DNA of 64,000 nucleotides. Origin: Bacillus sp. REN16. GTDB taxonomy: Bacteria > Bacillota > Bacilli > Bacillales > Bacillaceae_L. Below, in pieces: positions 1 through 64,000 of this stretch. Position 1 is the first letter of the stretch; each line of letters begins with the position of its first letter. The position numbers and the translations under genes are program-made. The DNA lies in NCBI RefSeq assembly GCF_020731355.1, contig NZ_JAJFZK010000010.1, positions 1 to 64,000 of the forward strand, written 5' to 3'. Under the pieces are notes generated by a model, which saw nothing but the letters and a program-made list of their open reading frames with translations, searched no databases and had not been told where the DNA came from.

Positions 1-1
1 A

Positions 2-316
2 TATGCAATTCCGGAGGAATTTGAAAATAATAGTTGTTTTTTGGAGGATATAAAGTGACTCTTTACACTTTTGTTATATGACCAGATGAATGATTACAGA
101 GTAGTAGTAGAGATAAAAAAAGGAATGATTGGAAGAGAGGCTAAACAGCAAATTAAGCATTATATGAAATTATGTAAGAATGAATTAGGTTATTATAATA
201 TAAAAGGAATAATAGTATGTGCAGGGATACTACCGTATTTTGAAAGTGAGTTGTTGGAAGCAAAAAAGGATAATATATTCGTGAAAACTTTTGGATGGAA
301 CTTTAATATAAAATGA
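2..316 (+). pseudogene. NucS/DUF91-like PD-(D/E)xK nuclease, C-terminal remnant
   Basis: The frame entering from the left edge is interrupted by TGA at 56-58 and stays open in the same frame afterwards to 316. The downstream part has the look of a NucS/DUF91 nuclease domain: LLLYDQ, then VVVEIKKG (the ExK of a PD-(D/E)xK site), a QIKHYM helix and GIIVCAG. The aspartate normally found just before the LLLYD strand is replaced by threonine. No ribosome binding site precedes the TTG at 71. I read it as the broken end of a gene whose start lies outside the window. A sequencing error at the TGA would give an intact gene instead. Confidence 0.45.
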
Positions 317-344
317 AGATTACTTAGATATGGGGGTAAGTTAA

Positions 345-1817
345 TTGGACGCAAGGGGAAGAAGTAGGTTATCTGACCATAAATATAAAAAAGGTAAAAT
401 TATTAGTCCGATGAATTCAATGCTCGGAGATAAACTATTATTAAACTCTTGGACAACTGAAAGATTGCCAGAATATATATGGTTAGGGTTAATCCTACTA
501 AACTATGACAGAAAAAAAGGTTTAGAGATTGGGCAAAAAATTCTTTACTTAATGTCCAAGTTAGAATTAGACTTTTCAAAACCTAAAATTTCTCTTATTA
601 CTAATGCTAATGAACAACAACAAAAGGAAATCTATAAAATTATCTCAAGTTTGGTAGAACCTAACGTATTAGCTCCAATGACGATAATATTGCGTGATGA
701 AGAATATAAACTATTTAATGAATTTTTTTATGATAAAAAATTAACTGTTGATAATAGACTTTCAATTATCAAGGATGCAGTTGAAAAGTTTTATGATCCT
801 CAATCAGACATAACTACAGATTTACGTTATCTGGCTATTTGTCTTCCTTTGTTTAAAGGCGAAATTAAGATATTTGAAGGTTTGAAAGGGATTGATGCAA
901 TCAAAAATTATAGCATGTGTAATCATGATGATGATGAAATGAAACTCTACAGGCCATCCATTAGATCATTTGAAGGTTTCGATCATGAAAAGAAAAACGA
1001 TAGTTTTATTTCTTATTTTTGGACGGAGCTAGGTATGATTACCGATTGTAAACCGATGTTTATAGATTTTAGTAAGAGTAATACAGATGTTGGTATATTT
1101 ATAATAGATACTAAGGATGCTTTCCAACAATTAATGCTAGAAAATAAAGAAAGTCAGTTAGACAGTGCTAAATTTAAAGTTTTAATTGGATCAACAATAT
1201 ATATGATTAAGATAATTGAAGAACTAATCGAAAAGGAATTAGAAAATTCCATTTTGGGTAGACATGGCTTCAGAACAATTTTAGAAGTATACATAATGAT
1301 AAAATATCTAATTAAAAATGAAAATACAAATCCAAACATTTTTTCTGATTATCAGATTTATGGAGTTGGGAAATATAAACACGTTTTGTTAAGAGTGAGA
1401 GAAAGTTCAATTATTAATGAATATAGTCATATTGAGTTACCCATTTTACATGGGATTGTAAATGAACCTATGCTTGAAGAATTTTTAGACATTGATGTAC
1501 GATACTTTGATACACAATCCATTAAAAAGAAGTTTGAATTGGTTGATGAAAATGAATTATATGAAACCTATTATGAATATGATAATAACTTTGTGCATGG
1601 TTTTTGGGGTGCAATACGGGAAAGTTCAATGATCTTTTGTGAAAATCCATTACATAAATACCATACGATCCCAGATATTGACAACTTTCAAAAGTTACCG
1701 AGCGTTGTTTATGATACTGAAAAAGTTTTTAAAAAGCATATAGAAATGTTATCTTGTCAATTTGAAATGCCTGATTGGTATAAACAGAAGTATAAGGAGT
1801 TAAACTATGGAATATAA
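345..1817 (+). CDS. DUF5677-like protein, first gene of a two-gene unit
   Basis: The protein has 490 residues, a TTG start and GGGGG about 8 bases upstream. The function is unknown. The first 50 residues (basic HKYKKGK stretch, then SWTTERLPEYIW) and the C-terminal half (RTILEVYIMIKYL, then HGFWGAIRESS) resemble DUF5677-type proteins as I recall them, an alpha-helical family often met in accessory islands. There is no signal peptide or clear membrane segment, so it is probably cytoplasmic. Its 3' end overlaps the next gene by 11 bases, which indicates co-translation. The gene is very AT-rich compared with the core genes to the right. The nuclease remnant upstream and the GIY-YIG gene downstream make a defence role possible, but nothing in the sequence proves it. 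Confidence 0.6.
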   Translation: MDARGRSRLSDHKYKKGKIISPMNSMLGDKLLLNSWTTERLPEYIWLGLILLNYDRKKGLEIGQKILYLMSKLELDFSKPKISLITNANEQQQKEIYKIISSLVEPNVLAPMTIILRDEEYKLFNEFFYDKKLTVDNRLSIIKDAVEKFYDPQSDITTDLRYLAICLPLFKGEIKIFEGLKGIDAIKNYSMCNHDDDEMKLYRPSIRSFEGFDHEKKNDSFISYFWTELGMITDCKPMFIDFSKSNTDVGIFIIDTKDAFQQLMLENKESQLDSAKFKVLIGSTIYMIKIIEELIEKELENSILGRHGFRTILEVYIMIKYLIKNENTNPNIFSDYQIYGVGKYKHVLLRVRESSIINEYSHIELPILHGIVNEPMLEEFLDIDVRYFDTQSIKKKFELVDENELYETYYEYDNNFVHGFWGAIRESSMIFCENPLHKYHTIPDIDNFQKLPSVVYDTEKVFKKHIEMLSCQFEMPDWYKQKYKELNYGI

Positions 1818-2910
1818 TTTTCCGACATTAAATAGGATCCAGAGACAATACGCTGACTTATTAACTAAATATCAGCCATTTGTAATAAAAGAGGAATTGA
1901 GTTCAGGCACTATATTGAAAATAATAGATGAAATCGAAATCTTTTGGCGTAGAAAATTGGATTTGCTTATTTACGGAAATGAAAAGAGAGATAGTTCTAC
2001 TGAGAGTCTATTATTATCTGGGGCTGTATATTTAGATATAGAAGAGTTCGAACATTATTATTTCAAGTTATTTGGGGATTATCATGCTATTTCAGATCCT
2101 TTGTTGAAGATGGAACCGTTTTTTAGAATGCCCGATAACAAATTCGTGGATGAAAATTCAATAAGGATCTTCAAAACCGCTTTTCAAGATACATTAAATA
2201 TTTTAAATAATACTCATAACACTATCCAAATCCTACCCACAAGAGAAATGTTATTAAAATATGAAACTAACAAAAGTGAGTTAATAGAAAAGTTCTATTG
2301 GGTTTTTATTTCCAGTATACTTAAAACCGATATTGCGGGAAAACAGGAATTCTACGAGAAATTCAATACAATATCAGATATTGAGAGTCAATTAGATGAT
2401 TTCATTTTGAAGAACCTTATATATATTGATTCTAAAGACACTGATTTAGACCTAGAACAACGTTGTGAAAGGTATAAACACGAATATACACAATTTAAGG
2501 GTATTTCTAATATTGATATTTTTAATATAGCAACTTTTTCTTATGTGGCACAAACAATAGATATATTATTAACAAATCTAGCATTGGGTTTTACTCCATA
2601 TATCAGACATGATGTTACATTTAGATACTTTTTACTTTTAAAAGATACCTTTAATGACGACGAACAGACAAGACTAATGATTGAAAAGTCTATTATTATA
2701 AATATTATGTATAATACAATACCATTAGAGCTACTTACTAAACATAAATATGAGGAATATATTAAGTTGCTAAAAGGTGAAAAACTTTTAGATAAGGTCC
2801 TGGCTAAATTAAAGGAACTTAATGTGAATATCATATATCATGGTGGAGTAAAGAGAGCTCAAGAAATAATCCTTGAAGAAGTAAATAAAGTATTGCTTAA
2901 CCAAGGGTAA
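1807..2910 (+). CDS. Unknown protein, partner of the DUF5677-like gene
   Basis: The protein has 367 residues. The ATG at 1807 follows AAGGAG by 7 bases, inside the end of the preceding gene. I do not recognise a family. The protein looks mostly helical and soluble, with charged helices throughout and a C-terminal segment containing NIIYHGGVKRAQE. No catalytic motif stands out. The tight overlap and shared base composition say it works with the protein before it, perhaps as the second subunit of a two-component island system. A rho-independent terminator follows at 2970-3002, so the unit is bicistronic unless the nuclease remnant upstream is also transcribed with it. Confidence 0.6.
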   Translation: MEYNFPTLNRIQRQYADLLTKYQPFVIKEELSSGTILKIIDEIEIFWRRKLDLLIYGNEKRDSSTESLLLSGAVYLDIEEFEHYYFKLFGDYHAISDPLLKMEPFFRMPDNKFVDENSIRIFKTAFQDTLNILNNTHNTIQILPTREMLLKYETNKSELIEKFYWVFISSILKTDIAGKQEFYEKFNTISDIESQLDDFILKNLIYIDSKDTDLDLEQRCERYKHEYTQFKGISNIDIFNIATFSYVAQTIDILLTNLALGFTPYIRHDVTFRYFLLLKDTFNDDEQTRLMIEKSIIINIMYNTIPLELLTKHKYEEYIKLLKGEKLLDKVLAKLKELNVNIIYHGGVKRAQEIILEEVNKVLLNQG

Positions 2911-2969
2911 ATATTATCATTTATTACCGCCCTTAAAAACCGCTAAAATTACTCTGAATATACAGGTTT

Positions 2970-3002
2970 AAAAGCACTGCTCATTTCCAGTGCTTTTTTA
3001 TT
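2970..3002 (+). terminator. Rho-independent terminator
   Basis: An 8-bp stem AAGCACTG/CAGTGCTT with an 8-base loop is followed by a run of T. It closes the two-gene unit. Confidence 0.8.
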
Positions 3003-3107
3003 TTTGTAGATATTTTTCTTGGAAAACCCACTTGATTGTTATATACTATATTTAACAATTTTAGTTAAGGAAAGTGTACCTAAATGAAATATCATGGGGG
3101 AAACATT

Positions 3108-4112
3108 ATGGTTAATTTTAATAGTTATGAACACTTTAAAAAGTATTGTTTTAAAATTGCTCATAATAAAGAAATTAAATTAACAAAAAAGCATTATCTT
3201 GCTTTTGATGCGTTTGAAGAAGTACCAGAATTTCTATCAGAATTAAAATTAAGTAATAAGATTGATTATAAAGAGGATCCTCTGATAAATATAGTAAACT
3301 TATTTAAAGATAATAAAATTGATGAAGCCACAAACACAATGGATTATCTTAGTAGAAAAATAACTGCTTTCGAACAAGGAAATGTTGATATATACTATGT
3401 TTTTACATCTTTTCAAAGTATGTTGGGGATAAATGTTACATTTACCGAGGAGTTCATATCTTCTATTAATATTAATGACCGATTTTTTCCATCTAAAATT
3501 AGAGCACTTGAAATAGTTAAAGCAACAGAAAAAATATATTCTATTACTGCTAATGGTTTAGAAGGAAATAATGTATACGGTATTTATTTTATTTATGACA
3601 AAGATGGTAACATTGCTTATATAGGAAAAAGCTCCAGTAATGCAGTTACTAGGAGCTTTAGTTCAGTAAGTGAGCGTGGATTATTGGATTTCTCAAAAAT
3701 AGAGATTAGGGGAACAAAAACAAAATCAGATATAGCTATATATGAAGCATATTATATCTCAAAATATAAACCTAAATGTAATAACGACTTAGTTTTTGAG
3801 GATGAAACATCTTTATCATTACCTGATTTAGAGGTTGTAAAAGAATTCAAGAGAGATGAAAATGATTACTTTGACTATAATTACACTTATTATAGAAGTT
3901 CTTCTTGTGATGTGAAAGATATCCTACCAAAATTAGGTGATACGTTCTTTGTAGATAATGAAAAAAATAGAATGTTATTAGAGAGTAATGGTATATTTGA
4001 TAAATATACCATGAAATCAAAGGGCTATGAAAAGTGTACAAATGAAATGAGGCAAAAAGGATATATGGCAGTTTCCGAAATGAAGTGGTATTTAAGTCAA
4101 AAGGAAAAATAA
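3108..4112 (+). CDS. GIY-YIG nuclease domain protein
   Basis: The protein has 334 residues. The ATG at 3108 is preferred over the in-frame ATG at 3084 because GGGGGAA lies just before it. A GIY-YIG nuclease core spans roughly residues 155-235: VYGIYFIY is the first strand, IAYIGKSS is the second, an arginine follows (VTRSF), and a metal-type glutamate sits in IYEAYYISKYKPKCN. The first 150 residues are an unrecognised, lysine-rich helical domain, and the last 90 are unrecognised too. The gene stands alone between two intergenic gaps and is AT-rich like its left neighbours. A role in restriction, mobile-element cleavage or homing is possible. The domain call is firm; the role is not. Confidence 0.75.
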   Translation: MVNFNSYEHFKKYCFKIAHNKEIKLTKKHYLAFDAFEEVPEFLSELKLSNKIDYKEDPLINIVNLFKDNKIDEATNTMDYLSRKITAFEQGNVDIYYVFTSFQSMLGINVTFTEEFISSININDRFFPSKIRALEIVKATEKIYSITANGLEGNNVYGIYFIYDKDGNIAYIGKSSSNAVTRSFSSVSERGLLDFSKIEIRGTKTKSDIAIYEAYYISKYKPKCNNDLVFEDETSLSLPDLEVVKEFKRDENDYFDYNYTYYRSSSCDVKDILPKLGDTFFVDNEKNRMLLESNGIFDKYTMKSKGYEKCTNEMRQKGYMAVSEMKWYLSQKEK

Positions 4113-4278
4113 CAAAGGAAATATCTTACGAACTACACTGTTATAAATACATAAAGAGTGAGTTCCTTGGATATATACCTAATTCACCTATTCTAGTGTA
4201 TCCTCTTCTGGAATGCGAATCTTATATGAAAATGGGTATAAGATTTATTATTTTATAAAATTGATAGGATGTGTAATT

Positions 4279-4683
4279 ATGTATTTAAAATCTTTTATTG
4301 AACAAGATATTGCAACAATAAATGCAGTTGAAACGCTAGTTAAATCTAAAGATGAAAAGAGAGCAATTGAAGAGATAGATAAGTTAAAGGAAACCCCTTC
4401 TATAGAAATGGAAAAGGTGAAAAAGGTCTTATTACTTCAAAAGCAGGACTATAACTTAACAAACGGGTTAGTGGCTACATTCATAGCTATCATCGCTATT
4501 TTCCTATCAATTGTGGAAATAGATATTCCATGGATTGATGATATAGCAATATTCGCAGTTATAGCATTGATAGTTATATTTTTCATACTAAAGCAGTTCT
4601 TTCCATTGGTAGATAAGTTAAATAGAACAGAGCAACGTAATAAGAAAATTGACTATTTGATTTGGCTGATAGAAAAAGAATAG
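4279..4683 (+). CDS. Small membrane protein with two transmembrane segments
   Basis: The protein has 134 residues from the ATG at 4279, chosen over an upstream in-frame ATG at 4213 because AGGATG precedes it. A charged N-terminal half (about 60 residues, predicted helices rich in K and E) is followed by two adjacent hydrophobic segments (LVATFIAIIAIFLSIV and IAIFAVIALIVIFFIL) and a short charged tail. I do not recognise the family. The two-helix hairpin with a cytoplasmic helical head is a layout also seen in island effector membrane proteins, but no function can be assigned. Confidence 0.5.
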   Translation: MYLKSFIEQDIATINAVETLVKSKDEKRAIEEIDKLKETPSIEMEKVKKVLLLQKQDYNLTNGLVATFIAIIAIFLSIVEIDIPWIDDIAIFAVIALIVIFFILKQFFPLVDKLNRTEQRNKKIDYLIWLIEKE

Positions 4684-5050
4684 GCTAAATAATTTTCGGG
4701 ATTTTACGATAATTAATTTAATAGAAAAATAAAGCAAGTAAATTGTACTTACCTGCTTTACACTTTTTATCCTATATTACGCAAATTTTACGCAAGTATT
4801 TTCAAAACCTTATTAAATCAATGCTTTTACCGCCATTTCGACCCCGACCACCAGTATCTATACCAAAAAAACGACGTTTCCAACAGGAACGTCGTTTTTT
4901 ACGTGTAAGGGGTTATATCTTACTTTTTAGAGCCTCGAGATTTCGGTGCCTGACTTCTGGTGCGCCACACTAGAGGTCATTCATAATGTGAGTTGGACAA
5001 ATAACAGCTGAATGATTTATTCAATCTAGAAACATCTCAGGTACTCCTAA
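4684..5050. other. Intergenic region, island junction, no intact gene
   Basis: There is no credible coding frame. The stretch holds a bidirectional terminator (4865-4900) and decayed sequence with many stops on both strands. On the minus strand a short basic frame ends near 4921, but it could not be assigned to a family. The change from very AT-rich sequence to the Bacillus-typical composition happens here, which fits an old insertion boundary. Confidence 0.5.
4865..4900. terminator. Bidirectional rho-independent terminator
   Basis: The stem ACGACGTT/AACGTCGT has a run of A on its left and a run of T on its right, so it can end transcripts from both sides: the membrane protein gene on the plus strand and the yvrJ-like gene on the minus strand. 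Confidence 0.8.
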
Positions 5051-5115
5051 TTACGATATACTCTTCTTCGTTTCATATGGCGGGTCAGCCTTCATACTTT
5101 GTGGCAGCATTTGAA
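5051..5115. repeat. yvrJ 3'-end repeat, copy 1
   Basis: These 65 bp match 9080-9144 in the same orientation at 63 positions. Copy 1 is the last third of the intact yvrJ-like gene. The pair brackets the 4-kb nuclease/ADP-ribosyltransferase segment. Confidence 0.9.
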
Positions 5116-5224
5116 TCGAGTCAATGACACTATCAAGCTTCGTTTCGATCCGATCCAATAGATAGAATGTCACGACGACGGGAAAGCCCACCTCTTGAAT
5201 AAAAGGCAATAACTGCTCCACCAA
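5051..5224 (-). CDS. yvrJ: YvrJ family small protein
   Basis: This short gene encodes 57 residues. TTG (5224) or the adjacent GTG (5221) follows AGGAAGGAGGAAG. The start reads MVEQLLPFIQEVGFPVVVTF, a hydrophobic helix of the YvrJ type, then LLDRIETKLDSVIDSIQ and a polar tail. YvrJ proteins are small, holin-like membrane peptides usually found downstream of DUF1659 and DUF2922 genes, and a DUF2922 remnant does lie upstream here (5457-5640). Their biochemical role is not established. The 3' part of this gene is present again at 9080 and, shorter, at 15477. Confidence 0.8.
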   Translation of the reverse strand: MVEQLLPFIQEVGFPVVVTFYLLDRIETKLDSVIDSIQMLPQSMKADPPYETKKSIS

Positions 5225-5412
5225 ACTTCCTCCTTCCTCTAAATAAGTAGAGCCAATTCCCTAATAGAGAGCTGGCCCAATTTAAATCAAATATGCCTTG
5301 GCGTATTTGCGCCCGATTTTTAGGCCCACATGAGGTGTGTCACAAAGACGTTGCCACAGGATGTGGCGTTTTTAGTCTTTGATCTTACTGCTTGAAAGGT
5401 TTCCTTTTAAAA

Positions 5413-5441
5413 AATCGTGGCATCCGCCGGAGGCTATAACA
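5413..5441. repeat. Dispersed repeat containing GCATCCGCCGGAGGC
   Basis: The minus strand reads GTTATAGCCTCCGGCGGATG followed by CCAC and a T-rich end. The core is found again on the plus strand at 48161-48194, and a fragment (GGAGGCTATAACG) at 14281. It is a low-copy dispersed element of unknown role. Confidence 0.55.
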
Positions 5442-5456
5442 GTTATTCAACTGGGT

Positions 5457-5640
5457 TCAAACCCACGATGAATAATGTTGTTGTTCTTCCACTGTTTCAA
5501 CATTGCGCTCGACAAGTCGTGCGCCTTCTTTCTCTACAATCGAACCGCCGGATGTGACGAACACATCATCCGATACAATAAGATCAATAGCAGCAGCCTA
5601 TGCAACTGTATCAACAGGTTTAAATTTCAAAGGAGATTAA
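5457..5640 (-). pseudogene. DUF2922-type gene remnant
   Basis: Minus-strand translation upstream of yvrJ gives the C-terminal half of a DUF2922-like protein: AAAIDLIVSDDVFVTSGGS, then IVEKEGARLVERNVETVEEQ. A TAG just before it interrupts the frame, and the N-terminal part is not recognisable. DUF2922 and YvrJ genes are usual neighbours in Bacillus, which supports both calls. It is read as a decayed first gene of the DUF2922-yvrJ pair. Confidence 0.6.
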
Positions 5641-5685
5641 TATTTTGTAATGTTTAGGGAATATACAACAAAAGGCCTAGTCTTT

Positions 5686-5694
5686 TGGTATAAT
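5686..5694 (+). promoter_or_regulatory. Extended -10 promoter element
   Basis: TGGTATAAT is a consensus extended -10 (TGnTATAAT). No good -35 is visible. Transcription would start near 5701, downstream of the first ATG (5697) of the gene it serves, which affects the choice of that gene's start. Confidence 0.5.
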
Positions 5695-5696
5695 AG

Positions 5697-6839
5697 ATGG
5701 TAAATAATTCAAACAATAATAGGGGAGTGAATGTTCGGGAAGATTTTAAACAGCAAATCAAAGGCCTAGGGAGTAGAATTGATAGAATAAAAGGAAATAT
5801 ACAAACAGAGGAAGCAACAAAAACATCACTTATTATGCCCTTAATTCAAGCACTCGGGTACGACATCTTCAACCCTGAGGAGTTAGTTCCAGAGTTTGTT
5901 GCTGATGTAGGCATAAAAAAAGGTGAGAAAATTGATTATGCAATTTTGCAAGCGAACGAGCCTGTAATCCTTATTGAAGCTAAAAGTGTTAATGAACATT
6001 TAACAAAACATGATTCACAGCTTTTTAGGTATTTTGGAACCACTAAAGCAAAATTTGCTATTTTAACAAATGGTATAGAATATAAGTTTTTTACAGATTT
6101 AGAAGAACAAAATAAAATGGATCAAAAGCCATTTTTCGTTATAAATATGTTGGACTTTAAAGATATTGATATTATTGAACTAGCAAAATTTCGTAAAAGT
6201 GACTTTGATGTTGAAAACGTTTTAACTACTGCATCTGAACTAAAGTATACTGGAGAAATAAAAAAATACTTAACCCAACAATGGGAAGATCCTTCAGATG
6301 ATTTTATTAAACTAATCCTTAATGAAATCTATCAAGGAGTAAAAACAAAAAAGGTTATTGATAATTTTAGAGAACTAGTAAAAAAATCTCTAAATCAATT
6401 CGTGAACGAGAAGGTAAACGATAAATTACAAAAGGCATTAAACTCTTCTTCTGAAAATAGTGAAAGTGTCAATACAGTAACAACGGGTGAGGTCGTGAAT
6501 GAAGAAATTGAAAGTGATGATACAAAGACACCTGAAAATGAAATACATACAACTGAAGAAGAAATAGAAGGATATGTACTTGTGAAACTAATTCTTAAGG
6601 AAGAAATTGACCCTACTAGAGTTTTTTATAGAGACAATAAAAGTTATTTTAATGTATTACTGGATGATACGATTAGGAAGTGGGTATGCCGTTTAGGCTT
6701 TAACGGTTCGAATAAGTATATTCAATTAAATGATTCGAACAGGACTTACTATAAAATTGAATCTGTAAATGACATATTAAATTATAAAAATGAGATTTTG
6801 GAGGTTGCAAGACAATTTGATAAAATAGCTGTTAAATAA
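5697..6839 (+). CDS. Type I restriction HsdR N-terminal domain protein, solitary
   Basis: The protein has up to 380 residues. Residues about 15-170 form an HSDR_N-type PD-(D/E)xK nuclease domain: TEEATKTSLIMPLIQALGY, then GEKIDYAIL (acidic residue) and VILIEAKSV (the ExK motif). There is no helicase, and no modification or specificity gene nearby, so this is the stand-alone type common in bacterial genomes, not a full type I system. The C-terminal half has an acidic linker (about 260-300) and an unrecognised domain. ATG 5697 lies within three bases of the -10 element, so the true start is probably a little downstream (GTG 5727 is in frame, though AGGGGA abuts it). The start is therefore uncertain; the family call is good. 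Confidence 0.75.
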   Translation: MVNNSNNNRGVNVREDFKQQIKGLGSRIDRIKGNIQTEEATKTSLIMPLIQALGYDIFNPEELVPEFVADVGIKKGEKIDYAILQANEPVILIEAKSVNEHLTKHDSQLFRYFGTTKAKFAILTNGIEYKFFTDLEEQNKMDQKPFFVINMLDFKDIDIIELAKFRKSDFDVENVLTTASELKYTGEIKKYLTQQWEDPSDDFIKLILNEIYQGVKTKKVIDNFRELVKKSLNQFVNEKVNDKLQKALNSSSENSESVNTVTTGEVVNEEIESDDTKTPENEIHTTEEEIEGYVLVKLILKEEIDPTRVFYRDNKSYFNVLLDDTIRKWVCRLGFNGSNKYIQLNDSNRTYYKIESVNDILNYKNEILEVARQFDKIAVK

Positions 6840-6840
6840 T

Positions 6841-6954
6841 ATGTACATTACGGCTCAATATCTGTTTTTCAGCAGAGAATTAGAAGTCGTAATGAGACAG
6901 GCTGAATTAATGGCTAATCAAGCAGCAGAGAGCAAGGAAGAATTTAACGTATAA
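6841..6954 (+). CDS. Possible 37-residue peptide
   Basis: An ATG one base after the preceding stop opens a 37-codon frame (MYITAQYLFF...; amphipathic, ending KEEFNV) that runs to the next gene. No ribosome binding site is visible, so expression would depend on reinitiation. It is included because the coding look is reasonable and it fills the gap exactly. It may equally be a remnant. Confidence 0.25.
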   Translation: MYITAQYLFFSRELEVVMRQAELMANQAAESKEEFNV

Positions 6955-6972
6955 ATGATTGGGGGTGTCTAT

Positions 6973-7188
6973 GTGTCGGAGTTAAAATATGAAATTACTG
7001 AACAAATTGCGGTTCTTTCAGATTCCTCCAAAGGATGGACAAAAGAACTAAATTTAATTAGCTGGAATGGTCGTGAACCAAAGTACGACATTCGTGATTG
7101 GGCTCCCAATCATGAAAAGATGGGTAAAGGTGTTACTTTGTCAAAAGAAGAACTGGAAAAGCTAGTCGAGGTACTTAAGGTGCTGTGA
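6973..7188 (+). CDS. ydbC: YdbC-like PC4/p15 ssDNA-binding protein
   Basis: The protein has 71 residues from GTG 6973, preceded by GGGGGTG; an ATG at 6955 lies upstream of that site. The sequence is typical of the bacterial PC4-like YdbC family: GWTKELNLISWNGREPKYDI, then RDW and MGKGVTLSKEELEKL. These proteins form dimers that bind single-stranded DNA and are thought to act in transcription or DNA repair. The length equals that of the family. A terminator follows at 7264. The call is secure; the physiological role is known only from family members. Confidence 0.85.
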   Translation: MSELKYEITEQIAVLSDSSKGWTKELNLISWNGREPKYDIRDWAPNHEKMGKGVTLSKEELEKLVEVLKVL

Positions 7189-7263
7189 ATTTATTTGCAA
7201 GTATTAACAATGTTTAAGCATTCCGGAAAGATTTTTCAAAAATATTTATCCGGACCTAAAGAG

Positions 7264-7290
7264 GCAATGGCCAGCTGACCATTGCTTTTT
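7264..7290 (+). terminator. Rho-independent terminator
   Basis: The 7-bp stem GCAATGG/CCATTGC is followed by five T. It closes the PC4-like gene and separates it from the ADP-ribosyltransferase operon. Confidence 0.8.
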
Positions 7291-7342
7291 ATCTTACTAA
7301 TTTTTTTAGTTGTACGGTTGTTTTTTAGAAGGGATGAGGTAT

Positions 7343-7693
7343 ATGGTTCCTGAACTAAACCCAGATTTAATCAATAATTTTAGGGGAAAGGTTCATGATC
7401 ATGACGATTTTATAAGACTATATTTTGCCGACTATAAAACTAAAAACAGTATTGAAGGAAAAGATATCTGGAGTAAGATTTGTGCATGTATGGATTTGTT
7501 ATTATCAGATTTGAAGTCTATAATACCAGCCTACCAAAAAGCAATACAAGAAGTGGAATGGTATGAGGATGATGTATTTGAACTCTTTAATATGCGCTCA
7601 CAAATTCATCTCGATAATCATTATGATTTTTCCAAAGTACTTGAATATGCAGGAGGATCTAGCAATAGCTCTTCTGGAGAAACTTCTTTATGA
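7343..7693 (+). CDS. Unknown small acidic protein, first gene of the ART operon
   Basis: The protein has 116 residues from ATG 7343 (GAAGGG upstream; ATG 7334 is an alternative). It is not recognised. It is acidic and helical, with HDHDDFIRLYFADY near the N-terminus and a Ser/Gly-rich tail. Its stop overlaps the next start as ATGA (7690-7693), a classic coupling. By position it could be a partner, chaperone or immunity factor for the ADP-ribosyltransferase two genes on, but the sequence gives no direct support. Confidence 0.5.
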   Translation: MVPELNPDLINNFRGKVHDHDDFIRLYFADYKTKNSIEGKDIWSKICACMDLLLSDLKSIIPAYQKAIQEVEWYEDDVFELFNMRSQIHLDNHYDFSKVLEYAGGSSNSSSGETSL

Positions 7694-7897
7694 ATATTGA
7701 TTGGACAAGGCTTGTTGCCAAGGTATTTTGCTAATTTGGCTGGCCCTAGTTTATCTTTATTAATTCATGCATTAGATCATGAACGAAATAAAACTAATCC
7801 TAGAAAAATAAAAAAGAAATATGACATTGTACAAATTATAGATGATATTTCCGACCCACCAGTTATTTTAACATTAGGGAACAGCGGAAAGGGTTAA
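7690..7897 (+). pseudogene. Frameshifted gene ending in a P-loop-like motif
   Basis: The ATG at 7690 overlaps the previous stop and follows GGAG at good spacing, but its frame stops after 14 codons (MNIDWTRLVAKVFC). Removing one T from the TTTT run near 7735-7738 joins it to the second frame, giving MNIDWTRLVAKVFANLAGPS and so on to PPVILTLGNSGKG, about 68 residues. The end looks like the beta strand and glycine-rich loop of a Walker A motif without its usual K-T/S, cut off by TAA at 7895-7897. I read it as the N-terminal stub of a P-loop ATPase, frameshifted and truncated. An assembly error in the T run is possible. Confidence 0.5.
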
Positions 7898-7925
7898 TAG
7901 CAATATAGAGAGGGGGTTCCAAAGA

Positions 7926-8573
7926 ATGAACGGGGGAAAAACGGTAGAGGGTAGAACAGGAATGGAGTACATAACTAATGGTTTAAGTGGGGAGCAACTT
8001 GAAGATCATATGAATAGTATGATGTATGAATATGAGGACGAAGTTGTTTATGCTGCTTTTGATTTACGTGCCGACTGGGTGACGGATTCAAATAATCCAA
8101 ATTCTCTTGCGATGGAAAAATACGTTGCGGAATTCCTGGAGCTAGACTATGTACATTACAACTCTAAAATTAATTCAATGGCAATTCTAACTAAGGAACA
8201 AAAGGAAGCAATCATTGCGATTTATGACGTGACACAGAGGCTTTTATCTGCCAAAAAGGTTCATCATGTCATTGTTTATCGCGGATTTAGCTGGTCTGAA
8301 CGCCCCGAATGGGTGAATGAAAGGCTGGAAGAGGGGCAAAATATTCAGATTGATGAGCAACGAATTTTATCTAGCTGGAGTTTTTCAGATGAAATTGCAA
8401 AAGGATTTGTTTCACGAAACAATTTCGGATTTGTTGTAAGGGCCATGATGCCAATTGAACGAATTTTTGCTATAATAGATATAACAATGGAATCCGAATC
8501 AGTCTGTGTTAGTTTCGATAAAAATGAAGAGTTTGAAGTCGTATTCATAAAAGGAGGGGAACTAAATGAATAA
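7926..8573 (+). CDS. Putative R-S-E mono-ADP-ribosyltransferase
   Basis: The protein has 215 residues, with an ATG after GAGGGGG. Residues 110-215 contain the three R-S-E class ADP-ribosyltransferase signatures in order: an arginine in HHVIVYRGF (R119), a Ser-x-Ser strand in LSSWSFSDEIAKGF (S150, S152), and Glu-x-Glu in NEEFEVVFIKGGE (E202, E204). Such enzymes move ADP-ribose from NAD+ to a protein or nucleic acid target and occur as toxins and phage effectors. The N-terminal 110 residues are helical and may be regulatory. There is no signal peptide, so it acts inside the cell or reaches its target by another route. The gene sits in an operon of unknown genes bracketed by repeats, which suggests horizontal gain. 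The target is unknown. Confidence 0.7.
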   Translation: MNGGKTVEGRTGMEYITNGLSGEQLEDHMNSMMYEYEDEVVYAAFDLRADWVTDSNNPNSLAMEKYVAEFLELDYVHYNSKINSMAILTKEQKEAIIAIYDVTQRLLSAKKVHHVIVYRGFSWSERPEWVNERLEEGQNIQIDEQRILSSWSFSDEIAKGFVSRNNFGFVVRAMMPIERIFAIIDITMESESVCVSFDKNEEFEVVFIKGGELNE

Positions 8574-8895
8574 TAATTTTTCGGAAAAACGGCCGATCGT
8601 TGTCCGTGCAACTCCAGAAATGGCTAATTGGATGCATCCCCAAGACGATAAACGAAAGCAGCTGATTCAGGAACGTGTAGAAGCTGCGAAAGCCCGCTTT
8701 TCTCAAAGAAAAAGGCAACCGGAAAAATTAGCTTATTCTCTTCAAAAAAAGAAGAACTCCATTCCGGTAATTGGAATCAAGGTGAAAACTGTCAGTGTAA
8801 CAGAGTTAGTATCCTCGAAAAAAATAGGACCAAAATCAGATAAAAAATTGCGTCGGGTTCAGTTAGAACAAGTAGGAAAACGAAGAACCGATTGA
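8566..8895 (+). CDS. Unknown small basic protein
   Basis: The protein has 109 residues, starts 8 bases inside the ART gene and follows AAAGGAGGGG, so it is co-translated with it. It is strongly basic (many K and R, with RFSQRKRQPEKL and KKIGPKSDKKLRR), suggesting contact with nucleic acid or with an acidic partner such as the ART. I do not recognise a family. It ends before a clear terminator (8947). An antitoxin or accessory role is a guess from position only. Confidence 0.5.
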   Translation: MNNNFSEKRPIVVRATPEMANWMHPQDDKRKQLIQERVEAAKARFSQRKRQPEKLAYSLQKKKNSIPVIGIKVKTVSVTELVSSKKIGPKSDKKLRRVQLEQVGKRRTD

Positions 8896-8946
8896 TAATA
8901 AGGAATAAAGTGAAAAACTAATGGCCGCATAATCAACAGAGTATGA

Positions 8947-8991
8947 CTATATTTACACACGAAAAAAATCGAGTGTAAATATAGTTTTTTT
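8947..8991 (+). terminator. Rho-independent terminator
   Basis: The 12-bp stem CTATATTTACAC/GTGTAAATATAG is followed by seven T. It ends the 7343-8895 operon. Confidence 0.85.
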
Positions 8992-9079
8992 ATTTAGATC
9001 CAGTTGCTGTTGTTTGCTGACTTCTTTTAATCGTTCCCTCGCCAAGACAGAATTCTCAAACGAGCTAGGTGCCTCTTTT

Positions 9080-9144
9080 TTACGATATACTCTTCTTCGT
9101 TTCATATGTCGGGTCAGCCTTCATGCTTTGTGGCAGCATTTGAA
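9080..9144. repeat. yvrJ 3'-end repeat, copy 2
   Basis: It matches 5051-5115 at 63 of 65 positions. On the minus strand it reads as the last 20 or so codons of a YvrJ protein with no 5' part. The similarity stops at 9144, where the DnaD-type gene begins, so this is a recombination joint. Confidence 0.9.
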
Positions 9145-10041
9145 CTTCAACGCAGCGAAAATATTCGCCAAGAACGAAAATGGGTCTATATTACGTATGA
9201 TGAATTAGCGAGGCAAATGCAAATCTCAAAAAGTACGATTAGAAGGGCTATTTTAAAGTTGAAAAATAATGGTTTCCTCGCTTCCGGCAATTTCAACAAA
9301 TTGAAAATAGATAGAACAAACTGGTACTCAATCAATTATGAAAAAGTAGACGAACTAAAGGCAGATGATAATGAATCACAACATGAAGTAGAAGAAAAGA
9401 CCGAAATTCCGCAACCCGACCTTGAAGAATCGATGTGTCCAAATGGAGCAGACGATGTGCTCAAAGTGGACAGTCCATCTGCTCAGAATGAACAGGCGAA
9501 GTGTTCAAAGTGGACAGACGATGTGCCCAATATGAACACAGCAATACCAGAGATTACTTCAGAGATTACAACAGAGAGTACATCAGAGACTTCTTCTTCT
9601 AAAAACAAAGGTGAAAAAGAAGACGAAAATGATGCATTTCAATTTTTTGAACAAAATGGTTTTGGCAAAATCGGAAACTATTATGCGAAAAGGATTAAAT
9701 CCTGGTGTGCTGCTTTATCTGGCGAACTAGTCATAGAATCGATGAAACTAGCATTAGAAAATGGATCAAACCGCTGGAATTATGCGGAGGCTGTACTAAA
9801 AGATTGGAGTAACAAAGGATACCATACCGTTAGAGAAATCCAAGAGGCACGCCAAACATACAAAAGACAAAAACAGAAAAAAACCTATACAACACCAGTC
9901 CGAAAAGAACTTATTCCGGAGTGGCTTCATGATGACCACCAGCCAGATAAACCGGTTATTGATTTGGATTTTGAAGCGAAGAAACGGTTGTTTGAGGAAC
10001 GGCTTTTGGGACAGAGGGAAAGGTTACTGTCCCAAGTGTAA
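9106..10041 (+). CDS. DnaD-domain phage replication protein, 5'-truncated
   Basis: The open frame has 311 codons. Residues 22-80 are a winged-helix domain of the phage replication initiator type (RKWVYITYDELARQMQISKS, then TIRRAILKLKNNGFLASGN and WYSINYE). Residues 175-240 are a DnaD/DnaB_2-like domain (FFEQNGFGKIGNYYAKRI... YAEAVLKDW). Members usually carry about 50 more residues before the wing. Here they are replaced by the antisense of a yvrJ 3' end, and the only ATG (9106) lies in that foreign sequence without a ribosome binding site. Expression is doubtful. It is probably a phage gene that lost its 5' end in the recombination at 9144. Confidence 0.65.
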   Translation: MSGQPSCFVAAFELQRSENIRQERKWVYITYDELARQMQISKSTIRRAILKLKNNGFLASGNFNKLKIDRTNWYSINYEKVDELKADDNESQHEVEEKTEIPQPDLEESMCPNGADDVLKVDSPSAQNEQAKCSKWTDDVPNMNTAIPEITSEITTESTSETSSSKNKGEKEDENDAFQFFEQNGFGKIGNYYAKRIKSWCAALSGELVIESMKLALENGSNRWNYAEAVLKDWSNKGYHTVREIQEARQTYKRQKQKKTYTTPVRKELIPEWLHDDHQPDKPVIDLDFEAKKRLFEERLLGQRERLLSQV

Positions 10042-10168
10042 AATAGGAATTTTGTAATCATCCCATCCCCAAAATTTTTCCCGGATCCTTAAAGGGGAAA
10101 GCCAACGTGTATAAGTTGCATCATTTCTAATCATCTTAAGAGATATACAAATTAGAAGAAGGTGCATT

Positions 10169-11278
10169 ATGGCGAAGAATTGTAATCGGTCATTCACCAT
10201 CATTTTTTTAAGCATGATCTTTATGCTAATGTCTTCCTGTGGGCAGTCACAAGGTAAAGTCGAAATTCAAGGTACGAATAAAACTCCTCGCGAGGTTTTA
10301 GGCTTCTATACAGAACAGGAAGGAACCTATCCAGGGTCTCAACCCACTGTTGACAGGCAATTCTTCAATTTAAGCATAATTGCACCTTTCTGGTATAAAC
10401 TTGATGATAAACGTCCAGGCAGTCTTATAGAATCAGTTACAGCAGAGCATAAAAGAAAGGTTATTCAAAGTGCCCATGAAAAACACATTAAGGTATATAT
10501 GGTTGTACATAATCTCTTTTATGAAACCGTGGAGAAGGGAAAGCAGGTAGCAAGTAATGTACTCGATAACGATAATATTCGCGATGTTTTTATTCAGAAC
10601 TTACGTAATGAAATAAATCAGTTTAATTATGACGGTATTAATATTGACATGGAAAATTTGTATATGACTGACCGTGATTCCTTTAGCCAACTGATAAGGG
10701 AATTGTCTGATGTGCTAAATCTTGATGGAAAAGCAGTTACGGTCTCAGTCCCGGCAAACACAGGTGATTCCCGAGCTAATCCCTGGTCACCGTGGTTTGA
10801 TTACGAAAAGATTGGTCAATATTCAGATGGGTTAATGATTATGACATACGATGAGCACAATCCTAGAACAAAACCCGGATCATCAGCATCAGTCGATTGG
10901 ACAGAAGCAACGATTCAATATGCTTTGAAACAGGGAGTACCACCATCAAAAATTTTACTAGGTATCGCCGGTTATGGATGGGACTGGGATACAACAGCAG
11001 GCGAAGCCAAGTATAGCTCCTATGAAGAGTTAATGGCTCAGAAAACAAAATATAACGCTAAAGTTCTATGGGACTCCCGTTCACAAACACCTCATTTCAG
11101 TTACCTGGATGAAGAACAACATAGCCACCAGGTTTGGTTTGAGAATAGCGATAGTCTGCGGTATAAGCTAGACCTTGTAGAAAAATATAACTTACGAGGA
11201 ATCGGGATTTGGCGACTCGGCTTAGAAGACCCAAAGTATTGGACGACAATACAAGAGAAAATAAAAGTAAAAAAGTGA
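10169..11278 (+). CDS. Glycoside hydrolase family 18 lipoprotein
   Basis: The protein has 369 residues, with AGAAGG before the ATG. An N-terminal hydrophobic segment ends in a lipobox (LMSSC, Cys at about 24), so it should be exported and lipid-anchored. The catalytic DGxxxDxE motif is present as YDGINIDMEN; later strands MIMTYDEHN and GIGIWRLGLED fit the GH18 barrel. There is no LysM domain, unlike SleL and YaaH, the Bacillus spore cortex hydrolases of the same fold. It may act on peptidoglycan (N-acetylglucosaminidase) or chitin-like chains; the sequence does not decide. It stands alone. Confidence 0.8.
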   Translation: MAKNCNRSFTIIFLSMIFMLMSSCGQSQGKVEIQGTNKTPREVLGFYTEQEGTYPGSQPTVDRQFFNLSIIAPFWYKLDDKRPGSLIESVTAEHKRKVIQSAHEKHIKVYMVVHNLFYETVEKGKQVASNVLDNDNIRDVFIQNLRNEINQFNYDGINIDMENLYMTDRDSFSQLIRELSDVLNLDGKAVTVSVPANTGDSRANPWSPWFDYEKIGQYSDGLMIMTYDEHNPRTKPGSSASVDWTEATIQYALKQGVPPSKILLGIAGYGWDWDTTAGEAKYSSYEELMAQKTKYNAKVLWDSRSQTPHFSYLDEEQHSHQVWFENSDSLRYKLDLVEKYNLRGIGIWRLGLEDPKYWTTIQEKIKVKK

Positions 11279-11480
11279 AGGACTGGCAATCTGTAATCTG
11301 CACTTGAACGGCCCAATGTGCATTTGCATATGGTCGCTTGCCCTAAGCAATCTTACACATTTGGGCGCTTTCCATGAGTAAAGAAAGTCTTTTTTGTTGT
11401 ACTGCAAGTGTTCTCTTTGGGAACTATAAATAAAATATAGCAAAAAGAGATGAATTCTTTATAAATGGAGGGTTATGCCC

Positions 11481-12284
11481 GTGAATAGTATTAAAAAATT
11501 CTTTACTAGTAGTACGAAAACAGCAGACAAGAAGATTGTCACAGTGTATGTATTATTTCGTGCACTTGCTATTTTCATGCTTATCAATCAGTTAATTATG
11601 CAAAGATGGGGGGCTGCGTTTCTTCTTGTGCTGACGCTCGCTTTATTTGCTATCCCACAACTTGTGGAGCGATTGTTTAACATTGAAATTCCCAACTTGT
11701 TGGAACTGATCATCATCTTATTTGTTTTTAGTTCGACTATTCTGGGGGAACTGAGCGATTTTTACGGTTATTTTAAAATTTGGGACACAGCACTTCATAC
11801 ACTCAATGGCTTTCTGGCTGCAGGTGTCGGTTTCTCGCTGGTCTATCTGTTAAATAAAAATGCTGAGGGTATAAATTTGAGCCCGTTGTTTCTTGCAATC
11901 GTCACTTTCTGTTTTTCTATGACCGTTGGTGTTATGTGGGAGTTTTTTGAATACGCCGCAGACCGCTGGATGAATCTCGATATGCAAAAAGACCGAGTAG
12001 TTCAAAAAATAAACAGTGTAAGTATTGGTTCAGAAAGTAATGCCGTTTATCGGATTGAAAATATTCAACGCACAATTATTGAAAGTAATGATGATTTGGG
12101 GAATAGGATGGAAACCGTTATTGACGGTGGATATCTTGATATTGGAATTATTGATACAATGAAGGATTTATTTGTCAACCTGCTTGGTGCAATTGTCTTC
12201 AGTGTGTTAGGCTATCTATACGCTCAGCATGACGAGAAAAAATATAGGTTTGTGAGGAATTTTATCCCCAGAAAAAAAGGATAA
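11481..12284 (+). CDS. Multi-pass membrane protein of unknown function
   Basis: The protein has 267 residues from GTG 11481 (GGAGGG 8 bases before; the ATG two codons earlier is too close to it). There are five or six hydrophobic segments, with the conserved-looking signature WDTALHTLNGFLAAGVGFSL and later MWEFFEYAADRWM, a polar loop of about 60 residues, and a last membrane helix (LLGAIVFSVLGYLY). The His and Glu/Asp residues near the membrane are suggestive of a catalytic or ion-binding site, but no function is known to me. Confidence 0.6.
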   Translation: MNSIKKFFTSSTKTADKKIVTVYVLFRALAIFMLINQLIMQRWGAAFLLVLTLALFAIPQLVERLFNIEIPNLLELIIILFVFSSTILGELSDFYGYFKIWDTALHTLNGFLAAGVGFSLVYLLNKNAEGINLSPLFLAIVTFCFSMTVGVMWEFFEYAADRWMNLDMQKDRVVQKINSVSIGSESNAVYRIENIQRTIIESNDDLGNRMETVIDGGYLDIGIIDTMKDLFVNLLGAIVFSVLGYLYAQHDEKKYRFVRNFIPRKKG

Positions 12285-12421
12285 TGAAAATTTGTTTTCA
12301 AACAAATTTCAATATAGCAACAGAAATTGCTGAAGAGCTTAATCTAGATACCCTAGGAATAAAAAATAGAGATGATATGTAGAAGAAAGCGTTAATCCAA
12401 GATGAAGGGTTAACGCTACTT

Positions 12422-12769
12422 TTAATCCTCTCCCTCAAGTGCCTCATTTAACTGGTCGAGGGTAATATATTCTCCACGCTCGATTTCCTGATCCACCTCA
12501 CTAGCCATTTTTAATAATGCTTTGCCTAGTTCTTTTTTGCGCCCAGGTAAATCTTTTTCAATTTGCTCAGCGGTTAAGCCTTCATTTTTTAAGTCCTTAC
12601 GAATTAAGTCTTCAACATCATCAAAGAAATCCGATTTATAAAGTATTATGCGTCCATCTGTATTAATGCTAAGTTTTAATCTATCATGTGCTTTTAGATT
12701 AACAGTCTCACGTAACTCCTTTGGAATTGTAATTTGTCCTCTGTCATTGATTTGTACATCATACAACAT
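12422..12769 (-). CDS. AbrB/MazE/SpoVT-type DNA-binding protein
   Basis: The protein has 115 residues. The minus-strand start follows AAAGGGTG. Residues 1-45 are a swapped-hairpin AbrB-like domain (INDRGQITIPKELRE). The rest is a charged helical tail (LTAEQIEKDLPGRKKELG...) of the kind by which MazE/PrlF-type antitoxins hold a toxin, yet no toxin gene adjoins it: the neighbours are a membrane protein and, divergently, uvrX. It could be an orphan antitoxin or a local transcription regulator. Confidence 0.75.
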   Translation of the reverse strand: MLYDVQINDRGQITIPKELRETVNLKAHDRLKLSINTDGRIILYKSDFFDDVEDLIRKDLKNEGLTAEQIEKDLPGRKKELGKALLKMASEVDQEIERGEYITLDQLNEALEGED

Positions 12770-12865
12770 TTATTTCACCCTTTCAGTAATGCTGAATTGA
12801 TGATTAAAGTATATCATAAATATCTGTACCACATCCCCCAGTGAGGAAATGCTTTACCATTTCAA

Positions 12866-12946
12866 ATTTTGTTTTTAATTTCCATTGAAATCGAACGTAT
12901 ATTCTCTTATGATTAAGAATATAATACGAACATATATTCTTTTTGG
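12866..12946. repeat. uvrX promoter repeat, copy A
   Basis: These 81 bp match 15516-15596 at 76 positions in the same orientation. It covers the promoter and both LexA-like boxes of uvrX. Confidence 0.9.
12892..12940 (+). promoter_or_regulatory. Tandem LexA (SOS) boxes around a -10 element
   Basis: CGAACGTATATTCT (12892-12905) and CGAACATATATTCT (12927-12940) each match 12 of 14 positions of the Bacillus LexA consensus CGAACRNRYGTTYC. A TATAAT at 12920-12925 lies between them, so bound LexA would block polymerase. This predicts DNA-damage induction of uvrX. Confidence 0.75.
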
Positions 12947-12958
12947 AGATGATGTCAG

Positions 12959-14218
12959 ATGGTGGATTACAGTCAGTTGCCCGTTCAAAAGATTTTATGC
13001 GTGGATATAAAGAGCTTCTATGCGAGCTGTGCAGCAGTATTATTAGGTCTTGATCCACTTGAGTGCTATTTGGCGGTTGTTGGAGATACTGAGCGCCCGG
13101 GAAGTGTTGTGCTCGCCGCTTCACCAAAGCTAAAACAGGAATTTGGGATCAAAACGGGGTCTAGGCTTTTTGAAATCCCAAAGGATCCGCGAATTAAAGT
13201 TGTAAACCCGAAAATGGCAACCTATTTACGAATTTCAACAGAAATTACGAGACTTTTTAATCGGTATGTCCCCAAAAGTGCGATTCATGTGTATAGCGTA
13301 GATGAAAGCTTTATCAAGATTGATGGAACTGAAAAATTATGGGGAGATGCGACAACGATTGCGCGTAAAATCAAGCAAGAGATTGAAGCTGAGTATGGGC
13401 TAACCTGTGCGATTGGGATTGGCCCTAATATGCTAATGGCAAAGCTATGCTTAGATTTGGATGCAAAGAAAAAGGGCATTGCAGAATGGACCTATGACGA
13501 TATCCCCGAAAAATTATGGTCCATATCACCACTGCGAGAAATGTGGGGAATTGGGAGAAGGGTAGAGCGAACCTTGAATGGAATGGGAATTACAACCGTT
13601 GGGCAGCTTGCCCACTATCCACTTGAATTGCTTGAGAAAAAATTCGGAGTGATGGGGAACCAATTATACTACCATGCCTGGGGTGTCGATTTATCGGAGC
13701 TTGGTGCGCCTATTATGCAAGGGCAGATTAGCTTTGGGAAAAGCCAAATTCTGATGCGTGATTATCCAGATCCGGAAGAAGTAAAGCATGTCATTCTTGA
13801 AATGTGTGAAGAGGTAGCAAGGCGTGCACGACGACATAAAAAGGCAGGTCGAACGATTAGCCTTGGAATTCAATATAGCCAAGATGAATTTGGCGGAGGA
13901 TTTTATCGGTCGAAAACGATTGAAGCTCCGACCAATATTACGATGGAAATGTATCGTGTCTGTCTTGCATTATTTGAGAAATTTTATACCCGAAAGACCG
14001 TTCGCCAAATCTCAATTTCGCTTTCCAATATTGAGGATGACACACAAATGCAATTGGATTTGTTTTATCTTAATCGAGTTAAGCAGCATAAGCTTGGTTA
14101 TGTAATGGATGGCATCCGAGGAAAATACGGTTCAGATGCGATCCTGCGTGCAGTTTCCTATACAAATGCTGGAACATCAAGGCTCCGCAGCAAGCTTGTT
14201 GGCGGACACAAAGGATAG
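12959..14218 (+). CDS. uvrX: UvrX-type Y-family DNA polymerase
   Basis: The protein has 419 residues, with GGAG ten bases before the ATG. It is a Y-family translesion polymerase close to UvrX of prophage SP-beta and to YqjW. The metal-binding residues sit in ILCVDIKSFYASC and in the catalytic YSVDESFI; a thumb helix-hairpin-helix is seen around GIGRRVERTLNGMGI; a sliding-clamp binding motif near the C-terminus reads MQLDLF. It copies past damaged bases at the cost of accuracy. Tandem LexA boxes upstream predict SOS control. Its usual partner yolD is reduced to nine codons immediately downstream, and a complete yolD survives at 15650. Confidence 0.9.
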   Translation: MVDYSQLPVQKILCVDIKSFYASCAAVLLGLDPLECYLAVVGDTERPGSVVLAASPKLKQEFGIKTGSRLFEIPKDPRIKVVNPKMATYLRISTEITRLFNRYVPKSAIHVYSVDESFIKIDGTEKLWGDATTIARKIKQEIEAEYGLTCAIGIGPNMLMAKLCLDLDAKKKGIAEWTYDDIPEKLWSISPLREMWGIGRRVERTLNGMGITTVGQLAHYPLELLEKKFGVMGNQLYYHAWGVDLSELGAPIMQGQISFGKSQILMRDYPDPEEVKHVILEMCEEVARRARRHKKAGRTISLGIQYSQDEFGGGFYRSKTIEAPTNITMEMYRVCLALFEKFYTRKTVRQISISLSNIEDDTQMQLDLFYLNRVKQHKLGYVMDGIRGKYGSDAILRAVSYTNAGTSRLRSKLVGGHKG

Positions 14219-14259
14219 AAAGAAGGTAATAAGGAATGATACGAGACCGCGGAGCGATC
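14190..14259. repeat. uvrX-yolD junction repeat, copy A
   Basis: These 70 bp cover the last uvrX codons, the intergenic gap and the first yolD codons. They match 15604-15673 with a single difference. After 14259 similarity ends abruptly and the yolD frame stops. Confidence 0.92.
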
Positions 14260-14262
14260 TAA
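14236..14262 (+). pseudogene. yolD stub, eight codons
   Basis: It has the same start as the intact yolD at 15650 (M-I-R-D-R-G-A-I) and then TAA. The rest of the gene has been replaced by unrelated sequence that leads straight into a terminator. Confidence 0.8.
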
Positions 14263-14275
14263 ACAATACTATAAT

Positions 14276-14320
14276 AAAGGGGAGGCTATAACGTTTATAA
14301 CGATAAACTTCCCCTTTTTT
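14276..14320 (+). terminator. Rho-independent terminator
   Basis: AAAGGGGA pairs with TCCCCTTT across a loop that contains TATAACG repeats, followed by more T. It ends the uvrX transcript, and the loop holds a fragment (GGAGGCTATAACG) of the dispersed repeat seen at 5413. Confidence 0.7.
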
Positions 14321-14422
14321 TATCGTTGTTTAACCTAATAATAGTCAAACAAAAACCAATTCAAGCATTTCATTTAAGGTAGAAGACGTACTCGATAAGC
14401 ATTACCCCACTACAGGACAGAC

Positions 14423-15334
14423 CTAAAGATCCTGCTCATTTTGTTTCAGTTTCAAAATTTCTTCTCTAGTCAAACCAGTTATCTCCTCAATTAATGAAAG
14501 ATCAAGCCCCTTTTTTATCATCATTAAGGCGTTTTGATGGTTTGCTTCTTTTCTTCCAATTTCTTTCCCTAATCTGCGTTCTCCTTCTAGGTTGCTTAAC
14601 AAATCACGTAGCTCTTTTGCACGCGCTTCATAAATGACACGATTTTCTTTGTTTGCACTTATAGTTTCCCACTCAATGAGTGCTTCTCTTACTTGCTCGA
14701 TGTTCATTGCCCACTCCTCCAATTCGGACATTAATTCATCGTCTAATTTATTTTGCGGATAATCAACAGCTGATAACATCAACAGCCAAGGTAGTTGATT
14801 ATTCTGCATCATTTCCCGATGGTATTTTCTCCATTGTACCACGAAAGAGGTCAAATCAAACACATGGAATTCAAGGTGGTCACTCCATAAGAAATGTTTA
14901 CTATTTTCTCGAATATGAAAAGTTGTGTGGAAATCATCGGTTTCAGAAGGGAAAAGTGAGAAGTTTAAAATAGAAATTGAAATGGTGGGTCGCAATTTTT
15001 GATATAATTCACCGGAATGAATAGAGGATGAATAGGTCTTTGCCCAATAGTAGAGTATGCGTTCTGGTAAATCATGTTTGTTAATAATTTGAATTTCAAC
15101 ATTAATATTTTCATCGTTTGCAGTATTAACAGCTAAATCCAGTCGAACTGTTTTTCCATCCTTAGTCTCCTTGGAGATTTCAGTATTTATGAATTGTAAA
15201 TCTTGAATTCGATTATTACCTTTCCTTCCTAGAAGGTCATTCAAAAATGCGATTGTAATATGTTTTCGACTTGGCTGACCAAATAACTGTTTGAACATAA
15301 AATCCACTTTTAAATCGAGGTATTCGGTTTTCAT
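14423..15334 (-). CDS. Rpn family recombination-promoting nuclease / PD-(D/E)XK transposase-like protein
   Basis: The protein has 303 residues. The N-terminus (DLKVDFMFKQLFG, then HITIAFLNDLLG) and the nuclease core RLDLAV...VEIQI (aspartate plus ExQ) are those of the Rpn/PDDEXK_2 family, and the C-terminus has the usual helical region ending in a short HTH-like repeat (DLSLIEEITGLTREEILKL). Rpn proteins are Ca/Mg-dependent DNA endonucleases linked with RecA-independent gene transfer and, in recent reports, phage defence. It stands alone between the two uvrX repeat copies, in the opposite direction. No terminal inverted repeats were seen. Confidence 0.85.
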   Translation of the reverse strand: MKTEYLDLKVDFMFKQLFGQPSRKHITIAFLNDLLGRKGNNRIQDLQFINTEISKETKDGKTVRLDLAVNTANDENINVEIQIINKHDLPERILYYWAKTYSSSIHSGELYQKLRPTISISILNFSLFPSETDDFHTTFHIRENSKHFLWSDHLEFHVFDLTSFVVQWRKYHREMMQNNQLPWLLMLSAVDYPQNKLDDELMSELEEWAMNIEQVREALIEWETISANKENRVIYEARAKELRDLLSNLEGERRLGKEIGRKEANHQNALMMIKKGLDLSLIEEITGLTREEILKLKQNEQDL

Positions 15335-15476
15335 AAAATATCGTCCTTTCGGGGTTGTATTAGGGGTGTAATAAGGAACTTTCTTTACAAATCATTAATT
15401 TCGACAATTAATCACAAATTCCTGCGAGGTTGTAAAAAATTTAAATACCTAATTCAACAGATTTAGGTGCTATTTA

Positions 15477-15507
15477 CTACGATATACTCTTTAATGTAGG
15501 GTCAGGA
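15477..15507. repeat. yvrJ 3'-end repeat, short copy 3
   Basis: The minus strand reads CTGACCCTACAT...AGAGTATATCGTA, the last codons of yvrJ (DP..., KSIS, stop) with an internal deletion compared with 5051 and 9080. It lies directly upstream of the second uvrX promoter copy. Confidence 0.65.
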
Positions 15508-15515
15508 ACTCTTTT

Positions 15516-15596
15516 ATTTTGTTTTTAATTTCCATTGAAATCGAACGTATATTCTTTTATTATTGAGAATATAATACGAACATACATTCCTTTTGG
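15516..15596 (+). repeat. uvrX promoter repeat, copy B, with LexA boxes
   Basis: It matches 12866-12946 at 76 of 81 positions. It keeps the -10 element and two LexA boxes, CGAACGTATATTCT (15542-15555) and CGAACATACATTCC (15577-15590, 13 of 14 to consensus). It should therefore drive SOS-controlled transcription of the remaining yolD. Confidence 0.88.
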
Positions 15597-15603
15597 GGTA
15601 TTG

Positions 15604-15673
15604 GCAAGCTTGTTGGCGGACACAAAGGATAGAAAGAAGGTAATAAGGAATGATACGGGACCGCGGAGCGATC
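15604..15673. repeat. uvrX-yolD junction repeat, copy B
   Basis: It is 69 of 70 identical to 14190-14259. Joined almost directly to the promoter repeat, it shows that about 1.24 kb of uvrX coding sequence has been deleted here. Confidence 0.92.
15606..15632 (+). pseudogene. uvrX remnant, last codons only
   Basis: The final eight codons (K-L-V-G-G-H-K-G) and the stop of uvrX are all that remain of the polymerase gene in this copy, five bases after the promoter repeat's GGGG. Confidence 0.75.
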
Positions 15674-15982
15674 AAATGGACAGCAATGATGCTGCCAGAA
15701 CATGTGAAAATACTTAGAGATTGGGCGGAGGAAGATACGTATGAGCAAAAGCCAGAACTAGATGAGCAGCAAATTGAAGAGATGAATGGCATTCTTTGCC
15801 AGGCGATGGAGGAGGGGAGAGAGATTATCGTTACGCATTACGAAGCGAAACACCACAAACTCCTCCTTGGCACGATTCATCATTATGATAACTTACAAAA
15901 CAGATTGCACATCATTGATAAATTTGGGGAAGCACACTATATCCCTATAAACATGCTAGTCGATCTGCGCTTTTCAGACTAA
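15650..15982 (+). CDS. yolD: YolD-like protein
   Basis: The protein has 110 residues. The start MIRDRGAIKWTAMMLPEHVK, followed by a helical acidic stretch and an SH3-like C-terminal part (IHHYDNLQNRLHIID...YIPINMLVDLRF), is typical of YolD proteins, the usual partner encoded after uvrX. YolD is thought to help or restrain the Y-family polymerase, a suggested UmuD-like role. Here it sits behind a LexA-boxed promoter with its own uvrX deleted, so it may serve in trans the polymerase made at 12959. A terminator follows at 16038. Confidence 0.85.
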   Translation: MIRDRGAIKWTAMMLPEHVKILRDWAEEDTYEQKPELDEQQIEEMNGILCQAMEEGREIIVTHYEAKHHKLLLGTIHHYDNLQNRLHIIDKFGEAHYIPINMLVDLRFSD

Positions 15983-16037
15983 TTTCTCACATAAAACGAT
16001 TGTAAAAGGATTTTGGTTCGACATTTTTCGAAACTTG

Positions 16038-16072
16038 AAGCCTTGCAGTAACTTATACTACAAGGCTTTTTA
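16038..16072. terminator. Rho-independent terminator
   Basis: AAGCCTTG/CAAGGCTT followed by TTTT ends the yolD transcript. It also lies downstream of the convergent amiS-like gene. Confidence 0.75.
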
Positions 16073-16123
16073 CATTTGATAAACCCCCATATTCAGGGTG
16101 CTAGGTTTAGGTTTATATGTTAT

Positions 16124-16744
16124 TTAAGCATCTAGCTGGTCTACACGTTTCTCGTTAATAAATGTTGGTAACATTTTATAGAGGAGAGCAAAAATAATGA
16201 AAGCACCAATCCCAATGATGATACCGGCTACATTTGTAACGGCATCCCATATGCCAGCTAATATAGAAAATGCCGGTATGGTACATGTAATCCATGATTG
16301 AATGACTGCAATCCAGCCAGTATACTTTTCGATTGGTTTATTTTTGGCAAGTAACAGGTAAAATAGAAACCATAAAAATGCCCACATTAACCAGATGATT
16401 CCAAATTTAACATCCCCAAAATTTATAAAATTGACTAAAGAATAACCAATAGCGAGGATTGAAACCCATAAAGAATAGTAACCCACACCGCTTCCGCTTG
16501 CATTGGTTAGATTGGTAATCCCCACATACAAATAAGTAAATCCAAATAAAAAAATAGCTGAAGCTGATAAAATAGTTTGAGCGTCTCCATTAGCTGTTGT
16601 AATCATAAAAATAGGTGTAAATATTTGTAGCCCGCCAACAAATAGATTAAAAATACCTGCACTTTTACCGTCAATTTTTCCTAATAGCATGAAACCGTTG
16701 ACTAACAAAACAGCTCCAACATAAAGCAATCCGACATTTGACAT
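16124..16744 (-). CDS. AmiS/UreI family transporter
   Basis: The protein has 206 residues from the ATG 8 bases after GGGGG (a TTG two codons earlier is too close). There are six transmembrane segments. Sequences such as VGLLYVGAVLLVNGFMLLGK and FLFGFTYLYVGITNL fit the AmiS/UreI family, which forms channels for urea or short-chain amides in the cytoplasmic membrane. A perfect sigma-54 promoter lies 67 bases upstream, and the next gene upstream is the AmiC-like sigma-54 activator. I infer that it admits the amide hydrolysed by the amidase at 19915. Confidence 0.85.
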   Translation of the reverse strand: MSNVGLLYVGAVLLVNGFMLLGKIDGKSAGIFNLFVGGLQIFTPIFMITTANGDAQTILSASAIFLFGFTYLYVGITNLTNASGSGVGYYSLWVSILAIGYSLVNFINFGDVKFGIIWLMWAFLWFLFYLLLAKNKPIEKYTGWIAVIQSWITCTIPAFSILAGIWDAVTNVAGIIIGIGAFIIFALLYKMLPTFINEKRVDQLDA

Positions 16745-16810
16745 AGCCAATTCCCCCTTGGTTTTTCAGTATTACATTTCAATAGCCACATTGTTTAATG
16801 ATCAAATTAA

Positions 16811-16828
16811 ATGCAATAAATGTGCCAA
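16811..16828 (-). promoter_or_regulatory. Sigma-54 promoter of the amiS-like gene
   Basis: On the minus strand it reads TTGGCACATTTATTGCAT, matching TGGCAC-N5-TTGCW with GG and GC exactly 10 bases apart. It requires an AAA+ activator, whose gene lies just upstream. Confidence 0.88.
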
Positions 16829-16937
16829 TGTATTACGTACACAGCAAGGGAGTCATCATTCCTAGATAAAAATATATTAAATTACCCCAAAACTAGTTTC
16901 TAAGTTAAAAGCTTTTGAATCAAAAAGAGGGGAGTCG

Positions 16938-16972
16938 TGTTTCATTATGATACATTGTTCCATGTTGAAACA
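16938..16972. promoter_or_regulatory. Candidate activator-binding sites upstream of amiS
   Basis: TGTTCCATGTTGAAACA at 16956-16972 matches TGTGCCATTTTGAAACA at 19584 in 15 of 17 positions. A weaker inverted match, TGTTTCATTATGATACA, sits at 16938-16954. The pair lies 110-160 bp upstream of the -24/-12 element, a normal enhancer distance. The rest of 16745-17093 shows no gene. Confidence 0.6.
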
Positions 16973-17093
16973 AATGTGTAAGAATCTTTTCTCCTAAAAT
17001 CGATAACTATTGTCAAATTTGCAGCAGCAAAATGAATAGGGTCTAACGATTCTCATTAATCGCTAAGCCCTATTCATGAATCAATCAGTTAAA

Positions 17094-19373
17094 TTATACT
17101 GTAATGTGAAACTCCTTAATTTTTCGATATAAAGTGCTGCGGGAAATTCCAAGCACTTGTGATGCTTCCATGACTGATTTTGATTCTTGTAATGTTTGTT
17201 CAATCATTGTTTTTTCCAAATCTTTTAATGATTTTTCTTTTGGTTTTTTTAGTTGATAGTAGCCCTTTAGAGCAGTCGGTAGGTGCTTTGCTTTAATGTG
17301 AGATTCTTCGGCTCTTCCAAGAAGAAATGCACGTTCCAATACGTTTCTTAGTTCGCGAATATTCCCTGGCCAATGATATTGAAAGAGTGAGGAAAATGCT
17401 TCATCACTCATTTTGTTTGGTCCACTGCCGTATATTTCTTGGAACTCCTGTAATATTTCTTCACAAAGGAATTCCATATCTTCAATTCTATTTCGAAGCG
17501 GGGGAATCGAAATGGATAATACATTTAAACGGTAAAATAAATCACTGCGAAACGAGTTATTGTATGCGATTTCCTCGTCAAGATTTCTGTTCGTTGCAGC
17601 AATTATTCTAACATCCACCGGGCGTTCTTTTGTATCACCAAGACGAACGATTTTTTTTGTTTCAATTGCTCGTAATAACACAACCTGTAACTCATATGGC
17701 ATGTCCCCAATTTCATCTAAAAAGATTGTTCCATAGTTGGCAGCTTCAAATTTTCCAATGGAACCGCCTTTTTTGGCACCGGTAAAAGCTCCTTCCACAA
17801 AACCAAATAGTTCGCTCGTAATCAGTTCTTTTGGCAACATCCCAGTGTTTACTGGGATGAACGGCCCATTTTTTCGATCACTTTGATAGTGAATAGACTT
17901 TGCAATGACTTCTTTACCGGTTCCAGTTTCACCAAGTATTAGTACATTTGCAACTGATTGCGAAGCGATTTTTGCCACTTCTAGCTCTGTACGGAATTGA
18001 TCACTTAAAGTGCGAATTTGTCCAAACTTGAATATTGTGCCTGAACGATGGATGTTTTTCTTGGGTTTAATTAAATATAGTTGTTGATTGTTTGTTTCAT
18101 AATGATGGACTTGGAAGGTAGTATCCAATTGTTGCAGCATACTTTTCGAAATGAATTGACCTTCCTTATATTTTGTCAATTGGGCACCTTTTTCACTTAT
18201 ATATAAAATTTTAAGCTCATTAGATAAAACAAAGAGTGCTTGTTCACAAACTTCTCCCCATGCCCGTAGAAAAACTTCATTTAAATGTTCATACCGTCGG
18301 CCTTTTTCTTTAAATGGTTTTGGGGAAATGTTATGTTCAGAATCCCAGACAATGCCAAATTGGCCATCAGAAAGTACTTTCCCAATTTTTGCAGGTCGTG
18401 ACAAGTGACGATGAGTAGAATCGAATACCAATGTTCCACAAGGACTTTCTATTTTTTTATCGCTTAAATGGTAAAAAATCGTTCTGTGCTCTATACTTTT
18501 CGTTTCAATGATGCTATCAATAATCAATTTTGTCCCAAGATACGTATTAAACATAACAGAAGAAATACCCTTATTTCCTTTAGTAAACTGCCGGAAATTT
18601 TTAACAAAATGTAGGTTTTGTTCGTTCTTGATTGATTGGAAATAACTAGCTGAGCCATAATGGCCTTGAGCGACTTTAGCCCCCATTACATCAATTTCCG
18701 TTTCCTTTGTAATTGGGCTGAAAATAGGCATTTTATCAGGTGAAAGACCGAGGCGATGGTACTCTTGATAAAAGGAGATGACACTCTTTCCAACGATTGT
18801 TGAGACAATAGCATCTGGTTTTTTGAGAATAATTTCTTGTAAGACATCGTAAAAGTTTTGTTGCCCTAGTGGTACATAATGTTCCCCGATAACAGAACCA
18901 TTCATTTCTTGTAAATATGTTTTAACCTGTTGGTTCGTTTCTCGCGGATAAATGTAATCAGATCCAATACAAAATACCTTTTTCCCATAATGATGTACCA
19001 TATAATCTAATAGAGTGTGAACTTGTTGATTTGGAACTTCTCCAGTGTAGAGTACATTTGGATGACATTCCCTACCTTCATACAAAGCTGGATAGACGAG
19101 GAGACAATTGTATTTCTCTAGCACTGGTAAAATGGCTTTCCTGCAGGCCGATGTGTAACAGCCAATAAAAATTCTAACTCCTTCTTTTGCAAGTTTTTCT
19201 GCTTCTTCTGCACCTTTTACTGGGTCCGAACAGATATCCCGTACAATTGCTTCAATTGTGTAGTGGTCACTTTGGTATTCGGATATGGCAAATTTGGCAG
19301 CATCACTTTGTCCTTTCTCCGTTATCGACGTTGTACCAGTTAATGAAAATAATAAACCAACTTTAATGTACAC
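17094..19373 (-). CDS. Sigma-54 activator fused to an AmiC-like amide sensor
   Basis: The protein has 759 residues from GTG 19373, which follows GGAGGGGG; the frame stays open 24 codons further upstream without a site. Residues 1-355 form a periplasmic-binding-protein fold of the AmiC/urea-binding type (KVGLLFSLTGTTSITEKGQS, then GCYTSACRKAILPVLE and LVYPALYEG) with no signal peptide, so it senses ligand in the cytoplasm. Residues 378-436 look PAS-like (ALFVLSNELKILYIS). Residues 455-690 are the AAA+ domain with Walker A GETGTGKE and the sigma-54 contact GAFTGA. A Fis-type helix-turn-helix closes the protein (MEASQVLGISRSTLYRKI). In Pseudomonas, AmiC is a separate repressor of the antiterminator AmiR; here the sensor is built into a one-component sigma-54 activator. 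The target promoters lie on both sides (16811, 19641). Confidence 0.88.
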   Translation of the reverse strand: MYIKVGLLFSLTGTTSITEKGQSDAAKFAISEYQSDHYTIEAIVRDICSDPVKGAEEAEKLAKEGVRIFIGCYTSACRKAILPVLEKYNCLLVYPALYEGRECHPNVLYTGEVPNQQVHTLLDYMVHHYGKKVFCIGSDYIYPRETNQQVKTYLQEMNGSVIGEHYVPLGQQNFYDVLQEIILKKPDAIVSTIVGKSVISFYQEYHRLGLSPDKMPIFSPITKETEIDVMGAKVAQGHYGSASYFQSIKNEQNLHFVKNFRQFTKGNKGISSVMFNTYLGTKLIIDSIIETKSIEHRTIFYHLSDKKIESPCGTLVFDSTHRHLSRPAKIGKVLSDGQFGIVWDSEHNISPKPFKEKGRRYEHLNEVFLRAWGEVCEQALFVLSNELKILYISEKGAQLTKYKEGQFISKSMLQQLDTTFQVHHYETNNQQLYLIKPKKNIHRSGTIFKFGQIRTLSDQFRTELEVAKIASQSVANVLILGETGTGKEVIAKSIHYQSDRKNGPFIPVNTGMLPKELITSELFGFVEGAFTGAKKGGSIGKFEAANYGTIFLDEIGDMPYELQVVLLRAIETKKIVRLGDTKERPVDVRIIAATNRNLDEEIAYNNSFRSDLFYRLNVLSISIPPLRNRIEDMEFLCEEILQEFQEIYGSGPNKMSDEAFSSLFQYHWPGNIRELRNVLERAFLLGRAEESHIKAKHLPTALKGYYQLKKPKEKSLKDLEKTMIEQTLQESKSVMEASQVLGISRSTLYRKIKEFHITV

Positions 19374-19493
19374 ACTATTTGTCCCCCTCCAATATAATAG
19401 AAAACAAAATGAAATGAAAATGCCTGCATGTATATCATATATCAAATCTTCGGAAAACTAAATATATTCTGCTTTCTATTTTCGTAAAAGACA

Positions 19494-19600
19494 TGTTTCA
19501 ATTTGAGAATCAGTCTATTAATCGGACAAACCTCTGTTATTCTACTAATAAATTAACATTATCGAAATCTCCAGATAAAACAATGTGCCATTTTGAAACA
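19494..19600. promoter_or_regulatory. Candidate activator-binding sites upstream of the amidase operon
   Basis: TGTGCCATTTTGAAACA (19584-19600) is 15 of 17 identical to the site upstream of amiS. A second, inverted partial copy begins TGTTTCAA at 19494. They sit about 40 and 130 bases before the -24 element, between the activator gene and its target. Confidence 0.6.
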
Positions 19601-19640
19601 GCCATATACAGCAACACCTAACAGTTAATGTTCTTTTCAA

Positions 19641-19658
19641 TTGGCACGGTATTTGCAT
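19641..19658 (+). promoter_or_regulatory. Sigma-54 promoter of the amidase operon
   Basis: TTGGCACGGTATTTGCAT has GG and GC separated by 10 bases, a full match to the -24/-12 consensus. Transcription should begin near 19668. Confidence 0.9.
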
Positions 19659-19739
19659 ATAGAAATGGTAAGAGGGAAAGGAGGTTCAATAAATAGTTTG
19701 GCTGAAAAAATTGACAACCTTAACAAGGAGGAACCTAAA

Positions 19740-19922
19740 TTGAAACAATTATCTGTTCGAGAATTATTGGAAAACCAAGGTATTACAATCCCACCACATC
19801 TTTCTGAGATTGAAAAACGCTGGGAGGGAATTCAAACGCTTAAAGCAGAAATAAAAAATGCGGTGCTGGACGATTATGATATTGCACTTCGTAATATACC
19901 AGGAGGGGATCACATTGAGTAG
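19740..19922 (+). CDS. AtzG-like small subunit encoded before the amidase
   Basis: The protein has 60 residues from TTG 19740, eight bases after AAGGAGG. Another TTG in frame at 19698 follows a second AAAGGAGG at 12 bases, so the product may be 74 residues. The part ITIPPHLSEIEKRWEGIQTL, then acidic residues and a short tail with NIPGGDH, resembles AtzG/DUF4089 proteins, GatC-like subunits that pair with amidases such as AtzE. The stop overlaps the amidase start by 8 bases, as expected for a complex. The family call is moderate, the association strong. Confidence 0.6.
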   Translation: MKQLSVRELLENQGITIPPHLSEIEKRWEGIQTLKAEIKNAVLDDYDIALRNIPGGDHIE

Positions 19923-21330
19923 AGAGTTAGTTTCAAAGTCGGTCGAAGAGTTGGCTCCATTACTTGAAAATAGGGATGTATCGTCAGTCGAGTTAACAAA
20001 AGCAGTTTTAGATCACGCAGAGGCAGTTAATGAAGAAATTAATGCATATGTGAGTTTTACAAGAAAACAGGCAGTTGAAGCAGCTGAGAAAGCGGATATG
20101 GAAATCGCTTCTGGAAATTATCGAGGAATGTACCATGGAATTCCAATGGCCGTTAAAGATAATCTTTATTTTAAAGATGAAGTGACGACAATGTCATCAA
20201 AGATTCATGGTGAGTTTGTTTCTTCTTATGATGCTACAATCATTGCTAAAATGAAGGAAGCCGGAATTGTTTTCACTGGAAAATTAAACATGCATGAATA
20301 TGCATGGGGAATTACAAATAACAGTCCTCATTTTGGACCTGTTAAAAATCCATGGAATTTAAACAAAATTCCTGGTGGTTCAAGTGGTGGCTCGGGTGCC
20401 GCTGTTGCTGCTGATATGACTGTTGCAACATTAGGAACGGATACAGCTGGCTCAATTCGTATTCCATCCTCAGCTTGCGGAATCGTTGGACTTAAGCCGA
20501 CACATGGAAGGGTAAGTAAATATGGCTGTTTCCCACTTGCATGGACACTTGACCACATTGGTCCAATGACAAAAACAGTGAAGGATGCGGCTGGTTTACT
20601 CGAGGTAATTGCAGGTTACGACACAAACGATCCAACTACTATAAATGTACCTGTTGGAAATTATACAGAGCAGTTAACAGGTGATATGAAGGATGTCGTT
20701 ATTGGAATAAATGAAGAGTATTTCTTCAAAAATGTTGACTCCGATGTAGAAAGGCTAGTTAGACAAGGTATTCAATCACTTGTTGAACAAGGTGCGAAGG
20801 TAGAGGAAGTAAAAATACCTGCATTAAAATACGCTGAATACGTAGAATTAGTCACATCATTGTCTGAAGCGTCGGCCATCCATCATCGCGACTTGTTAAC
20901 ACGACCAGATGATTTCGGTGATGATATTCGAATGCTATTTGAATTAGGGGAGTTATTCACTGCTGTTGACTATCTCCAAGCTCAACAATTAAGAAGACAA
21001 TTAAAGCTTGAGTTCCAAAAGGCGTTTTCAAAAGTTGATGTGTTAATAGCTCCGACATTACCAATTGTTGGACCTGATATTGGTGATGATTTTGCAGACC
21101 TAAATGGAGAAAAGGTTGATTTAATCGAAAATATCATTCGCTTCACAGGACCTAGCAACTTAACTGGCCTACCAGCTTTAACGGTTCCTTGTGGATTCAA
21201 GAATGATTTGCCGGTAGGTCTACAAATTATTGGACCAGCGTTTAATGAAGGAAGAGTACTTAACGTAGGTTACGCTATTGAAAAAACAAATCCGTTACGT
21301 GGAAGAAAACCACAGATGGTGCTGTCTTAA
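19915..21330 (+). CDS. Amidase signature family hydrolase
   Basis: The protein has 471 residues from TTG 19915, following AGGAGGGG. It holds the Ser-cisSer-Lys triad of amidase signature enzymes: lysine in GIPMAVKDN, the glycine/serine loop GGSSGGSGAAVAADM, and the nucleophile region GTDTAGSIRIPSSACGIVGL, followed by KPTHGRVS. It is related to GatA, AtzE and other aliphatic amidases and hydrolyses an amide to acid and ammonia in the cytoplasm; the natural substrate cannot be read from sequence. It is transcribed from the sigma-54 promoter at 19641 together with the small gene before it. It is not part of a gatCAB operon, which argues against a tRNA amidotransferase role. Confidence 0.88.
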   Translation: MSRELVSKSVEELAPLLENRDVSSVELTKAVLDHAEAVNEEINAYVSFTRKQAVEAAEKADMEIASGNYRGMYHGIPMAVKDNLYFKDEVTTMSSKIHGEFVSSYDATIIAKMKEAGIVFTGKLNMHEYAWGITNNSPHFGPVKNPWNLNKIPGGSSGGSGAAVAADMTVATLGTDTAGSIRIPSSACGIVGLKPTHGRVSKYGCFPLAWTLDHIGPMTKTVKDAAGLLEVIAGYDTNDPTTINVPVGNYTEQLTGDMKDVVIGINEEYFFKNVDSDVERLVRQGIQSLVEQGAKVEEVKIPALKYAEYVELVTSLSEASAIHHRDLLTRPDDFGDDIRMLFELGELFTAVDYLQAQQLRRQLKLEFQKAFSKVDVLIAPTLPIVGPDIGDDFADLNGEKVDLIENIIRFTGPSNLTGLPALTVPCGFKNDLPVGLQIIGPAFNEGRVLNVGYAIEKTNPLRGRKPQMVLS

Positions 21331-21391
21331 ACCTGATTTTTTAGGGAATCCATTCGGCTTTCCTGCAATGTGTAAAAGTAATCATTAAAAG

Positions 21392-21418
21392 AGGGTTGTC
21401 TCAAATAGAGGCAACCCT
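21392..21418 (+). terminator. Stem-loop terminator
   Basis: AGGGTTGTCTC pairs with GAGGCAACCCT (11 bp with one wobble) around AAATA; the tail after it is only moderately T-rich. It ends the amidase transcript. Confidence 0.65.
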
Positions 21419-21484
21419 ATTTAGCAATCTAGTACTTAAGGTAAATCGTAAGAATCTCGGTAATCAAGGGAGAGTAGTCTATAT

Positions 21485-22771
21485 ATGTATCTAGCAGTCA
21501 TCATATTTTTACTAACATTGGTTTTGGTCATTTGGCAGCCGAAGGGTCTATCAATTGGCTGGTCTGCTTGTACAGGGGCATTCCTGGCTCTAATTGTGGG
21601 TGTTGTATCTGTTAAAGATGTATTAAATGTTACAGGAATGGTTTGGAATGCTACATTGACATTAATAGCATTGATAATTATCTCTGTAGTGCTTGATAAA
21701 ATTGGTTTTTTTGAATGGGCGGCATTGCATATGACTCACTTTGCTAATGGGCATGGTTTAAAGATGTTCTTTTTAATCACTATCCTAGGGGCAATTGTTT
21801 CTGCCTTTTTTACAAACGATGGTGCAGCACTTATTCTGACTCCAATTGTTTTAGCAATGGTCCGTTCCCTGGGTTTTAAGAGAAAGATGTACCTGCCTTT
21901 TATTATGGCTTCAGGATTTATTGCAGATACCACATCATTGCCATTTGTAATTAGTAACCTCGTCAATATTGTTTCGGCAGACTTCTTCCAAATTGGTTTT
22001 TTCAAGTATGCGATGTATATGATTCTTCCAAATTTGTTTAGTTTGGGGGCAAGTATGCTTGTTCTTTATTTAGTTTTTCGTAAAGATATCCCAAACCATT
22101 TTGATATGGCTCATTTAAAGAAGCCTAGTGAAGCAATCAAGGATAGTAGAATATTTCGTATGTCATGGGTTGTATTGGTTTTCCTAATCGCAGGTTATTT
22201 TGTAAGTGAAGCTTTCTCCATTCCTGTATCCATTATAGCCGGGACGGTTGCCATTATATTTTTGCTTTTTGCACGCAGTAGTCCGATTATTGACACAGTA
22301 GTGATTATAAAACGTGCACCTTGGGCGATTGTATTTTTCTCTATCGGAATGTATGTTGTGGTATATGGTTTGAAAAATGTTGGATTGACAAGTTTTCTTG
22401 CTTTTCTTATAGAGGAAATTGCGGAACTGGGACTGTTTGTCACTACTATTGGAATGGGGTTTACTGCAGCTATTTTATCATCTGTTATGAATAATTTACC
22501 GACAGTCATGATTAATTCATTAGCGATAGCAGAAACGGACATTACTGGAATTGGGAAGGAAGCACTTATTTATGCAAACGTAATCGGAAGTGACCTAGGA
22601 CCCAAAATAACACCTATTGGTTCACTTGCTACCCTCCTTTGGCTACATATTTTAGCAACAAAAGATGTTAAAATTACATGGGGTTACTATTGTAAAATCG
22701 GAGTTATCCTTACAATACCGACCCTTTTCATCACATTAATCGGGTTGTATGTATCATTATTAATATTTTAA
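21485..22771 (+). CDS. ArsB/NhaD-type membrane transporter
   Basis: The protein has 428 residues and about eleven hydrophobic segments. The sequence belongs to the ArsB/ion transporter superfamily: [18 protein letters not shown] in one half and [16 protein letters not shown] with [19 protein letters not shown] in the other are its paired signature loops. ArsB itself extrudes arsenite, but no arsR or arsC lies nearby. Instead the gene follows the amidase operon after a terminator, so a carboxylate or other anion made from the amide is an alternative substrate. Family call firm, substrate open. Confidence 0.8.
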
Positions 22772-22846
22772 TCTATTTGCATTACCAAGAGGGTAAGGGA
22801 TTGTCGCTTTGAATGAATAGAAGAACCACTTGTGAGGGGAATAACC

Positions 22847-23058
22847 ATGCTTCAAATACTTGAAAAATCGGATAACTTATTCATTGTTGTACACGAGATC
22901 TACAAGTATTAATCAACAAGCTCATTTTAAATTTAGACAAAAAGAATGTCAAAGTATATAAACTTTTGGGACAACATGGATTTAGTGACCCATACACGAC
23001 AAGATTCAATGAAAAGTCATCGGAAAAAGCTTTTAATGAAGGCGATACCCGGATATAA
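22847..23058 (+). pseudogene. Dienelactone hydrolase-like gene remnant
   Basis: An ATG with GAGGGG upstream opens MLQILEKSDNLFIVVHEIY, the N-terminus of a dienelactone-hydrolase-type alpha/beta protein, then stops. The expected GINQ follows one frame over (after HEIY), and after a gap the C-terminal block NVKVYKLLGQHGFSDPYTTR, with the presumed catalytic histidine, appears in a further frame. The nucleophile region is missing. It is a gene reduced by frameshift and internal deletion. Confidence 0.6.
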
Positions 23059-23116
23059 CGGGCAACATTTTTCTATGATGGTAGCTGGGTTAAAAAGAAC
23101 CCCGCATAGGGTTAGG

Positions 23117-23401
23117 TTATTTCCATTCTTCAATCAAATTAATAACTTGCTCTCTATCAAGTATATTGACAGCAAAATACGTAACGCCCCTATATTTCAT
23201 TTTTCTGATTGGGTTCATTGTCGCATTATGTATATCCCGTAAAACTTCAATATCTGGCATTGTGAAGGCTACTAAGATAATGGCCGTTTCACCATTTATA
23301 CCCCAAGTACCTCTCGTACCAAGTACTAAGGGTAACGGATTTCCACGTCCTTGGAGATAGTTATGGATCCACTCTTGTTCACTTAATCCTTTTTCAACCA
23401 T
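23117..23401 (-). CDS. Conserved-looking protein of unknown function
   Basis: The protein has 94 residues from ATG 23401 (AGGTG seven bases before; the frame extends eight codons further to 23425 without a better site). The sequence (EQEWIHNYLQGRGNPLPLVL, then GTRGTWGINGETAIILVAF and MKYRGVTYFAVNILDREQV) looks like a compact alpha-beta protein with well-spaced glycines. I do not recognise its family. It lies convergent to a decayed hydrolase gene. Codon use and composition look real. Confidence 0.5.
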   Translation of the reverse strand: MVEKGLSEQEWIHNYLQGRGNPLPLVLGTRGTWGINGETAIILVAFTMPDIEVLRDIHNATMNPIRKMKYRGVTYFAVNILDREQVINLIEEWK

Positions 23402-23690
23402 GCCAATCACACCTATTCCCAACATTTTGGGATCTATTACTCTTATTTTTCGCTTTTATCAGGGATTTTCAATAAAATTAAAGCTGCTAAAAATATTTTT
23501 ACCCAAAACGGATAAAAAATGTTATTTTCACTTACAACTATTTATTCCCAATATTTTTGGGGTAAATACGGGTGAATCTTGTCCATGTATGCGGTAACCC
23601 CATTATGGATTTGCCCATTTTTATAAACTTTCTACCCAAATAAATGCTGGGTGAATAAGATGGGATGATATCTTGAAAAGGAGAATGAAA

Positions 23691-24113
23691 ATGGCTAAAA
23701 ATCATAATGAATTTCCAACCTTGTTTGGACAAAATCAACTAAAAAATGGTTTTGGTCCTGTCTATGCCATACCTTCATTTCCATGGAAAAATGGAAGTGG
23801 CACGGGTCAAAGTGATGCGCCAACACCTAAGGGTTTAGCCAATCAGGGAGGACAAAGTGAGGAACGGAATATAGGTCAGATACCTCCAACATTGTTTGAC
23901 CAGAACCAACTAATGGGGAATTTTGGTCCTGTCTATGCAATTCCATCTTTCCCTTGGCAACATGGCGGTAACCAGGTCTATGGAATGGGCCAATGGAAGC
24001 AAGGACATGGTCCAATTATGGGTGGTGGGCAGTGGCAACAATGGGGTGGCCACCCTAATGTATTTATGCCTAGTCATATGTATGGCCCAGTTGGGTATCA
24101 ATTCCACTGGTGA
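23691..24113 (+). CDS. Tandem-repeat Gly/Gln/Trp-rich protein
   Basis: The protein has 140 residues from ATG 23691, nine bases after AAGGAG. A unit of about 30 residues occurs twice: TLFGQNQLKNGFGPVYAIPS, then FPWKNG (about 11-37), and TLFDQNQLMGNFGPVYAIPS, then FPWQHG (about 65-91). The rest is rich in G, Q, W, H and M (GQWKQGHGPIMGGGQWQQWG) and ends YQFHW. There is no signal peptide or membrane segment. Low-complexity aromatic repeats of this sort are common in Bacillus spore coat and other surface proteins, so a spore-layer role is a guess. The gene is followed by its own terminator. Confidence 0.6.
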   Translation: MAKNHNEFPTLFGQNQLKNGFGPVYAIPSFPWKNGSGTGQSDAPTPKGLANQGGQSEERNIGQIPPTLFDQNQLMGNFGPVYAIPSFPWQHGGNQVYGMGQWKQGHGPIMGGGQWQQWGGHPNVFMPSHMYGPVGYQFHW

Positions 24114-24146
24114 TTTACCTACAAGGCCTATTTTTAAATACGAAAT

Positions 24147-24188
24147 ATAAGAACCCATTACGCTGGTTCCTTCGATATGGGTTCTTAT
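24147..24188 (+). terminator. Rho-independent terminator
   Basis: The 12-bp stem ATAAGAACCCAT/ATGGGTTCTTAT lies downstream of the repeat protein gene, with a short T-rich tail. Confidence 0.65.
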
Positions 24189-24317
24189 TTGCACACTTTG
24201 CTTATTTACATTATTAAGAAGGCCCCTTTGACATACTCTCATATGGTTTTCAACAGTCTTCAGTCTGTATCTCTTAGGTATTTTAAAGCAAAATTACTTG
24301 CCACACATGATTGTTGA

Positions 24318-25091
24318 TCATGTGATTCTTTCTTCCTCCAAGTTTCTCCATAAATGATGGGCTTCTCTGGCGATGTGTTCCAACAGGTCAGGTGGGGATG
24401 TTGTAACAGCCGCACATTGTTTGATTAAATCATCCAACTCCAATTTAAAACTTTCCAAACTCTTGGCTTCTTTAATTATCATCTTCTTAAATTGTGTTAG
24501 AACCGGAAGTGTTTCATTTCGTGGTGTACGTATCATGGTCTGTAGTGCCGTTGCTTGCATAAGTAACCGTTCAAATTTCTGCATCATCATTGTAACCTGA
24601 AAATTTAAATCATAATTTGAAATATCGAGATAGTGACGTATATAGCCCAAATGATCGGCCATTTGCCTTAGCCAAAAGACGCATTCGTGTATGATAGCGT
24701 CGGAGGGTGAAATTTTGGCACCACTTTCAATTAATTTAAAAACCCTTTGGGACTCTTCCGCTTCCCGTACCATGTGGTCTATCAAAGACACCGGCGTAGA
24801 GATAATAACTTCACAATGCAAGGATTTGTCCATTGTATAGGCGAGAAGGCTGTGAAATTCACGGGTAGCATGTTGGGCTTCATTTATTAAGTTACCGATA
24901 TCACCCTGTTTCTTGGCGGCCTTTTCCCATACTTTTCCCAAGCGCTGAATATTATTAAGGTTTGCACGGGCCAATTCCGTTTCATAATGACTTATTTCTC
25001 TATCAAAAAACCGTCCGTGGTCATAATCGTTCCGTAACCAAAAAGCGATAATCCCATAGGCATCCCTTTCATAGTTATCCGTATACGCCAT
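24318..25091 (-). CDS. DUF2935 family protein
   Basis: The protein has 257 residues from the ATG that follows AAGGAGGGG; the frame is open 16 codons further upstream. It consists of two related four-helix halves (FWLRNDYDHGRFFDREI and ECVFWLRQMADHLGYIRHYL), each with Glu/His residues placed as in hemerythrin- or ferritin-like metal sites. This duplicated E-FWL-DH pattern is typical of DUF2935, seen in Bacillus and Clostridium. The function is not established; metal binding is inferred. A partial Fur-type palindrome lies about 65 bases upstream. Confidence 0.75.
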   Translation of the reverse strand: MAYTDNYERDAYGIIAFWLRNDYDHGRFFDREISHYETELARANLNNIQRLGKVWEKAAKKQGDIGNLINEAQHATREFHSLLAYTMDKSLHCEVIISTPVSLIDHMVREAEESQRVFKLIESGAKISPSDAIIHECVFWLRQMADHLGYIRHYLDISNYDLNFQVTMMMQKFERLLMQATALQTMIRTPRNETLPVLTQFKKMIIKEAKSLESFKLELDDLIKQCAAVTTSPPDLLEHIAREAHHLWRNLEEERIT

Positions 25092-25155
25092 AACCCAACC
25101 CCTCCTTGTAAGTAAGTGATAGCCAAGTAAATGAAACACCCGAATTGGTCCCTAA

Positions 25156-25170
25156 TGATAATCATTTCAA
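25156..25170. promoter_or_regulatory. Possible Fur box (partial)
   Basis: TGATAATCATTTCAA matches the first eleven positions of the Fur palindrome TGATAATnATTATCA, then diverges. It lies upstream of the DUF2935 gene. Weak. Confidence 0.35.
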
Positions 25171-25437
25171 TTCAGGCGTTTTAATACATGGCTGCATGAC
25201 ACAACTAACAGTAAGGATTATATTCATCATGTTTTTGTCCTATGTTGTAATTTGAAAATAGTCTATTCATCCATTAGCAACTACTGTTGTGGGGATTTGA
25301 TTAAATATGATTGAAAATACTACCTAAATTATAAGTAATCGGTTTACAAAATCACTGATATTACCCACCCAACAAGCCCATATAAGCCTTGCAAGGACTC
25401 TTAGTGGGTAACTAAAGATAAACAGTTTTTAAAAAAA
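25171..25437. other. Intergenic region without a gene
   Basis: This AT-rich stretch lies between the DUF2935 gene's upstream region and the end of the siderophore transporter operon. A long imperfect palindrome with ends TTACCCAC/GTGGGTAA (about 25371-25412) may form the 3' structure of the transporter transcript. Nothing else was recognised. Confidence 0.4.
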
Positions 25438-26448
25438 TCATGATTTCTTAAGCAAAAGATAAACAAAATAGGGTGCACCTATGAGAGCCGTCATAATTCC
25501 AGCAGCAATACCCTCCGGTTCTGCCATGTTGCGCCCGATTGTATCAGCGAATAATAAAAGCCACCCGCCAATAAGTACAGCAATCGGTATAAATAGTTGA
25601 TGGCGCGCTCCGACCAATGCTTTTGCGATATGTGGAGCCATTAAACCGATAAAGGCAATTCCGCCTGTAACAGATACTGCCGCAGCGGCTAAAGCAACTG
25701 CTGTTATTAGTAAAACGAGTCTTTCCTTTTCAATGGAAATCCCTAACCCGATTGCCGTTGTTTCACTTAAATTAAGGATATTTAAGCGATTCGCTTTAAA
25801 TAAAGTAAAGGGAATCAACACAAGCAACCATGGTAAGAGGGCAAGAATAAATGGCCAGTCTGTGCCCCATATATTACCTGCCAGCCATCTGGATATAAAG
25901 TCTACTTTTTCACGATCGGACGAGGAAATAAGGAGCACCATTGTGCCAGACAACGCCATTGAAAATCCAACGCCGATTAAGATGAGCCTTACTGGCTGTA
26001 AACCCGCACCTTTGCGATATGAAAATAGATAAATAAAGCATGCCGTTATCAGGGCACCGATAAATGCTACGACAGGAAGTAAATAAATAAATGAACCTGC
26101 ATCAATCGGGAAATACAAAAAGAAGACCGAAATGGCTACACCTGCCCCAGAATTAATCCCAATGATGCCAGGATCTGCTAGATCATTCCGTGTGATTCCT
26201 TGTAAAATAGCCCCAGAAAGGGCAAGCGCCATTCCTGCAAGGAGTGTGATCACGATACGTGGCAGGCGTACAGAGAATAACACAAATTCTTCTTTAAAGG
26301 TTCCCTCTCCTAACAGTGCTGGAATAAGTCTGCTATAAGACAGGGAGGAGTAACCTAATCCCATACTAATGACAGCTGTAATGATAATCATTACAAAGGT
26401 TCCAATCAGTAAAAAACGATATTTGGTAAGTAAATTTGGCTGAATCAT
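25438..26448 (-). CDS. FecCD-type siderophore permease, second subunit
   Basis: The protein has 336 residues, with about nine or ten membrane helices. Typical FecCD sequences are RLPRIVITLLAGMALALSG, GIIGINSGAGVAISV and GGIAFIGLMAPHIAKALVG (the loop that docks with the ATPase). Its start overlaps the stop of the other permease by 4 bases (ATGA), as usual for a heterodimer. It carries ferric siderophore across the cytoplasmic membrane in a BtuCD-like importer. It is the last gene of the operon. Confidence 0.9.
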   Translation of the reverse strand: MIQPNLLTKYRFLLIGTFVMIIITAVISMGLGYSSLSYSRLIPALLGEGTFKEEFVLFSVRLPRIVITLLAGMALALSGAILQGITRNDLADPGIIGINSGAGVAISVFFLYFPIDAGSFIYLLPVVAFIGALITACFIYLFSYRKGAGLQPVRLILIGVGFSMALSGTMVLLISSSDREKVDFISRWLAGNIWGTDWPFILALLPWLLVLIPFTLFKANRLNILNLSETTAIGLGISIEKERLVLLITAVALAAAAVSVTGGIAFIGLMAPHIAKALVGARHQLFIPIAVLIGGWLLLFADTIGRNMAEPEGIAAGIMTALIGAPYFVYLLLKKS

Positions 26449-27461
26449 GAAAATGCTTTCCCTCCTTTATGTATAATGAAAAGGAAGAAGGGAAGCCCCA
26501 TAATGGCAACAATCGCAGGCACTGGTGTTTCAAAGGGAGCATTTACATTTCGCCCAACTGTATCTGCAAACACCATAAAAGTCGCGCCAGCAACAGCTGA
26601 CATCGGGAGGATATACCGATAATCTGTCCCAACGATCGCTCTTACAATATGAGGAACCATCAAGCCAAGAAAGGCAAGATTTCCAACAAGTGCAACAGAT
26701 GCGCCAGCTAACATAATCACAATAATGAATAATAACACTTTAATTAGCATAATTTTTTGACCTAATCCAATCGCGATTTCCTCATTTAAGCTAAGAATCG
26801 TAAGCTGTCTCGAGAGAAAAAGCGAAACTAAAATACCAATGATGATAAAAGGAACAATGACTTGAAGCTGAGCCCAAGTGGTTCCGATTATACCACCTGC
26901 ACTCCACATTGAAACATCTTTAGAAATGTTGAAATAAAGCGCAATGCCATCAGCAACTGCATAAAGGAAGGCAGACACAGCTGCTCCAGCTAACACAATC
27001 CGAAGTGGAGAAAATCCCCCTTTTTTAGCGGAACCAATACTGATGACCAATATTGTTCCAATCCCAGCCCCAAAAAAGCAGGCAACCATGATCGTAAAGT
27101 AATTAGCAGTCGGAATCAATGCGATTGTTAAGGCAAGTGCTGCATTCGCCCCAGCAGTTAATCCAAGGATACTTGGGTCAGCTAGAGGGTTTCTTGTTAC
27201 ACCTTGCATAATCGCACCGGCTACCGAAAGGCCAGCGCCAACAAATATAGCAGCTACTTCTCGAGGCAGGCGGATTTCACGAATCATAATAATGGTATCC
27301 GTTTTCAAGTTCGTTGAAAGAGCCAACCATACTTCCTTCAATGTAGTTTCGGCTGCACCAAAAACTAATGAAAGAATAAATACGCTTATGAAAAGCAGTA
27401 TACTTATGATAAATTTCACCATAAATGGAACTGAGTTTGTGTATTTTGTCATTAATCTCAT
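26445..27461 (-). CDS. FecCD-type siderophore permease, first subunit
   Basis: The protein has 338 residues, with multiple membrane helices. The family signatures are REIRLPREVAAIFVGAGLSV, ADPSILGLTAGANAALAL and GNLAFLGLMVPHIVRAIVG. It pairs with the permease that overlaps it by four bases, forming the channel for the ATPase and the binding lipoprotein encoded before it. The first of two in-frame ATGs (27461) lies close behind AAAAGGA; the second, at 27452, is possible. Confidence 0.9.
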   Translation of the reverse strand: MRLMTKYTNSVPFMVKFIISILLFISVFILSLVFGAAETTLKEVWLALSTNLKTDTIIMIREIRLPREVAAIFVGAGLSVAGAIMQGVTRNPLADPSILGLTAGANAALALTIALIPTANYFTIMVACFFGAGIGTILVISIGSAKKGGFSPLRIVLAGAAVSAFLYAVADGIALYFNISKDVSMWSAGGIIGTTWAQLQVIVPFIIIGILVSLFLSRQLTILSLNEEIAIGLGQKIMLIKVLLFIIVIMLAGASVALVGNLAFLGLMVPHIVRAIVGTDYRYILPMSAVAGATFMVFADTVGRNVNAPFETPVPAIVAIMGLPFFLFIIHKGGKAFS

Positions 27462-27518
27462 CTTTCCTTTTCAGAATAAAAGAAGAGGAATTCTTTTGTA
27501 AGAACTCCTCATATCTAA

Positions 27519-28439
27519 TTACTTACCTAGAAATGAGTTGGTGAAAAATTCCAACTGATGTTCAAGGGTGATTGGGTCATTGAAATAAAATTCCTTTGCA
27601 TTCGCAACATAGACTTGATTGTTTTTAACAGCTGGAATATTTTTATAGGTTTCGGATTCCATAAAGGAAGTTTCAGTTCCCTCTGTTTTACTAACAATTA
27701 AATAGTCACCGACGAATTCTGGCAGTACCTCAAGAGACAGCGAATAAAAACCGGCTTCCAATGCATTTTCTTTTACCTTTTCAGGCATATTCAGCTTCAT
27801 TTCTTGATATAGAATTTCTGTACCACGAGCCCAGTTGTCACCAAAGACATAAAGTTCCTTATTGAAGTTTTCAATAACGGTAACTGTCGCATCTTCACCG
27901 ATTTTAGCCTTTATTTCTTCACCGGATTCTTGAGCACGTTGTTTAAAGTCTTCGATCCATTCCTTAGCTTCCGCTTCTTTGTTTACTAACTTCCCAATTT
28001 CTAAATGCTGGGTCAGATAATCTAATTTTCCATATGTAAAAGTAACAACAGGAGCTATTTCTTTCAATTTATCTACGTTTTTCATTGTTGAGAGCCCAAT
28101 AATTAAATCCGGTTCTAGTTCAATTATTTTTTCAAGGTTTTCATCGGTTACTTCCTCGACACCGTCTAACTTATAAAGGGGGTTTCCTTTAGACCAAGAA
28201 TCAACGCCAACAACTGGTACATCCAATGCTAGAACATTACCTGCAAAGGTGGAAAGTACAACCACACGCTGTGGATTAGCGGGCACCTCGACCGGCCCAT
28301 TCTCGGATTGATAGGTAATCATATCTGATGATGTTGATTCATTGTTGTTGCTGCTTGCGTTTTCCTTCGTTTTCGCGCCGCACGCGATTAGACTAAATAG
28401 TAACAAGATTAGTAGAAAGGGGATAAGTAGTTTCTTCAT
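27519..28439 (-). CDS. Siderophore-binding lipoprotein
   Basis: The protein has 306 residues. The signal peptide ends in the lipobox LIAC (Cys 20), so the protein is anchored outside the membrane. It has a periplasmic-binding fold of the FecB/FeuA/YfiY type: PVEVPANPQRVVVLST at the start, EKIIELEPDLIIGLSTM, and a long connecting helix. It hands a ferric siderophore to the two permeases encoded next. Its start lies 47 bases inside the ATPase gene, behind AAGGAG. The exact siderophore cannot be told. Confidence 0.9.
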   Translation of the reverse strand: MKKLLIPFLLILLLFSLIACGAKTKENASSNNNESTSSDMITYQSENGPVEVPANPQRVVVLSTFAGNVLALDVPVVGVDSWSKGNPLYKLDGVEEVTDENLEKIIELEPDLIIGLSTMKNVDKLKEIAPVVTFTYGKLDYLTQHLEIGKLVNKEAEAKEWIEDFKQRAQESGEEIKAKIGEDATVTVIENFNKELYVFGDNWARGTEILYQEMKLNMPEKVKENALEAGFYSLSLEVLPEFVGDYLIVSKTEGTETSFMESETYKNIPAVKNNQVYVANAKEFYFNDPITLEHQLEFFTNSFLGK

Positions 28440-29235
28440 TTGATTTTTCTCCTTTTAATAAATGATAAGTAAGGCACATAGGCTTATTTGTTCTAGGATC
28501 TTTCCCGATTAGAGCATCGATATGAAATATTTCTTCTAAGACTTTATTCGTTATCACCTCTTCAGAAGTTCCCGCTTTTACGATTTGACCATATTTTAGG
28601 GCAATTATGTAATCAGCAAACCTTGCAGCATGGTTTAAATCATGAAGAACCATTACAATCGTTCGGTTCTGCTCTTGATTCAGCTTTTGTAAAAGCTCTA
28701 AAATCTCAAGTTGATGTGCCATATCAAGGTATGTTGTCGGTTCATCTAGAAAAATGATCTCCGTTTCCTGTGCAAGGGCCATTGCGATCCAAACACGTTG
28801 GCGTTGTCCGCCAGACAGTGCATCAACAGGGTGATGTTTAAAAAAGGCTGTGCCCGTAACGTCGAGCGCCCAGTTGATCACCTCTATATCATGACTGTTT
28901 AAGCGACCAAAACCTTTTTGATGGGGAAAGCGTCCGTAGGAAACGATTTCTCCCACTGTCAAGCCACTGGCGCTTTCAGGATTTTGAGGGAGTATAGCCA
29001 ATTTTTTTGCAAGTTTTTTAGTATTTTCCCTTGAAATGCTTTCTCCGTCCAAAATAATCGAACCAGATTGATGGGGGATGACACGGGTCATCGCTTTCAA
29101 AAGAGTCGATTTTCCACAGCCATTTGATCCAATAATCGTTGTAATTTTTTTGTCGGGAATTTCAATACTCAAATCCTTAACGATTAAGCGGTCACCATAG
29201 CCAATCTGCAGATCCTTTGTAAAAAGGCGAACCAT
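28393..29235 (-). CDS. Siderophore ABC transporter ATPase
   Basis: The protein has 280 residues and is a FecE/FhuC-type ATPase with Walker A GSNGCGKST, the signature LSGGQRQRVWIAMALA, Walker B EIIFLDEP and the switch histidine in VLHDLN. It is the first gene of the operon and overlaps the binding-protein gene by 47 bases, longer than usual, though its C-terminal length fits the family. Two Fur boxes lie between it and the divergent reductase gene, predicting repression when iron is plentiful. Confidence 0.92.
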   Translation of the reverse strand: MVRLFTKDLQIGYGDRLIVKDLSIEIPDKKITTIIGSNGCGKSTLLKAMTRVIPHQSGSIILDGESISRENTKKLAKKLAILPQNPESASGLTVGEIVSYGRFPHQKGFGRLNSHDIEVINWALDVTGTAFFKHHPVDALSGGQRQRVWIAMALAQETEIIFLDEPTTYLDMAHQLEILELLQKLNQEQNRTIVMVLHDLNHAARFADYIIALKYGQIVKAGTSEEVITNKVLEEIFHIDALIGKDPRTNKPMCLTYHLLKGEKSNEETTYPLSTNLVTI

Positions 29236-29271
29236 ATTATTCCTCCAATTGTAAAATTTAAATATTGATAT

Positions 29272-29286
29272 TGAAAATCATTATCA
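29272..29286. promoter_or_regulatory. Fur box 1 of the divergent iron region
   Basis: TGAAAATCATTATCA matches the Fur palindrome TGATAATnATTATCA at 13 of the 14 defined positions. It lies close to the ATPase start and likely controls the transporter operon. Confidence 0.8.
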
Positions 29287-29316
29287 ATGTAAGTTATAAT
29301 GACACTATAATTCTAT

Positions 29317-29331
29317 TGAGAATCATTGTCA
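29317..29331. promoter_or_regulatory. Fur box 2 of the divergent iron region
   Basis: TGAGAATCATTGTCA has two differences from the Fur palindrome. It lies closer to the reductase gene on the plus strand. Confidence 0.75.
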
Positions 29332-29387
29332 ACTAGATTTTTAAAAGTGTTTTGAATGATTAGGATAATATAAGAGGAGTGTTGTGG

Positions 29388-30467
29388 ATGCAGGGAATTG
29401 AATGTTATGATGTAACAATTATTGGCGGAGGACCAGCGGGTCTCTACTCTGCTTTCTATAGTGGCTTACGAGAAATGAAAACAAAAATAATTGATTTTCA
29501 ACCTTACTTAGGCGGGAAAATACATATTTATCCTGAGAAAATGATATGGGATATAGGGGGGCTGCCGCCTCTCTCCGGTGCACAGTTGATTGAGCAGCTT
29601 GTTGAACAGGGTCTAACATTCGATCCGACTGTTGTACTAAATGAAAGAATCATTTCGATTGCCAAAAATAAAGAAGGATTGTTCGTTATGAAGGCGGCCT
29701 CTGGTCAGGAGCATTATTCCAAAACAGTAATTGTTGCGGTAGGGAGTGGTATATTAAAGCACCAAAAGCTAAATATTCAGGGATCCGAACGGTTTGAAGT
29801 ATCAAATCTTCATTACACCGTCAAATCTCTTCAGTATTTTAAAGATAAGACCGTTATTATTTCAGGTGGAGGGAATACGGCGATTGATTGGGCCAATGAA
29901 TTGGTACCGATAGCGAAGAAAGTATATGTTACATATCGGAAGGCGAGTTTGACTGGACATGAATCACAAGTTACGAATCTACTAAATAGTACAGCAGAAT
30001 GCTTGTTGAATACGTCTATTACAAAGCTAGTTGCGGCTAATCATCGAGATGAAATTAGCTGTGTAGAATTAACAAATCACGAAACGGGTGAAATCCATTC
30101 TTTATCGGTTGATGAAGTCGTCATAAATCATGGTTTTGAACAAGATGCATCCTTGCTGGAAAACAGTGAACTTGAAATTGAGATGCTTGAAAATTTTTAT
30201 ATAACTGGAAATCCTCAGTGTGAAACGTCTGTAGAGGGGCTGTATGCAGCAGGGGATATTATCAAATACGATGGAAAAGTAAACTTAATCGCAGGTGCAT
30301 TCCAGGATGCAGCAAATGCTGTAAACAAAGCAAAAAAATATATTGAACCAGATGCAAATGAAGCAGCAATGGTTTCATCCCATAATGAAGTATTTAAGCA
30401 GAGGAATCGGGAATTAGTAAACAGGATGTTGAATTACCCATATGAAAAAATAAGTACGTCAAAATAA
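29388..30467 (+). CDS. Ferredoxin-NADP reductase-like flavoprotein
   Basis: The protein has 359 residues from ATG 29388 (GAGGAG 8 bases before). It is of the thioredoxin-reductase-like FNR type (YumC family): an FAD-binding GGGPAGLYSAFYSG at the N-terminus, a second dinucleotide site VIISGGGNTAIDWA, and GLYAAGDIIKYDGK near the C-terminus. There is no CxxC, so it is not a thioredoxin reductase. Divergent from a siderophore importer and behind a Fur box, it may supply electrons to release iron from siderophores; that is inference. Its last ten residues (from YPYEKI) are encoded by sequence that is the antisense of a relic of another gene (30433-30501), suggesting its original stop was lost. Confidence 0.85.
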   Translation: MQGIECYDVTIIGGGPAGLYSAFYSGLREMKTKIIDFQPYLGGKIHIYPEKMIWDIGGLPPLSGAQLIEQLVEQGLTFDPTVVLNERIISIAKNKEGLFVMKAASGQEHYSKTVIVAVGSGILKHQKLNIQGSERFEVSNLHYTVKSLQYFKDKTVIISGGGNTAIDWANELVPIAKKVYVTYRKASLTGHESQVTNLLNSTAECLLNTSITKLVAANHRDEISCVELTNHETGEIHSLSVDEVVINHGFEQDASLLENSELEIEMLENFYITGNPQCETSVEGLYAAGDIIKYDGKVNLIAGAFQDAANAVNKAKKYIEPDANEAAMVSSHNEVFKQRNRELVNRMLNYPYEKISTSK

Positions 30468-30501
30468 GAGCAATGAAGAACAAACAAATGGCAAAATAAG
30501 C
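30433..30501 (-). pseudogene. 3' relic of a paralogue of the DHODH-like membrane protein
   Basis: The minus-strand translation AYFAICLFFIALILTYLFFH, followed by MGN, is nearly the C-terminus of the protein encoded at 35618-37414 (AYFALCLFFVGLIMTYRFFH, then MGKDK). Nothing further upstream matches. The relic overlaps the end of the reductase gene. Confidence 0.65.
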
Positions 30502-30607
30502 GGAAATCCTCCTGTTAAATGTAGAATGGAGCGCGTTTCGGGGTAAATAAGGGAAGTTTTTCCGGTAATGCTTAAAAAAAACCTCCATTTTTGCTCTTTT
30601 TAAAAAA

Positions 30608-30681
30608 ATAGACGGAATTTTTCCGTCTATTTAAGCATTTTTTGATCCTAATTACTTAATAGACGGAATTTCTCCGTCTAT
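30608..30681. repeat. Two near-identical hairpins, ATAGACGGA/TCCGTCTAT
   Basis: The same 9-bp stem with a 5-base loop occurs at 30608-30630 and 30659-30681, 51 bp apart. They lie in the convergent gap between the reductase gene and the RNA repair operon and could act as terminators for either, although neither has a strong T run. Confidence 0.7.
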
Positions 30682-30752
30682 ATATCAGCCTGTGTGCTTA
30701 CCTTAATCCCCCTCCGAAAGTGTGGAACCTTGTGATCCGGGCTAAAATTTTC

Positions 30753-33359
30753 CTACAATCGTGGATCAATATCTTGTTCTTGGCTTTCTTCAAAGATTAG
30801 ATTTGCGACGGTTTGCTTGTATTCCAAGTTTTCTGGGCCAATCTCATCAAGTCGGGTTTGAAGCATTTTCATCCCCAATTTATGTTCGATTAACGATTTT
30901 TGGATTTTTTTCTTAATGTTTTTTTGTTTCATAAGCTTTGTATATTTGTGTGGAAACCGATAATCATATCCGTACACAAGTGTAAGATATTCGGGGTTCC
31001 GTACTTTCATAAACGGGACAAGATTAACCTTTGGTACTTCTGGCTTAATGACTACGCCTTCCATACCGCGTTCAAACGTTAGCTTTTTGAAAAATTCTAA
31101 GGCATTGTCGTACGGATCTTGTAGATTCACAATCATGTATTCATCATCACTTATAAAAGAGAACATTTCCGAAGTCTTCATAACCGGAATTTCCTCATTA
31201 CCATTTGAGTAAACCACCTTTAAAATAGAAAATGGTTTATATGTTAGCTCTTGATCCTTTGCATAAAGATCTAACTGCTTACGAAATAGTAAATAGGATT
31301 TCTCCTGCTCAGACAAGGTATGTGTTGTATCGATTATTTCCTTTAAATCTTTGAACGTTTGATAATCGTTCATACCAAAATGTGCAATTAAGTCTTTTTT
31401 CGAATTTCTGGACATTGCTTCCTCAAACCCGCTGGATTCGTATCGTCTTACTACATCCAAGAAATGGTTTTCGAAACCGAATTCTTTCAAAAAGCCAATT
31501 TCTGTTTCAAGGGCCTTGGCAACGACATCAAACTGCTGATCAATTAACCCTTTTCCAAGTGCATTCCAAGGGAGCAGCTCACCATCAAATATGATCATAT
31601 CGATTGCTTTTTCATCCATCAATGTCGAAAATTTTGCTTGGAGTTGGCAGAACACCTGTGTTAAATCAATATGTGTAATTTTATAGCCATTTCGACTCAC
31701 TGCATTGCATTTCTCTACATCTTGAGACAAATATATATTACAGCGGGAGCCCATATACTTCGGTTGAAGGACTACTTCACTTACGCCAGCTTCTTTGAAA
31801 TAATCTAATCCCTTCGGCAAGCTTTCCAGTTCATTTGTACGAAAGTCCTTATCGGCAGGGCTCATCGTGCCAGAGACGAAATTTACTTTGTTCTGAAGGA
31901 TGTAATCTAGTCGTTTTTGGTCATTTTCACTTAATTCAATGAGCTTTACTTTCTTTGCCTTGGAGGAAAAGGCTGCCGGTAACTCGTTAGAAAATGGAGT
32001 ATTATCTCCACTAAGTTCTGGTTCTTCGTTTGCAGTCTTGTCGGAAGAAGGGACACTCTTAAATAATGGCTTATATGATTGCAAAGTCAAACTTGTTAAG
32101 GCATTCCCTGATACACAACCTGTATCGATTCCGATTTTATTTTTCATGCGGACCACTTCTTTTGTGGCCACATGACCAAATACATGGTAGGGAAAATTAC
32201 TCCCACTTTCTTTTTCTAAAAAGCGAAGCTGCTCTTCGATATCTGCCTCAAAATTAGTTGCAAACCGGCGTTGATGACGACGTGAAGTTGCATCCATTTT
32301 TCCTATATATTGATTATGACAAGGGGCATGAGTCAGGTAAAAGCTGTTATTCTTCTTACCGATAAACCGATAAAAATCACAGGATACATCCACAAGAACC
32401 TGAAACTTAGATTGCAGCTCAAGATCAGCAGCTAAGACAGGAATGGAAGTAAAAAAGTTCTCTAGTAATTGTGGATCCACATTTTGAATTTCGCCATTTA
32501 TATATTTCGAAACAAAGTTTTCATGGTTTCCTTTAACAAAATAAAAGAATTCTCGATTATGATAAAGAAACTCAATGGTCGCTTTTGTATTTTTTCCTTT
32601 ATCGATAAAATCGCCAATTAGCACAAATCTTTTATTGCCACTCTTTGAAGTTTCCTGAATTTTACCATCAAGAATTGTAAATCCGTGCAAAGTAATCATT
32701 TGTTGTAATGGCGCAAGCGTCTCATGAACATCCCCAATGATGATGTAAAAATAATTTTGAGGAAGTATATGATTTACATATTCTTGTATGTTCTCAACGA
32801 CAATTTCATAGGCAGTGGTATGTAGAAAGTTTTTTTCATGAATTCGATGGATGTCATCGAAGTCACTGCGCCTTAAAGTGGGCAGCACGTCACGTCGCAT
32901 TCGGTTGACATGTGTTGCAATCACCTTTTTACTGCGATCAGATGCGAAATAGTCTTTCATATTTTTGTAATCAAAAGCGATAGCTTCTAGGCGATAGTGA
33001 TTTTCCTTTGCTATTGCCGCGACTTTTTTTCGAAAATCATCTGCAAGACCAGTTGTATCGACAATTACAAAATCAGCATTAACAGGAAAGCTCGTCACAG
33101 CCATTAGCTTATGAAAAAGCAGGTCAAACGCTTGGGCAGACGACTCCATCATCATTGAATCATATTTATCATAAGGAAAGCCGAGAATCTCCTGCCGTAT
33201 CTCATCACTAGACAGGTATTGGACATTACTCCGGTAATTTTTTTCTTCATCATAAAATTGTAATTGAGGGATCAATACATTTTTTGCAAACGTTGATTTC
33301 CCGCATTCGGTCGGACCGATCAAAAGATAAATCGTATGTAATTTCGTCTCGATTTTCAT
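30753..33359 (-). CDS. pnkp: Bacterial Pnkp: polynucleotide kinase-phosphatase with ligase-like domain
   Basis: The protein has 868 residues and three domains. Residues 1-180 are a P-loop kinase (LLIGPTECGKSTFAKNV) that phosphorylates RNA 5' ends. Residues about 205-430 are a calcineurin-type phosphatase with GDVHE, GDFIDKGK and GNHENF metal ligands that heals 3' ends. The C-terminal region is a nucleotidyltransferase (ligase-like) domain with the lysine motif KYMGSR. This is the layout of bacterial Pnkp, which with Hen1 repairs ribotoxin-cut RNA. The start overlaps the hen1 stop by four bases (ATGA), so the pair is co-translated. The length fits the family. Confidence 0.92.
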   Translation of the reverse strand: MKIETKLHTIYLLIGPTECGKSTFAKNVLIPQLQFYDEEKNYRSNVQYLSSDEIRQEILGFPYDKYDSMMMESSAQAFDLLFHKLMAVTSFPVNADFVIVDTTGLADDFRKKVAAIAKENHYRLEAIAFDYKNMKDYFASDRSKKVIATHVNRMRRDVLPTLRRSDFDDIHRIHEKNFLHTTAYEIVVENIQEYVNHILPQNYFYIIIGDVHETLAPLQQMITLHGFTILDGKIQETSKSGNKRFVLIGDFIDKGKNTKATIEFLYHNREFFYFVKGNHENFVSKYINGEIQNVDPQLLENFFTSIPVLAADLELQSKFQVLVDVSCDFYRFIGKKNNSFYLTHAPCHNQYIGKMDATSRRHQRRFATNFEADIEEQLRFLEKESGSNFPYHVFGHVATKEVVRMKNKIGIDTGCVSGNALTSLTLQSYKPLFKSVPSSDKTANEEPELSGDNTPFSNELPAAFSSKAKKVKLIELSENDQKRLDYILQNKVNFVSGTMSPADKDFRTNELESLPKGLDYFKEAGVSEVVLQPKYMGSRCNIYLSQDVEKCNAVSRNGYKITHIDLTQVFCQLQAKFSTLMDEKAIDMIIFDGELLPWNALGKGLIDQQFDVVAKALETEIGFLKEFGFENHFLDVVRRYESSGFEEAMSRNSKKDLIAHFGMNDYQTFKDLKEIIDTTHTLSEQEKSYLLFRKQLDLYAKDQELTYKPFSILKVVYSNGNEEIPVMKTSEMFSFISDDEYMIVNLQDPYDNALEFFKKLTFERGMEGVVIKPEVPKVNLVPFMKVRNPEYLTLVYGYDYRFPHKYTKLMKQKNIKKKIQKSLIEHKLGMKMLQTRLDEIGPENLEYKQTVANLIFEESQEQDIDPRL

Positions 33360-34627
33360 TTGAATTCACCAGCATTTCTAGTTAATACTAATCCTTGAGT
33401 TGTATGAATCCCGTTCACATTGTCACCAATCCCATGGTGAGAGTAGTTCCAGTCAGGTGGAATGAAAGATTGAATCCAGCTTTTGAATTCTTGTTCATTC
33501 ATTTCCCATTGATGGTCATGATGACGTAATTCTATATTGTAAAATTGGTTAAAATCACGGTTAGGTGTCGTAATGATCAGCTTATGACAATTCACATGTT
33601 GAATTATTTTTAAAATCAATTCTTCAGCAGACTTTTTATCCATGTGCTCGATTACCTCTGTTAAGAGAACATCGGCTAAATCCTTTGTATAGTTTGCAAG
33701 AAAATGATCAATAGATTCGTAAAGAATAATATTTGAAATCTCATGGCGTTGTGCTTTTTCCGATACTTTTAACAATGCTGCCTCATCAATATCAATCGAA
33801 TGGACAAGACGGGGAACAATTTCTTTACTAAACGGTATGGAATAGGCACCCTCACCGCAGCCGACATCGATGATTGGCAATTGAAATTCAAGCTGCTGTG
33901 TAATCCAGTCTTTTCGTTGGATTGCGGTATTACCAAAGGCAAAATCAATTGTATACCGTGATGTTTCTTCAATGAGTCCTTTGTATCGGCGGAATTTCTC
34001 TTTTTTTGTAAGCACGTTTCTGACAAACAAATAACGAATGAAAAAAGGGGCATCTATCACATTAATGCTGCGGATATATTTTTCAATAGTTTCATTCGTG
34101 ATGTCAAAATAAATGCGGTTCATTAAAGACAAAAACAGAAATAAGGTATTGCTATAATTAAAGAGCTCATAAAGTGATTTCTTTGTTTTAATGGTAATTC
34201 GATAGTTTTGATGAGCAACCTCCTCCCAAAATAATTCGTAGTCTTTAAAATGTAATTTGAAAAAATGCAGATACCGAGTCTGTTCAACTAGAACAAGATT
34301 CACCATCAGTTTGTGCTCAAATCCCTCTGTATCGTCATCATGGTGCTTTTTTGATGCTGAAGCAAATAAATCAGCCACTACATTAAGCGGAAAAAGGGGT
34401 GTATGATATCGAGAAACATTTAAGTATTCAAACTGCTCATCTTTATCTTTTGGATAGGAAACCTCATTTTCAGCATCCTTGAAATATACATTATATGTAT
34501 GATTATCTGAAAACCAACCGTAGATCTTTCCCTTACGGACAGTTCTCAGCAACATGCCTGAATTTGGATTTTTCCCTACGACAAAGGAAAACCTTGGATT
34601 TGAAGATCGTATTTGAAAAACAGCCAT
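33356..34627 (-). CDS. hen1: Hen1: RNA 3'-terminal ribose 2'-O-methyltransferase
   Basis: The protein has 423 residues from the ATG after GGAGGTG; the frame is open upstream but without a site. The N-terminal 200 residues are the bacterial Hen1 domain that activates the Pnkp ligase. The C-terminal part is a SAM methyltransferase (IIDVGCGEGAYSIPFSKE) with the metal-binding E-x2-E-H (TEVIEHM) and His pair (RHHDHQWEM) typical of Hen1. It methylates the 2'-OH at a cleaved RNA 3' end before ligation, which makes the repaired site resistant to being cut again. It is the first gene of the two-gene operon; no regulatory site was recognised for it. Confidence 0.92.
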   Translation of the reverse strand: MAVFQIRSSNPRFSFVVGKNPNSGMLLRTVRKGKIYGWFSDNHTYNVYFKDAENEVSYPKDKDEQFEYLNVSRYHTPLFPLNVVADLFASASKKHHDDDTEGFEHKLMVNLVLVEQTRYLHFFKLHFKDYELFWEEVAHQNYRITIKTKKSLYELFNYSNTLFLFLSLMNRIYFDITNETIEKYIRSINVIDAPFFIRYLFVRNVLTKKEKFRRYKGLIEETSRYTIDFAFGNTAIQRKDWITQQLEFQLPIIDVGCGEGAYSIPFSKEIVPRLVHSIDIDEAALLKVSEKAQRHEISNIILYESIDHFLANYTKDLADVLLTEVIEHMDKKSAEELILKIIQHVNCHKLIITTPNRDFNQFYNIELRHHDHQWEMNEQEFKSWIQSFIPPDWNYSHHGIGDNVNGIHTTQGLVLTRNAGEFK

Positions 34628-34784
34628 TGTAGACACCTCCAAAAAAATAAACTTATATGTGTAAAATTCTATTGAAGTTAAGATTATCCTTCTTACTAAT
34701 ATTAATAATAAATGCTCCAACCATACCACTAATAGGAGTGTTAGTAAATTTCATAATTTATCTGAACTAATCAATCTTTTTAAT

Positions 34785-34799
34785 TGAGAATTATTATCA
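34785..34799. promoter_or_regulatory. Fur box
   Basis: TGAGAATTATTATCA differs from the Fur palindrome at a single defined position. It is 52 bases before the reductase gene at 34851. Confidence 0.8.
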
Positions 34800-34850
34800 C
34801 TTGTTGTATGCTAAGTAGTAACAATCCACAATGGAGTAAGGAGCAAATAC

Positions 34851-35567
34851 ATGCAAATATACTGGACTAAAATAAATAAAATTATTGAGGAAACACCTGA
34901 GGTTCAAACCTTCCTGCTCGACTGTCCTGAAGGCTTTACATGGGAAGAAGGTTCCCACACTCATTTCGGGCTGAAAGGTTTCAATGCTGGAGATAAACCA
35001 AACAAGAGCTTGGTACGCCATATGTCAATCTCCACTTTACCGCATGAAAATGCAATCGGTATCACAACACGCATCAGAGAGCAGTGTTCCGAGTTTAAAT
35101 CGATTTTGAGAAATCATGAAGTCGGCAATGAAGTTGCCATATTTAAAACGCATTCCAATGTACCGCTTAAAAGAGAAGGGAAAAATGTTTACTTGCTATC
35201 ATCAGGTGTCGGATTGGCAACTTTCAGACCGCTTTTACTTGAATACTTTGAGCGTGCTGACAACGTCAATCAAATTCATTCCCTGAACATTGATTCATCA
35301 AAAGATTTCTTGTTCACTAATCTTTTTAAATCTGCACCCGACAAGAATTTCACAGCCAAGTTCGTCGATAACCGTCAAGACTATTACGAAGAAGTCAAAA
35401 ATCTTGCTGCAGATAAGGATGGAATTTTCTACGTTGTTGGCAGCGACGAGTTCCTTAAGCAGAATATTGAAGTACTGCGTGAGCAGGGCATCAAGCCAGA
35501 ACAGATAATGCTCGATAAGCGCGAAAAACAACTATCTGAGTTTTTATCATTTGGTTTGTCAATTTAA
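34851..35567 (+). CDS. FNR-like flavin/NAD(P)H reductase, Fur-controlled
   Basis: The protein has 238 residues; the ATG follows AAGGAGC by a few bases. It has the ferredoxin-reductase fold: an FAD-binding barrel with RHMSISTLP (R-x-x-S type motif) and a NAD-binding half starting at NVYLLSSGVGLATFRPLLLE, ending in FYVVGSDEFLKQNI. A Fur box upstream and its short, stand-alone form suggest a ferric-siderophore reductase or similar iron-starvation function in the cytoplasm. A hairpin follows the gene. Confidence 0.75.
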   Translation: MQIYWTKINKIIEETPEVQTFLLDCPEGFTWEEGSHTHFGLKGFNAGDKPNKSLVRHMSISTLPHENAIGITTRIREQCSEFKSILRNHEVGNEVAIFKTHSNVPLKREGKNVYLLSSGVGLATFRPLLLEYFERADNVNQIHSLNIDSSKDFLFTNLFKSAPDKNFTAKFVDNRQDYYEEVKNLAADKDGIFYVVGSDEFLKQNIEVLREQGIKPEQIMLDKREKQLSEFLSFGLSI

Positions 35568-35583
35568 GCTTAAGAGTTAAACA

Positions 35584-35614
35584 AGGCAGTCATTGCAAAT
35601 GACTGCCTCCTTCA
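35584..35614. terminator. Stem-loop terminator between convergent genes
   Basis: AGGCAGTCATT/AATGACTGCCT with a 3-base loop is followed by a T-rich stretch. It lies between the reductase gene and the 3' end of the gene on the other strand. Confidence 0.7.
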
Positions 35615-35617
35615 TTT

Positions 35618-37414
35618 TTATATCTTATCCTTCCCCATATGAAAAAATCGGTACGTCATAATAAGCCCAACGAAAAATAAGCAAAGTGCGAAATAAGCCG
35701 GGAGCAGGTGAATAAAAGTCGTATACCCGATTGCAAAATGAATCCAAATTCCTGCAAAGAAAGCGGGAAGTCCACCTACAAGCAATGTCCACCAAACCCA
35801 TCTATTGCCTTGCTGAAAGCCCCAAAGAGATATGGTTAGCACTAATAAACCAACACTAAGAAGGGCACTGCCAAAACCCGCGCGGTCATGAGCAATTACT
35901 GAAATCAACTTATTATTAAACGAATCAATCATCTCAGGCGGCATACAAAGATATAGAATATCAGTTGAAACAAACACATTCGTTATTCCAATAAATGAAA
36001 TTACGATACCGCCCAACACGAATGAAAACCCAAGAATGATAAAAGCGAGTTGCCCGATTAAACTTTGTTTCCAAACCCGGTGATTACGGGTATTAAGCGA
36101 TGTTGGCGTCCCGTTAAGCTGTCTCGTTTTAATAAAACCAGTTAGATAGATAGGGAGTAAGATAAGCCAAAAAACAAGATGAAGCCAATCAAAATATCCA
36201 TAGCCAATGAATAGGAAAATCCCTAAAAACCCAAGTATGGCAGCAAAATCAATTGCCTGCTTGGCCCAAAGAAGCTGCTTTCGAACTCCGAAACGTGCTA
36301 AAGCCATATAGACGATACCACCAGAAATCATAGTCCCGGCGAGTGTCATCCGATCATGGGCCATGAAATAAAGCACCCGTTCGTTAAACAAAAGGATTTT
36401 GTCCCTTTGCATTCCAAGAAACTGCTCATCATAAGGAAGAATAATGGTCGTCAAGCTAAAAAGGACGGCAATTGCACCACCAATGAAGATAGCCAAACCA
36501 AACAGCCAATACCATATCCATGCAGGATGAAGCGGTGGCTCAGGCTGAAGTTTGTATAAAAGGGCTTCTGTAATCCTTTTTGTAAGACCAGGACCCGAGA
36601 AAACATAACCTTCAGACAGTAAAACAAGGTCAGCTCCTGCATCAAAAAGAGCAAGAGCATGGGCAGGCTCATGGATACCGCCAACACTGATGATGGGAAG
36701 TGTAAACCCGTTTTCTCTTAAATGATGAATAGAATCTAGTAATTCTCTCAAATAGCAATCATTAGACATGTCCATTGGATTATCGATTACGATACCCGAA
36801 AAAGTAGACTGAATATGATCGAGTGATAGAGCTTTTACCTTTCCAACTGGAACAGAAAGATAAACTGGATGGTCGGTAGCCCAACTTGAACTTGAAGAGG
36901 TTGTTACAAATGCAGCCACATATGGCTCTAATTCCGTGATTATTTCCTGTTGTTCTTCACTTGTTCCGGCCAATCTGGCCCATACCGGCTGTTTAGGCTT
37001 CCACTTTTTTAGCTTTTGGATCGTTTTCACCAATCCGATTGATTCATAGTTTGCAGAAAACTCCATTTGCTGTTTTTGCCAATTTACAATTGGAAGGGTG
37101 GGGTCCATTGCAGGCTCCTTTGTCACCGGACCCATTTCGATAAAACCAAATCCAAGATTTGAAAAAGCGTTTGAACCAGTTAAAAGCGGATCTATTTTTC
37201 CGGAAAGTCCAACTGGATTTGGATAGGATATGCCATGAATTTCTTTTTTTACAAGTTTAGAAGATTCCTCTCTGCCAAGGAAATGAATAAGACGATGTCC
37301 TCCCGGGAGTGAGGAGATCAGATTCATTCCTCTATGAATAAATTCCCGCGATTGATAGGATGATAGTCGAGATAAAATAGGTTGAAAGAGTACATGATAT
37401 GACCAATCAGGCAT
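35618..37414 (-). CDS. Degenerate DHODH-like domain fused to a polytopic membrane domain
   Basis: The protein has 598 residues from the ATG that follows GGAGG by eight bases (an ATG five codons earlier overlaps that site). Residues 1-290 resemble class 2 dihydroorotate dehydrogenase in order and ends (NPVGLSGKIDP, FGFIEMGPVTKEP, IISVGGIHEP, GADLVLLSEGYVFSGPGL). The usual NxSSPN catalytic segment reads VTTSSSSSW, and the FMN-side INRMGFNN segment is not kept, so pyrimidine synthesis activity is unlikely. Residues 300-598 carry about eight membrane helices in two related halves (LYFMAHDRMTLAGTMISGGI and LISVIAHDRAGFGSALLSVG). The function is unknown. A relic of a second copy lies at 30433. Confidence 0.75.
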   Translation of the reverse strand: MPDWSYHVLFQPILSRLSSYQSREFIHRGMNLISSLPGGHRLIHFLGREESSKLVKKEIHGISYPNPVGLSGKIDPLLTGSNAFSNLGFGFIEMGPVTKEPAMDPTLPIVNWQKQQMEFSANYESIGLVKTIQKLKKWKPKQPVWARLAGTSEEQQEIITELEPYVAAFVTTSSSSSWATDHPVYLSVPVGKVKALSLDHIQSTFSGIVIDNPMDMSNDCYLRELLDSIHHLRENGFTLPIISVGGIHEPAHALALFDAGADLVLLSEGYVFSGPGLTKRITEALLYKLQPEPPLHPAWIWYWLFGLAIFIGGAIAVLFSLTTIILPYDEQFLGMQRDKILLFNERVLYFMAHDRMTLAGTMISGGIVYMALARFGVRKQLLWAKQAIDFAAILGFLGIFLFIGYGYFDWLHLVFWLILLPIYLTGFIKTRQLNGTPTSLNTRNHRVWKQSLIGQLAFIILGFSFVLGGIVISFIGITNVFVSTDILYLCMPPEMIDSFNNKLISVIAHDRAGFGSALLSVGLLVLTISLWGFQQGNRWVWWTLLVGGLPAFFAGIWIHFAIGYTTFIHLLPAYFALCLFFVGLIMTYRFFHMGKDKI

Positions 37415-37482
37415 TTTCCGTTCCTCCATGAAAGGCTTTTACCCGTATTGTATCATAATTGAATTGGCAATCCAGATAACGA

Positions 37483-37515
37483 AAAAACCGAACGCTGCTT
37501 GAGCATTCGGTTTTA
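37483..37515. terminator. Rho-independent terminator
   Basis: AAAACCGAACGCT pairs imperfectly with AGCATTCGGTTTT, with A and T runs at the ends. It closes the CDGSH gene on the minus strand. Confidence 0.75.
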
Positions 37516-37521
37516 ATAAGA

Positions 37522-37725
37522 TTATTCTTTCGGTGCGCGTACGACTGATTCGAAATGACCTTTATGAGAACCGTCGCAAAAAGGTTTATTATTGGATCTG
37601 CCGCATCTGCATAATGAGAAGGTTTGTTTTGTTGGGAACGTATTTCCTTCCGCGTCGACTAAATCGACATCACCTGTAATCCTTAATGAACCATTATCAT
37701 TTACTTTGATGGTAACCTTTGACAT
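37522..37725 (-). CDS. CDGSH iron-sulfur protein
   Basis: The protein has 67 residues. The C-terminal CRCGRSNNKPFCDGSHKGHF is the CDGSH [2Fe-2S] motif with three Cys and one His ligand (C-x-C...C-x3-H). The N-terminal half is a short beta region. Small bacterial CDGSH proteins take part in iron-sulfur or redox handling in the cytoplasm. It is transcribed alone, next to the HesB-like yqkB on the other strand. Confidence 0.88.
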   Translation of the reverse strand: MSKVTIKVNDNGSLRITGDVDLVDAEGNTFPTKQTFSLCRCGRSNNKPFCDGSHKGHFESVVRAPKE

Positions 37726-37883
37726 TTCTTATATGCCCCCTTAAAGTAAGTATTACTCTTGATAATAAGGTAATCATTACCAAAACTCAAATGTTTGTTA
37801 AAATTTCCGAGACATTGTAATGATATGTAGAACAAGACAAGATATGTTAAAATATATGTAAACGAACATAAAAGGAGAACACT

Positions 37884-38228
37884 ATGAACGTTACATTTAC
37901 AGAACGTGCGATTGAAAAACTGAACATACAAATTAAAAATAAAGATAAAAAATTAAAGCTGAAATATGAAACAGAAGGCTGCGGCTGTGTGATGAGTGGC
38001 GTTACAGCATTATGGCTAGTCGATTCTGGGGATGAAGATGATCTAACACTAGACACAAATTATCAGCCGTTATTAGTAGAAAAGTCTAAAATGGTGTTCT
38101 TGGATGAAAATTTGACAGTGGATTTTATTGAACTTGCAAATTGCTATATGTTAAAAAGTCCCAATGAGATATTAAATCCACGTTTACGACTAGTAGAAGT
38201 GAGTGGTGTACATGAGTTCCAAGCTTAA
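37884..38228 (+). CDS. yqkB: HesB/YqkB-like iron-sulfur biosynthesis family protein
   Basis: The protein has 114 residues, behind [20 protein letters not shown] at the start and the cysteine segment [16 protein letters not shown] fit the HesB/IscA-like YqkB branch, which is shorter in conserved cysteines than true A-type carriers. The gene order yqkB-yqkC-yqkD is as in Bacillus subtilis. The 3' end overlaps yqkC by 17 bases. Confidence 0.85.
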
Positions 38229-38454
38229 AACAATCCGAACTATTGCAGAAGATAAAACATGGGTTTCCTTTTTACACGACAACCATCCATTTAGCCTTTT
38301 ACATTGGTCCATTGCAGGGGCCAACCATGAACAAAAGGATGTATGGCTGCTTCAGGATGAGGTGACTTTTGAGGTTCAGGAATTTGAAACGATTGAACTC
38401 GCATTAACCTGGATAGAAGAAAACTTAACAGACATTACAGATGTACTAGGGTAG
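38212..38454 (+). CDS. yqkC: DUF2552 family protein YqkC
   Basis: The protein has 80 residues from ATG 38212, inside the end of yqk[21 protein letters not shown] and [15 protein letters not shown] are typical of the small DUF2552 family. The function is unknown. It is co-transcribed with yqkB. Confidence 0.8.
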
Positions 38455-38478
38455 GGACTGAAAAACAAATCAGTCCCT
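38453..38478. terminator. Stem-loop between convergent yqkC and yqkD
   Basis: AGGGACTG/CAGTCCCT with a loop rich in A overlaps the last codon of yqkD. It is likely to be shared by both directions. Confidence 0.65.
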
Positions 38479-39387
38479 TACATATTGGTCTAAAAAATCA
38501 TCAATTACTTTTTCATAGGCTTCCTTGTTATCGGCAAAGGAATAGGCATGTTTGCCTTTTTCAGCAATCAGCATTTGCTTTGGCCCTTCCTTCATTTTAT
38601 AAAGCTCCATTGTCATTTCTGGCAAAATATAATCATCCTTGGCACTGTGGATAAATAAAACAGGATTTTTGATATTTTGAATCACAGAAACTGGGGATAC
38701 ATCCTTAATGCTATATCCGTCCCGTAGCTTTAAAAAAATATTGGCAAAAGGGAGAACAAATGGAGCAGGAATTTTATAATCAACCTTTAACAGATATTTC
38801 AACTGTGCTTCAAAATCGGAAAACGGACAATCGACAATATAGAAATTTGCTCCGTCCTCAATCATTCCAGCGTAAAGCAGTGTCGTTACAGCGCCCATCG
38901 ATTCCCCATGAATACCAATGGTACTGTCATCTCCATAATTTTCTTTCACCCAGGAAACAACTGATTCCAGATCGAATTTTTCATAGTGCCCATAGCTAGT
39001 TGTCTTTCCGCCGGTTTCTCCGTGGCGGCGATGATCATATAAAAGAACATTCCAATTACGCTCTAAGAAAAGCTTCATATATTTAATTGAATTTAGTTTG
39101 TTTTGGGTTACACCATGTGAGATGATAATAAATCGATTTTGATCCGTTCGTTTTACAAGCCAGCCTTTAATCATGTATCCAAATTTTGATTGGATCGATA
39201 TATCCTCCTTGCTTAAAGACTCAACATCATCTAAGGTAAGGCGCCCCTCCCTAGTTTCTCGTTCAAGAATCTCATCATCGGTTTTCTTTTTCATAAACAT
39301 GACGATGTTTGTAAAAATCATTCCAATTGTGGCCATATAGCCGATAAGAATTCCCATAAAGATAAATATCTTTTTCATTCTTTTCAT
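38470..39387 (-). CDS. yqkD: Alpha/beta hydrolase YqkD, membrane-anchored
   Basis: The protein has 305 residues from the ATG eight bases after AGGAGG. One N-terminal membrane helix (IFIFMGILIGYMATIGMIFT) is followed by an alpha/beta hydrolase domain with nucleophile elbow GIHGESMGAVT, aspartate in HSAKDDYILP and histidine in KGKHAYSF. It is a probable serine esterase or peptidase of unknown substrate, held at the membrane. Its position next to yqkC matches B. subtilis. Confidence 0.85.
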   Translation of the reverse strand: MKRMKKIFIFMGILIGYMATIGMIFTNIVMFMKKKTDDEILERETREGRLTLDDVESLSKEDISIQSKFGYMIKGWLVKRTDQNRFIIISHGVTQNKLNSIKYMKLFLERNWNVLLYDHRRHGETGGKTTSYGHYEKFDLESVVSWVKENYGDDSTIGIHGESMGAVTTLLYAGMIEDGANFYIVDCPFSDFEAQLKYLLKVDYKIPAPFVLPFANIFLKLRDGYSIKDVSPVSVIQNIKNPVLFIHSAKDDYILPEMTMELYKMKEGPKQMLIAEKGKHAYSFADNKEAYEKVIDDFLDQYVRD

Positions 39388-39492
39388 GAAAATCGTTCCT
39401 CCTGAAAGCTGCAACTGATGTGATTTCATTTTACCATTTTGCACCAAAAAAACATATGAAAAACCGTACCTCTAATGGGCACGGTTTCTTCC

Positions 39493-39621
39493 TCATTGCT
39501 GTGAATTTTGACGCTTTGTCGGATGAATGGCTTTTTCCATTTCTTCAGCAGCCATTATATTGTTTGTCGTATCTGCATTCGGTTTACCTTTTTGAGAACG
39601 ACCTTTATCTCGTTTTGCCAA
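39493..39621 (-). CDS. Small hydrophilic protein, 42 residues
   Basis: A TTG start after GGAG opens 42 codons: MAKRDKGRSQKGKPNADTTN, then NIMAAEEMEKAIHPTKRQ and a Gln-rich end. It is basic and disordered, like several minor small acid-soluble or spore-core proteins of Bacillus, but I cannot name it. It lies between yqkD and the HMG-CoA lyase gene with its own ribosome binding site. Confidence 0.5.
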   Translation of the reverse strand: MAKRDKGRSQKGKPNADTTNNIMAAEEMEKAIHPTKRQNSQQ

Positions 39622-39684
39622 TGGTAACAACTCCATTTCCTGAAATGTCATGGATAGGATGTGAAGTTTTCATACAAAGTATTC

Positions 39685-40578
39685 CTATTTAGGAGAATGT
39701 AATCGATAATACTTGCTTTCGATAGGCCGCGTGAGGTGTGGTTTAATGACATCTACTGCCTCCATAAGCTTTGCAAGATCAATTCCTGTTGAAATCCCCA
39801 ATTCCTCAATCATATACACAACAACCTCAGTGGCAACATTACCAGTTGCTCCAGGTGCGAACGGGCAACCGCCTAAGCCGCCAGCAGATGTGTCAAAACG
39901 GTCAATTCCAGCTATAAGAGCAGCTAACACATTTGCGAGCGCCAAACCATGAGTGTCATGAAAATGTGCGGTTAATAGTGTGTTTGGCAGCTCTTTTTTT
40001 AATTTTGAAAAAAGCGAGTAAACCTCTTTGGGATTTGCTTTTCCAATTGTATCGGCAACACTTAATTCATCAACACCGTACTGTACAAAGGTTGAGCAAA
40101 GGTGAAGTACCGCTTCTTCATCCATTTTTCCTTCATATGGACAGTAGAAGGAAGTAGAAATACAGGCACGAACAAAATATCCTTTTTCCTTTAATTCCTG
40201 GATAAGAGGCTTTAGTTCCTCCATACTTTCAGTAGTCGTTTTATTGATATTTTTTTTATTAAAGCTTTCACTGACCCCAACAAAGACGGCAACCGCTTTA
40301 CAATTTGTCAGGTACAGTCTTTCAATTCCTTTCCGATTTGGAGCTAGAACCAAATTGCGGGAATCATCTAAACAGGATGCGATAATTTCTTCGGCATCCT
40401 TCATCTGTGGAACCCATTTCGGCGAAACAAATGAAGTGAGCTCCATTTCCTGAAGGCCCGCCTTTTTTAATTTTTTAATAAACTCAATCTTAGCTTCTGT
40501 CGGGATTACGCTTTTTTCGTTTTGGAGCCCATCCCTAGGCCCGACTTCAATAATCGTCACGTGCTTAGGTAATTGCAT
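39685..40578 (-). CDS. mvaB: Hydroxymethylglutaryl-CoA lyase
   Basis: The protein has 297 residues; the ATG follows GGAGGG by six bases. HMG-CoA lyase motifs: EVGPRDGLQNEK (substrate and metal aspartate), HFHDTHGLALAN (metal histidines) and the active-site cysteine loop GGLGGCPFAPGATGNVATE. It splits HMG-CoA into acetyl-CoA and acetoacetate at the end of leucine breakdown (YngG/MvaB type). It is divergent from the thiolase and CoA-transferase genes that would use the acetoacetate. Confidence 0.92.
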   Translation of the reverse strand: MQLPKHVTIIEVGPRDGLQNEKSVIPTEAKIEFIKKLKKAGLQEMELTSFVSPKWVPQMKDAEEIIASCLDDSRNLVLAPNRKGIERLYLTNCKAVAVFVGVSESFNKKNINKTTTESMEELKPLIQELKEKGYFVRACISTSFYCPYEGKMDEEAVLHLCSTFVQYGVDELSVADTIGKANPKEVYSLFSKLKKELPNTLLTAHFHDTHGLALANVLAALIAGIDRFDTSAGGLGGCPFAPGATGNVATEVVVYMIEELGISTGIDLAKLMEAVDVIKPHLTRPIESKYYRLHSPK

Positions 40579-40746
40579 CGACAACCCTCCAGCAAAACAT
40601 ATAGTATTATCTCTTATTCTAGTGGAGACATTTCGTAAAAAGCAAGAATAATAGGAATTTAGACAAAATAAGAGGTATTTCGAAAAAAGACTAGAAATAT
40701 AAATGGTATTAGGTACTTAAGCGTAAATGTAAAAGGGGATGTTGAA

Positions 40747-41934
40747 ATGAGTAATGAGGTTGTAATTGTAAGCGCTGTTAGAACGGCGATTGGCAGTTTT
40801 GGAGGGAGTTTGCATTCTATTTCAGCTCCGGAACTTGGTGCAGTTGTCATTAAAGGAGCTCTAGAAAAAGCAGGCGTGGACCCCAAACATGTGGATGAAG
40901 TCATCATGGGGAATGTTTTGCAGGCAGGAGTGGGACAAAATCCAGCCAGACAGGCAGCGATAAAAGCAGGATTGTTACAGGAAACTCCAGCAATGACAAT
41001 AAATAAGGTATGTGGTTCAGGATTAAAAGCTGTGCATTTAGCATCGCAGGCGATCCTTGCCGGTGACGCAGATGTTATTGTGGCTGGCGGGATGGAAAAT
41101 ATGAGCCAGGCCCCTTATCTGTTAAAAGGTGCACGAAATGGGTTTAAAATGGGCGACCAAAAGATGATTGATAGTATGATTTCCGATGGACTATGGTGTG
41201 CATTTAATGATTATCATATGGGAATAACAGCCGAAAATTTATGCGATAAATACGAGATTACGAGAGAAGAACAGGATCGTTTTTCAGCACGCAGTCAACA
41301 AAGGGCGATTGCAGCAATTGAAGCAGGTAAATTTAAAGAAGAAATAGTGCCTGTCGTGATCCCGCAACGGAAAAAAGAAAGCATTGTCTTTGATACAGAT
41401 GAATACCCTAAAGCAGGCACAACCGCTGAGAAGCTAGGTAACTTGCGTCCAGCTTTTAAAAAGGACGGTTCGGTTACAGCAGGTAATGCTTCAGGTATTA
41501 ATGATGGAGCAGCTGCATTTGTTGTGATGAGTAAAAAGAAAGCAGATGAACTGGGGATAAAAGGATTAGTCACGATAAAAGCGAATGGAAATGCTGGAGT
41601 TGACCCTAGTATTATGGGAATTGGCCCAGTTGCAGCTGTACAAAAAGCAATGGAAAAGTGCGGATTAAGTGTCGCTGATATGAATTTGATCGAGGCAAAT
41701 GAAGCATTTGCAGCTCAATCGATTGCCGTTGATCGGGAGCTTCATTTTAATCAGGAAATTTTAAATGTAAATGGTGGCGCAATTGCCTTAGGCCATCCAA
41801 TTGGCGCAAGTGGGGCAAGAATTCTAGTTACGCTTATTCATGAGTTGAAGCGTCGCAATGATCGTTACGGATTAGCGACTTTATGTATTGGCGGCGGTCA
41901 AGGTGTCGCGACAATTGTTGAAAATATCGAATAG
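40747..41934 (+). CDS. Acetyl-CoA C-acetyltransferase (thiolase)
   Basis: The protein has 395 residues. The biosynthetic-type thiolase motifs are all present: the nucleophile cysteine in [16 protein letters not shown], the NEAFAAQ segment, [11 protein letters not shown] with its histidine, and CIGGGQGVA. It joins or splits acetoacetyl-CoA. It is the first gene of a unit with the two CoA-transferase subunits, 12 bases before the next start. Confidence 0.92.
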
Positions 41935-41946
41935 CGGGGTGTGCAA

Positions 41947-42636
41947 ATGAAACCAATATACTCTTCTTTTCAGGAAGCAGTCAAGGATATTAAGGACGGT
42001 TCCACGATCATGGTTGGTGGATTTGGCTTATGTGGTATCCCAGAAAATTTAATTTTAGCATTGGCTGAGTCTGGGGTGAAGGATCTAACCGTTATTTCAA
42101 ATAACTGTGGCGTAGATGATTGGGGACTTGGTTTGCTTTTACAAAACAAACAAATCTCAAAAATGATTGGTTCGTATGTGGGAGAAAACAAGGAATTTGA
42201 ACGACAAGCATTGTCAGGCGAGCTTGAGGTCGAACTTGTACCCCAAGGAACTTTAGCTGAAAAAATTAGAGCAGGTGGAGCCGGGATTCCCGCGTTTTAT
42301 ACACCAGCTGGAGTTGGTACACCCATTGCAAATGGAAAAGAAACAAGAGTATTTAATGGAAAGGAATATGTCCTTGAAGAAGCATTTGTTGCTGATTTTA
42401 GTCTTGTGCGCGCTGAAAAGGCAGATAAGATGGGGAATTTAATCTTTAACAAGACAGCCCGGAATTTTAACCCGATGATGGCGGCTGCGGGAAAAGTGAC
42501 GATTGCTGAGGTTGAGGAACTCTGTGAGATTGGCGATCTTGACCCCAATAGGATACATACACCAAGTATCTATGTCCAAGGATTGGTCGTGGGTGAACAA
42601 AAGAAGAAAATTGAACGTTTGACAATATCTAGATAG
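41947..42636 (+). CDS. scoA: 3-oxoacid CoA-transferase, subunit A
   Basis: The protein has 229 residues from ATG 41947, six bases after GGGGTG. The N-terminal [15 protein letters not shown] and the loop [16 protein letters not shown] are those of the alpha subunit of succinyl-CoA:acetoacetate-type transferases. It moves CoA onto acetoacetate, with the thiolase then yielding two acetyl-CoA. It is encoded between the thiolase and subunit B. Confidence 0.9.
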
Positions 42637-42649
42637 AAGGGAGAAGGCT

Positions 42650-43306
42650 ATGACAAATACGCGTGAAAAGATTGCAAAAAGGGCTGAGAAGGAAATTGAG
42701 AATGGCTTTTATGTAAATCTTGGAATTGGTATGCCAACCCTTGTCGCAAATTATATATCTGCCAATAAGCAGGTTGTTCTTCAATCAGAGAATGGGTTGC
42801 TTGGAATCGGCCCATATCCAACCGAAGCAGATGTGGATCCGGATTTAATCAATGCAGGAAAAGAGACGGTCACAGCGATTCCGGGAGCAGCTTATTTTGA
42901 CAGTGCAGAATCATTTGCGATGATCCGCGGCGGACATATCAATATTGCCATTCTTGGCGGAATGGAAGTTTCGGAGACGGGTGACCTGGCGAACTGGATG
43001 ATTCCTGGAAAAATGATTAAGGGAATGGGCGGGGCGATGGACCTTGTTCATGGGGCCCAGAAAATTATTGTCATAATGGATCATGTGAACAAAAAAGGGG
43101 AAGCAAAAATCTTAACAAAATGTACGCTTCCTTTAACTGGCAAAGGGGTCGTCAATCGAATTATTACTGACCGGTCAGTAATCGATGTTACCGAGAACGG
43201 TTTACAATTAGTAGAGGTAGCGAAAGGATTTACGGTTGAGGATGTAAAAGCTTCTACTGAGCCAAATCTCGTTATTAATGATGATGTTCTACTCGATGCG
43301 TTCTAA
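42650..43306 (+). CDS. scoB: 3-oxoacid CoA-transferase, subunit B
   Basis: The protein has 218 residues. The catalytic glutamate lies in [14 protein letters not shown], and [16 protein letters not shown] marks the N-terminus of the beta subunit. It is 13 bases after subunit A, behind AAGGGAGAAGG. The two subunits together make the active enzyme. Confidence 0.9.
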
Positions 43307-43393
43307 GGCAATTTTAGCGAGTAACCTATCAAGCGGTTATTCGCTTTTTTTGATATAATAATTGTCAAATGGCATACGTATGGAGGGAAGAAT

Positions 43394-43642
43394 ATGGCTA
43401 AGAAAAAACAAAAGCCTTCTGTTAAAAAACAAAAAGATGAAAAACTAAGCCTTGGGGATTTACTCAATGAGGAGATTGTTTCCAAGCTAAAAAATACTCA
43501 ACAGCAATTAAAAGAAGAAGCGCAAAAGAAACAAGATGCTGAGCTAGAAAGACAGCGTGAGGAGCGAAGACAAAGAGAAAAAAATAAGTCATTTGAGGAG
43601 TTACTAAACGACAGCAGCCTTAAATGGTCAGATTTTAAATAA
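43394..43642 (+). CDS. yqkE: YqkE family coiled-coil protein (DUF3886)
   Basis: The protein has 82 residues. A Lys-rich start, LSLGDLLNEEIVSKLKNTQQ, and a long Gln/Glu/Arg coiled coil end in FEELLNDSSLKWSDFK, matching the small YqkE family. The function is unknown. It is next to yqkF, as in B. subtilis. Confidence 0.82.
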   Translation: MAKKKQKPSVKKQKDEKLSLGDLLNEEIVSKLKNTQQQLKEEAQKKQDAELERQREERRQREKNKSFEELLNDSSLKWSDFK

Positions 43643-43672
43643 TTTTAAAACCCCACATGGACTGTGGGGTTA
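43641..43672 (-). terminator. Rho-independent terminator of yqkF
   Basis: The stem AACCCCACA/TGTGGGGTT is followed, on the minus strand, by TTTTAAAATT. It lies just past the yqkF stop and also just past yqkE. Confidence 0.75.
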
Positions 43673-43683
43673 ACTTATGGAAT

Positions 43684-44607
43684 TTATCTATGCTGACTGT
43701 AAACAGAAGCCTTCGAAAGTTCTCTGATTTTCCGGATCTCATCTGCTGTTAAAGGCTTGGCATTCGCGGCCTCTACATTTTTTTCGATTTGTTGGGTGGA
43801 ACTTGCACCGGCTACGACAGAAGCGACGGCATCCTCAAATAAGCAATATTGAAGTGCGATTTCTGTTAATGGTCTAGAGCCAGCCACTTCTGACTTAAGG
43901 CTAGATATCACCGCCTCAAGCTCCTCAAAGGAATAATCAAGATATCCATCTTGTTTTGTACTTTGATTAGCATCTTCAATTGGCCGGTTAGTAAGCAATC
44001 CTTTTGCCACGGGTCCACGTGTCACGACACTCACTTCATGTTCCTTTAAAAACGAAAGTATTTGCTCCTCGGGGCGTCGATCTAAAATGCTGTATTGCAT
44101 CATCAGGCTTACGATCGAGGATTTATTGACATATTCTCGTATCACATTCGGGCGGATCGAAGAGATTCCATAATAACGGATAACACCTTCTCCTTTTAAC
44201 TCCTCAAACGCCTCAATTGTTTCATCGATTTGATCCTCGATCGTTCCCCCGTGAAGCTGATAAAGGTCGATATAATCGGTTTGTAACCGACGCAGACTCT
44301 CCTTGACAGCGGACTTTATGTATTTTTTTGATGGATCCCAGGACCAGCCTTCTTTTCCTGCTTCAAATCGGTTTCCGACTTTAGTGGCTAAAATGATATC
44401 TTGTCTTTTGGATTTTAAGGCTTTTCCAACGAACTCCTCATTTAGACCCTGATCATATAAATCAGCGGTATCAAAATAATTAATTCCCATATCCACAGCA
44501 GCATCAAGGATTTGTGACGCTTTTTTCTCATCTGTACCAATGGACATACAGCCTAGCCCAATTTTGCTTACAAATAAATCAGAAGATCCGATTCTTCTTT
44601 TATCCAT
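43684..44607 (-). CDS. yqkF: Aldo/keto reductase YqkF
   Basis: The protein has 307 residues. AKR motifs are present: the aspartate and tyrosine in NYFDTADLYDQGLNE, the lysine in ILATKVGN, the histidine in IDLYQLHGG, and the NADP site near the C-terminus (VASVVAGASSTQQIEKN). It reduces an unidentified aldehyde or ketone with NADPH in the cytoplasm. Confidence 0.88.
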   Translation of the reverse strand: MDKRRIGSSDLFVSKIGLGCMSIGTDEKKASQILDAAVDMGINYFDTADLYDQGLNEEFVGKALKSKRQDIILATKVGNRFEAGKEGWSWDPSKKYIKSAVKESLRRLQTDYIDLYQLHGGTIEDQIDETIEAFEELKGEGVIRYYGISSIRPNVIREYVNKSSIVSLMMQYSILDRRPEEQILSFLKEHEVSVVTRGPVAKGLLTNRPIEDANQSTKQDGYLDYSFEELEAVISSLKSEVAGSRPLTEIALQYCLFEDAVASVVAGASSTQQIEKNVEAANAKPLTADEIRKIRELSKASVYSQHR

Positions 44608-44693
44608 AACGATTCCCCTCCAGAATTTGTCATTCTAGTCACATTTTATCGTTTTCGGGTCTGAACCACAAATGATTTGAAGGGGCGTTGAGT

Positions 44694-44837
44694 TTACTTT
44701 TTCTCTTGTTTTACCTTTCCTTGATTGATCCATTCCTGAACAGTTTGATAGGACCTGCTATATTCCTTCAGTTTTGCACGGATTTCCCATGCTTTGCCGA
44801 CTAGTGCTACCCGATTTTCACCAATCACAATTTTCAT
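44694..44837 (-). CDS. mciZ: MciZ, sporulation inhibitor of FtsZ
   Basis: A 47-codon gene behind a perfect AAAAGGAGG. The core VALVGKAWEIRAKLKEYSRS, followed by YQTVQEWI, is essentially that of B. subtilis MciZ, the 40-residue mother-cell peptide that caps FtsZ filaments and blocks Z-ring formation during sporulation. The gene position (between yqkF and nudF, minus strand) is as in B. subtilis. It has a seven-residue C-terminal extension (GKVKQEKK). A CATACATT upstream fits a sigma-E -10. Confidence 0.9.
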   Translation of the reverse strand: MKIVIGENRVALVGKAWEIRAKLKEYSRSYQTVQEWINQGKVKQEKK

Positions 44838-44876
44838 TGCAAACCTCCTTTTAAAATACGGAAAGAACTATGCTAA

Positions 44877-44905
44877 AATGTATGAAGAAATAAGATTTAG
44901 TAGAA
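44877..44905 (-). promoter_or_regulatory. Possible sigma-E promoter of mciZ
   Basis: CATACATT on the minus strand (44877-44884) matches the sigma-E -10 (CATACAnT); the -35 region 14 bases upstream (TTCTACT) is poor. It is consistent with known sigma-E control of mciZ. Confidence 0.4.
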
Positions 44906-44925
44906 CAAGGAGCTGGCAATAAATA

Positions 44926-45477
44926 ATGGATCATTTACTAGAAAAAACAATCAGCAGGGAAGTCCTTTTTGAAGGAAAGGTTATCGATTTACATATAGAA
45001 GAGGTAGAGTTGCCAAACGGAAATACTAGTAGAAGAGAGCTAATCAAACATCCTGGAGCTGTTGCGATTCTTGCCTTAACGGATGATCAAAGAATCGTCA
45101 TGGTGCAGCAATATCGGAAAGCATTGGATAAGGTAATCGTTGAGATTCCAGCAGGAAAGCTTGAAAAGGGTGAGCTGCCGGAAGTAACTGCAAAACGAGA
45201 ACTAGAAGAAGAAACGGGTTATGATTGTGAAACACTAACACCGCTTATTTCGTTTTATACTTCACCTGGCTTTGCAGACGAATTGGTGCATCTTTTTATT
45301 GCGAAAGGTTTAAAGAAAATGGAAAACCCAGCCGGCTTGGATGAGGATGAATTTGTTGACTTACTTGAGGTTACATTAGAAGAAGCGCTTAATTTGATAA
45401 ATGAAAAGAAAATTTATGATGCAAAGACGGCATATGCGGTACAGTATCTGCAACTACAACAAGCATTAGGAGAATAA
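44926..45477 (+). CDS. nudF: ADP-ribose pyrophosphatase NudF
   Basis: The protein has 183 residues. The Nudix box GKLEKGELPEVTAKRELEEE, followed by TGYD, and FYTSPGFADELVHLFIA identify an ADP-ribose diphosphatase that splits ADP-ribose to AMP and ribose 5-phosphate. It is divergent from mciZ and six bases before the endonuclease Q gene. Confidence 0.92.
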   Translation: MDHLLEKTISREVLFEGKVIDLHIEEVELPNGNTSRRELIKHPGAVAILALTDDQRIVMVQQYRKALDKVIVEIPAGKLEKGELPEVTAKRELEEETGYDCETLTPLISFYTSPGFADELVHLFIAKGLKKMENPAGLDEDEFVDLLEVTLEEALNLINEKKIYDAKTAYAVQYLQLQQALGE

Positions 45478-45483
45478 TGCACG

Positions 45484-46653
45484 ATGAATAATTACTATGT
45501 TGATCTTCATATCCACATTGGAAGAACGAATTCAGGCAAACCAGTGAAAATCACAGGTGCCAAATCACTTACGATTGGAAATATCCTGCAGGAGTCCACT
45601 GAAATTAAAGGGATGGACATGATTGGTGTAATTGATTGTCATGTTCCGGAAGTCATTGAGGAACTTGAAGCGCTAATCGAAATTGGAGAAGTATACCCCT
45701 ATGAAGAAGGCGGATTACGGTTTAAAAATGTCACGCTCATCTTAGGATCTGAGCTTGAAATCTATGATGAAAACTGCAAAGGGCCGATCCATGTTCTGGC
45801 ATTTATCCCTACAATTGAAAAAATGAAGCTGTTTTCCGCATGGTTAGCACAACGAATGAAAAATATCACTTTGAGTTCGCAAAGAATTTATGTGGACGGA
45901 AGAGAGTTGCAACGAAAGGTAAAAGAGTTATCCGGTATTTTTATTCCTGCACATGTCTTCACACCTTACAAAAGTATGTACGGTCGTGGCGTCAAACAAT
46001 CATTAACGGAAGTGTTCGATGAAGATTTAATCGATGGGGTTGAACTAGGATTGAGCTCGAATACGGATATGGCTGATCAAATTCAAGAATTGCATCGATT
46101 TACTTTTGTATCCAATTCAGACGCGCATTCGCTTCCGAAAATTGCGAGGGAATATCAAATCATTAAAATGCAAGAGCCTACTTTTGAAGAACTAAGACTC
46201 GCGCTTCATTTGATAGATGGCAGGGAAGTTGTTGCAAATTATGGATTAGATCCGTTGTTGGGAAAATATCATAAAACAAGTTGTGAGAAATGTTTAACAA
46301 TCATTGAGGATGTGATGGCAGAGGCTTGTCCCAGCTGTGGACATACTCGATTTGTAAAAGGGGTTTTTGATAGGTTACAGGAATTAAAAAGCGCTGATGA
46401 ACCAAATCCGTATAGGCCGCCATATGTACACCAAGTTCCGCTTGAATTTATACCAGGGCTTGGGCCGAAAACCTTACAAAAACTAAGGGATTATTTTAAG
46501 ACAGAAATGGCCATTCTTCATGAGGTACCTGAAGAAGAACTAAGACGTGTGGTGAAGGGACAAATCGCCGACATCATCATTCAAGCTCGCCAAGGAAAAC
46601 TCCGCCTAACATCCGGTGGTGGCGGTAAATATGGAAAAGTAGACTCTAAATAG
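45484..46653 (+). CDS. Endonuclease Q family protein
   Basis: The protein has 389 residues. A PHP nuclease domain (YVDLHIHIGRTNSGKPVKIT, DCHVPEV, NSDAHSLPKIARE) is followed by a zinc ribbon (CEKC...CPSC, about 258-280) and a helix-hairpin-helix end (LEFIPGLGPKTLQKLRDYF). This is endonuclease Q, known from Thermococcales and a few Bacillus species, which nicks DNA 5' of deaminated or abasic bases. It replaces part of the yqxK neighbourhood known from B. subtilis next to nudF. The call is firm. Confidence 0.88.
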   Translation: MNNYYVDLHIHIGRTNSGKPVKITGAKSLTIGNILQESTEIKGMDMIGVIDCHVPEVIEELEALIEIGEVYPYEEGGLRFKNVTLILGSELEIYDENCKGPIHVLAFIPTIEKMKLFSAWLAQRMKNITLSSQRIYVDGRELQRKVKELSGIFIPAHVFTPYKSMYGRGVKQSLTEVFDEDLIDGVELGLSSNTDMADQIQELHRFTFVSNSDAHSLPKIAREYQIIKMQEPTFEELRLALHLIDGREVVANYGLDPLLGKYHKTSCEKCLTIIEDVMAEACPSCGHTRFVKGVFDRLQELKSADEPNPYRPPYVHQVPLEFIPGLGPKTLQKLRDYFKTEMAILHEVPEEELRRVVKGQIADIIIQARQGKLRLTSGGGGKYGKVDSK

Positions 46654-46698
46654 GAGTCTCTTTTTCATGTAGTTAATAGAAATAGTTCTATCAAGTTG

Positions 46699-46727
46699 TC
46701 ATAGAAATCTATTTGACCTCATACAAT
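46699..46727 (+). promoter_or_regulatory. Sigma-E promoter of spoIIM
   Basis: TCATAGA (46699) and CATACAAT (46720), 14 bases apart, match the sigma-E consensus (KMATATT, CATACAnT) at 5 of 7 and 8 of 8. Confidence 0.65.
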
Positions 46728-46757
46728 CTACTAGAAGATTGATAGGAGGATCGATAG

Positions 46758-47405
46758 ATGAGAAAGCAACAGCCATATAAAACAATCGCAGTGAATCATT
46801 TTCGTGAACATTCATCCATATATTTATTTATTTCCGTACTATTCCTAATGGGTGTCATCTTTGGAGCCATCGTCGTTAACAGTCTAAACCCCAGTCAGAA
46901 AGAGGATCTCTTTTTCTATTTAAGCCGATTTTTTGGAGAGGTATCTGAAGGAACCTATGCTAACTCAACCGATATGTTCAAGCAAAGCATTCTTCACAAT
47001 CTTAAATATGTTGGACTCATGTGGATTTTAGGAATCTCCATTATTGGGCTGCCGATTATCTTGATTCTGTTATTCCTAAAAGGGGTTGTTGTTGGATTCA
47101 CGGTTGGCTTTCTCGTTAATCAAATGGGCTGGAGCGGGTTTCTTTTATCATTTGTTTCTGTATTACCGCAAAATCTCTTAATCATTCCAACGTTCATCAT
47201 CGTTGGTACAGTCGCTGTGGCATTCTCATTGAAAATGATTCGCCAGCAATTTATGAAACGAATGAACGAGCCTGTTCTTCAGTTATTAACAAGGTATTCG
47301 CTATTGATGGTTGCGGTAAGTTTCGTGATCTTAATGGCTTCAGCTGTGGAGGCATTCGCTTCTCCTGTCCTAATGAAAGAAATTATTGATGTCGTTAATA
47401 AATAA
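46758..47405 (+). CDS. spoIIM: Stage II sporulation protein M
   Basis: The protein has 215 residues, behind AGGAGG. There are five membrane segments ([20 protein letters not shown] near the start; [20 protein letters not shown] in the middle). SpoIIM is the mother-cell membrane protein that with SpoIID and SpoIIP forms the peptidoglycan-degrading engulfment machine. A sigma-E promoter lies upstream, and fur follows as in B. subtilis. Confidence 0.92.
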
Positions 47406-47442
47406 GAATAATTATTAAGTAATAAGAATTAGTTCCTGTTAT

Positions 47443-47457
47443 TTATAATTATTTTAT
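47443..47457. promoter_or_regulatory. Possible PerR box upstream of fur
   Basis: TTATAATTATTTTAT agrees with the Per box TTATAATnATTATAA at 12 of 14 positions. PerR control of fur is known in B. subtilis. A TATAAT lies about 20 bases downstream. Confidence 0.5.
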
Positions 47458-47519
47458 TTGGACAGTGCCCCTTCTTCTGTTATAATAATGAGGTAACGGC
47501 GAGGGAGGGAAAGTTTTAC

Positions 47520-47990
47520 ATGGAAAATCGGATTGATCGTATAAAGAAACAGTTGCATTCATCAAGTTATAAGCTTACACCACAGCGTGAGGCGACCGTT
47601 CGGGTACTGCTTGAACATGAAGAGGATCATTTAAGTGCCGAAGATGTCTACCTCCTAGTAAAAGAAAAGTCGCCAGAGATCGGCTTAGCAACTGTCTATC
47701 GGACACTTGAATTACTTACTGAATTAAAGATCGTGGATAAAATAAATTTCGGAGATGGTGTATCTAGATATGACCTTCGCCAAGAAGGTGTTGCACATTT
47801 CCATCATCACCTCGTATGTATCGAATGTGGAGCAGTCGATGAGATTAAGGAAGATTTACTAGAAGATGTTGAAGAAATCGTGGAAAAAAATTGGAACTTT
47901 ATTATTAAAGACCATCGTTTAACTTTCCATGGGATTTGTCATCGATGTCATGATAAAGAAGCAAAAGAAGAAACAGATCTACATAAATAA
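47520..47990 (+). CDS. fur: Ferric uptake regulator Fur
   Basis: The protein has 156 residues. A winged helix (SYKLTPQREATVRVLLEHEE, GLATVYRTLELL) is followed by the HHH segment (HFHHHLVCIECG) and a second Cys pair (CHRC) for structural zinc. It is likely to act at the Fur boxes at 29272, 29317 and 34785 in this window. The gene is followed by a strong terminator. Confidence 0.94.
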   Translation: MENRIDRIKKQLHSSSYKLTPQREATVRVLLEHEEDHLSAEDVYLLVKEKSPEIGLATVYRTLELLTELKIVDKINFGDGVSRYDLRQEGVAHFHHHLVCIECGAVDEIKEDLLEDVEEIVEKNWNFIIKDHRLTFHGICHRCHDKEAKEETDLHK

Positions 47991-47994
47991 GCGA

Positions 47995-48024
47995 CCCCTT
48001 TTCCTTTCGGGAAAAGGTTTTTTT
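47995..48024 (+). terminator. Rho-independent terminator of fur
   Basis: CCTTTTCC/GGAAAAGG with a short loop is followed by seven T. Confidence 0.88.
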
Positions 48025-48128
48025 CATTTTCATAAATTACTAGGATTGAAAAGAAATCGCAAAAATTGGGATAAGCGTGTATAAAACCATGCAAATTTGG
48101 CATATCTTCTAATAACGATAACTTTATG

Positions 48129-48194
48129 TCAAGCCGGGGTTCTATTACCCGGCTTGATAAAGTTAAAGCCTCCGGCGGATGCCACAGATTTTCT
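48129..48194. repeat. Hairpin plus copy of the GCCTCCGGCGGATGCCAC repeat
   Basis: The 10-bp stem TCAAGCCGGG/CCCGGCTTGA (48129-48157) is followed by GTTAAAGCCTCCGGCGGATG and CCAC (48161-48184), the same core as at 5413-5441 on the opposite strand. The sequence on to 48279 holds further GC-rich inverted segments and no gene. Confidence 0.55.
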
Positions 48195-48279
48195 AAGGAA
48201 GTTTTTCGCCCATGTGCGAAAAAATCTGGGCGGCAAATACGCGAAGGCGCGCATTTGATTATTAATGGAGGATTACCAG

Positions 48280-48507
48280 ATGAGACAATGGTTTCAAGTT
48301 GTATATGATACGTTAAAGGTTTTTGTATTGTTTACTGGATGCACGGTTTTATTTTATTATGGTATTATATGGGTTAATGAGGAATATCAAAATTATCACA
48401 AATATGATGAACCAGAAGGGTCCTCAGTAAAGGCCACCTCAATGCTTGAAGAAAAGGAGGATGGCCTATTAGATAGATTACTGTTTTTTTACCGAAATGG
48501 GGAGTAG
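48280..48507 (+). CDS. yqzK: YqzK family membrane peptide (DUF4227)
   Basis: The protein has 75 residues from the ATG after GGAGG. An N-terminal membrane helix (FVLFTGCTVLFYYGIIWV) is followed by an acidic tail. Its position between fur and xerD matches the small DUF4227/YqzK family. The function is unknown. Confidence 0.85.
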   Translation: MRQWFQVVYDTLKVFVLFTGCTVLFYYGIIWVNEEYQNYHKYDEPEGSSVKATSMLEEKEDGLLDRLLFFYRNGE

Positions 48508-48513
48508 AGTTCA

Positions 48514-49404
48514 GTGGAAGATCAAGTAAAGGATTATTTACATTACTTAGTTGTCGAAAGAAGACTTGCTGACAATACAGTGAAGTCCTATGAAAGGGAT
48601 CTTAGAAAATACTATCAATACGTAACAAAGGTTGAAAACATTTCATCCTTTAATGATGTGAACCGGATACAAGTGATCCATTTTTTAAAAACATTAAAGG
48701 AACAAGGAAATTCATCAAGAACTTTGGCTAGACATATTGCATCTATTCGTTCTTTTCACAAGTTTTTGTTCCGCGAAAAAGTAACGGATCATGATCCTAC
48801 GGAACAGATAGAAACGCCACAGGCTGAGCGTACACTGCCAAAGGTATTAAATCTTTCTGAAGTAGAAGCATTGCTTGATGCACCCAAATTGGACAATCCG
48901 CTTGGGATACGCGATAAAGCCATGCTTGAGCTTTTATATGCGACAGGATTGCGGGTGAGTGAACTAATCAACTTAAATTTTGCGGATATCCACTTATCGA
49001 TGGGATTCATCAGATGTCTTGGGAAAGGAAATAAGGAGCGTATTGTTCCACTTGGCAGTGTAGCAACGAAGGCATTGCAGGCATATTTAGATCAGGGCCG
49101 CCGTCAACTTGTGAAGCAAAAGAGAACAGATGCCTTTTTTGTGAATCATCATGGGAATCGCATGACAAGACAAGGCTTCTGGAAAAATTTAAAGAAAATC
49201 GCACGGGAAGCCCGAATTGAAAAGGAATTAACACCACATACCCTTCGTCACTCTTTTGCGACCCATCTATTGGAAAATGGGGCTGACTTAAGAGCAGTGC
49301 AGGAAATGCTGGGTCATGCAGACATTTCGACGACACAAATATATACGCATGTTACTAAGACACGTTTAAAGGATGTCTATAAAACCTATCATCCTCGTGC
49401 TTAA
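48514..49404 (+). CDS. xerD: Tyrosine recombinase XerD
   Basis: The protein has 296 residues, with a GTG start after GGGGAG, six bases past yqzK. The catalytic residues of tyrosine recombinases are all visible: Arg in ATGLRVSEL, the H-x-x-R of [15 protein letters not shown], His in [11 protein letters not shown] and the Tyr in IYTHV. With XerC (CodV) it resolves chromosome dimers at dif. Its place after fur and yqzK marks it as the housekeeping enzyme, not a phage integrase. Confidence 0.93.
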
Positions 49405-49420
49405 AATGCAGTAGTAGATT

Positions 49421-49448
49421 GCTAGACTAGGACGTCTGGCCTTTTTTT
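49421..49448 (+). terminator. Rho-independent terminator of xerD
   Basis: The stem GCTAGAC/GTCTGGC (one wobble) is followed by seven T. Confidence 0.75.
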
Positions 49449-49633
49449 CGTCATACAAACTTAACAATTTTTACTAAAACTCTTGTAATCTACTTGAAAA
49501 GACAACCGCTCACCCTTTATACTCAAAGATGTCAGACTTCTGACGAGCGTGTTCATAAAAGATTGAGTAAGTTGTAGCTTGTAGGGGAAAATATACCATA
49601 GAATAACGATATCTTATATTGGGAGGGAATTAC

Positions 49634-50836
49634 ATGTCTGCTTATACATATAAACGAATTTTCCTGGTTGTTATGGACTCCGTTGGAATTGGAGAGGCAC
49701 CAGATGCGAAAAAATTTGGTGACGAGGGTTCAGATACTTTAGGTCATATCGCCGAAGAAATGAATGGTCTACATATGCCAAATATGGCAAAGCTTGGCTT
49801 AAGCAACATTCGTGAAATTAAAGGAATTCCTGTTCAAGACAGTCCACTTGCGTATTACACCAAAATGCAAGAGGCTTCGAATGGTAAAGATACGATGACC
49901 GGACATTGGGAAATCATGGGCTTACATATTGAAACACCATTTCAAGTTTTCCCGGAAGGATTTCCAAAAGAACTATTAGATGAACTTGAAAAACGGACTG
50001 GTCGTGGAGTTTTAGGAAATAAGCCAGCATCTGGAACCGAAATAATTGATGAGCTAGGCGAAGAGCACATGAAAACTGGAAAACTGATTATCTATACCTC
50101 GGCAGATTCCGTTTTACAAATTGCTGCACACGAGGGAATCATTCCTATTGAAGAGCAATATAAAATATGTGAAATTGCCCGTGAATTGACCCTTGATGAA
50201 AAATATATGGTGGGACGTGTCATTGCCCGCCCATTTGTTGGGGAGCCTGGCAATTTCACAAGAACATCTAACAGACATGACTATGCATTGAAACCATTCG
50301 ATCGTACAGTAATGAATGAGTTAAGTGATAAAGGTTTTGATGTGATTGCAATCGGAAAAATTTCAGATATTTATGATGGTGAGGGCGTTACACAAGCTTT
50401 ACGTACAAAGTCCAATATGGATGGAATGGATAAATTAGTTCAGACGCTTAACATGGAATTTACAGGCTTAAGCTTTTTAAATTTAGTGGATTTTGATGCT
50501 TTATTTGGCCATCGCCGCGATCCAAAGGGCTACGGGGAAGCACTTGAGGAATACGATGCACGTTTACCTGAAGTATTTGAAAAACTAACAGATGACGATC
50601 TGCTAATCATTACAGCAGATCATGGAAATGACCCAGTACATCCTGGAACGGATCATACACGTGAGTATGTTCCATTATTAGTTTATAACAAAAAAATGAA
50701 TGGTGGTAAGGAATTACCATTACGAACAACTTTTGCTGATATCGGTGCAACCGTAGCAGACAATTTTAACGTAACATTACCTAAACATGGAAAGAGCTTT
50801 CTTTCAGAAATAAACGGAGGAAAAAGGAATGGATAA
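49634..50836 (+). CDS. deoB: Phosphopentomutase
   Basis: The protein has 400 residues from the ATG after GGGAGGG. Alkaline-phosphatase-superfamily metal motifs: [20 protein letters not shown] at the start, DTMTGHWE with the phosphorylated threonine, and ITADHGNDP near the end. It interconverts ribose or deoxyribose 1-phosphate and 5-phosphate, feeding the products of the two phosphorylases encoded next into central metabolism. Confidence 0.94.
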
Positions 50837-51641
50837 AACGATTATGGAAAGAGCTGCACAATTTTTAAAGGAAAAGAGCCCTTCAGTTCCTGAAATCGGT
50901 TTGATTTTAGGTTCAGGACTAGGTGTTTTGGCAGATGAAATTGAAAATCCAATCAAAGTGCCATATGACCAAATTCCAGAGTTTCCAGTATCAACAGTGG
51001 AAGGTCATGCGGGCCAGCTTGTATTTGGTACTTTACAAGGAAAATCAGTTGTTGCCATGCAGGGACGTTTTCATTTTTACGAGGGATATAGTCTTGATAA
51101 GGTAACATTCCCTGTTCGTGTGATGAAAGAACTTGGTGTCACGACTTTAGTTGTAACAAATGCGGCTGGCGGAGTGAATGAATCCTTTCAACCAGGCGAT
51201 CTCATGATTATTACAGATCATCTGAATTTCGGGCAAAACCCTTTAATTGGACCCAATGATTCGAAGCTTGGAGCTAGGTTCCCGGATATGTCAGAAGCGT
51301 ATACGAAGGAACTTCGGACACTCGCAAAAGAGGCTGCGAATGAATTGAATATTTCTGTTCAGGAAGGCGTTTATGTTGGGATGACAGGACCATCATACGA
51401 AACACCAGCAGAAATTAGAATGCTCCGAACACTTGGTGGAGACGCAGTTGGCATGTCAACTGTTCCAGAGGTGATTATTGCGCGCCATGCTAATTTAAAA
51501 GTGCTTGGCATTTCTTGTATCTCCAATATGGCAGCAGGTATTTTAGATCAACCGCTAACCCATGACGAGGTTATTGAAACAACAGAAAAAGTGAAGACAG
51601 ACTTTTTAGCGCTTGTAAAAGAAATTGTTAAGAAAATATAG
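50829..51641 (+). CDS. pupG: Purine nucleoside phosphorylase I
   Basis: The protein has 270 residues, starting 8 bases inside deoB behind GGAGG. It is the trimeric inosine/guanosine PNP type: [15 protein letters not shown], the phosphate-site [24 protein letters not shown] and [13 protein letters not shown]. It splits purine nucleosides with phosphate. Confidence 0.93.
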
Positions 51642-51679
51642 GTCAACAATAATGAACGGTTAGAAAAAGGTGAATAAAC

Positions 51680-52981
51680 ATGAGAATGGTCGATTTAATT
51701 GAAAAAAAGCGGGATGGAATGGAATTAACAGCCGAGGAAATTTCATTTGTTGTAGATGGGTACACAAAAGGTGATATTCCTGACTATCAAATGAGTGCCT
51801 TTACGATGGCGGTCTTTTTTAAGGGAATGACGAAACAGGAACAAGCTGATTTCACCATGGCAATGGTTCAGTCTGGTGACACGATTGACCTTTCAGGGAT
51901 CGAAGGAGTAAAAGTCGATAAACATAGTACGGGTGGTGTAGGTGATACAACCACTTTGGTGCTTGCCCCTTTAGTTGGATCAGTTGGAGTGCCGGTTGCA
52001 AAGATGTCAGGCCGGGGACTTGGCCATACCGGCGGAACGATTGATAAGCTCGAATCTGTTTCGGGCTTCCATGTTGAAATTACCAATGATGACTTTATTC
52101 GTCTAGTTAATCAAAATAAGGTTGCTGTCATTGGGCAAAGCGGAAATTTAACACCAGCAGATAAAAAGTTATATGCGTTAAGGGATGTCACAGCGACGGT
52201 AAATAGCATCCCATTAATTGCTAGTTCAATCATGAGTAAGAAAATTGCCGCAGGAGCGGATGCGATCGTTTTAGATGTAAAAACCGGCGCAGGTGCTTTT
52301 ATGAAGGATTTGAATGATGCAAAAGAGTTAGCCAAGACAATGGTTGACATTGGGAATAATGTGGGCAGAAACACGATGGCGATTATTTCGGATATGAGTC
52401 AGCCGCTTGGTTTTGCGATTGGAAATGCACTTGAAGTGAAAGAGGCAATTGATACATTAAAAGGGGAGGGGCCAGCTGATCTCCAGGAGCTTTGTCTTGT
52501 TTTGGGAAGCCAAATGGTCTTGCTTGCGAAGAAAGCTAATTCTCTCGAAGAAGCTAGAGCCTTACTTGAGGAGTCTGTCAAAACTGGAAAAGCATTAGAA
52601 ACCTTTAAAATCTTTTTACAGTCACAGGGTGGAGATGCTTCCATTGTTGATGCTCCTGAAAAGCTGCCACAAGCAAAATATCAATTTGAATTTGAAGCAG
52701 AATCAGATGGATATGTTTCTGAGATTATTGCTGATTCAATCGGTACAGCGGCGATGCTGCTTGGTGCGGGAAGAGCAACCAAGGAATCGTCGATTGATTT
52801 GGCGGTTGGGCTTGTTCTTCAGAAAAAAATTGGTGACAAGGTTTCTAAAGGAGAAAGTCTTGTGACCATTCATAGTAATTTTGAAGATATTGCTGAAATT
52901 AAAAAGAAGCTATCTGAAAGTATCGCGATTTCACCAAATCCAGTGCCGCCACCTACATTAATCATTGATAAAATATCATAA
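51680..52981 (+). CDS. pdp: Pyrimidine-nucleoside phosphorylase
   Basis: The protein has 433 residues. The signatures [39 protein letters not shown] and the K+/phosphate site region [20 protein letters not shown] identify the family. It cleaves uridine and thymidine. It is the last gene of the nucleoside operon, with a terminator directly after it. Confidence 0.94.
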
Positions 52982-52986
52982 TTCAC

Positions 52987-53016
52987 AATCCGGGGATAAA
53001 AATCCCCGGATTTTTT
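52987..53016 (+). terminator. Rho-independent terminator of pdp
   Basis: The 10-bp stem AATCCGGGGA/TCCCCGGATT is followed by T. Confidence 0.9.
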
Positions 53017-53028
53017 ATTTGTTAATGT

Positions 53029-53147
53029 CTAGTTTTAGGCGCTATCGGCTCGAGGTCTAAGCCAATCGCTTCTGAAGGCAAAGGGCGCCTTCTGCCAGCG
53101 CTCGTCTTATGCTTGTCGCCTAGGGCTGCGCGCCAAAAACTTTTCTG
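53029..53147. repeat. Palindromic repeat element, copy 1
   Basis: About 120 bp, beginning TAGTTTTAGGCGCTATCGGC and ending with GCTTGTCGCC, TAGGGCTGCGCGCC and ACTTTTCTG. The two arms are complementary in their GC-rich parts, so the transcript would fold into a long hairpin. It is related to 54393-54514. Such elements recur between genes in Bacillus genomes. The sigma-F promoter of dacF begins right at its end. Confidence 0.75.
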
Positions 53148-53148
53148 T

Positions 53149-53177
53149 GTATATTTTTTCGTTTGTTGGAAAAAATG
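53149..53177 (+). promoter_or_regulatory. Sigma-F promoter of dacF
   Basis: GTATA (53149) and GGAAAAAATG (53168), 14 bases apart, match the sigma-F consensus (GywTA, GGnnAnAnTR). Forespore expression of dacF is known in B. subtilis. Confidence 0.8.
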
Positions 53178-53206
53178 GGAAAGTATAAAGAATGGAGGGT
53201 TTGGAG

Positions 53207-54370
53207 ATGAAACGTGTATTTATTAGTCTGTTAATTTCAACGATCACGATTTTTACGTTTACACCTTTCGCTTCTGCACAGGAATCAACTGTTGATTTAG
53301 CGAATAATGCAAAATCTGCAATATTAATTGAACGTGATACAGGAAAGATTCTTTACGAAAAAAATAGTGATGAAAAGCTTCCCCCAGCTAGTATGACAAA
53401 AATCATGACCATGCTGTTAATTATGGAAGCCCTTGATAAAGGCAGTATCACCTATTCTGAGAAAGTTAGAACAAGTGAACATGCTGCTTCAATGGGGGGA
53501 TCACAAATTTTCCTAGAACCTGGCGAAGAAATGACAGTAGAGGAAATGTTAAAAGGAATTGCCATCGGTTCAGGCAATGATGCATCTGTTGCCATGGCGG
53601 AAAAATTAGCAGGATCAGAAGAAGCCTTTGTTGAAATGATGAATGAGAAGGTTAAGAAATTAGGCCTTAAGAATACTCACTTTCAAAATCCAACTGGCCT
53701 TCCTGCGGAAAATCATTATAGTTCTGCCCATGACATGGCTATTATGTCTAAGGAATTACTGAAATATGAAGATATCACGAAATTCACTGGTAAATATGAG
53801 GATTATTTACGTCAAGATTCTGATAATAAATTTTGGCTAGTCAATACAAATCGCCTTGTCAGATTTTATCAGGGTGTGGATGGATTAAAAACAGGTTTTA
53901 CAACAGAGGCAAAATATTGTTTAACGGCCACTGCTGAAAAAGAGGATATGCGTTTAATTTCTGTTATTTTTGGAGCCCCTACACCTAAGGATCGTAATGC
54001 GCAAGTAACTAAAATGCTTGATTACGGCTTCAGTCAGTATAAGACACACCCTTTATATGATCGTAATCAGGAAGTTGCTGATGCAAAGATTAGTAAGGGC
54101 AGTGAAAAGAAAATCAAGCTTGTGACATCTGAACCTATATCACTATTAACGAGAAAAGGTGAAAAAGTCGATGATGTACAAAAAGAAGTAATCGTGGCAA
54201 AAAACCTGAGCGCACCAATAAAAAAAGGTGACGAAATCGGAAAGCTAGTTATTAAGAAGGATGGAAAGATTTTAAGTGAAAGCCCGCTAGTTGCAGAAAA
54301 AGATATTGATGCTGCAAGCTGGTGGAAATTATTTAAACGTACAATGGGTACTTTTAATAAAACACCTTAA
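53207..54370 (+). CDS. dacF: D-alanyl-D-alanine carboxypeptidase DacF
   Basis: The protein has 387 residues from the second in-frame ATG (53207). The signal peptide ends FASAQ. Penicillin-binding motifs are present: SxxK in PASMTKIMTM, SGN in AIGSGNDASV and KTG in VDGLKTGFTTEA, with a beta-rich C-terminal domain. It trims peptide side chains of spore peptidoglycan. Its position before spoIIAA and the sigma-F promoter name it DacF rather than DacA or DacB. Confidence 0.93.
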   Translation: MKRVFISLLISTITIFTFTPFASAQESTVDLANNAKSAILIERDTGKILYEKNSDEKLPPASMTKIMTMLLIMEALDKGSITYSEKVRTSEHAASMGGSQIFLEPGEEMTVEEMLKGIAIGSGNDASVAMAEKLAGSEEAFVEMMNEKVKKLGLKNTHFQNPTGLPAENHYSSAHDMAIMSKELLKYEDITKFTGKYEDYLRQDSDNKFWLVNTNRLVRFYQGVDGLKTGFTTEAKYCLTATAEKEDMRLISVIFGAPTPKDRNAQVTKMLDYGFSQYKTHPLYDRNQEVADAKISKGSEKKIKLVTSEPISLLTRKGEKVDDVQKEVIVAKNLSAPIKKGDEIGKLVIKKDGKILSESPLVAEKDIDAASWWKLFKRTMGTFNKTP

Positions 54371-54392
54371 TTCTTTTATGTAGTTTTTGTTG

Positions 54393-54514
54393 TCTAGTTC
54401 CAGCGCCTAGCCCCTCGAGGTCACAATCCAATCTGTCAAGAAGGTCAAAGTACAACCTTCTAGCCAGCTTGTCTTGTGCTTGTCGGGGCTGATCAAGGCG
54501 CTTGCACTTTTCTG
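54393..54514. repeat. Palindromic repeat element, copy 2
   Basis: It begins TCTAGTTCCAGCGCCTAGCC and ends with CTTGTCGGGGCTGATC, AAGGCGCTTG and CACTTTTCTG. AGCGCCT...AGCCCC at the left pairs with GGGGCT...AGGCGCT at the right. It shares its ends and middle (CTCGAGGTC, GAAGG...CCTTCT) with copy 1, so dacF is framed by two members of one family. Confidence 0.8.
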
Positions 54515-54551
54515 TTTTTTTTGCCGAATCAACACTAGTTTTGTCATCTAG

Positions 54552-54579
54552 AAGGATTCTTTCAAGTAAATAGCGAAAA
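54552..54579 (+). promoter_or_regulatory. Possible sigma-H promoter of spoIIA
   Basis: AAGGATT (54552) followed at 14 bases by GCGAAAA (54573) fits the sigma-H pattern (AGGAWWT, RnnGAAT) in part. The B. subtilis spoIIA operon is sigma-H driven. Confidence 0.5.
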
Positions 54580-54613
54580 GACTCTCTATACGATTTTAAG
54601 GAGGCATTGTAAA

Positions 54614-54964
54614 GTGAGTCTTGGAATAGAACTTGAAGTAAAAAACAATGTGTTATGCATTCGGCTTACGGGTGAGTTAGATCATCATACTGCTGAAGAA
54701 TTGCGATTAAAGGTAACAGATACGATTGAGAGCAATCAAATTAATCACATCCTATTAAATCTTGAAAAGCTTACATTTATGGATAGCTCAGGATTAGGTG
54801 TTATTTTAGGAAGATACAAGCAAATCAAAAATCTGGGCGGAGAAATGGTGGTTTGTTCCATTTCTACTCAGGTAGAACGATTATTTGAGATGTCTGGGCT
54901 TTTCAAAATCATTCGATTAGAGCGTGATGAGTCTTTTGCGCTGCAATCATTGGGGGTGGCATAA
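54614..54964 (+). CDS. spoIIAA: Anti-anti-sigma factor SpoIIAA
   Basis: The protein has 116 residues, with a GTG start after AAGGAGG. It has a STAS domain with the phosphorylation serine in [17 protein letters not shown]. Unphosphorylated SpoIIAA releases sigma-F from SpoIIAB in the forespore. The stop and the next start share one base. Confidence 0.95.
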
Positions 54965-55404
54965 TGAAAAACGAAATGCACCTTCAATTTTCAGCACTAA
55001 GCCAAAATGAATCATTTGCTCGTGTCGCTGTTGCATCATTTATTACACAATTAGATCCAACCTTAGACGAACTAACTGAGATTAAGACAGTTGTGTCTGA
55101 GGCTGTAACAAACTCAATTATTCATGGATATGAAAGTGATCCAAATGGGATTGTTTATATTTCTTGCAAAATTGAAGACAGTACTGTGTATATCACCATA
55201 AGAGATGAAGGAATTGGAATTAACGATCTTGAGGAAGCAAGGCAGCCATTATTTACAACAAAGCCAGAGCTTGAGCGTTCTGGTATGGGCTTTACAATCA
55301 TGGAAAATTTCATGGATGAGTTTGAAGTGGAAACAGGTTCAGCTAATGGTACAACATTACGGTTAACAAAGCATTTATCAAAGAGTAAAGCGTTATGCAA
55401 TTAA
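54964..55404 (+). CDS. spoIIAB: Anti-sigma-F factor and kinase SpoIIAB
   Basis: The protein has 146 residues. It is a GHKL ATPase: N box [12 protein letters not shown]1 box IRDEGIGI, G2 box [10 protein letters not shown]. It binds sigma-F and phosphorylates SpoIIAA. It is coupled to spoIIAA by the TAATG overlap. Confidence 0.95.
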
Positions 55405-55416
55405 GGAGACTTGCCA

Positions 55417-56175
55417 ATGGATGTGGAGGTCAAGAACACCAAAAGTGAAACGTATTTAAAGGACAGTGAGGTTAAGAATTTAATCAAACTCAGCCAAGAA
55501 GGACGACAGGAAGCACGAGATCTGATCGTCCAGAAGAATATGAGGTTAGTTTGGTCTGTTGTACAACGATTTTTAAATCGAGGCTATGAACCAGATGATT
55601 TGTTTCAAATAGGCTGCATTGGATTATTGAAGTCTGTCGATAAATTTGATTTATCTTATGATGTTAAATTTTCAACCTATGCTGTACCCATGATTATCGG
55701 TGAAATACAACGTTTTATTCGAGATGATGGGACAGTTAAGGTGAGTCGTTCATTAAAGGAAACCGGAAATAAAATCCGAAAAGCGAAGGACGAGCTGTCA
55801 AAACAGTTTGGCAGGGTTCCAACAATTGTTGAAATTGCGGAGTACTTGGAAATTACCCCTGAGGATGTCGTTTTAGCTCAAGAGGCAAGTCGTGCGCCTT
55901 CTTCCATTCATGAAACGGTATATGAAAATGATGGTGACCCAATTACATTACTTGATCAAATTGCGGATAATAATGAGACGAAATGGTTTGATAAAATTGC
56001 TTTAAAGGAAGCCATTCGCGAGCTGGACGAACGTGAGCGATTAATCGTTTATCTGCGGTATTATAAAGATCAAACCCAATCTGAAGTTGCGACAAGGCTT
56101 GGTATATCTCAAGTACAAGTGTCAAGGCTAGAGAAAAAAATATTACAACAAATGAAAGACCGAATGGACGTATAA
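55417..56175 (+). CDS. sigF: RNA polymerase sigma-F factor (SpoIIAC)
   Basis: The protein has 252 residues from ATG 55417, behind AAGGAG. It contains sigma-70 regions 2 (DDLFQIGCIGLLKSVDKFDL), 3 and 4 (SEVATRLGISQVQVSRLEK). It is the first forespore sigma factor and should read the dacF promoter in this window. A terminator overlaps its end. Confidence 0.95.
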   Translation: MDVEVKNTKSETYLKDSEVKNLIKLSQEGRQEARDLIVQKNMRLVWSVVQRFLNRGYEPDDLFQIGCIGLLKSVDKFDLSYDVKFSTYAVPMIIGEIQRFIRDDGTVKVSRSLKETGNKIRKAKDELSKQFGRVPTIVEIAEYLEITPEDVVLAQEASRAPSSIHETVYENDGDPITLLDQIADNNETKWFDKIALKEAIRELDERERLIVYLRYYKDQTQSEVATRLGISQVQVSRLEKKILQQMKDRMDV

Positions 56176-56192
56176 TCCATTCGGTTTTTTTT
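56160..56192 (+). terminator. Rho-independent terminator of the spoIIA operon
   Basis: The stem CCGAATGGA/TCCATTCGG, which begins inside the last sigF codons, is followed by eight T. Confidence 0.9.
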
Positions 56193-56227
56193 GCGTCGTG
56201 GTAATTATTGGAGTTTGCGGTCCAATC

Positions 56228-56256
56228 GCATTAGATAGATTAGATTTAACATACTA
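56228..56256 (+). promoter_or_regulatory. Sigma-G promoter of the spoVA operon
   Basis: GCATT (56228) and CATACTA (56250), 17 bases apart, fit the sigma-G consensus (GnATR, CATnnTA), with one mismatch in the -35. Confidence 0.6.
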
Positions 56257-56293
56257 CATATATAAGGAAAACAATGTGTAGGGTGTGAAAGTG

Positions 56294-56914
56294 ATGGAAA
56301 AATCAATTTATGTTCGAATGCGCCATCGCGTACTGGTACAACCCAATGCAACTGTAAAAATTGGAGAAATCGTACAAATTAGTGCTGAGGAAAACGTTGC
56401 ACAGGATATTAAAAAGATCATTATTCATCAAGTTAGCAAGAAGGATAAAAATATTATCATCATTGATGTAATGAAGGTCATTGAACAAATCAGGAGGCGA
56501 TTTCCTCATGTGGATATTCAAACGGTAGGTCCCGCTCAAACCATTATTGAGGTAGAGATTAAGAAAAAACGGTTTGCACCTGCACTTTTTGTAGCGGTTT
56601 GGCTTTTATTATTTATAGGAGCGGCCCTTACGATGATGAATTTCCATGAAGATGTATCCATGAGAGAAGTTCATCTTCGCATTTATACGATGATAACAGG
56701 TGACGTGGTCCCTAAACCATTGCTCTTTCAAATTCCATATTCACTAGGTTTAGGGATAGGGATGATTTTATTTTTCAATCATTTCTTTAGAAAACGTCTG
56801 AATGAAGAACCCAGTCCACTTGAAGTTGAAATGTTTAATTACCAACAGGATTTAGATAATTACTTAATTATCACTGAAAACAAAGAAAGCATGAAGCACG
56901 TCGATGACAATTAA
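56294..56914 (+). CDS. spoVAA: Stage V sporulation protein AA
   Basis: The protein has 206 residues from ATG 56294, eight bases after AGGGTG. The N-terminal soluble domain (IYVRMRHRVLVQPNATVKIG) is followed by two membrane segments. It is the first gene of the spoVA operon, whose products move dipicolinic acid into the forespore and out at germination. It overlaps spoVAB by 11 bases. Confidence 0.92.
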   Translation: MEKSIYVRMRHRVLVQPNATVKIGEIVQISAEENVAQDIKKIIIHQVSKKDKNIIIIDVMKVIEQIRRRFPHVDIQTVGPAQTIIEVEIKKKRFAPALFVAVWLLLFIGAALTMMNFHEDVSMREVHLRIYTMITGDVVPKPLLFQIPYSLGLGIGMILFFNHFFRKRLNEEPSPLEVEMFNYQQDLDNYLIITENKESMKHVDDN

Positions 56915-57323
56915 AGTCCTTCTGATTATTTTTATTGGATTGGGAAGTGGACTTGCAGTTGGTGGCGGTTTTGTAGCATTTTTAGCCGTTTTAGGGATCA
57001 TCCCTCGGCTTACACAATTAACGAAAACGATGAAATATATTCGCTTTTATGAGTGGGGGGTTGTCCTTGGTGCCGTATTTGGCGGCTGGTTTACTCTAAA
57101 TGATCAAATCTTTCACTTATGGAAAATTTTAGTGCTGCCTGTTGGATTGGCAAGTGGAATATTCGTTGGAATGCTGGCAGCTGCTCTCACAGAGGTACTG
57201 AATGTGTTTCCGATATTAGCAAAACGAATTGGAATCGAAAGTAAAATTGTTATTTTGGTGATGGCAATTGTTTTCGGAAAAATAGCAGGGTCTTTATTTC
57301 AATGGATGTACTATGTGAAATAA
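56904..57323 (+). CDS. spoVAB: Stage V sporulation protein AB
   Basis: The protein has 139 residues and four hydrophobic segments (GLGSGLAVGGGFVAFLAVLG at the start). It is a small membrane subunit of the SpoVA apparatus; its position and length match the family. Confidence 0.92.
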   Translation: MTIKVLLIIFIGLGSGLAVGGGFVAFLAVLGIIPRLTQLTKTMKYIRFYEWGVVLGAVFGGWFTLNDQIFHLWKILVLPVGLASGIFVGMLAAALTEVLNVFPILAKRIGIESKIVILVMAIVFGKIAGSLFQWMYYVK

Positions 57324-57343
57324 TCATTTTAGGCAGGTAGGGA

Positions 57344-57817
57344 GTGAACAAGAAAGTGGCTACAAAGAAAAAGATTAAAGATGATTATAAGAACAGCGTC
57401 AAAAAGTACCAGCCGAAGCCTAAGTATTTTTTTAATTGTATAAAGGCATTTCTGGTTGGAGGTGCTATTTGTTGTTTTGGGCAAGGTATACAGAATTTCT
57501 ATATGACCGTATTTAATTTCTCGGAAAAAGATGTGGGTAATCCAACCGTTGCAACGCTTATTTTAATAGCGGCCTTGTTAACGGGCTTTGGTATTTATGA
57601 CAAACTGGGACAATTTGCCGGTGCGGGGTCTGCGGTACCTGTAACCGGATTTGCAAACTCAATGACGAGTGCAGCAATGGAATATAAAAGCGAGGGTATC
57701 GTATTGGGAATTGCTACGAATATGTTTAAGCTCGCAGGCAGTGTTATTGTTTTTGGAGCAGTTGCTGCGTATATAGTCGGGATTATACGTTATTTCTTTA
57801 ATCTCACAATTTCTTGA
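57344..57817 (+). CDS. spoVAC: Stage V sporulation protein AC
   Basis: The protein has 157 residues, with a GTG start. A basic N-terminus (KYQPKPKYFFNCIKAFLVGG) is followed by three to four membrane helices with FAGAGSAVPVTGFANSMTSA. SpoVAC behaves as a mechanosensitive channel in B. subtilis. The SpoVAE protein encoded at 58861 is a paralogue. Confidence 0.93.
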   Translation: MNKKVATKKKIKDDYKNSVKKYQPKPKYFFNCIKAFLVGGAICCFGQGIQNFYMTVFNFSEKDVGNPTVATLILIAALLTGFGIYDKLGQFAGAGSAVPVTGFANSMTSAAMEYKSEGIVLGIATNMFKLAGSVIVFGAVAAYIVGIIRYFFNLTIS

Positions 57818-57840
57818 TTGATTGCAAGGAGTGGACGTAC

Positions 57841-58857
57841 ATGAGGTTAGTTGGAAAACAAACATGGGTTTTTGAAAACCAAATTTTTTTAAATTCAACA
57901 GGGACAGCGGTCGGACCAAAAGAGAGTTTAGGTCCTTTAGGTTCTAGCTTTGATATAAAGTATGATGATCTGCATTGTGGAGAGGATTCCTGGGAATCCG
58001 CAGAAAGAAGGCTTATGGTAGATTCCATTGACTCATGTCTTCAAAAAGTGAATTTGACAAATGATGATATTGATTTCTTTCTTGCCGGTGATTTATTAAA
58101 TCAAAATGTAACGACAAATTATGCGGCTAGACATCATCAAATTCCACTTATCTGTATGTTCGGTGCTTGTTCAACTTCAATGGAATCACTTGCGGTTGGC
58201 TCTGCGCTTGTAGATGGCGGTTTTGCCAACAGAATCCTAGCATCGACGAGCAGCCATAATGCAACGGCTGAACGACAATTCCGATATCCAACCGAATATG
58301 GCGGCCAAAAGCCAGATTCAGCAACCTTTACGGCGACTGGTGGAGGGACCGCTTTAGTAAGCAAAGAGAAAGGACCAATTCGGATTACTTCAGCAACGAT
58401 TGGAAAAGTGGTTGACTTGGGAATGACCAATCCGTTCGATCTAGGTTCCGCAATGGCTCCAGCAGCCGCGGACACGATTACCCGGCATTTTCAGGATTTA
58501 AATATCAATCAAGATGAATATGATTTGATTGCGACCGGCGATCTCTCAGGCGTTGGCAGTCCAATTCTAAAGGAAATGGTCAAAGAGGAAGGCTATGATT
58601 TAGGCAACAAGCATAATGACTGTGGGCTAATGCTTTATCACTCTGATCAAGAAGTATTTGCTGGTGGAAGCGGATGTGCTTGTTCTGCGATTGTTACGTA
58701 TGGTCATATTGTAAAAGAACTCATAAGTGGTAATTTAAACAAAGTTTTTATTGTTGCGACAGGTGCACTTCTGAGTCCAACAATGATTCAGCAAAAGGAA
58801 ACCATACCTACAATCGCACATGGTGTGGTGTTGGAAAGAGTTCAAGGTGGTGTATAA
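57841..58857 (+). CDS. spoVAD: Stage V sporulation protein AD
   Basis: The protein has 338 residues from the ATG after AAGGAG. It has a thiolase-like fold with GACSTSMESLAVGSALVDGG and GGSGCACSAIVTYGHI. SpoVAD lies on the outer face of the spore inner membrane and binds dipicolinic acid directly. Confidence 0.93.
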   Translation: MRLVGKQTWVFENQIFLNSTGTAVGPKESLGPLGSSFDIKYDDLHCGEDSWESAERRLMVDSIDSCLQKVNLTNDDIDFFLAGDLLNQNVTTNYAARHHQIPLICMFGACSTSMESLAVGSALVDGGFANRILASTSSHNATAERQFRYPTEYGGQKPDSATFTATGGGTALVSKEKGPIRITSATIGKVVDLGMTNPFDLGSAMAPAAADTITRHFQDLNINQDEYDLIATGDLSGVGSPILKEMVKEEGYDLGNKHNDCGLMLYHSDQEVFAGGSGCACSAIVTYGHIVKELISGNLNKVFIVATGALLSPTMIQQKETIPTIAHGVVLERVQGGV

Positions 58858-58860
58858 GAA

Positions 58861-59211
58861 ATGGAATATGTATATGCATTTTTAGTCGGCGGAGCGATAT
58901 GTGTGATTGGACAACTCTTACTTGACTTTGCAAAATTAACACCTGCTCATGTGATGAGTGTTTTCGTTGTAGCAGGAACAATTTTGGATGGATTTAATTT
59001 ATACGATAAATTAATTGAATTTGCCGGTGCTGGGGCAACTGTCCCGATTACAAGCTTTGGTCATTCACTTTTACATGGTGCGATGCAAAGTGCAGAGGAG
59101 CATGGATTTATTGGGATCGCGATGGGAATATTTGAATTAACCTCTGCAGGCATATCCTCGGCTATATTGTTCTCTTTCTTAGTTGCACTGATCTTCAGAG
59201 CGAAAGGATAG
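58861..59211 (+). CDS. spoVAEB: Stage V sporulation protein AE (SpoVAEb)
   Basis: The protein has 116 residues. Its membrane helices and the segment [20 protein letters not shown] show common origin with SpoVAC. It starts three bases after spoVAD. Confidence 0.92.
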
Positions 59212-59216
59212 GGTAT

Positions 59217-59807
59217 ATGGATGAAACTAGAAGAAAAGTAATTCTGGTAACGGATGGCGATGAATATGCGCAAAAGACATTAGAATATATTGCAAAAGAG
59301 GTTGGGGGACGATGTATCTCTAGATCACAAGGAAATCCTACAATCTTAACAGGTAAAGAAATGGTGAAATATATACTGGATACCCCACATGACCCGGTAT
59401 TTGTGATGTTTGATGATAGTGGATTTTTGGGGGAAGGCGCTGGTGAACGTGCATTAAAATATGTCGCTAAACACCCTAAAATTGAAGTGTTAGGTGTTAT
59501 TGCAGTTGCTTCTAAAACCCATCAAACAGAATGGACAAAGGTCGACATCAATATTGATCGCGATGGCAATTTGACGCCATACGGCGTAGACAAAAGCGGG
59601 ATTACAGAGTATGACATTGGCCGAATTAACGGGGATACAGTCTATAGTTTAGACGAACTGGATATTCCGATAATCGTGGGTATTGGAGATATTGGAAAAA
59701 TGGCACGTAAAGATGATATTAAAATAGGTGCCCCTATTACAAGAAAAGCTGTGGATCTAATACTCGAAAGGAGTGGTTATGATCGGAAAGGAAAAGAATA
59801 CAAATAA
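59217..59807 (+). CDS. spoVAEA: Stage V sporulation protein AE (SpoVAEa)
   Basis: The protein has 196 residues and is soluble. [38 protein letters not shown] and [15 protein letters not shown] mark the SpoVAEa family. It overlaps spoVAF by 29 bases. Confidence 0.92.
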
Positions 59808-61257
59808 TACCCCAATTTCTCCTGATATCGTCACAAATGATAAATATTTCGAATCACGTATTGGTTTGGGAACGACAAATTTTGATATCGGTGTTAGAAA
59901 GATCAAAATTTTAAATAAGGAAGTTCATCTTTATTTTTTAAATGGACTATGTGATACGGCATTCATCATTGAAATTTTAGAAGAATTAGTCAGTATTAAT
60001 GATAATGAAAAGAATTCTTCTGAGGTTTATAATATCATTGAGAATCGTCTAGTCCATCAGCAAGTAAGTACGATCAAGAATTTAGATGAAGCCGTAGATA
60101 ATATTCTTTCCGGCCTAGTCCTCTTCTTAGTGGAAGGGGAAGATTCCGGATTAGCTGTTGACGTACGAAGTTATCCAGGAAGAACGCCGCAAGAGCCTGA
60201 TACTGAAAAAGTAATTCGGGGTGCTCGTGATGGTTATGTGGAAAACATAATCGTGAATTGTGCATTGACGAGAAGACGGATCCGTGATGAAAGGCTCCGG
60301 AATGAGATTATGCAAGTTGGTGAGAGATCAAAAACAGATATTTGTGTCTCTTATATCCAGGATATAGCCAACCCAGATTTAGTGAAGCTAATCAAGAGTG
60401 AGCTTAGTAAGATTGATGTAGATGGTCTAACAATGGCTGATAAAACAATTGAGGAATTCTTGGTCCATCAAGGGTATAACCCATATCCATTGGTTAGATA
60501 CACTGAGAGACCAGATGTTGCTGCAACCCATTTACTTGAAGGTCATGTCATAATAATTGTTGATACATCACCAAGTGTCATTATCACTCCAACCACGATG
60601 TTTCATCATGTGCAGCATGCTGAAGAATATCGTCAAGCTCCAGCAGTTGGTACATTGCTGAGATGGATAAGGTTTATAGGTATTCTCGCCTCCATCTTTC
60701 TTTTACCGCTCTGGTTTTTATTAGTGTTAGAACCAGATATGATCCCAAAGACAATTGATTATATAGGTCCAAATGAAAAGTCAAATATCCCAATTGTCGT
60801 TCAAATCTTTATCGCAGATATGGGTATTGAATTTTTAAGGATGGCGGCCATACATACGCCAACTCCGTTATCAACGGCGATGGGGTTAATCGCGGCAGCA
60901 CTAATTGGTCAAATTGCCATTGATGTTGGATTGTTTGGACCAGAGGTCATCCTTTATGTGGCGATTGCGGCGGTTGGCACATTTGCAACGCCAAGCTATG
61001 AATTAAGTGCTGCAAATAAGATAGCAAGATTATTTCTATTAGTTATCGTCGCTATTTTTAAGGTCCCAGGATTTATTATTGGTTGCACGATCTATTTCTT
61101 GTTCTTAGCAAATATACGATCACTTAACACTCCATATTTATGGCCGTTTTTACCATTTAACGGAAAAGCGCTGCTGCAAATAGTGATTCGTTCTTCTGTA
61201 CCTGGTGCAAAGATAAGACCAAGTATTGTACACCCTCAAAAACCTTTCAAACAATAG
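59779..61257 (+). CDS. spoVAF: Stage V sporulation protein AF
   Basis: The protein has 492 residues from ATG 59779, behind AAAGGAG. It is of the GerA-A type: a soluble N-terminal half (with [20 protein letters not shown] and [20 protein letters not shown]) and a membrane half with four to five helices ([20 protein letters not shown]). It works together with germinant receptors and the SpoVA channel. Confidence 0.93.
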
Positions 61258-61343
61258 TTGCACCATATAATACGTTGTGTTAATCTATTTTTCATATAGC
61301 ACAGCGTTAAAGTAGGTACTCTTGGAAGGAAGAGGGGAATTCA

Positions 61344-62663
61344 ATGTTTTTACATGGAACAAGCAAAGTAACTGAAAAAAACCACTTAGAGATAGGTGGG
61401 GTAGATACGGTAGAATTAGCAAAACAATACGGCACACCTCTATATGTGTATGATGTCGCACTTATCAGAGAACGTGCCAGAAGCTTTCGTGAAACATTTA
61501 ATCGTTTAAATATCCCTGCACAAGTTGCATACGCAAGTAAAGCCTTTTCAACAGTAGCGATGGTGCAGCTCGCTCATGAGGAAGGACTTTCACTAGATGT
61601 TGTTTCAGGCGGGGAATTATATACTGCTCTTCAAGCAGGGTTTCCAGTCGAACGAATTCACTTCCATGGTAATAATAAAAGCTTCGAAGAACTAGACATG
61701 GCTGTTAAAAATAAAATTGGATGTATTGTTGTAGACAATTTTTACGAGCTTTCTTTGTTAGAACAGGTTTGTATCGAAAATAAATCAACAATGAAAATTT
61801 TATTGCGGGTAACGCCAGGAGTTGAAGCCCATACCCATGATTATATTACAACTGGCCAGGATGACTCGAAATTTGGATTTGGACTTGATAATGGACAAGC
61901 AGACCAAGCTGTAGAGCAGGCGCTTCATTCTGAATACTTAGAATTATTAGGGATACATTCCCATATTGGGTCGCAAATTTTTGAAACAACAGGATTTTTA
62001 GTCGCAGCCGGTAAAATGTTTGCAAAACTAAAAGACTGGAAGGACCGTATGGATTTTGTACCAAAAGTTTTAAATCTAGGCGGTGGGTTTGGAATTCGTT
62101 ACACCGAAGAAGATAAACCACTTCCAGTGTCAGAATATGTTGAAGCCATTATTGGGGAAGTAAAAAAGCATGCGGATGATCTATCGATCGACATCCCTGA
62201 AATTTGGATTGAGCCAGGTCGATCAATAGTAGGTGATGCGGGAACAACGATTTATTCCGTTGGTTCTCGAAAAGAAGTACCTGATATTCGCCAATATTTA
62301 GCAATTGATGGGGGTATGACAGATAATATTAGACCCGCCCTCTATCAAGCAAAATATGAGGCTGTTTTAGCAAATCGTGCCCTTGATCCTACGGAGGAAA
62401 CAGTTTCAATTGCGGGTAAATGCTGTGAATCTGGGGATATGCTTATTTGGGATTTACCATTACCAAAAGCAAATTCAGATGATCTATTAGCCGTTTTCTG
62501 TACGGGAGCATACGGATATGCTATGGCTAATAATTATAACCGCATACCAAGACCAGCTGTGGTATTCGTAGAAAATGGTGAGGCGCAGCTAGTTGTTCAA
62601 CGCGAAAGCTATGAAGATCTAGTAAGGTTAGACATTCCATTCAAAACAAAAGTAGTTGAATAA
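61344..62663 (+). CDS. lysA: Diaminopimelate decarboxylase
   Basis: The protein has 439 residues. The pyridoxal-phosphate lysine lies in AYASKAFSTVAM, with GGGFGIRYT, the phosphate-binding EPGRSIVGDAG and the C-terminal site CESGDML. It makes lysine from meso-diaminopimelate, the last step of the pathway. It follows spoVAF, as in B. subtilis, and has its own terminator. Confidence 0.95.
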   Translation: MFLHGTSKVTEKNHLEIGGVDTVELAKQYGTPLYVYDVALIRERARSFRETFNRLNIPAQVAYASKAFSTVAMVQLAHEEGLSLDVVSGGELYTALQAGFPVERIHFHGNNKSFEELDMAVKNKIGCIVVDNFYELSLLEQVCIENKSTMKILLRVTPGVEAHTHDYITTGQDDSKFGFGLDNGQADQAVEQALHSEYLELLGIHSHIGSQIFETTGFLVAAGKMFAKLKDWKDRMDFVPKVLNLGGGFGIRYTEEDKPLPVSEYVEAIIGEVKKHADDLSIDIPEIWIEPGRSIVGDAGTTIYSVGSRKEVPDIRQYLAIDGGMTDNIRPALYQAKYEAVLANRALDPTEETVSIAGKCCESGDMLIWDLPLPKANSDDLLAVFCTGAYGYAMANNYNRIPRPAVVFVENGEAQLVVQRESYEDLVRLDIPFKTKVVE

Positions 62664-62670
62664 ACAGACG

Positions 62671-62703
62671 AAAACCCACGAAAATTCGTGGGTTTTGTTT
62701 TGT
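62671..62703. terminator. Rho-independent terminator between lysA and the DUF1002 gene
   Basis: The 12-bp stem AAAACCCACGAA/TTCGTGGGTTTT has a two-base loop, with A-rich and T-rich flanks, so it serves both convergent genes. Confidence 0.88.
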
Positions 62704-63570
62704 CTATTTGAAAAAGTTCTTAATGGCGTCAATCAGGTTGACAAAGAATTCTTTTAGTTTATCTAAAAAACTTTGACCCTCTTCTGATTCAAGAAAATTG
62801 GTTAGCTTTTCCTTTGCTAAATTTAATTGTTCCCCAACCTGGTTCCAGTCGATATTAAGTTCCATTAGCTTATTAAAAAGCTCCATTAGTCGATTAATAT
62901 CGGCATCTGATAATGTAATCCCCAAGTCTTTCGCAGCATTTATGATAATGGTACGAAGCTCTTCGTCGTTTTTTGGTGCATTTTTAGCTATTTCATCCTT
63001 AATCTTTGCCATTAAGGCAGCAGCTTCTTCTGCACCAATTTTCTCACTTAATTTTGTAGTTTCGACCATTTCTTCATTGGCAATTTGCTTAACATCTTCA
63101 GGAATTACCTTGTCTGAAGAAATCTCGTATGCTTTAATAATTCCAGTTAATGCTGCTGTTCCAGAAACGTCAAAAGGTCCTGTTACATAAATTGTTGCAT
63201 CCTTTACACCAGCTGTAATTAGCGCATTGGCATACATTTCCTCTGTAATTAAAGTAATATGTTTTGAAATAGTTACATCTAACCCAGATCCTTTTTCACC
63301 AATCGTGATTGAGGCCGAAGATAGGGCTTTATTTCCAATTCTTGCCTTCGGAATATAGCTTCCAAGGTATTGATGTTCTTCGGCGTTTGTGACGACGACT
63401 GTTTGCGGGTTCTCAGGTGCATTCATTTCTTTTAGGATTGCGTCTTTTTGAGCAGCGGTCAGATCCTCGCCGAGTGTAATAATCACATCTCCGGGTGCAG
63501 CGTCAGCGAAGCTAAGTGATGGAAAAATGAGTGAAAACACGAGTAAAAATGAGAGAAATTTATATTTCAA
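62704..63570 (-). CDS. DUF1002 secreted protein
   Basis: The protein has 288 residues. A signal peptide (FLSFLLVFSLIFPSLSFADA) is followed by the DUF1002 domain: VIITLGEDLTAAQKDAILKE, YIPKARIGNKALSSASITI and VTGPFDVSGTAALTGIIKAY. The C-terminal half is helical and acidic. It is exported; the function is unknown. It is common beside lysA and ppiB in Bacillus. Confidence 0.85.
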   Translation of the reverse strand: MKYKFLSFLLVFSLIFPSLSFADAAPGDVIITLGEDLTAAQKDAILKEMNAPENPQTVVVTNAEEHQYLGSYIPKARIGNKALSSASITIGEKGSGLDVTISKHITLITEEMYANALITAGVKDATIYVTGPFDVSGTAALTGIIKAYEISSDKVIPEDVKQIANEEMVETTKLSEKIGAEEAAALMAKIKDEIAKNAPKNDEELRTIIINAAKDLGITLSDADINRLMELFNKLMELNIDWNQVGEQLNLAKEKLTNFLESEEGQSFLDKLKEFFVNLIDAIKNFFK

Positions 63571-63764
63571 ATTTGTTTCCTCCTTTATTTTTTCAAAAAA
63601 CAGAGATATCCATCGTTCATATTATACAATATTCGTTACCAAAAACATCTATTTGACTTTGAATTAGGAAAAACACTCCTTTCTGATTGGATTATTCGAA
63701 CCATTTATAGTAAAATGAACTCGTTCAATACATATGGACGAAAGATTAGGAGCGGAGGTTTCAA

Positions 63765-64000
63765 ATGAAAAAAGCTAGCATTGAATTTGAAAACGGAGAA
63801 AAAATTGTAATTGAGTTATATTCTAACGAAGCACCTGGAACTGTAGCAAACTTTGAAAAGCTTGCGAATGAAGGGTTTTATAATGGCCTAACTTTCCACC
63901 GTGTAATCCCAGGATTTGTTGCCCAAGGAGGCGACCCTAACGGGAACGGGACAGGTGGACCTGGGTACACTATTAAGTGTGAAACAGAAGGAAATCCACA
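63765..64000 (+). CDS. ppiB: Peptidyl-prolyl cis-trans isomerase B, 5' part
   Basis: The gene is cut by the right edge of the window; 78 codons are present from the ATG behind GGAGG. It is a cyclophilin: [20 protein letters not shown], the active-site [15 protein letters not shown], then [11 protein letters not shown]. It is a cytoplasmic prolyl isomerase. The neighbours lysA and DUF1002 support the name. Confidence 0.93.

Follow-up and report, generated by a model that had tools for sequence, protein, structure and literature searches.

Which signal controls a small group of amide genes in Bacillus sp. REN16, and by which kind of transcriptional switch? In the window, by which we mean the whole 64-kb stretch of DNA analyzed here, an AmiS/UreI channel gene and a two-gene amidase operon lie on either side of a gene whose single product joins an AmiC-type sensor to a sigma-54 activator. 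The surrounding genome, 4.6 Mb in 73 contigs, contains the sporulation genes SpoIIIAA and SpoIIIAB, one copy of RpoN, five other clear sigma-54 activator domains (E 3e-24 or better), and no second copy of the AmiS/UreI gene, which scored 193.7 bits against PF02293 (cut-off 25). As set out below, the regulator very probably switches on the flanking channel and amidase genes. The features of the locus are listed in Table 1.

Table 1. Features of the amide locus and their positions in the window. Distances of candidate activator sites are given to the -24 element.
Feature	Position	Strand	Basis
Regulator: AmiC-type sensor, PAS-like linker, sigma-54 AAA+, Fis-type HTH; 759 aa, GTG start	17094..19373	-	Pfam and motif positions
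AmiC/UrtA-type ligand-binding domain, about residues 3-357	18303..19367	-	Peripla_BP_5 E 2e-112; PDB matches UrtA, AmiC
PAS-like linker	17994..18293	-	Weak Pfam PAS score in this protein; low-confidence model
Sigma-54 AAA+ domain with GAFTGA	17511..18005	-	Sigma54_activat placement in genome search; motifs
amiS, AmiS/UreI-family channel gene	16124..16744	-	PF02293 E 3e-57
Putative amiS -24/-12 promoter TGGCACATTTATTGCA, 1 mismatch, 83 bp before start codon	16827-16812	-	
Putative amidase-operon -24/-12 promoter TGGCACGGTATTTGCA, exact consensus, 98 bp before small ORF	19642-19657	+	
Candidate activator site, 1 mismatch, 120 bp upstream of amiS -24 element	16938..16954	no strand	
Candidate activator site, 1 mismatch, 138 bp upstream of amiS -24 element	16956..16972	no strand	
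Candidate activator site, 3 mismatches, 141 bp upstream of amidase -24 element; weak alone	19494..19510	no strand	
Candidate activator site, 2 mismatches, 51 bp upstream of amidase -24 element	19584..19600	no strand	
Small ORF, 60 aa, TTG start, good Shine-Dalgarno	19740..19922	+	Aligned homologues in 6 loci
Amidase-signature hydrolase, 471 aa	19915..21330	+	PF01425 E 2e-120

The preliminary description of this DNA had proposed that an AmiC-like domain, an AAA+ domain with GAFTGA, and a Fis-type DNA-binding end are present in one protein, and this was confirmed. In a single open frame, the regulator matched Peripla_BP_5 (Table 1), Sigma54_activat (7e-62) together with the AAA lid, and the Fis-type HTH_8 (2e-11), all above their Pfam cut-offs, and it carries Walker A GETGTGKE at residue 481, GAFTGA at 528, and DEIGD at 553 in the 759-aa numbering. 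The attributes of a sigma-54 enhancer-binding protein, namely Walker A and B motifs, GAFTGA, and a DNA-binding domain, were thus found in the protein itself, and RpoN and putative -24/-12 promoters were found in the genome. In the PDB matches, AmiC aligned over almost the entire sensor domain (E 1.5e-51). Among the matches listed, no NCBIfam model reached its cut-off on the regulator, and the best one, PrdR, was matched via the AAA+/HTH half. A Pfam scan of nine ORFs around the regulator revealed no separate AmiR with an RNA-binding output; with an AAA+/HTH output and no AmiR nearby, the circuit differs from AmiC-AmiR, as had been suggested.

The start codon was assigned to the GTG at 19373, which is preceded by the Shine-Dalgarno sequence GGAGGGGG and corresponds to the start, or lies within a few residues of the start, of several homologues. 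An upstream TTG, which would yield a 783-aa protein with a hydrophobic N-terminus, was dropped on these two grounds. Starting from this GTG, the protein lacks a signal peptide, which places the sensor in the cytoplasm, in line with the preliminary description; the reading of a Peripla_BP_5 fold devoid of an export signal depends on this choice of start.

The segment that connects the two halves had been called PAS-like, a designation that holds for some members of the family and for the order of strands and helices in a low-confidence predicted structure, but that falls below the Pfam threshold in the window protein (E 0.057, 13.9 bits; cut-off 22.6). When E values as high as 1 were accepted, PAS was matched by 9 of 21 scanned members (counting the window protein), the best value being 2e-5. 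The predicted structure had a pTM of 0.42, much of the sensor half being of low confidence. Across 20 homologues, the identity of the linker to that of the window was 6-41%. In L130, it is reduced to 41 aa.

How widely this fusion occurs was analyzed in several genome samples. A relative of the N-domain (E 1e-25 or better) was found in 45 of 398 genomes of the same class. Nineteen of them, REN16 included, contain 21 fused regulators, one of which is frame-broken; in one further genome, the halves are encoded by two adjoining genes, and the open frames listed for the other 25 (309-559 aa) are not long enough to encode the fusion. Sampling of the order (396 genomes) brought in 16 more copies from 14 additional genomes; 15 of these are single-frame fusions, and the last is interrupted by a stop and a contig end. 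At E 1e-75, a sample of the phylum (398 genomes) returned the REN16 genome only, and no full-length relative was detected at E 1e-80 in the other eight genomes of the genus. The full-length protein was present at E 1e-100 in two of 72,556 plasmid records, both labeled "transporter substrate-binding protein" in RefSeq, and, among the matches listed in a pattern-limited search of a named genome collection, in one of the 80 loci kept. The named carriers of full-length relatives are Thalassobacillus, Parageobacillus, and Peribacillus, which, together with the two sporulation genes, suggests the class Bacilli for the window genome.

Two sets of loci were recruited via the regulator and not via neighboring genes, with flanks of mostly 6-8 kb, less at contig ends. 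Amide or nitrile genes were found in the fetched flanks of 37 of the 39 fused copies (window included, one frame-broken), that is, near all 24 fused copies of the first set (window, L042, L122-L133, L135-L143, L156) and 13 of the 15 of the second (L177-L184, L186-L192). These neighbors represent several unrelated enzyme families and encode AmiE-type aliphatic amidases, AmiB-like ATPases, AmiS, amidase-signature amidases, and nitrile hydratases, as well as an FmdA/AmdA-type hydrolase in L126. The two copies with no amide gene matched, either by our queries or by Pfam analysis of five neighbors each, belong to one genome (L186 and L189) and have resolvase or integrase genes as neighbors. The ArsB-like permease gene downstream in the window had no match in the flanks of the relatives. 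The linkage of regulator and amide genes spans many genera, with differing gene orders and enzymes. The arrangement is therefore not unique to the window genome: it is a conserved family and not a curiosity.

The preliminary description also placed -24/-12 promoters before amiS and the amidase pair, and proposed a search for them beside other fusions; both were borne out. Allowing no more than one mismatch to TGGCACGNNNNTTGCW, the 64 kb contain just two sites, one preceding amiS and the other the amidase operon. With two mismatches allowed, 11 sites were counted against 6.4 expected, only a mild excess; 5 of 100 shuffles reached this number. The scan of the first set covered 37 genes in 26 loci (24 fused, one split, and one unfused). 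Of these 26 loci, 21 had a sigma-54 site upstream of an amide gene at two mismatches or fewer and 24 at three or fewer (20 and 23 of 25 when the window is left out), compared with means of 0.34 and 2.1 and maxima of 2 and 5 in 200 shuffles. The two loci that failed at three mismatches are L157, an AmiC-type gene without a fused activator, and L130, in which amiS adjoins the regulator, yet no sigma-54 site was found. The best sites of L122, L123, and L125 have three mismatches, and some other sites are distant from, or slightly inside, the mechanically chosen starts. As a control on real sequence, 182 other ORFs of the same loci were scanned, of which 5 were preceded by such a site at two mismatches and 17 at three mismatches. 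Of the 13 loci with amide genes in the second set, 12 had a site at two mismatches and all 13 at three, these being counts without a shuffle control. When the scan was limited to the region upstream of the regulator, a site pointing outward was detected in 15 of 23 relatives (shuffle mean 0.15, maximum 2), and a site pointing towards the regulator in none of the 23. Putative sigma-54 promoters thus precede the amide operons of the relatives far more often than expected by chance.

The family comprises a short form of about 700-805 aa, to which the window regulator belongs, and a long form (about 915-1010 aa) in which an additional stretch of some 170-180 aa precedes the PAS-like part. In FastTree phylogenies, the short form was a single clade in both the sensor and the AAA+ trees, each with a support of 1.00; the long form was one group in the AAA+ tree (0.93), but the sensor tree did not recover it as a single group. 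The split pair L134 clustered with the long-form L133 and L137 in both trees, and the placement of L156 in the sensor tree was uncertain (0.54).

A motif resembling TGTnTCA-N3-TGAAACA, located mostly 48-64 and 119-169 bp upstream of the promoter, is probably the binding site of the activator, judging from its recurrence and spacing. In the window, TGTTTCATTATGATACA and TGTTCCATGTTGAAACA stand in tandem with an 18 bp period upstream of amiS, and weaker copies precede the amidase promoter (Table 1). At three mismatches, the motif occurs at 15 places in the 64 kb, so that single weak sites mean little. Among short-form loci, the motif idealized from the window sequence alone, allowing up to three mismatches, gave 12 sites in 9 of 13 loci (shuffle mean 0.61, maximum 4). 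In the long form, one site in 10 loci was at chance level (mean 0.56); this count assigned L131 to the short form and the split L134 to the long form, and both fall in the long-form part of the tree. No perfect 7-bp inverted repeat (gap 0-6) was present within about 220 bp upstream of 11 long-form promoters. In L122-L125, where the target is the same kind of amidase as in the window, the best or tied-best of 127-171 positions was located exactly 51 bp upstream, as in the window, L122 and L123 being close kin.

The second set gave sites at all 9 promoters of 8 short-form loci, 16 sites in total (shuffle mean 0.30, maximum 4 in 500), with distance ranges (45-66 and 115-165 bp) that were fixed after its sites had been seen. 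Fifteen of these 16 sites fall within the distances of the first set (48-63 and 120-169 bp), and the remaining one, at 64 bp, is 1 bp off. In L181, one regulator lies between an amiE operon and an amidase gene, as in the window though with different orientations, and both operons are preceded by sigma-54 promoters, with candidate activator sites 61-63 and 145-149 bp upstream. In the whole genome of REN16, seven places match the motif with at most one mismatch, two of which form the tandem pair. The other five, three inside and two outside ORFs, have no tandem arrangement, and we do not claim them as additional targets. A stricter family pattern was found at four places in the 4.6 Mb, three of them at this locus; the pattern was drawn partly from the window's own sites, and its specificity is to that extent circular.

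The small ORF of the amidase operon is conserved: homologues from six loci, in which they precede an amidase of the same kind, could be aligned, and it is also present in L177 and L178. It had been described as AtzG-like. The sequences do not support this label, as the six homologues gave no match pointing to AtzG or GatC in Pfam, NCBIfam, or the PDB, which we take to contain AtzG, and a profile built from them gave a single unrelated weak match in the PDB. Its end is overlapped by 8 bp by the start of the amidase gene, and it may possibly encode a small subunit of the amidase. The amidase itself contains Lys81, GGSSGG, and the Ser180 motif, whose catalytic roles we presume from FAAH and malonamidase. 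It scored below the NCBIfam AtzE cut-offs (362.9 against 461 and 352 against 425.75) and also below that of GatA.

The ligand, which the preliminary description did not name, was approached through the sensor pocket. In UrtA, as described in the available text of PMC10392092, urea is hydrogen-bonded by Ser122, Gln144, Tyr190, and Asn246, and a Trp120 mutant does not bind it. In our alignment, Ser75 and Tyr140 of the sensor are the retained pocket serine and tyrosine, and Tyr73, Leu97, and Val194 replace Trp120, Gln144, and Asn246, the AmiC residues there being Tyr, Pro, and Val. In an alignment of 22 proteins, residue 73 is always Tyr, residue 194 is Val in 21 and Ile in one, residue 97 is Leu in 17, Gln in four, and Pro in one, and Ser75, Tyr94, Glu99, Tyr140, and Ser219 are invariant. 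At the three urea-binding positions, the aligned pocket is AmiC-like and not UrtA-like, so the partners of the second amino group of urea would be largely hydrophobic, as expected for the alkyl or H substituent of a carboxamide. Because the three residues needed for urea are gone and the pocket resembles that of AmiC there, a small carboxamide, and not urea, is the most likely ligand, which narrows the search to amides.

Taken together, these data argue for a one-component, sigma-54-dependent amide switch, and we hold the whole of the following mechanism to be likely, with good confidence. The cytoplasmic AmiC-type domain would bind a small carboxamide, of the size of acetamide or propionamide, and not urea. 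Closure of this domain would act through the short PAS-like linker to release the AAA+ ring, held via its HTH at the TGTnTCA-N3-TGAAACA-like sites that lie about 50-165 bp ahead of the -24/-12 promoter of either operon. This ring would then reach RpoN-RNA polymerase by looping and use ATP to open the promoters, that of amiS allowing entry of the amide and that of the small ORF and amidase allowing its hydrolysis to ammonia. The fusion, the promoters, the repeated sites with their spacing, the linkage to amide genes, and the pocket residues come from sequence and comparison, whereas the ligand, activation upon its binding, the contact of protein and DNA, looping, and a role of the small ORF for the amidase are inferred.

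Other readings of the locus were weighed against this switch. The sensor could have kept the ligand of UrtA, in which case the switch would control urea uptake by AmiS/UreI and cleavage of an allophanate- or biuret-like urea derivative by the amidase. The N-domain scored 310.8 bits with the UrtA model, under the cut-off of 492.75, the AmiS/UreI family includes urea channels according to the available text of PMC10392092, the amidase resembles AtzE, albeit below its cut-off as stated above, and the urea-binding Gln is retained in four of 22 sensors. However, Trp120, Gln144, and Asn246 are Tyr, Leu, and Val here, the first and last of these positions admit nothing but Tyr and Val or Ile in all 22 proteins, and the linkage is to carboxamide hydrolases and nitrile hydratase, which makes a urea sensor improbable.

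It could also be argued that the promoters are sigma-54 dependent but that the main signal enters via the PAS-like segment, which lies between the sensor and the AAA+ domain, the AmiC-type domain being structural; PAS is the commonest sensor among Clostridiales activators in the available part of PMC6615313. The poor conservation of the linker and its reduction in L130, set against five invariant residues in the sensor pocket, make this very improbable. Nor do we give much credit to the view that the neighbors were brought together by common acquisition and that a different activator, or sigma-A promoters, would drive amiS and the amidase. The patchy distribution of the regulator in the genus and the five other activator domains in the genome would fit such a history, but the linkage holds across many genera with varied gene orders and enzymes, and the upstream sites and their spacing recur at these promoters; this explanation is likewise highly unlikely. 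The amide-responsive, sigma-54-dependent switch is thus the reading that we retain.

Beyond the window, we think it probable that a class-wide family of AmiC-sensor sigma-54 activators, undescribed before, governs amide and nitrile breakdown, nitrile hydratase operons included, in Bacillus-like spore-formers, where it would take the role of AmiC-AmiR in Pseudomonas, with a carboxamide-type pocket, a recognizable enhancer code, and a RefSeq label of transporter substrate-binding protein. Aliphatic amidases and nitrile hydratases are enzymes used industrially, and the family provides an enhancer motif and a ligand prediction for their operons, as well as a compact amide-inducible switch. It would also correct the naming of regulators as transport proteins in the two plasmid records.

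No description of an AmiC-sensor/sigma-54 fusion was found in the literature searched (full-text literature by titles and the starts of abstracts, with few subscription journals), including the available portions of PMC12316311, PMC3162934, and PMC4524646. This agrees with the preliminary description, which knew of none, and we could not find the combination of these two known parts described. The sensor domains named, in an open list, for 431 Clostridiales activators do not include an AmiC type in the available part of PMC6615313, and the word amidase is absent from the accessible text on a B. thuringiensis regulon (PMC4428206).

The locus can nevertheless be compared with several known systems. 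AcoR, PrdR, PrpR, and similar activators share the order of sensor, AAA+ domain, and Fis-type HTH, the GAFTGA motif, and the logic of an upstream activating sequence with a -24/-12 promoter, but they sense through domains such as PAS, GAF, PrpR_N, and V4R. With UrtA, the sensor shares its fold as well as Ser, Tyr, Glu, Tyr, and Ser at most positions of the pocket, whereas UrtA is an ABC-transporter binding subunit with a signal peptide, and its three urea-needed residues are not kept here. The amidase has the amidase-signature fold of AtzE and GatA, and a small ORF lies before and overlaps its gene, but it scores below both cut-offs, and the small ORF is not recognizable as AtzG or GatC. A parallel is also seen in AmiC-AmiR of Pseudomonas aeruginosa, in which a cytoplasmic amide sensor of the AmiC fold likewise controls amide hydrolase genes. 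There, as in the classical plasmid operons of the available part of PMC13209695, the output is AmiR, a separate antiterminator; here, it is a fused sigma-54 AAA+ activator with -24/-12 promoters, which would represent a second wiring of an AmiC sensor to gene expression, by ATP-driven activation of transcription instead of antitermination.

The long-form relatives of the regulator (L132-L141 and L186-L192; approximately 915-1010 aa) contain an additional segment, roughly 170-180 residues long, and a weak GAF match was detected in one of them. Amide genes were not found in the flanks of the L186 and L189 loci, which encode long-form fused regulators in one genome. Resolvase/integrase genes were observed close to both regulators.

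At L143:610-1164, a locus on a Peribacillus asahii plasmid, an exact −24/−12 site precedes an ORF whose annotation places it in the dihydroxyacetophenone dioxygenase family. At L131:8827-11755, another fused regulator adjoins nitrile hydratase and amiE genes; its reading frame is interrupted near position 10889 by a frame change that is either real or a sequencing error.

Other genes of the window are listed in the table. No match to the ArsB-type permease was obtained in the searched flanks of the regulator's relatives. A second amidase-signature gene, 43% identical to that of the window, lies beyond it on the same contig (C2:92896-94254). The umuC-like gene, so labelled from its translation, and yolD are found in a region containing direct repeats of 81 nt (94%) and 73 nt (97%). 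The pair looks as if it had been split by duplication and insertion.

Additional features of the window
Feature	Position	Context
ArsB-type permease gene	21485-22771	directly downstream of the amidase gene
umuC-like gene and yolD gene	12866-15676	transposase-family gene between them
PD-(D/E)XK transposase-family gene	14423-15334	between the umuC-like gene and yolD

An unfused AmiC-type gene was also observed near amiE genes (L157:7039-8280). No sigma-54 site with three or fewer mismatches was detected before the amiE gene tested at this locus, and the unfused AmiC-type gene and its neighboring amiE genes possibly represent another circuit.
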